Source of the DNA: Pseudonocardiales bacterium
Lineage (GTDB): Bacteria > Actinomycetota > Actinomycetes > Mycobacteriales > Pseudonocardiaceae
Length of the DNA stretch: 37,295 nucleotides
Reading direction: 5' to 3'
Assembly: GCA_003244055.1 (NCBI GenBank)
Contig: QHBZ01000207.1
Location: 1 to 37,295 of the forward strand
Positions 1 to 37,295 of the stretch are shown piece after piece. The first letter of the stretch is position 1, and every line of letters starts with the position of its first letter. The position numbers and the translations under genes are program-made. The notes below the pieces were generated by a model, which ran no database searches, was not told where the DNA came from, and saw only the letters and a program-made list of their open reading frames with translations.

Positions 1-1
1 C

Positions 2-397
2 TGGGGGCCGACGAACACACCGCCGGCTTACCGTTATTTGCCGGTCGATCCCCAGACCATCGGTTTGTTGCGGATCCTGAGAATCGGTGATGTGGAGCTG
101 CAGCTTGATGGGCACCGGCTCTTGGTCAGGGGGACGCCGGTGCACCTGCCGCACAAGGAGTTTGTGATTCTGCAGCATCTGATGGATAACGCCGGTCGGG
201 TCGTCGGCCGGCGGGAGTTGTTGGACAATGCATGGGGTACGGATCGGACCGACGCTCGTAACTACTTGGAGGTGCACATACGTAGGCTCCGCACCAAGAT
301 CGAGAGTGACGTGAACAGACCGACTCGTATCCGGACCGTCCGCGGAGTCGGCTACATCTTCGATCTGCCGCAAGACGACTGCGCAGCCGATGGCTAG
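2..397 (+). CDS. winged-helix (OmpR/PhoB-type) DNA-binding domain protein, 5' end outside window
   Basis: The frame is open from the first bases of the window, so the gene starts upstream; only the C-terminal DNA-binding half is visible. It shows the trans_reg_C pattern: a beta-strand start (GDVELQLDGHRLLVRG), a helix with HKEFVILQHLMDNAGRVV, then the recognition helix and wing with NYLEVHIRRLRTKI and RTVRGVGYIF. Family knowledge says this fold binds direct repeats in promoters. What is fused N-terminally (receiver domain or another sensor such as a HemD-like domain) cannot be seen. It ends four bases inside the convergent tatA gene. The identity of the domain is clear; the identity of the whole protein is not. 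Confidence 0.8.
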   Translation, partial: WGPTNTPPAYRYLPVDPQTIGLLRILRIGDVELQLDGHRLLVRGTPVHLPHKEFVILQHLMDNAGRVVGRRELLDNAWGTDRTDARNYLEVHIRRLRTKIESDVNRPTRIRTVRGVGYIFDLPQDDCAADG

Positions 398-648
398 GCG
401 GAGGGCGGCTGTGGAGTCTGGTGAGGCTGTGACTGCTGCGACTGGTCCTGGAATGGCGTAGCGGCTGCGCCGGGAGTCCGCGGTAGTGGTTCGGGCTCCT
501 TCTCGCCAGACAAGGCGCGGGTCTCCGCCTTGAAGATCCGCATCGACTGCCCCACCGAACGGGCCATCTGTGGCAGCTTGTTGGCCCCGAACAGCAGCAT
601 GAAGACCGCCGCCACGATCAACAGATGCCACGGGCTGAACTCGCCCAT
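394..648 (-). CDS. tatA: Sec-independent protein translocase subunit TatA
   Basis: An 84-residue protein with one N-terminal membrane helix (WHLLIVAAVFMLLFGANKLP), the Phe-Gly hinge at the end of that helix, and an amphipathic helix (QMARSVGQSMRIFKAET) followed by a Gln/Pro-rich acidic tail. This is the TatA architecture; TatA multimers form the pore that exports folded twin-arginine proteins. It stands alone here, not beside tatC, as is common in actinomycetes. Its 3' end overlaps the convergent regulator by four bases. TatB is a less likely alternative because the protein is short. Confidence 0.9.
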   Translation of the reverse strand: MGEFSPWHLLIVAAVFMLLFGANKLPQMARSVGQSMRIFKAETRALSGEKEPEPLPRTPGAAATPFQDQSQQSQPHQTPQPPSA

Positions 649-780
649 CGTCGCCTCCCTGGTCAGCGCCCTGTCGAACCCGGCGCCGCGTCAGAACCCC
701 ATATCTAATCGCTCAACATACTCCCCCCACGCAGTCTGGGTTCGGTTCACCGCGCAGGCGCGGAGTGGCACGATCAAGCG

Positions 781-1872
781 GTGCCGCGCAGCGTGGGGGT
801 GGAGGAGGAGCTGTTGCTGGTCGACCCGGATAGTGGCCGGGCGCTGGCGCTGGCCGCGGCGGTGCTGCGCGATGCGGGCGACGGGGGGAAGCCGGCTGAT
901 CAGCCCCTCACCTCCGAGCTGACCCGTCAGCAGGTCGAGACCAACACCCGACCCCGCACCTCCCTGGACGACCTCGCTTCGGAGGTGCGCCGGTGGCGGC
1001 GTGTGGCCAACGAAGCCGCCGAGGGCCAGGGCGCCAGGGTCGCGGCACTGGCCAGCTCGCCGCTTGCGGTTGAGCCGTCGATCAGCTCCTCGCGTCGTTA
1101 CCAGCGGATGGTGGATGAGTTCGGTGTGATCGCCGAGGAGCAGCTCACCTGCGGCTGCCACGTGCACGTTGCGATCCACTCGGAGTCGGAGGGGGTCGCG
1201 GTGCTGGACCGCATCCGCGGTTGGCTGCCTTGCCTGCTCGCGCTCAGCGCCAATTCACCATTCTGGCAGGGGCACGACAGCGGCTACGCCAGCTTTCGGT
1301 CGCAGGTCTGGGGCCGCTGGCCCTCGGCTGGGCCGACCGGGCTGTTCGGCTCGGCCGAGACCTATCACGCCACCACGGGGGCAATGATCAAGACTCGGAC
1401 GCTGCTCGACCTGGGAATGGTCTATTTCGATGCGCGGCTGTCCCGACTGCATCCGACGGTGGAAGTGCGCGTTGCCGACGTCTGCCTGGTCGCCGACGAT
1501 GCCGTGCTGATGGCGGGCTTGGTCAGGGCCCTGGTCGACACAGCTGCGCGGTCCTGGCAGGCCGGCCTGCCTGCCGATCCAGTTCGCACCGAGCTGCTGC
1601 GGCTCGCAAGCTGGCGAGCCGGCCGCTCCGGACTCGACGGTGATCTCGTCGATCCAGCGGGTCGGCCGGTGCCGGCAGCGCAGGTGATCGGTGCACTCGT
1701 GGACCACGTCCGGCCCGTGCTGGACGAGTCCGGGGACCTCGAGGTTGTCGAAGAGCTGGTCACCGCGGTGCTCAGACGCGGTAACGGGGCGATCGAGCAA
1801 CGCCGGATCTACCGCACCAGCGGCGAGCTGGCCGACGTCGTCGCCCACGCGGTGGACCGCACAACCTCGTAA
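781..1872 (+). CDS. YbdK/GCS2-family carboxylate-amine ligase (glutamate-cysteine ligase type 2)
   Basis: A 363-residue protein matching the GCS2/YbdK family: an N-terminal GVEEELLLVDP strand that begins the ATP-grasp-like fold, a central HVHVAI metal/substrate motif, an SGYASFRSQVWGRWP segment and VEVRVADVC near residue 235. Family members ligate an amine to the gamma-carboxylate of glutamate using ATP; some make gamma-glutamylcysteine, others have unknown amine partners. Actinomycetes use mycothiol, so the physiological product is uncertain. The GTG start was chosen because the family motif begins six residues later; a ribosome site is weak. The protein is full length for the family and stands alone. 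Confidence 0.87.
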   Translation: MPRSVGVEEELLLVDPDSGRALALAAAVLRDAGDGGKPADQPLTSELTRQQVETNTRPRTSLDDLASEVRRWRRVANEAAEGQGARVAALASSPLAVEPSISSSRRYQRMVDEFGVIAEEQLTCGCHVHVAIHSESEGVAVLDRIRGWLPCLLALSANSPFWQGHDSGYASFRSQVWGRWPSAGPTGLFGSAETYHATTGAMIKTRTLLDLGMVYFDARLSRLHPTVEVRVADVCLVADDAVLMAGLVRALVDTAARSWQAGLPADPVRTELLRLASWRAGRSGLDGDLVDPAGRPVPAAQVIGALVDHVRPVLDESGDLEVVEELVTAVLRRGNGAIEQRRIYRTSGELADVVAHAVDRTTS

Positions 1873-1959
1873 TGGCCTACCAGACAGCGCTGGGGACGGA
1901 GCTGACTTGCTGACGCGACGCAGGGCCCTAGTGACCAACGACGACGGTACGGGTTGGCC

Positions 1960-2373
1960 GTGTCCCTCGACGTGGACCGGCACCCGGTCGGGGTGCCGCA
2001 CTGGGCGAGCGCCGGACACCTGCTGCCGGATGTTCTCGAACTGCTGACTGGTGCCCCGCGCGGCACCGTGCAGACCACTGTCGTTCGAGTCGATGACGGG
2101 CGGCTGCGCCTCGCGCAGGTCGAGACACAAGCACCGCCGGCGGCGGGTACCGACAGCGCCCTGCTCGCGGCCGGTCATCCCCACCCTGACCGCGCTGGAT
2201 TCCGTGCGGGAGGCATCCGGGCCGGCACTGTCGCAGTGGTTGGCATCGGCCATGCAGGCGTAATCGACACCACTGATCGCAACGGATCGTTACCTCGATT
2301 TATCGTGACGGCGGTTGCGCGCTTCGCCGCCGCTGAGGACGGTGGTACGTGGACGGCAAACCAGCATCCTTGA
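1960..2373 (+). CDS. hypothetical protein, possibly frameshifted near its end
   Basis: I do not recognise this reading frame. Its first half has high GC at third codon positions and looks coding (VSLDVDRHPVGVPHW, LLPDVLELLTG, TVVRVDDGRLRLAQVE). After about position 2170 the next frame reads a more convincing helix, ALDSVREASGPALSQWL, ending at a stop at 2261-2263. One explanation is a single-base shift near 2150-2180, with the true protein ending at 2263. It follows the ligase gene by about 90 bases and precedes the phasin-like gene. No function is proposed. Confidence 0.3.
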   Translation: MSLDVDRHPVGVPHWASAGHLLPDVLELLTGAPRGTVQTTVVRVDDGRLRLAQVETQAPPAAGTDSALLAAGHPHPDRAGFRAGGIRAGTVAVVGIGHAGVIDTTDRNGSLPRFIVTAVARFAAAEDGGTWTANQHP

Positions 2374-2390
2374 AACCCTTGGAGCCCCGC

Positions 2391-2789
2391 ATGTCCACTC
2401 AGATCAAAGACCATCGATGGGCCGCAGACGCTCGTGACGACCGAAACCCTCGGCCGTTGCCCGCCGCCGTGGACATGTCCACTGAGCAGGTCGCCGCGGA
2501 CCCGAGCACCCAACGGGTGCAGGACTCGATGGTCCAGCTTGTGCGTCAAGGTCAGGACACCTCATTGAGGTCGCTGCAGGTATGGGCCGACCTGGCCCGC
2601 AATCTCGGTCCCACCGCGCTGAGCTCGCCCGCAGGCGCGACGATGGCATCCCTCGCCCACGACCCGTTCGAGAAGCTGCTCGAGGCTCAGCGCCAGGTCG
2701 TCGAGGAACTCGTCGCCACTCAGCGCCAACTTGCGCAACGGCTCTTCGACACCACCACCGCCAACGGCAACGGTTTCGCCGCTCGGTAG
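2391..2789 (+). CDS. phasin-like coiled-coil protein
   Basis: The ATG at 2391 follows a purine-rich TTGGAG stretch and gives 132 residues. The first 40 are polar; the rest is amphipathic helix (QDSMVQLVRQGQDTSLRSLQVW, then KLLEAQRQVVEELVATQRQL). Heptad-like helices of this sort with few aromatic residues resemble granule-coating phasins of the polyhydroxyalkanoate field, which are often annotated phasin family in actinomycetes. No polyhydroxyalkanoate synthase lies nearby, so the assignment is by resemblance only. It could be any small coiled-coil protein. Confidence 0.6.
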   Translation: MSTQIKDHRWAADARDDRNPRPLPAAVDMSTEQVAADPSTQRVQDSMVQLVRQGQDTSLRSLQVWADLARNLGPTALSSPAGATMASLAHDPFEKLLEAQRQVVEELVATQRQLAQRLFDTTTANGNGFAAR

Positions 2790-3012
2790 AGCCACAGCAG
2801 CAGTAACCCTTCCTAATTAAGCCGGCCGGTTACCGGTCGCGGGCAACGGCGTGCAATGACGCTGCCGTGCCCCCATAGACCATGCGGGCGCCAGCGAGTC
2901 CAGACGCTCGGTGAGACAGCCGTCCTCATCGAACTATCGAGCCTGCCCGGAAACAATGAGCCGTGATTCATTCGGCTCGACAACCACAAACTCTACAAAA
3001 GGTGGTTTCGCG

Positions 3013-3282
3013 ATGAGCAATTCCCTGCACCTCGCCCATCAATGGTGGGACACCCTCGACCAGACCGACCGTCAACGGGTCTGGGATGCCCGCCACAGCT
3101 ACCTCGCCGGCGACCTCGTGGAAAGCATGGCCAACGCCGGCGTGCCCGTGGTCAGCGATGGTCGTTGGTCCTGCGTCAGCGTCGGACCCACCGGTTTCAC
3201 CGTGCCCGTCGCTGTCCAGCAACTCCTGGACCGGCTACCGCAGGCGCCACCCCAGACAGACGGCTCCCGCCACATGCTGTAG
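3013..3282 (+). CDS. small hypothetical protein (89 aa)
   Basis: The ATG at 3013 is preceded by AAAAGGTGG at 2997-3005, a good ribosome site that decides the start over the longer in-frame option at 2911. The product is a compact mixed protein with a Trp-rich start (HQWWDTLDQTDRQRVWD) and a C-terminal helix (VAVQQLLDRLP). There is no signal peptide or membrane segment. I do not recognise a family. It converges on the aminotransferase gene with only seven bases between the stops. The upstream 220 bases contain no gene that I can support. Confidence 0.65.
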   Translation: MSNSLHLAHQWWDTLDQTDRQRVWDARHSYLAGDLVESMANAGVPVVSDGRWSCVSVGPTGFTVPVAVQQLLDRLPQAPPQTDGSRHML

Positions 3283-3289
3283 CCGGCGC

Positions 3290-4489
3290 TCAGGCGGTTG
3301 TGGTGGGCTGGGGCAGCGCGTCGACGAGGAGGTCCAGCTCGTTGTCCGTGTTGTAGTAGTGCACCGAGGCGCGGACCAGTTCGGTCAGCCCACGGCGGGG
3401 CAGATCCAGGCGGGCGAAGCTGGCGACGGAGACGCTGGTGTTCACGCCCGACTCAGCGACGCGGCGCTGCACAGCCTTCGCGGGGACGCCGTCGACGGTG
3501 AAGGTGACGATCGCGCAGCGGCGCTGGCCCTGATCGTGCACGTGCACTCCGTCCAGAGCCGCCAGCCGTTCCCGCAGACGCTGCGCCAGAGCGGTGACCC
3601 GTGCTTCGATGGCGTCAAGTCCCCAGGACAGCGCGTAGTCGATGGCGACCCCCAGACCGATCTTGCCGGCGTAGTTGGTCTCCCATGTCTCGAAGCGTCG
3701 CGCGTCCGGACGGATCTGGTAGCTGTCCGGGGTGGTCCACGTGGCGGCGTGCATGTCGAGAAAGGGCGGTTCCAGCCGGTCGAGGATCGAACGACGCACG
3801 TAGAGGAAGCCGGTGCCGCGTGGGCCGCGCAGGAACTTGCGCCCGGTCGCCGACAGCAGGTCAGCGCCGATGCGCTCGACGTCGATGGGTAGTTGGCCCA
3901 CTGACTGGCAGGCATCGAGCAGAAACGGCACCCCGGCCTCGCGGGCGACCAAGCCGACCTGTTCAGCGGGGTTGACCAGGCCGCCCTGGGTCGGCACGTG
4001 GGTCATCGCGATGAGCTTCACCTCGCCGGGGCCGCTACCAAGGCGCCGGCGCAGGTCGGCGACACAGAACTGGCCATGCTCGTCATCGTCGACGACTTCC
4101 ACGACCGCGCCGGTGCGGCGCGCGACCTGCAGAAAGGCGATGACGTTGCTGGCGTATTCGGCGTGGGCGGTGAGGATGCGTTCGCCCGGCTTGAACGACA
4201 TGGCGTAGAAGGCCATGTCCCAGGCCCGGGTCGCGTTCTCCACCACCGCGACCTCTTCGGTCGCGCAGCCGATCAACCGGGCAATCGCGGTATACGTCGC
4301 CTGGATCTGCTCGGTGGCGGCGTCGGCGGCTTCGTACCCGCCGGACTCGGCCTCCCGGCGTAGATGGGCGATGACCGCTTCGGTGACCTGCGATGGCGGC
4401 AGCGCCGCCCCCGCGTTGTTCAGGTGCGCTACCCGGCTTACACCGGGGGTGTCGCGCCGGGCACGGTCAACGTCGAAGGCCACCCACAC
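3290..4489 (-). CDS. class V-fold aminotransferase (cysteine desulfurase / isopenicillin-N-epimerase-like)
   Basis: A 399-residue fold type I PLP enzyme. Visible hallmarks are LNNAGAALPP at the N terminus, ENATRAWDMAFYA for cofactor phosphate contact, the AMTHVPTQGG histidine near residue 164, LDACQSVGQ with the pyridine-binding Asp near 192, and the Schiff-base lysine in SATGRKFLRG near 218. Members act on cysteine, isopenicillin N, kynurenine or hercynylcysteine sulfoxide; the substrate cannot be fixed from sequence. No sulfur-carrier or ergothioneine genes adjoin it, so EgtE is possible but unsupported. It is complete and lies in the same orientation as the lipoprotein gene upstream. Confidence 0.85.
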   Translation of the reverse strand: MWVAFDVDRARRDTPGVSRVAHLNNAGAALPPSQVTEAVIAHLRREAESGGYEAADAATEQIQATYTAIARLIGCATEEVAVVENATRAWDMAFYAMSFKPGERILTAHAEYASNVIAFLQVARRTGAVVEVVDDDEHGQFCVADLRRRLGSGPGEVKLIAMTHVPTQGGLVNPAEQVGLVAREAGVPFLLDACQSVGQLPIDVERIGADLLSATGRKFLRGPRGTGFLYVRRSILDRLEPPFLDMHAATWTTPDSYQIRPDARRFETWETNYAGKIGLGVAIDYALSWGLDAIEARVTALAQRLRERLAALDGVHVHDQGQRRCAIVTFTVDGVPAKAVQRRVAESGVNTSVSVASFARLDLPRRGLTELVRASVHYYNTDNELDLLVDALPQPTTTA

Positions 4490-4527
4490 AGCCTATTCGC
4501 CTGTGTATAACCCGTGGCGTAGCCGCC

Positions 4528-5694
4528 TCAGCCGGGACTGTTGTGTTCCACCTGGGACCCTTGCCGGGACGAGTTGTCGATGTCGACGGTGGGTTTGCCG
4601 TCGGCGGTGGTATTGCCGACCACAACACAGCCGGTCGAGCCGTCGATGATGATGATCCCGCGGGTGATGTTCGGGCCGGAGATCTTGTTGTCGCGTAGCT
4701 CGACGTTGGGCCAGCTGCGCAGGTTCACAGCTTGGGCACCGTTGGATGCGCAGGTGTTGCCGATGAAGCTGATCGATGGGCCTCCGGTCGGGGCCGCTCT
4801 GTTCCCGCTCCGATCGCCGGTGGCGATCAGGCATTGCGCATCGACGTTGCGGCAGGTGTTACCCACTATCGCGACGTCGTAGGTGGGCGGACCGTTGCTG
4901 TCGTAGGTTTGGAAACAGTCCGGGTGCGGCGGGTTGGCGTAGCCGGTCGCGGAGATGTCGGTGATGGTGTTGTCGGTGATCCGGTGACCGTTGCCGAAAA
5001 AACGCATGCCGTCGGCGTCGCCGTTGTCGCGGGCCACTGTCCCACTCACGGCATTGTGGCGCACCGCGATCTGCTGCCCGCTGATCCAGATCCCGGCGGT
5101 GGCGACATGGTGCACCGTGTTGTCCTCGATGATCGAGTTCTGGCACGGATCGCAGGTGATACCGCTTCGCTGAGTGTCCTGGACGGTGTTGTGGCGGATG
5201 GCCAGGTCGGTGCCCTTGGCGAATAGCCCGTCGCCGCCGGCGACCGTGAAGCCCTCGACGATGACGTGGTCCGCGGAGATGTGGATGCTGCGCACGCTGG
5301 CCCCGTCCGCGAAGAGCCTGATCGCCGCGTTGGCTGAGCCCGGGCGGTTCATCGCGATGTCGGTGTCGGCGAGATCGTGGCCGGTGAAGCACACCGTGGA
5401 CCCCGGGGAGGCGGCGTTCAGGGCCGCCGATACGTCGTCGGCACGGTTGACCGTGCGGCGGCAATCCGGCGGGCCGCTCTGGTTCGGGGCGGCGGGATTA
5501 GGGCTTGATGGGCTCTGCCCGGACCCTGGACTCTGACCAGTCGATGAATTCTGACCAGTCGAGGGATTCTGGCCTGCCGAGGGGCTCTGGCCTGCCGAGG
5601 GGCTCTGGCCCGTGCATCCGGCGACGAGTAGCAGGCCCAGCGCAGTGATCCAGACCCGCATCATTCGGGGTTGCCGCGTCACCGGTGCCGTCAC
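4528..5694 (-). CDS. secreted lipoprotein with right-handed beta-helix domain
   Basis: The N terminus has a signal peptide and lipobox (LGLLLVAGC, Cys near residue 27), so the protein should be lipid-anchored outside the membrane. A linker of six-residue GQxPS-type repeats follows, to about residue 65. The remainder is a parallel beta-helix of NosD/pectate-lyase type: repeated turns such as VEGFTVAGGDGLF, IRHNTVQDTQRSGI, IEDNTVHHVATAGIWI and ITDNTITDISATGY. Several Cys pairs suggest disulfides. Such domains bind or cleave polysaccharide; no catalytic residues can be assigned. An internal ATG at 5664 or 5661 would start directly at the signal peptide and is a fair alternative start. Confidence 0.85.
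   Translation of the reverse strand: MTAPVTRQPRMMRVWITALGLLLVAGCTGQSPSAGQSPSAGQNPSTGQNSSTGQSPGSGQSPSSPNPAAPNQSGPPDCRRTVNRADDVSAALNAASPGSTVCFTGHDLADTDIAMNRPGSANAAIRLFADGASVRSIHISADHVIVEGFTVAGGDGLFAKGTDLAIRHNTVQDTQRSGITCDPCQNSIIEDNTVHHVATAGIWISGQQIAVRHNAVSGTVARDNGDADGMRFFGNGHRITDNTITDISATGYANPPHPDCFQTYDSNGPPTYDVAIVGNTCRNVDAQCLIATGDRSGNRAAPTGGPSISFIGNTCASNGAQAVNLRSWPNVELRDNKISGPNITRGIIIIDGSTGCVVVGNTTADGKPTVDIDNSSRQGSQVEHNSPG
5511..5612. repeat. degenerate 18-bp tandem repeat in the lipoprotein linker
   Basis: About six copies of an 18-base unit encode GQSPSA-like hexapeptides immediately after the lipidated cysteine. The two copies nearest the cysteine are almost identical at DNA level; distal copies have diverged. 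The repeat length keeps the frame, so copy number can change without breaking the gene. Confidence 0.85.
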
Positions 5695-5812
5695 CCGACG
5701 TTCCGGGAGTTAATGTTCACCGGAGCAGGGTATGGCCCCGCGGCCGTCGTCGGCGTAAGGGTCCGTCGGCATGTCGGTTTCATCCGGCGGGCCAAGGGGG
5801 AAGTAGGTGGTC

Positions 5813-6622
5813 ATGACCACCCAGCGCGATGGCATGGACGCGAGCACCCGGACTCGTTCGACTCGGGCGCGGCGCTGGGCGTGGCTGGCGGTGCTGCTGG
5901 TGGGCATCGGGCTGTTCATCGCCGTCCAGCAGGCTCTGGCGATCACCGGGAACCCGACCCTGGTGCCCTCGCTGCTCGTGCTCGGGGCGCTCCTGGTTCC
6001 GGTGACCTTCGTCGTCTACATCGATGGTCGAAACCCGGCATATGACCTGCCCCTGAGTGTCCTGTTGAGCTGCGCACTGCTGGGTGGGGTGCTGGGCGCA
6101 GCCGTCGCCAGCGTGCTGGAGTTCGACACCATGCGACGGCTGGGCGGCCTGCCGACGGTGTACATCGGGGTGATCGAAGAAGCCGCCAAGCTCCTGGTGC
6201 CGATCACGATACTGATCTTCACTCGGTACCGGCGCAATCCTGCCGATGGCCTGCTCATCGGAGTTGCGGTGGGGATGGGCTTTGCCGTGCTGGAGACCTT
6301 GGGCTACGGGTTTGTGACCCTGCTGGCCAGCGGTGGGGACCTGACCTTCGCTGAAGGGTTTCTGCTGCTGCGGGGCATACTCAGCCCGGCCGGGCACGCC
6401 GCCTGGACCGGTCTGGCCGCTGCGGCGCTGTGGTGGGCCCACGCCCAACGGTGGAGACCCCGCGCGCTGGCCGGCGTAATCGGAACCTTCGTTCTCGTGG
6501 TCATCCTGCACTCCCTCTGGGATGCGACCGGCGCCTGGTACGGCTACCTCATCATCGGGTTCATCAGCTTCGCCCTGCTGATACGCCAAACCCACCGCAA
6601 CGTCCTCGTTGGACGTGATTGA
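5813..6622 (+). CDS. PrsW-family intramembrane metalloprotease
   Basis: About 269 residues with at least seven hydrophobic segments. The family motifs are present: EEAAKLL in one helix, GFAVLETLGYGF in the next, a GHAAWTG histidine and a late LHSLWDATG histidine, consistent with membrane-embedded zinc ligands. PrsW of Bacillus cleaves an anti-sigma factor, but many actinobacterial relatives have unknown substrates. The ATG at 5813 has GGGGGAAG about nine bases upstream and is preferred over the GTG two codons earlier. The downstream zinc-ribbon gene overlaps the 3' end, which suggests a two-gene operon. Confidence 0.85.
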   Translation: MTTQRDGMDASTRTRSTRARRWAWLAVLLVGIGLFIAVQQALAITGNPTLVPSLLVLGALLVPVTFVVYIDGRNPAYDLPLSVLLSCALLGGVLGAAVASVLEFDTMRRLGGLPTVYIGVIEEAAKLLVPITILIFTRYRRNPADGLLIGVAVGMGFAVLETLGYGFVTLLASGGDLTFAEGFLLLRGILSPAGHAAWTGLAAAALWWAHAQRWRPRALAGVIGTFVLVVILHSLWDATGAWYGYLIIGFISFALLIRQTHRNVLVGRD

Positions 6623-6947
6623 CGTGCGATGGCGCAAGGCCTTCCTGGTAGAGGTCAAGGAGAAGCTCGCTCAACTCGGATTAACGAATTGTGCGGTCTG
6701 TGAATCCGAAAACCTCACGGTGCATCGTTTTCCCTGCTTGGCGTTAATGGGTGATTTTCCTCCCGAGATCGGCAATCTTGACGACCCCGAGGTGACCACC
6801 GAGTACCTTGTCCGAGTTGAGTGCAGCGTCTGTGGTTACGTGATGTTGTTCAATGCCGAGCGTTTCCGGACCGGAAATGATGAAACCCTGGTGCGGGGGC
6901 TGACCGAGGAGGAGGAGGACGAGTTGGAGCGTCGGGATCCGCTCTAG
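6615..6947 (+). CDS. small zinc-ribbon-like protein
   Basis: About 110 residues with two paired cysteine motifs (CAVCES and CSVCGY) some 60 residues apart, enough to coordinate one zinc. The C terminus is very acidic (TEEEEDELERRDPL). The frame overlaps the end of the PrsW gene by a few bases; GTG at 6615 or 6624 are the likely starts, with no clear ribosome site, so translational coupling is plausible. Its interior is visibly less GC-rich than its neighbours. It may be an accessory factor for the protease, but that rests only on position. It converges on the dehydrogenase gene with nine bases between them. Confidence 0.72.
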   Translation: MIDVRWRKAFLVEVKEKLAQLGLTNCAVCESENLTVHRFPCLALMGDFPPEIGNLDDPEVTTEYLVRVECSVCGYVMLFNAERFRTGNDETLVRGLTEEEEDELERRDPL

Positions 6948-6956
6948 TCCCGTACG

Positions 6957-7955
6957 TCAGTTGTGCAGCACTGCCGCGCCGCTGAACCGGTCGTGAGCGA
7001 GGTCGGCGAGTGCCTCTGGTGCTTTGGCCATGGGGTAGGCGACCGTGGTGGCGCGGATGGCGAACCTCTCGGCGAGAGCGAGGAGTTGCTCACCGTCGCT
7101 TCGGGTGTTCGCGGTGACGCTGCGCAGCCGGCGCTCCTGGAACAGCTCGCCGGCGTAGTCCAGGGCTGGGATGTCCGAGAGCCAGATCCCGGCAACCGCC
7201 AGGGTTGCGCCCCGGTCGAGGGCGCGCAGAGCGACCGGCACGAGTTCGCCCGCCGGCGCGAACAGGATCGCACCGTCGAGCGGCTCGGGTGCCGTGTCCG
7301 CCGGGCCGCCTACGGAGTCCGCGCCGAGTTCGGCTGCCAGCTTCTGGTTGCCCTCCCCGCGGGTGAGCACGTGCACCCGCAACCCTTGGTGCAACGCGAT
7401 CTGCGCTGTGAGGTGCGCGCTCGCACCGAAGCCGTAGATACCCAGGCGACCCCCTGGTGGCACGGCCGCACAGCGAAGAGCGCGGTAGCCGATGATCCCG
7501 GCGCACAGCAGAGGCGCCGCGTGCTCGTCGTCCAGCGAATCGGGCAGGCGGTAGGCGTAGGCCTCGTCGACCAGGCAGGCGTCCGCGTACCCACCGTCGA
7601 TGTCCCAGCCGGTGAACCGCGGCTCGATGCACAGGTTCTCCGCACCACGGCGGCAGAACCGGCACGTCCCGTCCGTCTGCGCCAGCCACGCCACCCCAAC
7701 CCGCTCACCGATGGCGAAGCGGTCCGCGCCGACTCCGAGCGCGTCGACGCGCCCCACAACCTCGTGACCGGGGACGACCTGCGGCCGGCGCGGTGCCAGG
7801 TCGCCTTCGGCAAGATGAAGATCGGTGCGACACACTCCGCAGCAACTCACCCGCACCCGCAGCTGGCCAGGGCCTGGCAGTGGGTCGTCTTGTTCGTTGC
7901 GACGCAACGGGCGTTGGTCGATCGGACCGCATCGGTCCACGATCCACGTCTGCAT
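6957..7955 (-). CDS. zinc-dependent alcohol dehydrogenase (AdhA-like MDR enzyme)
   Basis: A 332-residue medium-chain dehydrogenase. The catalytic zinc site is seen in GVCRTDLHL (Cys) and PGHEVVGRV (His-Glu); the structural zinc cysteines lie in GTCRFCRRGAENLC. The NAD(P) fold follows with GIYGFGASAHL. It should oxidise or reduce alcohols/aldehydes in the cytoplasm; substrate unknown. The ATG at 7955 has GAAGGTGAC just upstream and begins at the usual family position, so the in-frame extension to 8165 is rejected. An inverted repeat at 8025-8091 lies in its upstream region. Confidence 0.88.
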   Translation of the reverse strand: MQTWIVDRCGPIDQRPLRRNEQDDPLPGPGQLRVRVSCCGVCRTDLHLAEGDLAPRRPQVVPGHEVVGRVDALGVGADRFAIGERVGVAWLAQTDGTCRFCRRGAENLCIEPRFTGWDIDGGYADACLVDEAYAYRLPDSLDDEHAAPLLCAGIIGYRALRCAAVPPGGRLGIYGFGASAHLTAQIALHQGLRVHVLTRGEGNQKLAAELGADSVGGPADTAPEPLDGAILFAPAGELVPVALRALDRGATLAVAGIWLSDIPALDYAGELFQERRLRSVTANTRSDGEQLLALAERFAIRATTVAYPMAKAPEALADLAHDRFSGAAVLHN

Positions 7956-8495
7956 GCCGTCACCTTCTGCCGTGCCGACCGCGGGAGTGGCCATGGCGAG
8001 GACCGGACGACGAAGTAACCCTACTGTCGCCGAGTTCGACAACATGGTTGTCGCCGCGAACGGGGCAGCCTTCACGTCGAACTCGGCGACAACAAAGCAC
8101 CGAACATCGCCATGATCGCGGTATATGTGCCATCGACGACACGTCATGTCGCTTACGGCACACAAGTCGTGATCAACGGCTGGTCAGTCAACGAGCAGCA
8201 GGGCGACGGAGGTAGCGGACGAGCAGCGAGCCGGCGTCGAGGTCGACGGCGCCGTTGCTCCCATCAACCTCCCTTCAGACCGCCGATGCCCAGCGATCCC
8301 TCAGCCTTGTCGGCGCGGTCGTCGCCGCGGTCGTTGGACGCCGCGATCTCCTCTTCGACCTCGCGGACGTAGCTCTCGGGGTCCTTGTCCACCGCCGTGA
8401 CGCCGGCGAAATGCGTGGCCTCGAAGGCGGCGAAAGCGACGGCCAGATCGTGGCGCAGCTGCAGGCGGGCCGACGACCGCCAGGACCCCCCCAGC
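7956..8495. other. 540-base stretch without a supported gene
   Basis: This holds the promoter region of the leftward dehydrogenase, the 16-bp inverted repeat at 8025-8091, and a short leftward frame (8264 to about 8475) with a coding-looking acidic tail ([18 protein letters not shown]). That frame lacks a convincing start and runs into the pirin remnant, so it may be another gene fragment. I could not identify it. Confidence 0.5.
8025..8091. repeat. 16-bp perfect inverted repeat with 35-base spacer
   Basis: The arms are 8025-8040 (TGTCGCCGAGTTCGAC) and 8076-8091, exact reverse complements. It sits 70 bases upstream of the dehydrogenase start. The spacer contains another partial TTGTCGCCG. 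It could be an operator, a folded leader or the end pair of a tiny mobile element. Confidence 0.75.
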
Positions 8496-8702
8496 GTCGC
8501 CCTTGAGGTCCTTGTGCTCGGAGGTCTGCCCATCGGTGAGCCTGTTGCGCACTATGGGCCATTCGTGATGAACACTCGGGCTGAGATCGAGCAGGCGATG
8601 AGGGATTTCCAGTCTGGCCGGTTCGGCAGCATCCCCGCACACGCACTGATGCCCCATGTGCCGGATCCCAACCCGGTTCGAGTGGAACACACTGGGATCT
8701 GA
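8496..8702 (+). pseudogene. pirin C-terminal remnant
   Basis: The frame reads the last part of a pirin-family cupin: [36 protein letters not shown] and a short tail to the stop at 8700-8702. This block is the conserved end of pirins, iron-binding bicupin proteins of which some act as quercetinases or transcription cofactors. The preceding roughly 230 residues, including the N-terminal cupin with its iron ligands, are absent; upstream bases in this frame do not look like pirin. A 5'-deleted relic is the simplest reading. Confidence 0.7.
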
Positions 8703-8704
8703 CG

Positions 8705-9118
8705 CTACTCGATCCGGTCGAGCGCCGGTTCCGGATGCTCGCCCAGGTACTCGAACCACGCCTTCTTAAGGCAGGGGTAACGCTTGGACGCCTCGACCAG
8801 GTTCATGAAGCTGATCACATTCGAGTCGAAACGACGCTGCAACTCGCCATCGGCAATGCGACCGGAACCATCGAAAGCACGGTGGGCCTGCGCGAGGGAG
8901 AACATGTCGGGGAAAACGCGGGCGCCGAGGTGCTCGAAGGGCACGCGCAAGGCCCACAGGCCCCGATTGCCGCCGACCATCGACGGAGACGCCGAGAGCA
9001 ACAGCCCGTGGCGCTCGTTGAACGGCTGCGGACGGAAGCGCGACACCCAGTCGATGGCGTTCTTGAGCACGCCAGGCATGGACGCGTTGTACTCAGGTGA
9101 GCAGACCACGAATTCAAT
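8705..9118 (-). pseudogene. NADPH-dependent FMN reductase, 5'-truncated
   Basis: The frame gives the C-terminal two thirds of a flavodoxin-like FMN reductase: SPEYNASMPGVLKNAIDWVS is the hallmark flavin-binding loop, followed by SPSMVGGNRGLWALR and a helical end. The N-terminal strand and the GSxRxxS phosphate loop that bind FMN are missing. The homology starts exactly where the GH13 gene ends (stop at 9114-9116), and the extra N-terminal residues in the open frame are just antiparallel reading of that gene. A deletion or insertion event joined the two. Residual expression by read-through is possible but would give an apo fragment. Confidence 0.75.
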
Positions 9119-10916
9119 CGTCCTGGGAGAGGATAAGCGTTGTATAGGGGCCGATACTGAGGTTTGCTGACCATGGCAACCCGTCTCGGGGCTGCGACCA
9201 GGTGGTGCAGTCAAGCGAGTGATGATCACCGAAGGTGTCGTCATAACCGGACCAGTCGCTGTTGAACCGCACCCGCCAGACCCCCGACCGAGGCAAACCG
9301 ATCACATAGCTGTCATAGGCGCGGTTGGCGAAGTTGAGCAGGACAACAGTGTCGTCTTGCTGTCCGCCGTCCTTCCACCGGTGGTAGGCGAGCACTTTGT
9401 CCACATCGTTGACGTGGTGCACTTGTACCCCCTCGCCCCGGAGCCCCCGGGTATGTCCTTCGAGGTCCCGCCGGAGGCGGATAAGGTCACGGTAGAGCGC
9501 TAGAATACCGGCGAATGTGTCCTTCTTGGCCCAGTCCACCGGCCGGGAGTCAGCAAACCACAGGTTCTCCAGGAACTCCTGGCCTTGAAACAGCATCGGA
9601 ATACCCGGCGCGGTGAACACCAGCGCTGCACCCAGAGTCGAGCGCTTCTTCGACCACCAGCTGTCGGCGTGCCCGGGATCGATCGCTTCCGGTACCCGCT
9701 CACCGCCGTTGGCATCGGCATCATGGGACTCGGTGAACACCACCCGGGCCAGCGGCTGACCGTCGTACCGACGAGTGACCGCTGCGGCCAAACCCGCCAT
9801 GCTGCGGGCCGCGTCATCCGGGGGGAGCAACGCCTGCCGGACCTGCACGACGAAATCCGGATCCCATTGAGCGGGAAAGCCCGCGCCGCCCTCCGCGGTG
9901 GGCTTGGTGACCCATTCGTTGTTTCGCATGTCCTCAGCGATGCGGATCTTCCAGGGCTGGGCGGTGGCCACGTCGTCGTTGACGGTCTGCAGCAGCCGCC
10001 ACCCCTCGGGGATGTCCTGGCCGGGATCGCTGCCGCCGGTGGCGTTGCGGATGGCGGCGGTGGCGTCCAGGCGCAGGCCGTCCAGCCGGTAGGTGCCCAA
10101 CCAGGACGCGGCGTTGTCTCGGAGATACTGGCGCACCTGCGGGCGGCCGTAATCGGGCCGCGAGCCCCAGCCGGTATCAGCACGCCAGTCCTGGTAGAAA
10201 TAGATCCCGCCCCCATTGTTTTCATACCAACCATCAAATCGCCACAAATCGTGATCGAGGTCCCCGGGGCCGAGGTGGTTGTATACCACATCGAGCAGCA
10301 CGGCTATTCCGAGCTCGTGCGCCGCGTGAACGAAGCCCTTGAGGGCATCCGGTCCCCCATAGGAGGCCTCGACCGCGAATGGCAGCGCCGGGTTATATCC
10401 CCAGGAGCGGTCCCCGGCGAACTCCGCCACCGGCAGTAGCTCGACCGCGGTGATACCCAGGTCACGCAGATAGGGCAATCTCGCGGCGGCGTCCACCAGA
10501 TTCCCGACCTGCCCATCCCCAGCGGGAGCGAAGGTCCCCACGTGGAGCTCGTAAATGACCAATTCGTCCCAAGACGGGGACCGGTAGTCATCTTCTGCCC
10601 AGATGAACGCGGCCTCGTCATAGACCAGTCCGTGGCCGGCCGAATTGGTCACATGCCGGGCATACGGATCAATCCTCAGCAATGACCGATTCTGCCAGGC
10701 GAGTGAATACAGGTAACCGTCCCCTGGTCCCACCTCGGACACATCCCCAGACCAGCAGCCACCCTCCTCGGCCACCAACGCCACGGCCTGACCGGCCGCC
10801 GCACCGCTGAGCAGCTGCACCGACACCTGGGAGGCGTTGGGCGCCCAGACCCGAAAGGTGGTACCGCCGTCGAAGGGGCACGCGCCCATGCCGGGACGCT
10901 GCGAGACTCCCGTCAT
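9114..10916 (-). CDS. GH13 alpha-amylase-family enzyme, branching-enzyme-like with CBM48
   Basis: A 600-residue protein. Residues about 8-100 form an early-set/CBM48 domain (FRVWAPNASQVSV), then a GH13 barrel with all four signatures: DVVYNH near 209-214, the nucleophile in GLRLDATAAIR near 284, the acid in RIAEDMR near 328, and ESHDADANG with the transition-state Asp near 399. The C terminus is an all-beta domain. This suggests an alpha-1,4-glucan branching or related trehalose/glycogen enzyme; malto-oligosyltrehalose trehalohydrolase is the main alternative. The ATG at 10916 follows GGGAGGTG, a strong ribosome site. No glg or tre genes adjoin it. Two palindromes 64-91 bases upstream may regulate it. 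Confidence 0.85.
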   Translation of the reverse strand: MTGVSQRPGMGACPFDGGTTFRVWAPNASQVSVQLLSGAAAGQAVALVAEEGGCWSGDVSEVGPGDGYLYSLAWQNRSLLRIDPYARHVTNSAGHGLVYDEAAFIWAEDDYRSPSWDELVIYELHVGTFAPAGDGQVGNLVDAAARLPYLRDLGITAVELLPVAEFAGDRSWGYNPALPFAVEASYGGPDALKGFVHAAHELGIAVLLDVVYNHLGPGDLDHDLWRFDGWYENNGGGIYFYQDWRADTGWGSRPDYGRPQVRQYLRDNAASWLGTYRLDGLRLDATAAIRNATGGSDPGQDIPEGWRLLQTVNDDVATAQPWKIRIAEDMRNNEWVTKPTAEGGAGFPAQWDPDFVVQVRQALLPPDDAARSMAGLAAAVTRRYDGQPLARVVFTESHDADANGGERVPEAIDPGHADSWWSKKRSTLGAALVFTAPGIPMLFQGQEFLENLWFADSRPVDWAKKDTFAGILALYRDLIRLRRDLEGHTRGLRGEGVQVHHVNDVDKVLAYHRWKDGGQQDDTVVLLNFANRAYDSYVIGLPRSGVWRVRFNSDWSGYDDTFGDHHSLDCTTWSQPRDGLPWSANLSIGPYTTLILSQDD

Positions 10917-10979
10917 CCCGCACCTCCCAGCCTCGGGTCCGGCCCTGTGGCCGGCCGCGCCAGGTCGGCGCCTAGACCA

Positions 10980-11007
10980 CAGTGTCACTGCGACCACAGT
11001 GTCACTG
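10980..11007. promoter_or_regulatory. tandem palindromic operator candidate upstream of the GH13 gene
   Basis: The 11-base palindrome CAGTGTCACTG occurs at 10980-10990 and again at 10997-11007, embedded in an exact 17-base tandem duplication (10975-10991, 10992-11008). The centre-to-centre distance is 17 bases. The block lies between the end of the kinase-like gene and the GH13 start, about 64 bases from the latter. Such spacing suits cooperative binding of a dimeric repressor, but the regulator is unknown. Confidence 0.6.
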
Positions 11008-11056
11008 CGACGTCGTGCCGTCACGTGTGCCGGTAGCGGCCTGGGAGAACCGGCCG

Positions 11057-11842
11057 TCACCTGGGAAAGAGGTTGGCGTCGGGTGGTTGGTATACGGTCA
11101 GGCTTCGGCGCAGCTTCGTGTACTCGATCTCGGCGTTGCCGGGTCCGATCTCGCCGTCCCAGGCCACCTCGCCAGCGCCGTCGGGCATGCTGATGTGCAG
11201 ATCGACGGGGTCGTCCTCGATGTAGAGGCGGCTGCGGCCCAGGCGCCCGGTGAGCATCGCCAGCGCCAACCGCAGCAGCGGCGCCGGGCCGTCCACCGTG
11301 ACCATCCGCAGGTCGAGGACGCCGTCATCGAGGCGTGGGCGCCAGCTGGGTGCGAATCCGTGCGGTTGGTACCGGCAGTTCCCGACGAACATCATCGCAA
11401 CGTCGCGCGCGTGACCGTCCACGACCAGTCGCACCGGCTTCTGTCGCCGCACGGCCACCAGCAACGCGATCGCCGCCGCCACCGGCTTGCCGACGCGCCC
11501 CTCCCAGCGTTCCCGGATGGCGACGAACGCGGGGTAGCTGCCCAGGCTCGAGGTGTTGAGGAACAGCCGCTCGCCGGCGAGGGCCACGTCGATCCGGATG
11601 GCTGTGCCGTGCCGGAGCGCGGCCAGCGCATCGGACACCCGGTCGATCCCGATGTCGGCGGCGAAGTGGTTGAAGGTGCCGCCGGGGAACACCAGCAGCG
11701 GCAGATCTGCGTCGATGGCGACCCGGGCGGCAGCGGCGACCGTGCCGTCCCCACCGCATACGGCGAGCACCTCAGCCCGTCCGGCCGCCTGGTGGAACGT
11801 GCGGTCCACGTCGGCGCCGATGGCGCGCCGCTTCCACTGCAC
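11057..11842 (-). CDS. diacylglycerol-kinase-like lipid kinase, N-terminally shortened
   Basis: A 261-residue DAGK catalytic protein: VCGGDGTVAAAARVAI carries the ATP-binding GGDGT, then PGGTFNHFAADIGI, LNTSSLGSYP and CRYQPHGFAPSWRPRLDDG. Such enzymes phosphorylate lipids at the membrane. GGDGT lies near residue 30, whereas family members usually have 50-60 residues before it with an NPxSG-type strand. Upstream the frame holds only GRSAGG before an in-frame TGA at about 11889, with no other start codon than GTG 11842. In many actinomycetes this domain is the C-terminal half of a PAP2-DAGK fusion, so this may be the surviving half. Activity is uncertain. Confidence 0.72.
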   Translation of the reverse strand: MQWKRRAIGADVDRTFHQAAGRAEVLAVCGGDGTVAAAARVAIDADLPLLVFPGGTFNHFAADIGIDRVSDALAALRHGTAIRIDVALAGERLFLNTSSLGSYPAFVAIRERWEGRVGKPVAAAIALLVAVRRQKPVRLVVDGHARDVAMMFVGNCRYQPHGFAPSWRPRLDDGVLDLRMVTVDGPAPLLRLALAMLTGRLGRSRLYIEDDPVDLHISMPDGAGEVAWDGEIGPGNAEIEYTKLRRSLTVYQPPDANLFPR

Positions 11843-11972
11843 CGCGGAGCCCCCGGCCGAGCGCCCCGGGCGTAGGGACCAGGTCAGGTGCCCGGACGCG
11901 ATCCGGTGTGGCCATAGGGCGATGGTATAGAGCCCCAGAGCGCCACCATGACACGCTTGGGAGACTGCGCGG

Positions 11973-12614
11973 GTGGATGTGACCAGCTTCTACGATGTCG
12001 TGCACCGTCGACGCGACGTCCGGGGCGAGTTCACCGGCGGTGTAGTACCTACCGATGTGCTGCACCGGATCCTCGGTGCCGCGCACACCGCGCCCAGCGT
12101 TGGGCTGTCCCAGCCCTGGGACTTCGTGCTCGTTCGCGACGTGGATACCCGCACCGCGTTCCGCGACCATGTCAAGGCTGAACGCGAGAACTTCGCAAGC
12201 CAGCTCGACGAGGAACAGGCCAGGACCTTCGCCCGGATCAAGGTCGAGGGGGTGCTGGAGTCCAGCCTGGGCGTCGTGGTCACCTACGACCCGCAACGCG
12301 GCGGCCCCGCGGTGCTCGGGCGCCACGCCATCGACGATGCCGGCCTGTACTCGGTGTGCCTGGCGATCGGAAACCTCTGGTTGGCCGCGACCGCCGAGGG
12401 GCTCGGTGTCGGCTGGGTCAGCTTCTACCGGGAACAGTTCCTCCGGGAACTGCTCGCCATCCCCACCCAGATCCGACCGGTGGCCTGGCTGTGCCTGGGC
12501 CCGGTCACCACGCTGCAGGCCACCCCTGACCTTGAGCGGCACGGCTGGCGGCACCGCACCCCACTGGCCCAGGTCGTGCACGAGGAACAGTTCGGGCGAC
12601 CACCACATCCCTGA
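11973..12614 (+). CDS. bluB: 5,6-dimethylbenzimidazole synthase BluB
   Basis: A 213-residue nitroreductase-fold flavoprotein with the BluB pattern: FYDVVHRRRDVRGEF, the lid-like AAHTAPSVGLSQPWDFVLVR, LAIGNLWLAATAEGLGVGW and a C-terminal HRTPLAQVVHEEQF. BluB cannibalises reduced FMN with oxygen to make the lower axial ligand of cobalamin. GTG at 11973 follows TTGGGAGA; GTG at 11979 is an equally good family start. It is divergent from the kinase-like gene. No other cobalamin genes are in the window and I see no cobalamin riboswitch in the short upstream gap. Confidence 0.87.
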   Translation: MDVTSFYDVVHRRRDVRGEFTGGVVPTDVLHRILGAAHTAPSVGLSQPWDFVLVRDVDTRTAFRDHVKAERENFASQLDEEQARTFARIKVEGVLESSLGVVVTYDPQRGGPAVLGRHAIDDAGLYSVCLAIGNLWLAATAEGLGVGWVSFYREQFLRELLAIPTQIRPVAWLCLGPVTTLQATPDLERHGWRHRTPLAQVVHEEQFGRPPHP

Positions 12615-13144
12615 CCGGTTCTCGTTCCGCTTCGAAGCGAGGACACCGATGCACTTTCCGTCCACGGCTTGCTGGATGCGCACCGTGCCCTTCTAACGCG
12701 TCTTCCCGGCCCCCGGCGCGACCGCTGCTCCGGTGGAACCGGCCCCGTCCCCACCGACCCCCTGCCCGCCACCACGACGAACACCGCAGGCTCCTCGACC
12801 GAGCCATACAAGCAGTCTTAACCAGTGGGGCGAGCCTCAGGTCGCCGAGCTGGGGGTCATCCTGATCGGCAATGCGGTGAATCTGACTTATCCGAGCCCC
12901 CGGAGCGCCACCCGACTCGTTCGTGATCGCTGATTGGAAGCCTGAGCCGCGCCCAGCGCGGGTGATTCTTCCGAAACGGCGATCACAGACGAGGCAGGCT
13001 GACGCAGCGACGAGTAGTCGTGATCGGCAGGGCGCCGCGCCGCAGTCCGGACCCCGAACCGACTGGCCGCGCCACCTCAAAGTAGCTGGTCAGACCCGCG
13101 CGACCGCCCGCCGGCTCTACGACGGCGGGCGGTCTGCACCGGGG
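12615..13144. other. 530-base stretch without a supported gene
   Basis: Open frames here are short or compositionally odd on both strands and none resembles a family I know. The right-hand end contains the hairpin at 13102-13134 that serves the antiporter gene. Otherwise I see nothing specific. Confidence 0.5.
13102..13134 (-). terminator. hairpin terminator after the antiporter operon
   Basis: Perfect 12-bp arms (GACCGCCCGCCG and its complement at 13123-13134) flank a nine-base loop, 11 bases beyond the antiporter stop codon. There is no U-tract, as is usual for high-GC actinomycete terminators. Confidence 0.7.
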
Positions 13145-14341
13145 TCAGTGCTCGCCGTCGGTCGCCGATGGGGCGGGGGGTGCTGATGCCCGGCGGGCGA
13201 GGCGGCGGGCGAGTGGGTCGGCGATGCGTGGGGCCAGCGGTCCGAGTACGGCCATGATCAGCACGTAGGCGGCCACGGTGGGGGCGAAGGCCGGTGTCAC
13301 GGAGGCGCCGACGAGGCCGGCGATGATGATGGAGAACTCGCCGCGGGCGACCAGCGCGGCGCCGGCCCGCAGCCGACCGGCGGGCCCGACTCCGGTGCGC
13401 CGGCCGGCAACCCAGCCGGTGAGCAGCTTGGTCGCGACGCCGACGACGGCGAGCGCGGCGGCGGGCAGCAGCTCCGAGGGCAGCGTAGCGGGGTCGGTGG
13501 TCAGGCCGAAGAAGACGAAGAACACCGCCGCGAAGATGTCGCGCAGCGGTCCAAGCAGGCCGCGGATGTGCTCGGCGACCTCGCCGGATAACGCGATCCC
13601 GAGCAGGAACGCGCCGACCGCAGCCGAGATGTGGGCGGCTTCGGCGGCGCCGGCAACCAGTAGCGCGAGCCCGAGCACCCGCAACAGCAGTACCTCGTCG
13701 GAGCGAGCGCCGACGAACCGGGTCACCGCGTCGCCCTTGCGCAGCGCGAGGGTGAGCACCACCGCAAGCGTGACGAGGGCGATGAGCACCGAGGACACCG
13801 CCGACGCCGGGGTGGAGGCGGCGACCAGCGCGGTGAGCACCGGCAGGTAAGCGGCCATCGCGAGGTCCTCGATCACCAGGACGCTGAGCACCGCCGGTGT
13901 CTCCCGGTTGCCGAGCCGGCCGAGATCGGTGAGGACCTTGGAGATGATCCCCGACGAGCTGATCGCGGTGACTCCGAACATCGCCAGCGCGGCTAGCGGT
14001 CCCCAGCCCAGCACGATCGCGAGCGCAGCGCCGGGCAGGCCGTTGAGCAGCAGGTCGAGCACGCCGACCGGGGCCTGCTGGCGCAAATTGGTGACCAGCT
14101 CGTCAGCGGTGTACTCCAGCCCGAGCACCAGCAGCAACAAGACGACCCCCACCTCGGAGCCGGTGGCGAAGAACCCCTCCGGTGCTTGCAGCGGCAGCAG
14201 GCCGCCGGTACCGAAGGCCAGCCCGGCCAGCATGTACAGGGGGATGGGAGACAGCCCGATGCGCCCCGCGAGCCGGCCGACCGCACCAAGGCCGAACAGC
14301 ACTGCACCCAGCTCGAGCAGCAGACGTGCGGTGTTGTTCAC
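13145..14341 (-). CDS. CPA2-family cation/proton antiporter (Kef-like membrane subunit)
   Basis: A 398-residue integral membrane protein with about twelve hydrophobic helices. It shows the Na/H exchanger core, including LLLVLGLEYTADEL and TAISSSGIISKVL discontinuous helices and the acidic VIEDLAMA motif that carries the ion. A charged C-terminal tail follows. CPA2 members swap K or Na for protons and are gated by RCK/TrkA domains; here the adjacent upstream gene supplies a TrkA-C piece 22 bases away, so the two should work together. It is the last gene of a leftward cluster that also encodes a sensor kinase and a response-regulator fusion. Confidence 0.88.
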   Translation of the reverse strand: MNNTARLLLELGAVLFGLGAVGRLAGRIGLSPIPLYMLAGLAFGTGGLLPLQAPEGFFATGSEVGVVLLLLVLGLEYTADELVTNLRQQAPVGVLDLLLNGLPGAALAIVLGWGPLAALAMFGVTAISSSGIISKVLTDLGRLGNRETPAVLSVLVIEDLAMAAYLPVLTALVAASTPASAVSSVLIALVTLAVVLTLALRKGDAVTRFVGARSDEVLLLRVLGLALLVAGAAEAAHISAAVGAFLLGIALSGEVAEHIRGLLGPLRDIFAAVFFVFFGLTTDPATLPSELLPAAALAVVGVATKLLTGWVAGRRTGVGPAGRLRAGAALVARGEFSIIIAGLVGASVTPAFAPTVAAYVLIMAVLGPLAPRIADPLARRLARRASAPPAPSATDGEH

Positions 14342-14363
14342 GCGGCCTGGTCAGCTTGGCCGG

Positions 14364-14606
14364 TCAGTCCGAGCCCAGCAGGGCGCTGACCGCATGCACC
14401 CCGTCCTCGGTGCCCACCACGATGACCCGATCACCGACCCGGAACCGGAAATCCGGAGTCGGCGAGGCGAACACCTCCTGCCCGCGCAGAACCGCCACCA
14501 CCGACGCGCCGGTGCGGATGGCGGTGTCGCCGAGGGTCCGGTCGGCGAAGGGGGAGCCGGGGGTGATGGGCAAGCCCTCGGTGGCCAGCCCCTCGACCCC
14601 CTTCAT
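14364..14606 (-). CDS. TrkA-C (RCK_C) domain regulator of the antiporter, short form
   Basis: Eighty residues covering a TrkA-C domain: PITPGSPFADRTLGDTAIRT, ASVVAVLRGQEVFASPTPDF and FRVGDRVIVVGTEDGV. Full-length KhtT-type antiporter regulators have a further N-terminal domain of roughly 70-80 residues ending in a helix before VEGLATEGLP; that part is absent. The upstream in-frame sequence lacks a start codon and family similarity, and no ribosome site precedes ATG 14606, so a truncation is likely. The remaining domain could still bind a nucleotide or ion and gate the antiporter. The 75-base gap to the kinase gene contains only a 20-codon mini-frame. Confidence 0.68.
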   Translation of the reverse strand: MKGVEGLATEGLPITPGSPFADRTLGDTAIRTGASVVAVLRGQEVFASPTPDFRFRVGDRVIVVGTEDGVHAVSALLGSD

Positions 14607-14681
14607 CCGGTTACGCCCCAGGCTAGGCGTCTGCGGCGGCCGCCTCGGGTTCAGTGAGCGAGTCCGTCGAGTCGATCGCGT

Positions 14682-16112
14682 TCATGTCCGCGGCTCGTGA
14701 AGCGGTAGGCGGACCTGGAAGCGGGTGTCTCCGGGCTCGGAGCGCACCCGCAGGTCGCCGTGGTGGCGGTTGACCACGATGCGCCAGCTCACGTCGAGCC
14801 CGAGGCCGGTGCCCGAACCGACCGGCTTGGTGGTGAAGAACGGTTCGAAGATGCGCTCGCGGTCGCCCGGAGCGATGCCGGGCCCGGTGTCGGTGATCTC
14901 GACGAGGGCGTGGCCGTCCTCGAGGGCGGTGCGCACGGTCAGCGTGCCGTGGCCGGCCATGGCGTCGGCGGCGTTGTCGATGAGGTTGGTCCAGACCTGG
15001 TTGAGCTCGGCGGGGTAGGCCGGTACGGGGGGCAGGGCGCGGTCGTAGTCCTTGACGACCTTGATGCCGCCACCGAGTTTGCGGGCCAGCATCACCAGGG
15101 TGGCGTCAAGGCCCTCGTGCAGGTCGATCCACTGGTGCGGCGCACGGTCGAGCTGGGAATACTGCTTGGCCGCGTCGACCAGAGCGGAGATCCGTGCGGT
15201 GGCGTCGATGATCTCGCGGAGCAGATTCTCGGTCTCCACGGTGTAGGCCAGCCACCGCAGCGCGCCGTCGAGCAGCTCGACCGGCACGGTCTGGGCGACC
15301 TCGTGCAGGTCGGGCAGGCGCAAGCCGCCGGCGACGAAGACCGCGGCCAGATCCCAACTCTGCCCGACGCCCTGCTCGTCGAGCCAGTCGGCGAGCTCAT
15401 CCTCGAGGTCACCGGTTTGCACGGCCGTCAGCGGCGGGGCGGTCCGCGCACAGCCGACGAACCGCTCCTGGACGGCGGTCAGCGCCCGGAGCTGCGCGCG
15501 GTTGAAATCGCCCTCGGCCAGCAGGGCGAGCTTGTGCCGCATCCCTGCCACCCGGTCGCGCAGCGCGTCGGCGGCCCGCATGGCCGCGGCGGCGGGATTG
15601 TTGAGCTCGTGAGTGAGCCCCGCGGTGAGCTTGCCGAGGGCGAGCAGCCGCTCGCGTTGCCCTACCAGGGCGTTGGAGCTGCTGATCCCGACGAACATGC
15701 CCTGGAGCAGGTGCACGGCCATCGGGAACCAGCGTCGGAACACCTCGGTGAACTCGCGGGTGGGCAGCGCGAGCGACTGGCACGTGGTGAGCGCCCGTAC
15801 GGTCGTCGAGTACGTCTGGTCGACCTGGTCGCCAAGGTAGAACTGGGTCGCGCCGAAGTAGACGCCACGCTGGTCCGTGCGGAGGATCTCGACCCGGTCC
15901 TCGCCGACCCGCTTGGTCATCACCAGGGAGCCGGATAGCAGCACATAGAAATACTGGGCCGGCTCGCCCTCGGTGACGGCCACCGACTCAGCGTCGACGT
16001 CGACCAGGTCCGCGTGCCGGCGTACCCAGTCGAGCTGGTCGTCGCTCAGGTCGGCGAACAGGAACAGTGCCCGCAGGTCGTCGCGGGACCAGCCCTGATC
16101 GAGCCGGCTCAT
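14682..16112 (-). CDS. sensor histidine kinase with N-terminal cyclic-nucleotide-binding domain
   Basis: The protein has 476 residues. Residues about 15-130 form a cNMP-binding beta-roll (FLFADLSDDQLDWV, VAVTEGEPAQYFYVLLSGSL). A HisKA region follows with LTAGLTHELNNPAAAA, phospho-acceptor His near 168. The HATPase domain has QVWTNLIDNAADAM, DTGPGIAPG and GTGLGLDVS. There is no membrane segment, so it is a soluble sensor. The ATG at 16112 overlaps the stop of the upstream response-regulator fusion (ATGA), so the two are translated together. The pair forms a two-component system; the ligand may be cAMP or cGMP, or the roll may be degenerate and only a protein module. The much longer open frame to 16490 is antisense noise. 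Confidence 0.88.
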   Translation of the reverse strand: MSRLDQGWSRDDLRALFLFADLSDDQLDWVRRHADLVDVDAESVAVTEGEPAQYFYVLLSGSLVMTKRVGEDRVEILRTDQRGVYFGATQFYLGDQVDQTYSTTVRALTTCQSLALPTREFTEVFRRWFPMAVHLLQGMFVGISSSNALVGQRERLLALGKLTAGLTHELNNPAAAAMRAADALRDRVAGMRHKLALLAEGDFNRAQLRALTAVQERFVGCARTAPPLTAVQTGDLEDELADWLDEQGVGQSWDLAAVFVAGGLRLPDLHEVAQTVPVELLDGALRWLAYTVETENLLREIIDATARISALVDAAKQYSQLDRAPHQWIDLHEGLDATLVMLARKLGGGIKVVKDYDRALPPVPAYPAELNQVWTNLIDNAADAMAGHGTLTVRTALEDGHALVEITDTGPGIAPGDRERIFEPFFTTKPVGSGTGLGLDVSWRIVVNRHHGDLRVRSEPGDTRFQVRLPLHEPRT

Positions 16113-17767
16113 CGCTCGGCCAGGTAGCGGTGCACCAGCGTCACCGCCATCGCGCCCTCGCCGACCGCGGAGGCAACTCGCTTCACCGACTCCGACCGCA
16201 CGTCGCCGGCGACGAACACGCCGGGCAGGCTGGACTCCAGGTAGTACGGGTCGCGGTCCAGTGGCCAGCCCGGCGGGCGGCGACCCTCGATGAGCAGGTC
16301 CGGTCCGGTGCGCACGAACCCGCGGGTGTCGCGGGTGACCACCCCGTCGAGCCACCCGGTGCCCGGTGCGGCACCGATGAAGACGAACAGATGGCCGGTC
16401 GACACCGTCTCGGTGTGCCCATCGCGGGTGTGCCGCAGCGTGAGCCGCTCCAGGTGGTCGGTGCCGTGGGCGGCCACGACCTCGGTACACGTGCGTACCG
16501 AGATGGTTCCGATCGCCCCGAGCTGCTCGATGAGGTAGTGCGACATCGACCGCTGCAGCGACTCACCGCGCACCAGCAGGACCACGCGAGCCGCGTGCCG
16601 GGAGAAGAACACCGCGGCCTGCCCGGCGGAGTTGGCCCCACCGACGATGTAGACGTCCTGGCCGGCGCAGGCCGGCGCCTCTGTCATCGCCGAGCCGTAG
16701 TAGATCCCGCGGCCGATCAGCTCGGCCACACCTGGCGCTTCCAGCGCGCGGTAGGCGACGCCGGTGGCCAGCACGACCGCGTGCGCGACCACCTCCGAGC
16801 CGTCGCCGAAGCGCACCACCCGTGACGAACCCCGCGCCTGCAAACCGACCACGTCGCGGGCCGACAACGCCTCGGCGCCGAACTTCCGCGCCTGCCGGCG
16901 GGCCCGGTCGGTCAGCTGCGCGCCGGACACCCCGTCAGGAAAGCCCAGGTAGTTCTCGATCCGGCTGCTCTGCCCGGCCTGCCCGCCACTGGCCTGCCGC
17001 TCCACCAGCACCGTGCGCAGTCCCTCCGAGGCCCCGTATACCGCCGCGCCCAGACCGGCCGGGCCGGCGCCCACCACGATCAGGTCATAGAACTGCGCGG
17101 ACGGCCGGGTGGACAGACCGACCGCATCGGCGATCTCAGCATCGCTGGGCCGCCGCAGCGACCGCCCGTCCGGGGTCACCACCAGCGGGATGTCCTCGGC
17201 AGTGGCACCGGCCGCGTCCAGCAGCCGCCGCCCCTCGGGCTCATCCACACTGAACCAGCGGTAGGGCACCGCGTTGCGGGCCAGGAAGTCCCGGGCCTGG
17301 TAGGACGGGGCGGACCAGCGGTGGCCGACGAGCTTCGTCTCCGAGATGTCCGGGTCCCCGGTGGCCCGCCAGAGCTCGAGCAGCGCGTCGACCACCGGGT
17401 AGAGCTTCTCCTCCGGCGGGTTCCACGGTTTGAGCAGGTAGTGGTCCACGTCGACCACGTTGATCGCCTGGATCGCCGCGTCGGTATCAGCGTAGGCGGT
17501 CAACAACGCGCGTCGTGCCCGCGGGAACAGGTCCATCGCCTGCTCGAGGAACTCCACGCCGTTCATCTGCGGCATCCGGTAGTCGGCCAGAATCGCCGCC
17601 ACCGGCTCACCCCGCAGCTTGAACTCCTTGAGCGCGGCTACCCCGTCAGCCGCCGAGTCCGCCCGCACGATGCGGAAATCCTCGCCGTAGCGCCGCCGCA
17701 GATCCCGCGCCACCGCGCGGGACACCCCGGGATCGTCGTCCACGGTCATCAGAACGGGCTTGCCCAT
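16109..17767 (-). CDS. response-regulator receiver fused to thioredoxin-reductase-like flavoprotein
   Basis: The protein has 552 residues. Residues 1-125 are a receiver: acidic VDDD, phospho-acceptor Asp62 in ADYRMP, Thr90, and Lys113 in LLKPW. Residues about 145-215 resemble a thioredoxin/glutaredoxin fold without cysteines. From 226 on is a low-molecular-weight thioredoxin reductase-like module: FAD site VVGAGPAGLGAAVYGASEGL, NADPH site YIVGGANSAGQAA, and the FAD-closing VFVAGDVR. The redox CxxC normally just before the NADPH site is missing; the segment reads TEAPACAGQD with a single Cys. It should therefore bind FAD and NADPH but not reduce thioredoxin in the usual way. Its partner kinase is the overlapping downstream gene. 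Confidence 0.88.
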   Translation of the reverse strand: MGKPVLMTVDDDPGVSRAVARDLRRRYGEDFRIVRADSAADGVAALKEFKLRGEPVAAILADYRMPQMNGVEFLEQAMDLFPRARRALLTAYADTDAAIQAINVVDVDHYLLKPWNPPEEKLYPVVDALLELWRATGDPDISETKLVGHRWSAPSYQARDFLARNAVPYRWFSVDEPEGRRLLDAAGATAEDIPLVVTPDGRSLRRPSDAEIADAVGLSTRPSAQFYDLIVVGAGPAGLGAAVYGASEGLRTVLVERQASGGQAGQSSRIENYLGFPDGVSGAQLTDRARRQARKFGAEALSARDVVGLQARGSSRVVRFGDGSEVVAHAVVLATGVAYRALEAPGVAELIGRGIYYGSAMTEAPACAGQDVYIVGGANSAGQAAVFFSRHAARVVLLVRGESLQRSMSHYLIEQLGAIGTISVRTCTEVVAAHGTDHLERLTLRHTRDGHTETVSTGHLFVFIGAAPGTGWLDGVVTRDTRGFVRTGPDLLIEGRRPPGWPLDRDPYYLESSLPGVFVAGDVRSESVKRVASAVGEGAMAVTLVHRYLAER

Positions 17768-17925
17768 CCCGCCACCCCCGCTCGCGCAACATGGTTGCCC
17801 TCAGCCTGCTGCAGCAGCCCCGGGCACGCCAGCGTGGTCGGTTGGCCCGCGCCGAGCCGTTGGAGGAAGTTCTAGTGTGCCGGACGTTGTCGGGCCGTAG
17901 GCTGTGAATTGGTTGATGACGCCCG

Positions 17926-18387
17926 GTGAACAGGACGGTGGCGGTGGCCGAGCGGGTGGGCGCGGGGAGCGTGCGCGTGCTGCTGGTCGCTGTGTTACTG
18001 GGCCTGATCGGGATGCACGGGCTGGCCACGGGCGAGCTGGGGGGCTGCCACGGCGGGATACCGCCGGCGCCCCTGTTGGCTGATGCGCAAGCCCCCACGA
18101 CGTCGTCGATGGCAATGGAGGTAGCAACGCACGCCGGTGGTGCCGTGATCGCAACACGATCGGGAGATTCGACCACAGGCGTGATGGCAGGCAGCGCGTG
18201 CCAATCGGTCTCACCGCAGAGGTGGCCGGGGCTGACCAGCCTGCTGGTGCTGGTGCTGGCGGTGGTCGGCTGGCTGCTGGGGTGGAGTTCGGGCTGGCCG
18301 GGGTGGATATGGCGCGATGTGACCGCTCGTGCGTCGCCGCGCTCGGGTGTGGCGCGGCTGCGCTGGGTGTGCGTGGCCAGGATCTGA
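17926..18387 (+). CDS. small membrane protein, DUF6153-like
   Basis: A 153-residue protein with two hydrophobic helices (RVLLVAVLLGLIGMHGL and LTSLLVLVLAVVGWLLGW) separated by a polar extracytoplasmic-type loop containing a lone CHGG, Met and His residues. The layout resembles the small actinobacterial family I know as DUF6153, whose function is unknown and which often lies near copper-handling genes. It is followed, about 100 bases on, by a Met/His-rich lipoprotein in the same direction. The GTG at 17926 was chosen as the only start ahead of the first helix. The family name is from memory. Confidence 0.6.
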   Translation: MNRTVAVAERVGAGSVRVLLVAVLLGLIGMHGLATGELGGCHGGIPPAPLLADAQAPTTSSMAMEVATHAGGAVIATRSGDSTTGVMAGSACQSVSPQRWPGLTSLLVLVLAVVGWLLGWSSGWPGWIWRDVTARASPRSGVARLRWVCVARI

Positions 18388-18490
18388 TCAGGCTCGTGAC
18401 GCGATGGGCTGGCCCGTCGCATCGTCGCTGATCCGTGTCCTCCGCGCACGTCACGTTGTGGCGCGCTCACCCAGAAAGGTCGTTCGTGTC

Positions 18491-19402
18491 GTGCCTGCAC
18501 GCCTGTTCTCTCGCCGCGGCTTGACCGCGATCGCAGTGTCCACACTGGCCGGGCTGGCTTTGCTGGCGGCCGGTTGTGGCACCACAACCGACTCCACCCG
18601 CGCTGGTGGGAGCACCGGCTCACTTCCCTCGACGTCAGCCGGGGCCACCATGCCCGGGATGCCGGGAATGAACGAGCCGATGCCCTCCGGTGACGGACTG
18701 TCCGCATCGGCGTCCGGATTCACCCTGACACCGGCCACCACCACGCTGCCGGCCGGCGCAGCCCAGACGTTCACCTTCCGCATCACCACCGCGGCAGGTC
18801 AGAATGTGACTCACTTCGTGCCGGAGCAGACCCAGCTGCTGCACTTCTACCTGGTTCGCTCGGACCTGACCGGGTTCGCCCACCTGCACCCGAGGATGTC
18901 CCCTGAGGGCGTCTGGTCGGTGGGGCTGCCGGCGTTGAGCCCGGGCAGCTGGCGGATCTACACCCAGTTCATCACCCCCAACCAGGCTGGCCAGCCAGTC
19001 GCGCTGGTCCTCTCGGCCCCGTTGACCGTGGCCGGGCAGGCCAGCACCGTGGCGCTGCCGTCCCCGAGCACCACCACCAGCGTCGACGGCTACGCCCTGA
19101 CCCTGTCCGGTCAGCCGGCAGCCGGGAGCGAACGCGAGCTGACGCTGACCATCGGCCGGGACGGCACACCGGTCACCGACCTGCAGCCCTACCTCGACAC
19201 CTACGCCCACCTCACCGCCATCCGCGACGGGGACCTGGCGTTTGCCCACCTACATCCCCAGGGCAGCGTGCACGGCGACCATGGCGGTCCGACCCTGACC
19301 TTCCACGCCGAGTTCCCCAAACCCGGCGACTGGCGACTGTTCATCCAATTCCAAACCAGCGGCACGCTGCACACCGCGGCAACAACGGTGCACGTCAGCT
19401 GA
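18491..19402 (+). CDS. Met/His-rich secreted lipoprotein with duplicated FAHLHP domain
   Basis: A 303-residue lipoprotein: signal peptide and lipobox LALLAAGC, then a Met-rich linker (MPGMPGMNEPM). Two similar beta domains follow; each contains FAHLHP and ends in PGSWRIYTQF or PGDWRLFIQF, indicating an internal duplication. The Met clusters and paired His residues suggest binding of a soft metal such as copper outside the cell, but that is inference. GTG at 18491 follows GAAAGG at 18474-18479. The longer in-frame extension to 18329 overlaps the upstream gene and is rejected. The 3' end converges closely on the NmrA-type gene. Confidence 0.82.
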   Translation: MPARLFSRRGLTAIAVSTLAGLALLAAGCGTTTDSTRAGGSTGSLPSTSAGATMPGMPGMNEPMPSGDGLSASASGFTLTPATTTLPAGAAQTFTFRITTAAGQNVTHFVPEQTQLLHFYLVRSDLTGFAHLHPRMSPEGVWSVGLPALSPGSWRIYTQFITPNQAGQPVALVLSAPLTVAGQASTVALPSPSTTTSVDGYALTLSGQPAAGSERELTLTIGRDGTPVTDLQPYLDTYAHLTAIRDGDLAFAHLHPQGSVHGDHGGPTLTFHAEFPKPGDWRLFIQFQTSGTLHTAATTVHVS

Positions 19403-19418
19403 TCCACGTGCGTAGCGG

Positions 19419-20279
19419 TCACCGGAAGTCGCTGGCGTGGTCGGCGGCCCATTGCTGAAACGTCCGCGCCCGGGCTCCGGTGAGGTCCTTCACCGTGGAG
19501 GTAACCGGTTCCGGGTGCCGCACCATCTCGGCCTGACCCTTGAGGATCGAGTCCACGAGTGTGGCGGGCATGCCACCGAAGAGTTCCTGACGCGCGATCT
19601 CGGGTGCAAGCTCCTCAAAGCGGACAGGGCGGCCGATCGCCTCGCCGATCGCGTGAGCCTGTTCGCCCTGGGTGAGCTGGCTGGGTCCGGTCAGGTGATA
19701 CCACTTCCCGCCGTGTCCCTCCTCGGTCAGCGTGCGCACTGCCACGGCCCCGATGTCGTGCTCGTGAATCAGGGTCCGTGTCGCCGCACCGTAAAACCAG
19801 CGCAGCACGTTTCCGGCGCGAATCTGGTCCGCCCACATCAGTGTGTTCGCCGCGAACCCGCTAGGGCGCAGGAAAGTCCATTCCATGCCGGACTGTTCAA
19901 TCAGGCGCTCCACGCGTGCGTGGGACCCGATGATCCCTCCAGCATTCTCGTTCGGATTTTCTGCTACACCCGCAGCTGAGAGGTAGACGATACGGCCCAC
20001 GTGTTCCGTGATTTTCGCGATGACCGCGGGCGCGGCGTCGTCGGCTTGAAGAGTGGGGAAGACCAGGAATACTGCGTCGACGCCCTCGAGGGCGGTGTCC
20101 AGGGTGTCCGCGTCGGACAGGTCACCGCCCACGACCTCGACGCCGTCGGGCAGCGCGGTGGCATCGGGCTTGCGGGTGAGCGCACGGACGACAGCGCCCG
20201 TGCCCAAGAGTTGGACGACCACCTGTCCACCGATCTTACCGGTTGCTCCGGTGACCAGAATCGTGCTGTTTTTTGTCAT
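19419..20279 (-). CDS. NmrA/SDR-type NAD(P)-binding oxidoreductase
   Basis: A 286-residue atypical short-chain dehydrogenase: N-terminal ILVTGATGKIGGQVVVQLL binds NAD(P), followed by GVDAVFLVFPT, YLSAAGVAENPNENAG and the substrate region RPSGFAANTLMWADQIR. The catalytic YxxxK of classical SDRs is replaced, as in NmrA-like quinone reductases and redox-sensing regulators. It may reduce quinones or azo compounds or act as a redox sensor. It is intact, with an ATG start, and lies at the left edge of the decayed accessory region. Confidence 0.86.
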   Translation of the reverse strand: MTKNSTILVTGATGKIGGQVVVQLLGTGAVVRALTRKPDATALPDGVEVVGGDLSDADTLDTALEGVDAVFLVFPTLQADDAAPAVIAKITEHVGRIVYLSAAGVAENPNENAGGIIGSHARVERLIEQSGMEWTFLRPSGFAANTLMWADQIRAGNVLRWFYGAATRTLIHEHDIGAVAVRTLTEEGHGGKWYHLTGPSQLTQGEQAHAIGEAIGRPVRFEELAPEIARQELFGGMPATLVDSILKGQAEMVRHPEPVTSTVKDLTGARARTFQQWAADHASDFR

Positions 20280-20501
20280 GAAGCCTGCTTCCTTGTCGCA
20301 GCGGAATCGTCCCGCAAGGCTAAGACGTCAACAAAAGTTGAGGTCAAGCCGTCGTAGGCGTAGACAGGCCGCGTGGGTAGCGCCAGCGGGCCGGGCCAAG
20401 AACAACGCATTCGACTGGCATGCGACGGGCCTCACCGTGGGATCGAGGACCCAGCACGCCCAACGCGCACACATCGGCCACGAGCCTGATGCACCAGGGG
20501 T

Positions 20502-20690
20502 GGACAGCCGGTATGGAACTACCTGGGCGTCGACCTGCGCGCCGGGTTCTGGCTGCGCCGGATGGCGCACGAAATGGCGGTGCACCGGGCCGACGTGGCG
20601 CTCACCGTGGACGCCCCGTTCGCACTCGACGCAGACGTGGCTGAATACACACCAATAGCTCCGTTCCATAGCCGGAACCGGTCAGTGGAC
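20502..20690 (+). pseudogene. fragment of mycothiol-dependent maleylpyruvate isomerase-family protein
   Basis: One frame reads PVWNYLGVDLRAGFWLRRMA and HEMAVHRADVALTVDAPFAL. The RRMAHExAVHRAD block is the metal-site helix of the MDMPI/DinB-like mycothiol enzymes of actinomycetes. Neither a start nor the C-terminal domain is present; upstream bases (20280-20500) do not continue the family, and the frame runs into the 3' end of the opposing hydrolase. This is a relic of about 60 codons. Confidence 0.6.
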
Positions 20691-20693
20691 GGG

Positions 20694-21384
20694 TCAGAGG
20701 CCGCCGATGAAGTCGTACAGGCGGTCGGGCCGTCGTGCATGACGTTGTGCCGGTAGCCCATTGGTGCACGGTGAACTCGGGGTCGGCGCTGACCTTGGCC
20801 GTGGAGGCCGCCAGGGGTGACTCCCCAGGCCAACCTGTGGCCTCGATGTAGTGCTTGGCCGGCACGGACCGCCAGGCGCCGGTGAGCTTCGAGCGCTGCA
20901 CCAGCGTGCCCAGGGGATGCGGCCGGGCGCGCGGGTCAAAGAACGGCAGGGGGTCGACGGCGACACCGGTTCGTCCAGCGTCCTGGATGTACCACGCGCG
21001 TTCCTCGTCGTTGGTCATCGACCAGGCGGAGTCGCCGTTCTCGGGCACGAAGGCGTCGAGGTAGACCAACGCCCGCACGCGCTGCGGGGCGCGGTCGGCG
21101 ACCCCGCTGATGATGCTGCCGCCGTAGCTGTGGCCGACCAAGACGACGTCGCGCCCGTCAGCCGCCTGCTCGTCTTGGTCGGCAGGTGTGGCGAGCATCG
21201 CGGCGGTAGCTTGCTCGACGTGGTCGTCGAGGGAAACGCACCGCTCAAGCGCGGCGGCGTCCGGGTCCAGGCCGACCGGGGTCACGGCGACCGCGGCGTG
21301 GCCGGCGGCAGCGAGACGGTCGACCAGCGGCTGGTACCACCAGCCGCCGTGGCAGGCACCCGGGACGAGCACGTAGGTGGTCAC
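20694..21384 (-). pseudogene. alpha/beta-fold hydrolase with two C-terminal frameshifts
   Basis: The first 210 residues are a good alpha/beta hydrolase: YVLVPGACHGGWWYQPLVDR with the oxyanion loop, nucleophile in VLVGHSYGGSIISG, and LVYLDAFVPENGDS. The GTG at 21384 has AAGGAGG nine bases upstream, better than the GTG at 21393 that abuts it. Near the end the frame breaks twice: reading on through two missing C/G bases (near 20744-20752 and 20724-20732) restores NVMHDGP and then DRLYDFIGGL with a stop at 20694. The catalytic His is expected exactly there. It is either a decaying gene or two homopolymer sequencing errors. Confidence 0.75.
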
Positions 21385-21475
21385 CTCGGGCACCCTCCTT
21401 CGGATTGGCCCTGCGGGGTGTTGTCAGCGGTCAAGGGCCGTCGACGAAGCGCTTGTGCACGATGATGCCCCTCGG

Positions 21476-21850
21476 TCATCGCCCCATGGCCGTGGCCAGT
21501 TCCCGCGCGTCGAACGTCACCCGGATGGTCGTGATCTTTCCGTTCTTGGTGTGGCTCCAGTTCACGGTCGGGCATGGTGGCGCGATCGAGGTGTGCACGT
21601 CGAACCAGGTCAGCACGTCGGGGCCGTCAACGAACCTCTTGTGGATCACAATGTCGGTCATGATCTGGGCCATTCCCCGCAGACCCTGAATGCAGGTGTC
21701 GGCGTCGTCGGCCGTGCCCAGCGGTCCCCGGAAGGTGACATCGTCGGCCAGGATGGATCGCAACGTGATGAAGTCCTTGTCCTGCCATGCCCGGAAGTAG
21801 GTCGTGGCCAGCGCCGCGGGATCTGCGGTGGTGGCGGGTGCACTGTTCAT
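21476..21850 (-). CDS. NTF2/SnoaL-like small domain protein
   Basis: A 124-residue cone-like NTF2 fold: ATTYFRAWQDKDFITLRSIL, DDVTFRGPLGTADDADT, IHKRFVDGPDVLTWFDVH and KITTIRVTFDARELA. Family members are SnoaL-type cyclases, ketosteroid-isomerase-like enzymes or ligand-binding proteins; no catalytic pair can be assigned. The ATG at 21850 is unambiguous. It lies about 90 bases beyond the hydrolase start in the same direction and may be cotranscribed with it. It is complete, unlike most neighbours. Confidence 0.78.
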   Translation of the reverse strand: MNSAPATTADPAALATTYFRAWQDKDFITLRSILADDVTFRGPLGTADDADTCIQGLRGMAQIMTDIVIHKRFVDGPDVLTWFDVHTSIAPPCPTVNWSHTKNGKITTIRVTFDARELATAMGR

Positions 21851-21890
21851 AGAGGCGGTGTGCCCAGTACTCGACGGATGTACTCCTTTG

Positions 21891-22080
21891 ATGACCGATC
21901 CTCAGGTCCGTGAGTGCGCGCTCGGTCTGCCCGGAGTGACCGAGCGCGAGACCCGGGGGCATCCGACGGCGCAGCCATCTCCCACCTCGAGGGCAAGAAT
22001 CTGTTGCCCGGCGATCACCAGGTCTGGTTGGTACACGACGTACGCCGAACTCACGCCTCGCAGGACCGGTGCCCAGGTGT
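21891..22080 (+). pseudogene. possible MmcQ/YjbR-like N-terminal fragment
   Basis: The ATG at 21891 opens a frame reading MTDPQVRECALGLPGVTERE, similar to the first helix of MmcQ/YjbR-family proteins. After about 26 codons the similarity stops and another frame (SHLEGKNLLPGDHQVWLVH) looks more coding. No complete domain can be rebuilt. The assignment is weak. Confidence 0.3.
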
Positions 22081-22139
22081 CCTGATCGTCCTAGTCGAAC
22101 GGTGGCTGTCCGGAACGCGCAGAGTCAGTCGTCGGTGAC

Positions 22140-22401
22140 CATGACGGTGGCGCCGCCGGTGGCGAAATTCGCGAGGTCGGCTATCACGGCTTTGCCTTCG
22201 TCGGAGGTGATGCCCGCGGGTATGTCAGCAGCTGGCCGGCCGACGCATTCCGCGAGGGCGTGGACGTCGAGTCCGCCGTCGACTCTTTCGCCGCGCTGTG
22301 CAACATCGACGTCTCCGCGTGCTCACCCAAGAACGAGGCTGGTCCACCGACCAGGTCGAGCGGTGGTGGTACGAATCACTCGCCCGGCTTCTGCTCCCCT
22401 G
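22140..22401 (+). pseudogene. TetR-family regulator, C-terminal remnant with frameshift
   Basis: Frames here join into the end of a TetR ligand domain: YVSSWPADAFREGVDVESAV, DSFAALCNIDV, then after a one-base shift near 22315 VLTQERGWSTDQVERWWYES ending LARLLLP at the stop. The N-terminal helix-turn-helix is absent. The gene converges on the SDR remnant downstream. Confidence 0.6.
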
Positions 22402-22525
22402 ACAAGGCCGCAAGCAACGCCTTCACCACGCTGCGGAGAACCGCAGCGTCACCTACTGAGGCGGGTCGTGGGGGCGATCGCACAGCAGGTTTCGAGCATC
22501 TGGCGTGCCGGACCGCACGGACGTG

Positions 22526-23150
22526 TTACCAGGCCACTGGGCCGTCCCGGTCGATGAATGTGCCCGACGCCGCGTCGGCGGGCAGGGTGGCCGCCGTGAG
22601 CACGACCTGCGCTGCTTGGTCCGCGGTCCGCGGCGCCTGCTCCCGGTTGATGGGGTGAGGTCGGTCTGGACGAATCCCGGACACACCGAGGTCACCTTGA
22701 TGTCGGTGTCGGCCAGCTTCTTGCTCAGCCCGATGGTGATGCTGTTCAACGCCGCCTTCGAGCTTTGGTAAGCCGGCACGACCATGGCGTAGTAGGGCGA
22801 GTCCGGGTTGGCCTGCTCTACCAGCGATCCCATCGTCGAGGAGACGTTGACGATCCGGCCGGCCTCGCTGCCGCGCAGCAGCGGAAGGAAAGCTTCGATG
22901 ACCGTGACCGGTCCGACGACGTTGGTGTCGAATGTCTCCTGGAACATCGCCGGGTCGGCGAACTCGAGCTCCACGGAGTCGGTGGCCTCGGGCAGGATTC
23001 CGGCATTGTTGATCAGGATGTCCAGGTGTTCGTGCCGCTCACGCACCTGCTTCGCCGCGTCGGCCACGCTCGAGGATGACGTGACGTCGAGCACCAGCCA
23101 CTCTGCATCCAGGCCCTCGGCGATCAGCTGTTCGGCGGCGTCACGGCACG
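22526..23150 (-). pseudogene. short-chain dehydrogenase, 5'-truncated and frameshifted
   Basis: About 200 residues of a classical SDR: VLDVTSSSSVADAAKQ, the DILINNAGILPE strand, GRIVNVSSTMGSL, and the catalytic VPAYQSSKAALNS (Tyr and Lys). The N-terminal TGxxxGIG cofactor loop is gone, replaced at about 23150 by the AbiEii fragment in another frame. Near 22650-22660 a C/G run is one base short; correcting it restores a normal end, ADAASGTFIDRDGPVAW, stopping at 22526-22528. Without the cofactor loop it cannot be an active enzyme as read. Confidence 0.78.
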
Positions 23151-23450
23151 CGATTCGTCGCGGATTCTCGGGAGCGCGTCGATGACCAGCTCGCGTACGG
23201 CCAGACCATCCGCCGCGCCACTCGTGACCGCGAGGTCGAGGTCCTTTGTCGCCCTCGCCCGTCCCCCCAGCCTGAATTCCAGAGCCGCCCCGCCCTTGAG
23301 AATCCACTGGGTTCCGGCGTCCACGGATAGCCGCACGGCGAGGCGGTCGAACACCACTCCGCGGCGTAGCCCGCCGGTGTTGTCTGACTCTTGCTCGAGC
23401 CGGGTTTCCAGCGCGCGGCGCCGGGCGATCCCGTCCGAATACCGCCTCAC
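23151..23450 (-). pseudogene. AbiEii-type nucleotidyltransferase toxin, 3'-truncated
   Basis: The GTG at 23450 overlaps the stop of the AbiEi remnant (GTGA). About 99 residues match the start of AbiEii/AbiGii toxins: WILKGGAALEFRLGGRARAT followed by KDLDLAV, the nucleotidyltransferase signature with its metal-binding Asp pair. The protein then stops matching near 23151, where the SDR remnant begins; full-length members are roughly 280 residues or more. The toxin therefore lacks most of its catalytic and helical domains and should be inactive. Confidence 0.78.
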
Positions 23451-23774
23451 CCCGCCTCCGCTCGCAGAGCCCGCTCCACAACCAGCTCAGCCTGTGGACC
23501 GAGCTTCTGAGCCGCGTGCAGCAGGCTCCGGCGGCTGGCCGCCCCCGGCCGAGCAGCTCTTCGATCGCCGAGTCGACGACGTCCTGGTCAGCCTCTGCTG
23601 CGGCCGTCTCGACGGCAGCCCGCAGAGGGGTGGTAACGCGGAAACCTTCGTGTGCTCGACGTCCGTCTCGGCCAGTTCGCAGCGATGCAGTACTACTGCC
23701 CTGTCTTCTGCCGGAAGCTGGACGGCACCCGTCAGATGGATCTCCGCGGGATTCGCGATGCCGAGGTCACTGCT
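23447..23774 (-). pseudogene. AbiEi-type antitoxin remnant
   Basis: Stitched from three frames, this reads EIHLTGAVQLPAEDRAVVLH then RCELAETDVEH, then HEGFRVTTPLRAAVETAA, then VVDSAIEELLGR and SRRSLLHAAQKLG with a final helix ending at 23447-23449. GFRVTTPLR is the conserved centre of type IV antitoxin AbiEi. The N-terminal winged helix that binds its promoter is missing, ending just before the long palindrome at 23783. Two frame breaks lie near 23650 and at a run of five C/G (23542-23546) that seems one short. It is not functional as read. Confidence 0.65.
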
Positions 23775-23782
23775 TCACCCAC

Positions 23783-23854
23783 ATCGTGATCGTCGAAACT
23801 GAGCTGTAGCCGTGCGCAACTGCACGGTCACAGCTCAGTTTCGACGATCACGAT
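23783..23854. repeat. 72-base near-perfect palindrome (25-bp arms plus inner stem)
   Basis: Arms 23783-23807 and 23830-23854 are exact 25-base reverse complements; inside them a second 6-bp stem (CCGTGC/GCACGG, 23810-23815 and 23822-23827) closes a six-base loop, with only two mismatched pairs between. It lies between two remnants reading away from it. It could be a bidirectional terminator, a REP/MITE-like element or a deletion scar. I see no second copy in the window. Confidence 0.9.
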
Positions 23855-23944
23855 CCGGGCACTGCGGCCGGTGGGCCTGCCACTGTGCCGACGTGGCCGT
23901 TGCAGTGTGATCAACGGGGATGCGTTGATTGTTATGGGAAGGTC

Positions 23945-24553
23945 ATGCACCGGGGGATGCCGTTGGTGGTGATCAAGGGTGGTCGCATCGTTGACGTGGA
24001 CCTCTCCGGGACCCACCCCTTGGTGGAGTTGCCGCTGGTCGAACTGGGCGATGTCTGCCTCCGGCCGGGCCTGATCGACGCCCACGTGCACCTGGCGTTC
24101 GACCCGTGTGGCGATGTTGCCGAGCACCTGCAAGCAGATGACCAGGTGACCCTGATGGCGCGGATGCGTCGGCACGCGTTGCAAGCATTGTGTGCTGGCA
24201 TTACCACTGTGCGAGATTTGGGCTTCCGCGCGAGCGTTGCTGCCTCGAATGCATCGGGAGGGTGTGCGACTGGTGTGTTCCTCGGATGCCGGGGTGGTCG
24301 CCGAGAAGCCGCACAATTGCCTCCCACTTGGATTGGGAGACTTCGAAACCTACGCTGAACTTTCTCCTGCCGAGGTCATCGCCTCCGTCACCAGCCTCGC
24401 GGCCGAGTCTTGCGGGATTGGCGACCGGAAAGGCAGGATCGCGGCGGCTATGAGGCCGATCTCCTCGCCGTCGCCGGCGATCCTGAGAAAGATCTGCAGG
24501 CTCTCGGTACTGTGTTCGCGGTGTTCCGGGCGGGACAGCTAATACCACTGTGA
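23945..24553 (+). pseudogene. amidohydrolase with large internal deletion
   Basis: The N-terminal part is a good metal-dependent amidohydrolase: VVIKGGRIVDVDLSG, then LRPGLIDAHVHLAFDP with the HxH metal motif and ALCAGITTVRDLG. At about 24232 the reading jumps, one frame over, to the C-terminal part: LLPRMHREGVRLVCSSDAGV with the metal-binding Asp, LGDFETYAELSPAEVIASV, and, after another missing base near 24448, GYEADLLAVAGDPEKDLQAL ending at 24551-24553. Roughly 190 residues carrying the middle metal ligands are absent. It resembles imidazolonepropionase-like hydrolases in type. Confidence 0.75.
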
Positions 24554-24610
24554 ACGTTCCAATCGCTACGACCGAGCGTCCAGCAATCTCCGCCCGGCTT
24601 GATGAGGATC

Positions 24611-25036
24611 TCAGCCAGCGTGGTCGCGTAGCGCCGCCAGGAACGCTCGGAGATCCGCGGGCCCGCTCGTCGCCGCGGTGTGTACCCGGCGCAGATCGAG
24701 CTCGGCGTAAGCGTGCACGACCAGATTACGGAACCCGGCGGCGCGACCCAGCCGCTGTGCCAGCTCGCCGGGTATCAAGCTGGCATTGGCGAGCATTCGG
24801 AATGCATCGGCATAGGTAGGTGGGCTACCCAGCCCGAGCCGCACACAGCTCGACACTGCGAGATCGATCACCACCTGCACGGCCTGCCAGAGGTGCAGGA
24901 CGACCGCATCGGTCTGGGTGTTCAGTGGCTGCATGTCCTCGGCGTGGGGTGACAGGTGCTCGGCGACTCGGCGCAGATGGCGATCCACCGCCGCAGCGCG
25001 CTCGGCGAGCAGCTCGCGGTCGATCGCGACGCTCAT
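24611..25036 (-). CDS. hepT: HepT-type HEPN ribonuclease toxin
   Basis: A 141-residue all-helical HEPN protein. It carries the RX4HXY motif exactly: Arg103, His108 and Tyr110 in GFRNLVVHAY. In characterised MntA-HepT pairs the Arg and His cleave RNA and the Tyr is AMPylated by the partner to silence the toxin. The ATG at 25036 overlaps the stop of the MntA gene (ATGA), giving coupled synthesis with the antitoxin first. Unlike its neighbours it is intact. This is a type VII toxin-antitoxin module, possibly maintaining the otherwise decayed region. Confidence 0.88.
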   Translation of the reverse strand: MSVAIDRELLAERAAAVDRHLRRVAEHLSPHAEDMQPLNTQTDAVVLHLWQAVQVVIDLAVSSCVRLGLGSPPTYADAFRMLANASLIPGELAQRLGRAAGFRNLVVHAYAELDLRRVHTAATSGPADLRAFLAALRDHAG

Positions 25037-25446
25037 CCGAGCGCGGCCAGAACGTCGTCGTGCGCGCTCCGGATGACGGACTCCGTGTCGCACCAGAACT
25101 GAACGGCCTCAAGCTGGAAGCGCTGGAACTCAGCTGGGGAACGTTCCAGCAGGGGGATGCCGTCGCGAGCCGCTCTGTAGCGGAGCAGCGCACTCGTCCG
25201 GCTGAGGTCGACCACGTCGACCTCGTCGGTGCCCAGGATCTCGGTTAGCGTCGCCGACAGCGCCGGCAGGTCCGGGGAGTCGTCGGCGAGCACGCCGATA
25301 TCCCAGTCGGACCCCTCAGCCGCGTCCGCACGCGCTCGGGAACCGTGCAATACAGCGAGCCGCAGCGCTGCGGCCGCGGGTTCCATCGAAAGCCTTTCGC
25401 GCAGCTCCGCCGGGGTCACGGTGACCAGCTTACGGCGGGCCGCCAC
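25033..25446 (-). CDS. mntA: MntA-type minimal nucleotidyltransferase antitoxin
   Basis: The protein is 137 residues long with the minimal nucleotidyltransferase signature GSX10DXD: Gly35-Ser36 then Asp47 and Asp49 in HGSRARADAAEGSDWD. A third acidic position follows in VDVVDL. This domain transfers AMP to the HepT tyrosine. GTG at 25446 gives a positively charged start; a later GTG about seven codons in is possible. It is the first gene of the two-gene pair. About 100 bases separate it from the substrate-binding-protein remnant upstream, enough for its own promoter, which I could not define. Confidence 0.87.
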   Translation of the reverse strand: MAARRKLVTVTPAELRERLSMEPAAAALRLAVLHGSRARADAAEGSDWDIGVLADDSPDLPALSATLTEILGTDEVDVVDLSRTSALLRYRAARDGIPLLERSPAEFQRFQLEAVQFWCDTESVIRSAHDDVLAALG

Positions 25447-25544
25447 GGCCGGTTACCCGACGTGTGATCACGGAGTGGGCCGAGGCGTCCTGCGCGCCTT
25501 GGCGCGACGAGCATCGTCAGATTCGTGCTGGTGATGCGTGATCA

Positions 25545-27305
25545 CTAGGGACCGAGGGGGAACTGCGGCGCGCCAAGGATGGTTTGGAGCAGGTGCAGTA
25601 AATGAATGAGTGACTCCAACCCGGCCGTGAGCTCGGCAATGATCGTCGTCAATGGACCCCCTCCTCCCGGCGCTGGTGTGGGTGTGGGTGGTGTGGGTGT
25701 CGGTGGACCGGTCGGGGTTTTGCCGGCTTGGGCCTCGATGGTGGCTGCGGCGGTGATCGTCTGGGCCTTGAGCGGGTCCGGCAACGGTGCCATGCCAGGC
25801 GGGAGTTGGCCGGGTGCGATGCCCGGTTCCTGGCCTGGGCCTGCTGCGTAGCGTAGGAACGCGGCGTAGTCCTTGCCGGCCGCGGCGTCCAGCTTGGATG
25901 GTGCGGTGACCGCGTAGCTCAGCGTGGTCAGCGGGTAGGTCGTCGGGCCGGTGGCGCCGGGGTCGGGCGCCAGCACGCCCGGGACCGCGGTGGGTAGGCC
26001 GTAGCGGGTGGCTGTCGCTGTGTCTACCACCGCGATCAGGGCCAGCTGCCGGGGCGCCTGGGGATCGAGCTTCTTCGAGATCGGTGTCCTGCCGTCGGGT
26101 CGTCCGGGCCTGGCTGTCACCGCGGCTGGCCGAGCGGCCGGCGTCGTGCATGTCGTTCTTGAAGTAGTCCGGCGAGCCGGCCACCGCACCCTGGTAGGAC
26201 TGGGTGAGCAGTTTGGCCACCAGCCGCGGCGTGAGCTTCATCGACGTAAACCGCTGGCCGTTGAGCTGCAGCTGGCGCATCCGCGGGTGGCTGGTGTTCG
26301 ATGTTGAACGCGATGGTCAGCCCGGACAGCCCGACCGGTGCATAGACCAGCGGTTGGTCCGGTGGTGCCTGGTCGGGTGGGATCGGGTTGGTCACCAACC
26401 CCAGGCCCGGTGAGCTGCCGTCAAGCACCTGATTGCAGCTGACGTCGTCGGTGAGCTGAGTATAGCTATACAGCGCGCCGCCGCCCGCGCACAGCGCCGG
26501 CTGCCAGCTGCTGAGCGCGTCAGCCACCAACTCGTGACCGATCACCCGGCGCTCGGATCCCCCGATCGGGCAAGCCTGGCCCACAGGTAGGAAATCCAGC
26601 GGGAAAAAGATGCGATTGTCCCAGTTGGACTGGCTCAGCGGCGAGGAGTCCAGCAGGTGGCCGGCGTCACTGGCCACGGTCGAGCCGTCGACCTCGGTGG
26701 TCCCGCGTGGCACGATCACCAACCAACAGGACCGGCCCTTGGTGACGCCCCCGACGGTGACCGGGTCACCACAACCAAGACCCGCTGCCTGGCGCACGGT
26801 CTGTGCCTCGAAATACTCCACGCCGGTCCCGTCGCTATGGGTACGGGCCCGCGGGTTCTCGTTGGTGACCTGAGAGTCGAAGAAGTCATTGGTGTCCGAG
26901 GTGCCCGCGCCGGTCGGCTGGTCCTTCCCCACCGGCCAAAATGGCATGAAGGCGTTACCGAACGTGCCCGCCAGGTTTCCCCCGTCCGGGAGACCGTCGG
27001 GTTGTGGCACCCGCTCAGGTTGTTGGGATCGAGTTTCTTGGTCGCACCGGGGATCTGGTTGACCTGATCGATCCCGGCTTGCACCAGGTTGATCGGCAGT
27101 GGCGAGTAGCCCAGCGCGTCGGCCTGTTGCTGGCCCTCGCACAGGAAGTAGTAGGCGAACTCGGAGAGCGTGCGGCCTTTTTCGGTGGTGAAGTTCGAGG
27201 TGGTGTCCTTCGGGACGATCATGTAGCTGTAGCCGGACAGCGGATAGGCCCGCGGGTCGAGGTTGACGTAGACCTGGCTGAGGTCCGCGGTGAGGTCAGG
27301 TGCGC
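25545..27305 (-). pseudogene. double periplasmic substrate-binding protein, 5'-truncated, frameshifted
   Basis: Joined frames read the end of a PstS-like domain (YPLSGYSYMIVPKDTTSNF, FAYYFLCEGQQQADALGYSP, LPINLVQAGIDQV) and then a long second region: GNAFMPFWPVGKDQP, SCWLVIVPRGTTEVDG, YAPVGLSGLTIAFNIE, then LTPRLVAKLLTQSYQGAV and KKLDPQAPRQLALIAVVDTA. The last part is Pro-rich (PTPTPPTPTP) with a hydrophobic end. The second region resembles another periplasmic binding fold. Frame breaks lie near 26980, 26300 and 26090; the first is a C/G run one base short. The 5' end stops at about 27305 against a TetR tail; signal peptide and first binding half are missing. Confidence 0.65.
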
Positions 27306-27458
27306 GCCGGAATGATCAGCACTCAACTACTCGGCATCGCCCTGACCCGCTACATCCTGCGGCTCCCGCCCATCGCCGCGCTCGACCCGCCGACCCTCAT
27401 CGCAACCCTCACCCCAGTGCTAAACCAGATCCTCACCTACACGGCCGGCGCTCACTAG
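27306..27458 (+). pseudogene. TetR-family regulator C-terminal tail
   Basis: The frame reads ISTQLLGIALTRYILRLPPI followed by AALDPPTLIATLTPVLNQIL and a stop at 27456-27458. This is the final helix pair of actinobacterial TetR proteins (LLGxALTRYxLRLPPxA). The DNA-binding part and most of the ligand domain are missing. It starts where the oppositely oriented substrate-binding remnant ends, marking a rearrangement joint near 27305. Confidence 0.7.
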
Positions 27459-27468
27459 GCTCGCGACC

Positions 27469-27962
27469 ATGCGCCATCTGCGGTTATTGACCGGTTGTCG
27501 CGGCGTTGCTGGCGTTATTGTCTGTCGCCGGGTGCTCAGTTCCATGACCGGTCAGGGCCAGTCCTCTGTGGTTGCCTCGACACCGAACCCGCGTTCACCT
27601 GCCAGAGCAACTCGACGCTCTACGTCACGGCGGGGTTCCTCACCCTGATCGCCCAGCAGATCGGCGCGCCCGATACGCCGTATGCGCTGGCCTCGCTGTT
27701 GTCACACGAGATCGGCCACGTCGTGCAGGCCCTGGTGCACGACCAGAAGAGCGCCACCGCGGACGATGCCACGTCTCAGCGGATCGAGCAGCAGGCTGAC
27801 CGCCTGTCCGGGGTCTGGGCGCACGCGATGGCCCTGGACGGCAAACTCGATGCCGCGCGATTCAACAAGGTCGCACGGGACACCCGCGCGGCGGGCGGCG
27901 GCGATCACCACTGGCACGACAGGGGACGACCACAGTCCTGCCAGCTGGCCACCTTCCACTGA
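27469..27962 (+). pseudogene. neutral zinc metallopeptidase lipoprotein, frameshifted
   Basis: The ATG at 27469 starts MRHLRLLT, then the next frame supplies a lipoprotein signal (VVAALLALLSVAGC) and a third frame the body: PAFTCQSNSTLYVTAGFLTL and the zinc motif LLSHEIGHVVQAL, with QQADRLSGVWAHAMALDGKL containing a further metal-ligand region. HExxH with a following glutamate is typical of YpfJ-like neutral metallopeptidases, which would act outside the membrane. At least two shifts, near 27490 and 27560-27590, break the frame. The protein C terminus also looks altered after about 27890. Confidence 0.65.
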
Positions 27963-27980
27963 CCTGCCACCGCTCCCCGC

Positions 27981-28820
27981 CTATGGGGACGCCGTCGTCG
28001 GCTTCTGAGCCCACGCGGAGATCATTGGAGAGGTGGCGAGGTCGAGCTGACCGGTCGCCACGGTCGCCAGGTGCTGCTCGATCTCATCCTCCGTCGCTAG
28101 CGCCGCCGCGACGAGATGATCGCGGACCTGCTCGACGGTGGCCCGCTCGAGGTCGGTACAGGCCGGCCCTCCCATCGGGAAGTACGCGGCCGACTGCACG
28201 CAGATGAGTCCGGCGCCGCGCAGCCGCCGCGGCAGCGTCCGCCCGTAGGCCAGATCGACACCGCGCTCGGTGAGCAGCGTCCGGAAGCCGTGCTTGAGTT
28301 TGTTGGCCAAGCGCTGCTCGGGTCCTGACTCGTCCGGGCAGACCAGCGGTTGCAGCGCGGGATCGGCCTCCTCCAGCAGCAACCAACCGCCGGGTCGCAA
28401 TGCTGCGACTATGGCCGCCAGCGCCTGCGCCCGTTGCGGCACGTGCACCAGCACGAGCCGGGCATGCACCAGGTCGAAGTGCTCCGCCGGTGGCGGCTGC
28501 GCCCCGACGTCGTGACGGCGGACCTCGTAGCCGACGTCACCGCCCGGGATCCACGACGTGTCGATATCGGTTGCCAAGACCCGGCCATCACGGCCGACCT
28601 GCTCGGCGAGCCAGGTAGGCACGCTCGGGCCGCCGGCACCGACCTCCCACACCCGCCAACCGGGCGCGAGCCCGAGCGCCCGCGCGTGCCGAAAGGTCGA
28701 GGGATTGAACAGGACCGACAGCGCGTCGAAGCGCTCCCCGGCCTCGGCCTGCTGGTTGTCGAGCAGGTACCCCTCGTCTCGTGCCACACCTCGATCGTGC
28801 CTGTCGACGTCGCTGCCCAC
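27981..28820 (-). CDS. class I SAM-dependent methyltransferase
   Basis: A 279-residue protein: helical N terminus, then motif I WRVWEVGAGGPSVPTWLAEQ, motif II VLATDIDTSWI, a DLVHARLVLVHVP motif and LRPGGWLLLEEADPALQ. The fold is the UbiE/Coq5-like Rossmann methyltransferase; the C-terminal helical cap would hold the substrate, which is unknown. The frame is intact with an ATG at 28820. It converges on the metallopeptidase remnant with 18 bases between. Confidence 0.87.
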   Translation of the reverse strand: MGSDVDRHDRGVARDEGYLLDNQQAEAGERFDALSVLFNPSTFRHARALGLAPGWRVWEVGAGGPSVPTWLAEQVGRDGRVLATDIDTSWIPGGDVGYEVRRHDVGAQPPPAEHFDLVHARLVLVHVPQRAQALAAIVAALRPGGWLLLEEADPALQPLVCPDESGPEQRLANKLKHGFRTLLTERGVDLAYGRTLPRRLRGAGLICVQSAAYFPMGGPACTDLERATVEQVRDHLVAAALATEDEIEQHLATVATGQLDLATSPMISAWAQKPTTASP

Positions 28821-29157
28821 ATTTCACATCGGTCGGATTATCAGTCGTTTTATACACGGCTGCGCTTGTCCTCGCCGGCCCCCTCCCTGTGCGGGGTGTA
28901 AACACCTTCGGCAAAGCTCAGAGCGCCGCGCCCAGCCAGATCGCCTGCTGGCCGGATCGGTACTCAACACGTCGATCCAACACACCACCCCAGGGCTGAA
29001 CGACCTATTCTCCACAACCTAGTAACGCTACCCGAATTCCGGGCCGGCGGCCGCCACCTCCTCCTACCTATCGGTCCTTTCCGCTTGGTGACTTCGCAGT
29101 TCCGTCACCATGCTCGCGCTCGTCGTTTCCGCACACCCGATCGATCGTTGATCGGTT
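28821..29157. other. intergenic region between divergent genes, no gene seen
   Basis: It holds the promoters of the leftward methyltransferase and rightward transglycosylase. AT-richer patches such as GTTTTATACAC near 28850 could be promoter elements, but I cannot define start sites. No coding frame is convincing. Confidence 0.5.
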
Positions 29158-30087
29158 GTGAGCAGCGAGCACGGTGTGCAGATCAATGCTGGAGAATCCG
29201 ATGGTCCGCGGCGTCGAGGGCGGCGCGTCCGGGGGGGTGGTTATGCGCTGCGTGGGGTGCTCTCCGGTGCTGCGCTGGTCTGCGCCGGCCTGGTCGTGGT
29301 GGGCCTGGGCACCGTAGCGGCTCCGTTGCCCGATCGGGGACTGGCCGCGCCCACCCCGGTGGCGATGGCCGCGCCCGCTGCGCTGCCCGATGTCCCCGAG
29401 CCTGCCGCCGCCCCGACCGCACCCACCAGCCAGCCAGCCAGTGGCGGACCTGCCGCCCGGACCGTCACGATCCCGGTGCAGATCCCGGTGTCTGCAGGCG
29501 TGCCGCGGGCACCGCGGCTGGCGTTCGCCGCGTGGGCCTCCCGGATGGCCCGGGTGACCGGGATCCCGGCGCGGGCGTTGGAGGCCTACGCCAACGCGCA
29601 CGCCGTGATGGCCGCCACCCAACCCGGCTGCCACCTGACTTGGGTGACCCTGGCTGGTATCGCCGAGGTGGAGTCTGAGCATGGAACCATGGGTGGGCGC
29701 ACCCTGCTGCCTGATGGGCGGCCGTCGTCACCAATCGTCGGGATCCCGCTCAACGGGGCCAACGGCACTCGGGCGATCGCGGCTACCGACGGGGGTCTGC
29801 TGACCGGGGACAAGGTGTGGGAGCACGCCGTGGGGCCGTTCCAGTTCATTCCTTCGGCCTGGGCGTTGTGGCGGGCGGATGCTCACGGTGACGGGTTCAC
29901 GGACCCGCAGAACATCGACAACGCCGCCCTGGCCGCCGGGAAGTACCTGTGCGCGGATAACCGGAACCTGGCCTCGGGTGACCAATGGCTCCGGGCGGTC
30001 CTGTCCTACAACAACTCCCTGGACTACGCCAAAGCCGTCTATAGCTTCGCCCAGGGCTACGCGCGCAACGCCCAAGGCCTCACCTGA
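29158..30087 (+). CDS. secreted lytic murein transglycosylase
   Basis: A 309-residue protein. After a basic N terminus comes a membrane helix (VLSGAALVCAGLVVVGLG), an Ala/Pro-rich spacer to about residue 100, and a lytic transglycosylase domain: WVTLAGIAEVESEHGTMGGR carries the catalytic Glu, then HAVGPFQFIPSAWALW, DGFTDPQNIDNAALAAGKYL and AVLSYNNSLDYAKAVYSFA. It would cleave glycan strands of peptidoglycan to 1,6-anhydro products outside the cell. GTG at 29158 is used; GTG at 29176 is an alternative. It is intact although flanked by remnants. Confidence 0.88.
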   Translation: MSSEHGVQINAGESDGPRRRGRRVRGGGYALRGVLSGAALVCAGLVVVGLGTVAAPLPDRGLAAPTPVAMAAPAALPDVPEPAAAPTAPTSQPASGGPAARTVTIPVQIPVSAGVPRAPRLAFAAWASRMARVTGIPARALEAYANAHAVMAATQPGCHLTWVTLAGIAEVESEHGTMGGRTLLPDGRPSSPIVGIPLNGANGTRAIAATDGGLLTGDKVWEHAVGPFQFIPSAWALWRADAHGDGFTDPQNIDNAALAAGKYLCADNRNLASGDQWLRAVLSYNNSLDYAKAVYSFAQGYARNAQGLT

Positions 30088-30089
30088 TC

Positions 30090-30610
30090 ATCAGCCGCGA
30101 CTCGGCCGGCATCGGTGAACTGGCCAAACTCGGGGTGTCCGGCAACGCGGGTGGTACAGAAGGCCATCATCGCCCCTGCGCCCAGGACCACTATGACGAT
30201 GCCGGTCCACAGGTCGGCCTTTTCGTAGCCGATGAACCTCGGGGTGATCCGCTTGTCGATGATGTAGGGCTGTTGGAAGAACAGCTGCCAGGGCGCGTCG
30301 GTGGTGCCGACGATCGCGATGATCAGCAGCATCACCGTGGACAGCTCCGCCCCACCCAGCATCCCCGGCACCACGAAGTCGTGAGCGACGTGGCTCAGCG
30401 GGGGGTGAGCCATCACCAGGATTGGCACCAGCAGCAGGCTGCCCGCCACCAGCACCAAACAGACCCGCTCAAAGCGCGATCCCGATGAACTCGGTGACAA
30501 TCGTCAGCGCGTTGAGCAGGAACAAATCGATCACACTGAACGCGCCCCAGAACCGCCCGAACCGCTCCTCAACAATGGGGTCAGGAACCGGGGAAAAAGA
30601 CAGGGGAACG
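30090..30610 (-). pseudogene. NRAMP-family divalent metal transporter remnant
   Basis: Two frames give adjoining parts of an NRAMP Mn/Fe transporter: DPIVEERFGRFWGAFSVIDL and FLLNALTIVTEFIGIAL, then after a joint at about 30475 RFERVCLVLVAGSLLLVPIL, IAIVGTTDAPWQLFFQQPYI and IDKRITPRFIGYEKADLW. In intact transporters about 40-45 residues separate the two blocks, so part of the membrane core is deleted. The N-terminal DPG metal-binding helix and everything after the GHPEFGQF loop are also missing. The right-hand truncation lies a few bases from the transglycosylase stop. Confidence 0.75.
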
Positions 30611-31394
30611 GCTCATCACGAAACCTCCCGACAAACGGGGTCGCACCGACAAACCGGGATAGTCCGCTAAGAGTTTTGGCACTGCACGGCGTACCCAACC
30701 CTCACGGGCGCGTCGAGAACAGCGACGTGCAATACCATTTTGTCATCGACGTGTCCACCATTGACTCGGTCTAAGCTATTGGTGGGAGGGAATTGTGTCG
30801 CGTTGACTGGGAGCAGCCAAATAAAATCGCAATGGATGCCGTAATCAGATGGCGAGGGCGAGTCGGAGTAGGCGGCCGATAACCGGTACCGCGGATCGCG
30901 CCGGAATCAGCGCGGCAAGTGTGGCGCCGCCGACATCTACGGCCACCTGACGCCGTGGATTACGGCCCCCATCGGCAACCGGAGGTGCGCACTACGAGAT
31001 CTATCCTGACGGCCGCGTGGTGTACAACCTCGAAGGTGGCGGAGGCGCAGAAGGCGGCGCTGGTCGGCGGCGTAAGCGAGTTCGACCTCGGCGCCTGCCT
31101 GATTTCGATGGGAGTCGATTCCCCCAAGATCCACGCATCAAGTGGGACGGACCACGTCCCGGGCGAGCAGCATCGCCATCAGTGCGCCCTGCGCCACCAC
31201 TGCCGGGCTGTAAGCAGGATCCACCCCCGGAGATACCAGCACCAGCACAACACCGCAACACCCAGCAGACCTCGCTTTGCGACCCGCACAGCAACCCCCT
31301 GCCAACGATCTACCACCCATACCCAGCATTGAGTATTAGGACAGTGAAGTCTATGGGATCGCCGTGACGGGTTGCGGGTCACGGCGCGGCCGTG
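30611..31394. other. 784 bases with no intact gene; possible recombinase crumb
   Basis: No complete gene can be supported. At 30929-30955 one frame reads ADIYGHLTP, the pattern around the catalytic tyrosine of tyrosine recombinases, but only about nine residues match. Further on, a frame with HYEIYPDGRVVYNLEGG (about 30985-31040) looks coding at its start but soon becomes Pro/Arg-rich and unconvincing. Composition is patchy. The stretch is best read as debris between the NRAMP and transposase remnants. Confidence 0.4.
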
Positions 31395-31680
31395 CACGCG
31401 GCGCGGCGCGCCGAGCCCGGCCAATGCCCCGGCGTCACGTGTCCGGCGCCAGTCCACAATGTGGCTGGAATACAGGCCCTCCCGGCGCAACACCGCACCC
31501 TTCTCGCCCTCGGGTGCCGCGTCATAGGTCCGCCAGCACCGGCAGCCTGTACTTCGCGGTGAACGTTCGCCGTCGGGCCCGCTCAGGCACTTCCGGGTCC
31601 GGGCGTCGCACATCCTCATCAACCACCCGACCAGGATCTGCGATCCCGGACGCCCGGTCGAGCACGGTCATGGTCATATC
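31395..31680 (-). mobile_element. IS3-type transposase (OrfA-like) remnant
   Basis: Two overlapping frames read PDPEVPERARRRTFTAKYRL and then YDAAPEGEKGAVLRREGLYS followed by SHIVDWRRTRDAGALAGL. This is the helix-turn-helix start of an IS3-group transposase. One extra base near 31523 breaks the frame. The catalytic DDE part and recognisable terminal repeats are absent. It lies directly upstream of the HigB-like module and testifies to past insertion. Confidence 0.75.
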
Positions 31681-31799
31681 GGGAAGTCGCCATCCCCGCG
31701 CTCGGGTCACTGATTGTCCGGGAGCGGGTACCTCAACCCAGGTTGACCGAGAGGGATCGCAGTGAACGAGTCGAACGACGACATGGGTCAATAAAATCG

Positions 31800-31805
31800 T
31801 ATACT
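31800..31805 (+). promoter_or_regulatory. -10 box TATACT of a leaderless promoter for the toxin-antitoxin pair
   Basis: TATACT ends six bases before the GTG at 31812, so a transcript starting at the normal distance would begin at the start codon itself. This is a common leaderless arrangement in actinomycetes. No clear -35 box is seen 17 bases upstream, and no ribosome site precedes the GTG. Confidence 0.6.
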
Positions 31806-31811
31806 CCGTTG

Positions 31812-32172
31812 GTGTGGAAGATCGTCATGGTCGACGAGGTGCGGCGGTGGTTGCACAACCTTCGTCGTACCGACCGGGACACGCTGCGGCAGGTCAGCGA
31901 CGCTTTGGACTTGTTGACGATCGAGGGCCCCACGCTCGGTCGACCGATCGTCGACCGGATCAAGGGCCTCGAAGTTGCATCACCTGAAGGAGCTGCGACC
32001 GGGGTCGTCGGGTGCGAGTGAGATCCGGATCCTGTTCGCCTTCGATCCGACGACCCGGGCGGTTCTGCTGGTGGCCGGAGACAAGGCGGGTGACTGGAAG
32101 CGCTGGTACGTGCGAGCTGTGCCGCTCGCCGAGCATCGATACGAACAGTGGATCAAGGAGGTGGAGTCGTGA
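31812..32172 (+). pseudogene. HigB-like (Gp49 family) RelE-fold toxin with a one-base insertion
   Basis: The GTG start gives VWKIVMVDEVRRWLHNLRRT, DALDLLTIEGPTLGRPIVD and RIKG; then the frame fails. Dropping one C at 31967-31968 restores SKLHHLKELRPGSSGASEIR, ILFAFDPTTRAVLLVAGDKA and RWYVRAVPLAEHRYEQWIK, a full-length toxin of about 119 residues ending at 32170-32172. Family knowledge makes it a ribosome-associated or free mRNA interferase. The stop overlaps the antitoxin start. As read, only a 70-residue fragment plus an unrelated tail is made, so the toxin should be inactive unless the extra base is an error or frameshifting occurs. Confidence 0.8.
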
Positions 32173-32501
32173 CCGAGTGGCACACCTGGGACGAGGTGAG
32201 TGTGGAGTTGGGCGACGTGCTCGGCAGCGCCGAGGAGCGCGCGCAGCGCGTCGAGCAGCTGCGCCGTGGGCTGGTGTTGCGGCGGCTGGTCGAACAGCGC
32301 AAACGGGCCGGGCTGCGCCAAGTCGACGTGGCCGAGCGGATGGGAGTGTCGAAGGCGCGGGTCAGCCATATCGAGCACGGGGCGGTCGCGACAATCGAGC
32401 TGCTCGCCCGATACCTCGACGCCATCGGTGGCCGTTTGGAAATCACCGCTGCATTCGACGGTGGCATTGAACGCGTGGTACTGGACTGGCCAGCCGCCTA
32501 G
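32169..32501 (+). CDS. XRE-family antitoxin (HigA-like)
   Basis: A 110-residue protein with a helix-turn-helix at about residues 45-80: LRQVDVAERMGVSKARVSHI followed by EHGAVATIELLARYLDAIGG. The GTG at 32169 overlaps the toxin stop (GTGA) and is preceded by AAGGAGGTGG at 32156-32165, an excellent ribosome site, so it is chosen over the longer in-frame start. The protein should bind the toxin and repress the shared promoter at 31800. It is intact although its toxin is broken. Confidence 0.87.
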   Translation: MTEWHTWDEVSVELGDVLGSAEERAQRVEQLRRGLVLRRLVEQRKRAGLRQVDVAERMGVSKARVSHIEHGAVATIELLARYLDAIGGRLEITAAFDGGIERVVLDWPAA

Positions 32502-32671
32502 AGATCCTTGGTCCCCAGGGGGCTGACCGCACTGGGTGCCGGATCATCAGAGAAGACGAGCTGGCTGAAGTCCCCAACTGTCGCCGCAGTGTGGCTGAGT
32601 AGCGCGTGAGCACCGCCCCTGCACACCAGAACAAAATTGTCCTACACACGGTCATATTACCTGGCCAGACC

Positions 32672-32746
32672 TGGCGCCCCCGGCAGGATTCGAACCTGCG
32701 CCACCGCCTCCGGAGGGCGGTGCTCTATCCCCTGAGCTACGGGGGC
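32672..32746 (-). tRNA. tRNA-Arg (anticodon CCG), CCA encoded
   Basis: The leftward strand folds into a full cloverleaf: acceptor GCCCCCG paired with CGGGGGC, D-arm GCTC/GAGC, anticodon stem CCGCC/GGCGG with loop CTCCGGA (anticodon CCG), T-arm GCAGG/CCTGC around TTCGAAT, discriminator G and an encoded CCA. It lies about 55 bases beyond the DUF305 gene in the same direction and may be cotranscribed with it. Confidence 0.96.
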
Positions 32747-32800
32747 ATGCCGCAGGCGAGCTTACCGGTACTGACTACGCCCGCCCAAGCCAGGCGGTGC

Positions 32801-33550
32801 TCAGCTCGGCGGCGGTAGGGGGTGCGCCCCGCGCTGGGCGATCAGCTGGGCCAGGTAGTCACTTTCGGCGCCCTGCGAGACGACGATCTTCTCAGCCAGG
32901 TTGCGCACCTGGGCGCTCTCTCCGTGCGCTGCGGTGTAGTTGGCCATCGGTGTGCCACCCTGGTGGTGACGGAGCATCAGTTGCAGGAACCGTACGTCGA
33001 ATTGGCCACCGCTCGACGTCTGAAGCTGTTGCAAATCAGCAGCTGACGCCATCCCCGGCATCGTCGCCACCCCGGTGGTGCCCGATCCGGTGCCGTGCGC
33101 CATCCCTGGCATCGGCGGGGCATCAATCATCCAGGTCATGTACCGGCCGGTGGGCAGTGGCGGGGCGTTCCACAGACTCAACCAGCCCTGCATCTGACCG
33201 ATCTGTTGTAGTTGGTTGGTCTCGATGTCAAAGGCGATCAACCGGATCTCCGGGTCGGTGCTGCGATCCCGGGCCAGACCAGCCATCAGCACCGCCTGGC
33301 GGTGGTGCACCGACATGTCCTGGGCGAAGCCGACGTCCACCGCACCGCCCTTGACCTGGCCGGGCCCACCCGCGAGAAACACGCCCAACGCCGCCCCGAG
33401 CAGCAGCACCGCGAGCAGCGCACCGGCGCGCACAAACAGGCGGATCCAGGGCGCCTGAGACTGACTGGCAGCGGCTGCGGTCTCAGCGCTGGTCTGGTTC
33501 ATCCCACCTGGGTCGGTCTCGGTGTACGTCTGCGCCATGGCGTGGTTCAC
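32801..33550 (-). CDS. membrane-anchored DUF305 protein
   Basis: A 249-residue protein: one N-terminal membrane helix (AGALLAVLLLGAALGVFLAG), then a ferritin-like DUF305 domain in two halves. The first has DVGFAQDMSVHHRQAVLMAG, the second FDVRFLQLMLRHHQGGTPMA; each half has the FxxxMxxHHxxA signature. Between them is a Met-rich insert (PPMPGMAHG, TMPGMASA). The paired His and Met residues suggest metal (copper) binding outside the membrane, as often proposed for the family. It overlaps the stop of the DUF3105 gene by four bases (ATGA), so the two are one operon, with the tRNA gene downstream. Confidence 0.88.
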   Translation of the reverse strand: MNHAMAQTYTETDPGGMNQTSAETAAAASQSQAPWIRLFVRAGALLAVLLLGAALGVFLAGGPGQVKGGAVDVGFAQDMSVHHRQAVLMAGLARDRSTDPEIRLIAFDIETNQLQQIGQMQGWLSLWNAPPLPTGRYMTWMIDAPPMPGMAHGTGSGTTGVATMPGMASAADLQQLQTSSGGQFDVRFLQLMLRHHQGGTPMANYTAAHGESAQVRNLAEKIVVSQGAESDYLAQLIAQRGAHPLPPPS

Positions 33551-34359
33551 CCACCTGCGGGTAGGCCGGGTGTCGACTGCGTACCGCCCGGAGCGGTCGG
33601 TGCCTCCCCGGCGTTGGGTGCAACGCCGCGGCCACCGCCGTAGTTCATCGGAATGGCTCCCGGACCGGGTGGCGCGGCGACGAACGGCGGCGGCTTCGCC
33701 GGATCGAACAGGCCGGGGAGCTCGTCGCAGCTGGCGCCGACCTCTGGGTAGGTGTACTGGTTGAGCCGCAGGGACTGGATGAACTGGTCGATCCGCTTGT
33801 CGGCAGGATTGCTCAACTTGAGCTGGTGTCCCCAGGACTGCAGGGCTATCGGCGAGTCCAGGCCCGGGTAGGGCGACAGCATGAGATAGTTCGAGCCCTG
33901 CACCCGATCTTGCAGTGATTGCAGCGCTGCGCCGTTGATCTTGCTGGGGTTATAGGCGATCCACACCGCGCCGTGTTCGAGGGCGTGGACCATATTCTCG
34001 TTGCGCACGGCCGTCGCGTAGACGACGCCGTTGCAGGCAGCCCAGGTTGCGTCATGCGGACCACCGAAGGGCGGGCTGTGGTCATAGGCCACTCGCTTGT
34101 CAGGGCCGATGTGCCCGCGGTTGGCCGCCCCGTAGTTCTGGATGTCAATCCCCTTGATGTGAGCTGAGGGGTCCTTGTCGCTGGCCGTGGGAGTGAAGGC
34201 GCGACGGCCCTCATACTGGAGGTACAGGTAGCCGAAGATACCGACCGCGAACACCAGTACGGTCAGCACCGCCGCTACCGTGCCCCACGGCCTCGGTTTG
34301 GTCGCCGTCACGACCGAACGGGCGTTGCGCACCGCCTTGCTGGTCTTGCCACTGGGCAT
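33547..34359 (-). CDS. membrane-anchored DUF3105 protein
   Basis: A 270-residue protein with a basic cytoplasmic N terminus, one membrane helix ([22 protein letters not shown]) and an extracytoplasmic DUF3105 domain: [38 protein letters not shown] and [20 protein letters not shown]. Conserved His and Cys residues could bind metal; the molecular function is unknown. A Pro/Gly-rich tail follows. DUF3105 and DUF305 are commonly neighbours in actinomycetes, and here they are translationally coupled. The ATG at 34359 is clear. Its promoter must lie in the 180-base divergent gap that contains 14-base tandem repeats. Confidence 0.87.
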
Positions 34360-34368
34360 GCTGGCCGG

Positions 34369-34424
34369 TCCTCGCTCAACGGTCTTCGCTCAACGGTCTT
34401 CGCTCAGCTGTGTTCGCTCATTCG
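34369..34424. repeat. four 14-bp tandem repeats in a divergent promoter region
   Basis: Four consecutive copies of a 14-base unit share TTCGCTCA (first copy CTCGCTCA): 34369-34382, 34383-34396, 34397-34410 and 34411-34424. The second differs from the first by one base; the last two diverge in their final bases. They begin ten bases upstream of the DUF3105 start. Direct repeats of this kind can be regulator sites or unstable leader sequence. Confidence 0.8.
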
Positions 34425-34538
34425 AGGTCTGCTGCCAGAGCGCGGCGTCAGTGTAAGGACTCCCCGTTATGGGCGACTGCGCCCGGGTCCCCACACTGGT
34501 TGCCCGGATGGGCGCGATACCTCCCTAGACTCGCAGGC

Positions 34539-35333
34539 GTGACTCCCGCTGCGCTCGCCGACCTGGTCCGGTCCGTCGCCCACGATGTGCTGACCGGCCG
34601 TGGTCTGGACCCCGTCGTGCTTCCGGCGACGGTGTCCATCGAACGCCCGCGGGTCCCCGACCACGGCGACTATGCGACCAATGTGGCGTTGCGGACCGGG
34701 CCCAGGGTAGGAGTGCCACCGCGGGAGTTCGCCGGCTGGCTGGCGCACGCACTGGACCAGCGCCACGAAGTGCGCTCCGTGGAGGTCGCCGGACCCGGTT
34801 TCCTCAACCTGCGGCTGGCCCCCGACGCGCAGAGCGACATCGTCGCGCAGGTGCTCGCCGCCGGGGAGCGCTTAGGTCTTCAAGGCCGGCCAACCCGCCG
34901 GTTGGCCGGCCTTGAAGACCTACCAACCGTCCGCGAAGCGCAGTATGTGCACGCCAGGCTGGCGGCGCTGGGCCGCAACGCCTCCGATCTTGGCATCACC
35001 TACCAGGGCGCCCAGCTCGCGCTGCTCGACCACGAGCTGGAGGGCGATTTGATCCGCACACTAGGTGAGTTCCCGCGCATCGTGGCCGCGGCGGCGACAG
35101 CGGCAGCGGCGTTGGGGAACGCCGACCCCCGCGCGCCGCACCGGGTAGCCCGTTACCTCGAGCAGCTGGTCACGGCGTATCACCGGTTCGACGGTAGCTG
35201 CCGGGTACTGCCGATGGGAGATGAGCAACCAGGGCCCCGCCACGCCGCGCGGCTGGCGTTGTGCGAGGCGACCCGCCAGGTGCTGGCCAACGGCCTCGGC
35301 CTGCTCGGGGTCAGCGCACCGGAGCGGATGTGA
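34539..35333 (+). CDS. ArgS-related protein lacking the catalytic domain
   Basis: The protein has 264 residues. Residues about 1-105 are the arginyl-tRNA synthetase N-terminal (Add-1) domain, with [16 protein letters not shown] and [14 protein letters not shown]. Residues about 130-264 are the DALR anticodon-binding domain, with [33 protein letters not shown] and [19 protein letters not shown]. The whole Rossmann core with HIGH and KMSK-type motifs is absent, so it cannot charge tRNA. I recall a database family name, NrtL, for such proteins beside lysA in actinomycetes, but could not check it. It may bind tRNA-Arg or regulate the operon. GTG 34539 opens the family sequence; its end overlaps lysA by three bases. 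Confidence 0.87.
34873..34922. repeat. 23-bp perfect inverted repeat inside the ArgS-like gene
   Basis: Arms 34873-34895 and 34900-34922 are exact reverse complements around a four-base loop (CGCC), all within coding sequence. It encodes the linker between the N-terminal and anticodon-binding domains ([17 protein letters not shown]). A transcript would form a very stable hairpin in the middle of the message. Confidence 0.95.
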
Positions 35334-36751
35334 GGGCGCATCCGGCCGGGCCGCGCCATGCCGACGTGCTGGCCCGTTCCTCCACCGCGGGCCCGTGTCC
35401 CACGGGCCCGGCCGACCTGAACGTGCTGCACCCCGCGGTGTGGCCGCGCGGAGCGCACCGCGGTGATGACGGCGCGGTGCGGTTGGCCGGCGTGGAGGTC
35501 GGCGAGCTCGCTGAGACCTACGGCACCCCGCTTTTTGTGGTGGACGAGGCAGACTTCCGGGCCCGCTGCGCCGAGCACGCTGCCGCCTTCGGCGCGCCAG
35601 AGCGGGTGCACTACGCGGCCAAGGCGTTCCTGTGCTCGGAGATCGCTCGCTGGGTTGCCGAGCAGGGCCTGAGCCTGGACGTGTGCACCGGCACCGAGCT
35701 CGCCGTCGCACTGCACGCGGGTTTCCCCGCGCACCGGATCGCGATGCACGGCAACAACAAGTCCTCCGACGAGCTGACCGCCGCCGTTGCCGCCGGAATC
35801 GGCGCGGTGGTGCTCGACTCCTTCCTGGAGATCGCCCGGCTGGACGACATCGCTCGCCGCCACGGCGTGACGCAGCCGGTGCTGATCCGAGCGACGGTGG
35901 GCGTCGAGGCGCATACCCACGAGTTCATCGCCACCGCGCACGAAGACCAGAAGTTCGGGTTCTCGCTGGCGGCCGGAGACGCCGCCGAAGCCGTCCGCCG
36001 GGTGCTCAAATCCGAGGGCCTGCGGCTGGTGGGGCTGCACAGTCACATCGGCTCGCAGATATTCGACGCCGACGGCTTCGAGCTTGCGGCACACCGGATG
36101 GTCGCTCTGCTCGCAGCGATCCGGGACGAGCACGGGCCCGACGCCATCTCCGATATCTCCATCCTGGATCTCGGCGGTGGCCTGGGTATCGCCTACACCG
36201 CAGACGACGATCCGCCTCGACCGGCCATGCTGGCGGCACACCTGCGGGCCGTCGTGGACGCTCGGTGCCAGGCGGCCGGCTTGCCCACCCCCGGGCTGGT
36301 TGTCGAGCCGGGCCGGGCGATCGCCGGACCCGGCACGGTGACCCTGTACGAAGTGGGCACCACGAAAGACATCACTGTGGTGGCATCGACGCGGCGGCGT
36401 TACGTGTCGGTGGACGGTGGGATGAGCGACAACGTGCGCACCGCGCTGTACGACGCGAGCTACGACTGCCGGTTGGTGTCGCGCCGCTCCGAGGCTGAGG
36501 GCGCGCTGTCCCGGGTGGTCGGCAAGCATTGCGAGACCGGCGACGTGGTGGTCCGGGACTGCTGGCTCCCGGACGACCTCGCGCCGGGTGATCTGGTGGC
36601 TGTCGCCGGGACCGGGGCGTACTGCTACTCGATGTCCAGCCGGTACAACCTGGTGCCGCGCCCGGCGGTCGTTGCGGTGCGTGACGGCGCCCACCGGCTG
36701 CTGCTTCGCCGGGAGACGTTGGCTGACCTGCTGTCCCTGGAGGTCTCGTGA
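35330..36751 (+). CDS. lysA: diaminopimelate decarboxylase
   Basis: A 473-residue fold type III PLP enzyme that converts meso-diaminopimelate to L-lysine, the last step of the pathway. It shows the N-terminal [12 protein letters not shown] typical of actinobacterial LysA, the Schiff-base lysine in [10 protein letters not shown] near 98, [18 protein letters not shown], the [10 protein letters not shown] phosphate loop, [15 protein letters not shown], and [16 protein letters not shown] with [14 protein letters not shown] from the partner subunit's site. GTG at 35330 overlaps the preceding stop, and the next gene starts inside its stop codon, so the three genes are translationally coupled. A hairpin lies about 60 bases into the gene. 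Confidence 0.95.
35388..35410. repeat. 10-bp GC-rich hairpin near the start of lysA
   Basis: Arms CGGGCCCGTG (35388-35397) and CACGGGCCCG (35401-35410) are exact reverse complements around a three-base loop. It lies about 20 codons into lysA, in the variable stretch before PADLN. It could slow translation or transcription early in the gene. Confidence 0.85.
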
Positions 36752-37295
36752 CCAGACCTGTCGGGCGCGAGGCCGGCGTGCCGGGCCGACCCATCGGCGT
36801 CGCTTTGTTGGGCTGCGGCACCGTGGGCAGTGAGGTGCTGCGGTTGCTCACCGATCAGTCCGCGGAACTCGCCGCGCGCGTCGGCGCCACGGTCCAGCTG
36901 GTCGGGGTGGCCGTGCGGCGCCCGCGGCGCCATCCCCAGGTACCCGCCGAACTGCTCACCACCGACGCCGCCGAGCTGATCAACCGCGACGACGTCGACG
37001 TCGTGATCGAGGTGATCGGTGGCATCGAACCGGCCCGGCCCCTGCTGCTGGCCGCGTTGCGCGCCGGGCGCGGCGTCGTCACCGCGAACAAGGCGCTGCT
37101 CGCCGAGTGCGGACCGGAGCTGTACGCCGCAGCCGACGCCGCCGGTACCGACCTGTATTTCGAGGCGGCGGTAGCCGGGGCGATCCCGCTGTTGCGCCCG
37201 CTGCGGGAGTCGTTGGCCGGGGACCGGATCACCCGGGTCACCGGCATCGTCAACGGCACGACCAACTTCATCCTGTCCGCCATGGACAGCTCCGG
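36748..37295 (+). CDS. hom: homoserine dehydrogenase, 3' end outside window
   Basis: The GTG at 36748 overlaps the lysA stop (GTGA). About 182 residues are present: NAD(P)-binding [51 protein letters not shown] with the conserved Lys, [19 protein letters not shown] and [15 protein letters not shown]. It reduces aspartate semialdehyde to homoserine for threonine and methionine, competing with the lysine branch served by the gene just upstream. The catalytic C-terminal part and any ACT domain lie beyond the window. Confidence 0.94.

Follow-up and report, generated by a model that had tools for sequence, protein, structure and literature searches.

In this work we have analysed a window of 37,295 nucleotides from a Pseudonocardiales bacterium (GenBank assembly GCA_003244055.1, contig QHBZ01000207.1, positions 1 to 37,295) and specifically four of its minus-strand genes, which encode a receiver–flavoprotein fusion, a histidine kinase, a short TrkA_C-only product and an antiporter. 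All four lie where the first-pass annotation of this DNA had placed them, and the four-base overlap which it reported between kinase and fusion is indeed present, the bases ATGA (16112-16109) being common to both genes. The features are the following:

16109..17767, minus strand: receiver–glutaredoxin-like–thioredoxin-reductase-like fusion, 552 aa (Pfam: Response_reg and Pyr_redox_2, the latter at residues 227-538)
17414..17749, minus strand: receiver (REC) of the fusion, residues 7-118 (Pfam; D10-12, T90 and K113 invariant)
17582..17584, minus strand: codon of the predicted phospho-acceptor Asp62 of the fusion (Asp in 81/81 aligned sequences)
17114..17341, minus strand: degenerate glutaredoxin-like domain of the fusion, residues 143-218, with no cysteine (structure model)
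16115..17095, minus strand: TrxR-like FAD/NAD(P) domain of the fusion, residues 225-551 (Pfam, profile scores, structure match)
16682..16693, minus strand: S-A-M-T, fusion residues 359-362, at the position of the TrxR dithiol C-A-T-C (alignment)
16109..16112, minus strand: ATGA, 4-bp overlap of the fusion stop and the kinase start (sequence)
14682..16112, minus strand: histidine kinase, 476 aa, apparently soluble, with CAP-type sensor, DHp and HATPase (Pfam: cNMP_binding 39-126, HisKA 159-187 (weak), HATPase_c 368-472)
15729..16076, minus strand: CAP/cNMP-fold sensor of the kinase, residues 13-128, with Ala88 and Tyr101 at the canonical Glu and Arg sites (structure comparison, alignment)
15609..15611, minus strand: codon of the predicted phosphorylated His168 of the kinase, in H-E-L-N-N-P (alignment)
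15282..15512, minus strand: insertion of four helices, residues 201-277 of the kinase, separating its two DHp helices (structure model)
14697..15011, minus strand: HATPase_c catalytic domain of the kinase, residues 368-472 (Pfam)
14364..14606, minus strand: TrkA_C-only ORF (the "RCK stub"), 80 aa, outside the system (Pfam: TrkA_C alone; 5'-truncated remnant of an antiporter regulator of ~160 aa)
13145..14341, minus strand: CPA2-type cation:proton antiporter, 398 aa, an incidental neighbour (Pfam: Na_H_Exchanger)

Kinase and receiver–flavoprotein fusion form a real, intact and conserved pair. We compared 80 fusion loci from 80 species-level genomes (68-82% identity to the fusion, up to 10 kb of flank per side, full 10 kb flanks in 57), and a kinase homologue adjoined the fusion or lay near it in 79 of them, far above chance; at the sole exception the contig ends 138 bases past the match. 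In two of the 79 the kinase is separated from the fusion, by 1.1 and 3.9 kb, and the identical 4-bp overlap is frequent among related loci. A tally of neighbours at the 80 loci found no further gene family conserved around the fusion at a level like that of the kinase, and downstream of the kinase nothing was common to all same-genus loci. The first-pass annotation had stated that similar pairs occur in actinomycetes, which is borne out, and the pair reaches into the cyanobacteria and Burkholderiaceae as well: it was found in Gloeothece (fusion, then kinase), Nostoc (genes ~2.6 kb apart) and Caballeronia. Its view that the output is something other than a DNA-binding domain is supported as well. 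The core flavoprotein itself was present in 51 of the 101 relatives whose genomes were searched, about half. In Caballeronia sp. NK8 (L107:4484-9062), one receiver–flavoprotein gene is flanked by two different kinase homologues.

The kinase looks soluble, with no transmembrane segment evident by eye. Its H-box, N-box and G-box are all recognizable, since H168, N376, N380, D408xGxG and GTGLGL are invariant, and so is the whole stretch H168-E169-L-N-N. The HExxN motif is typical of bifunctional kinase/phosphatases, and by analogy with known kinase families it suggests that the protein may have both activities. His168 of the kinase and Asp62 of the receiver had been named beforehand as the phosphorylated residues; both positions are correct and both residues are invariant in the alignments. 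The model of the kinase has four extra helices (201-277) between the DHp helices, an insertion which is found family-wide with Trp243 and Trp253 invariant. DNR is among the best solved structural relatives of the CAP domain, in which Tyr85 and Arg78 are invariant. The phosphate-binding Glu of CRP is, however, replaced by Ala in 77 of 80 sequences and the Arg by Tyr in 79 of 80 (Ala88 and Tyr101 in the window). Because of these two replacements canonical binding of cAMP or cGMP is unlikely; we rejected sensing through the canonical pocket, and the cyclic-nucleotide signal which had been proposed for this system is improbable by that route.

In the fusion, the receiver retains every residue expected of a response regulator, as the acid pair D10-12, Asp62, T90 and K113 are all invariant in the alignments, and a cognate kinase is encoded alongside it, as the neighbourhoods and the overlapping genes show. 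The middle domain (residues 144-215) is modelled by AlphaFold as a thioredoxin/glutaredoxin-like beta-alpha-beta-alpha-beta-beta-alpha fold with a mean pLDDT of 79.7; matches to Glutaredoxin (PF00462) were weak and confined to 2 of 45 relatives. AhpF was the top Foldseek match of the flavoprotein, which keeps a TrxB-type FAD region with GAGPAG (GxGxxG) and GGQAGQSSRIENYLGFP (the GGQ...IENYxGFP region). The catalytic cysteines, however, are gone: CATC of the E. coli enzyme aligns with SAMT in the window fusion, and a CxxC at the dithiol site was absent from all relatives aligned, from Actinomycetota, Cyanobacteriota, Pseudomonadota and Deinococcota. The window protein has only two cysteines, none before residue 367, so that the N-terminal redox CxxC of AhpF is missing too and the Grx-like fold stands without cysteine. 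C367 is the only cysteine conserved among close relatives (80 of 81), and it is missing from several distant ones. Of the three arginines in the HRRxxxR motif by which TrxB binds the 2'-phosphate of NADPH only the first, R400, is kept; the NCBIfam model TIGR01292 scores the fusion at 205 bits, below its cut-off of 343; and GGxNSAGQA and SxKRVA..VGEG are family signatures which replace TrxB residues.

Judged by these residues, the flavoprotein is best described as a predicted flavin/dinucleotide protein without a dithiol relay, and its reading as a disulfide reductase has no basis beyond the name; the whole family is labelled thioredoxin reductase despite the missing catalytic cysteines. We rejected classical TrxR or AhpF activity on residues, with CxxC lost and two cysteines in all. 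The earlier description of a receiver/thioredoxin-reductase fusion therefore stands for the receiver and the TrxR-like fold and falls for a working thioredoxin reductase, given the change from CATC to SAMT and the Grx-like domain devoid of cysteine. Likewise, the NADPH-dependent chemistry which it foresaw is unlikely to be disulfide chemistry, because none of the relatives examined has a CxxC at the site. The flavoprotein shares the two-domain FAD/NAD(P) fold with E. coli TrxB and with AhpF, and AhpF has in addition an N-terminal Trx-fold domain; unlike both, our protein has neither a catalytic CxxC nor HRRxxxR, and no cysteines in its Grx-like domain.

The core occurs in three forms: some proteins have a receiver joined to it, some a CAP-fold domain and some neither of these. 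Since the same core is found in all of them the N-terminus appears to be an exchangeable input. The N-terminal types clustered strongly in a tree built from the TrxR part, in which the deep branching was not resolved. We infer a one-component form, with the CAP domain on the enzyme itself, and a two-component form, with the CAP domain on the kinase and the signal passed on as phosphate. One CAP-fused protein, ATII-TrxR, has been expressed; it is reported to use NADPH and NADH with Km values of 5.2 and 4.2 uM and to reduce DTNB and thioredoxin (PMC6544261). Its cysteines 206, 223 and 376 match three cysteines of a Cupriavidus metallidurans homologue (L112) with one constant offset, which suggests that ATII-TrxR belongs to the family of the window flavoprotein; the core of the C. 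metallidurans protein is 43% identical to that of the window. Both are like the window fusion in having a Grx-like and TrxR-like core without CxxC (for ATII-TrxR, as judged by its cysteine pattern), and differ from it in their input, which is a fused CAP domain in place of a receiver with a separate kinase. The REC–TrxR architecture is already known: a 2018 census of archaeal two-component systems (PMC5847659) includes, in the passages found, REC–thioredoxin reductase regulators under the term "Mycobacterium-like combination", which share with the window fusion a receiver and a TrxR-type domain. Those same passages hold nothing on a kinase, a mechanism, the loss of CxxC, the Grx-like middle domain or a link to UBP. 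No paper on the system was returned by literature searches for a response regulator fused to a thioredoxin reductase or for UBP together with an FAD oxidoreductase, and the literature searched contained no description of the kinase partnership, the dithiol loss, the non-canonical CAP pocket or the linkage of UBP with antiporters.

The UBP zinc finger is known chiefly from ubiquitin recognition in eukaryotes, and the papers searched described no function for it in bacteria. A small gene of this type lies beside the pair at 16 of the 80 loci. UBP genes are also near the core in several plasmid-borne relatives, from Tsukamurella (directly after the kinase), Rhodococcus, Paraburkholderia, Burkholderia, Agrobacterium and Rhizobium, and 26 of 96 UBP matches in relatives were no more than 5 kb away from the core. 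Among the 101 related genomes, UBP was present in 47 of the 51 with the core and in 17 of the 50 without it (Fisher p 5e-10, a value which ignores relatedness and genome size). We also examined 49 UBP loci, most of them distant from the core; long open frames were one criterion in their selection. At 20 of them UBP and a cation:proton exchanger form a single in-frame fusion (NhaP-type in 16, KefB-type in 4; Pfam confirmed TrkA_N in the two fusions scanned), and at another 10 it lies ~50-220 bp from an NhaP-type gene, so that it is fused or adjacent to an antiporter at 30 of the 49. The genome of the window has a lone UBP gene on another contig (L150:7958-9837, contig C283; 8251..7958, minus strand), divergent from an NhaP-type antiporter gene (8266..9837, plus strand) at a distance of ~15 bp, and relatives of this antiporter carry UBP as a C-terminal fusion. 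A genome of the same order has, at L098:3407-10537, a cluster in which a divergently oriented kinase/fusion pair is found together with a fusion of a KefB-type antiporter, TrkA_N and UBP and with one more UBP finger. On a Rhodococcus plasmid (L111:1-7687) the genes dnaK-grpE-J-domain-cbpM-clpB-trxA-UBP-CAP/flavoprotein core-DUF1931 run in one direction, an order which suggests a proteostasis context for the flavoprotein family; one Paraburkholderia relative has a Clp/Hsp20/HdeD/PsiE neighbourhood. The locus of heat resistance, which contains kefB and a thioredoxin, was considered as well, and the window bears no resemblance to that island.

On balance we favour a soluble two-component system with the flavoprotein as its output, from which the antiporter and stub of the window are excluded and in which UBP is a partner in many relatives. 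According to this model, the kinase would sense a signal, probably not cAMP or cGMP by the canonical pocket, through its degenerate CAP-fold domain. It would then autophosphorylate on His168 and pass the phosphate to Asp62 of the receiver, as the invariant catalytic residues and the operon structure imply, and the receiver would in turn gate the TrxR-like FAD/NAD(P)H protein at the post-translational level. Because the flavoprotein has lost both redox dithiols, its action may be flavin-only electron transfer or a conformational switch, and is probably not that of a TrxB- or AhpF-type disulfide reductase. In many relatives it would work together with the UBP-type zinc-finger protein, to which it is linked by gene position. 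Metabolic-type flavoproteins of this kind are a seldom-studied class of response regulator outputs, and the UBP linkage offers a concrete partner which connects cation/proton antiporters with a two-component system and a flavin protein. What counts against this model is that the UBP gene of the window's own genome is on a different contig from the pair and that, by analogy, the activity of ATII-TrxR (PMC6544261) may leave room for some disulfide reduction without CxxC.

Could the protein be a true NAD(P)H-dependent thioredoxin or disulfide reductase after all, switched by phosphorylation and acting through a cysteine outside CxxC or through the flavin directly? The TrxR fold and superfamily scores are consistent with it, trxA or DsbA genes adjoin some relatives, and ATII-TrxR, which is CAP-fused and has the cysteine pattern of the same family, is reported to act on DTNB and Trx (PMC6544261). 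We nevertheless consider it unlikely, as every relative examined lacks CxxC at the site, the window protein has so few cysteines, the fairly conserved C367 is missing in several relatives and the score falls well short of the NCBIfam cut-off. A more specific version of the two-component model, in which Na+(K+)/H+ antiporters, and possibly proteostasis partners too, would be direct targets of the phosphorylated flavoprotein via UBP domains, seems rather unlikely; if it were true, the kinase and the NAD(P)H state would set ion exchange post-translationally, with no transcription step. Finally, it is quite doubtful that the flavoprotein is not an output but a sensor of redox or NAD(P)H state which feeds back on the kinase, as a phosphate sink or by control of the phosphatase. 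The loss of the redox dithiols while FAD and dinucleotide motifs stay, the HExxN motif of the kinase and the lack of a conserved third regulator beside the pair would fit such a role, but the pathway would then be left without an output and would need a separate downstream regulator, and none is linked.

Returning to the two-component model, we excluded the antiporter and the RCK stub as incidental neighbours outside the system. Neither the antiporter nor TrkA_C was found near the fusion at any of the 80 loci (57 with 10 kb flanks), nor beside the pair at any of the five same-genus loci with flanks. Antiporter homologues of relatives lie elsewhere in the genome, with a regulator adjacent at all 20 loci fetched, the window included, and at each of the other 19 this regulator is full-length, with an N-terminal domain of ~85 residues ahead of TrkA_C. 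It is therefore highly improbable that all four genes form one circuit, with the stub as the means by which the pair controls the antiporter next to it: the shared strand and tight spacing in the window favour this, as does the antiporter–TrkA_N–UBP fusion next to the pair at L098, but that antiporter differs from the window's (34% identity) and is on the opposite strand, and the synteny rejects the circuit. The four-gene unit of the first-pass annotation thus failed the co-occurrence check; the antiporter pair in the same direction is there in the sequence, as it said, in an arrangement that is not conserved. Its suggestion of ion flux does not hold for the antiporter of the window and survives as an indirect link, in that the UBP zinc finger joins the flavoprotein family to other antiporters.

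The antiporter and stub are of the same kind as CPA2 antiporters with a cytosolic TrkA_C regulator (KhtTU-like), and differ from them in that the regulator lacks its N-terminal half. In the nearest relative of the antiporter (L118, same genus, 88% identity) the regulator has ~160 aa; from the window stub that half is missing, and so are two residues of TrkA_C. The simplest reading is that a local rearrangement put a truncated regulator and the antiporter behind the kinase; there may alternatively be a faulty join at the truncated regulator, in an assembly of 379 contigs. Between stub and kinase, at 14606-14682, an ORF of 20 codons (MNAIDSTDSLTEPEAAAADA) shares the bases ATGA with the kinase stop and is similar, in another frame, to the central part of the regulator; it is possibly a scar of the regulator deletion.

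Elsewhere in the window we noticed a HepT/MNT-type nucleotidyltransferase toxin–antitoxin pair at 24611-25446 and, at 34410-36751, an ORF which has the N-terminal and anticodon-binding domains only of arginyl-tRNA synthetase and is directly followed by a diaminopimelate-decarboxylase-like gene.
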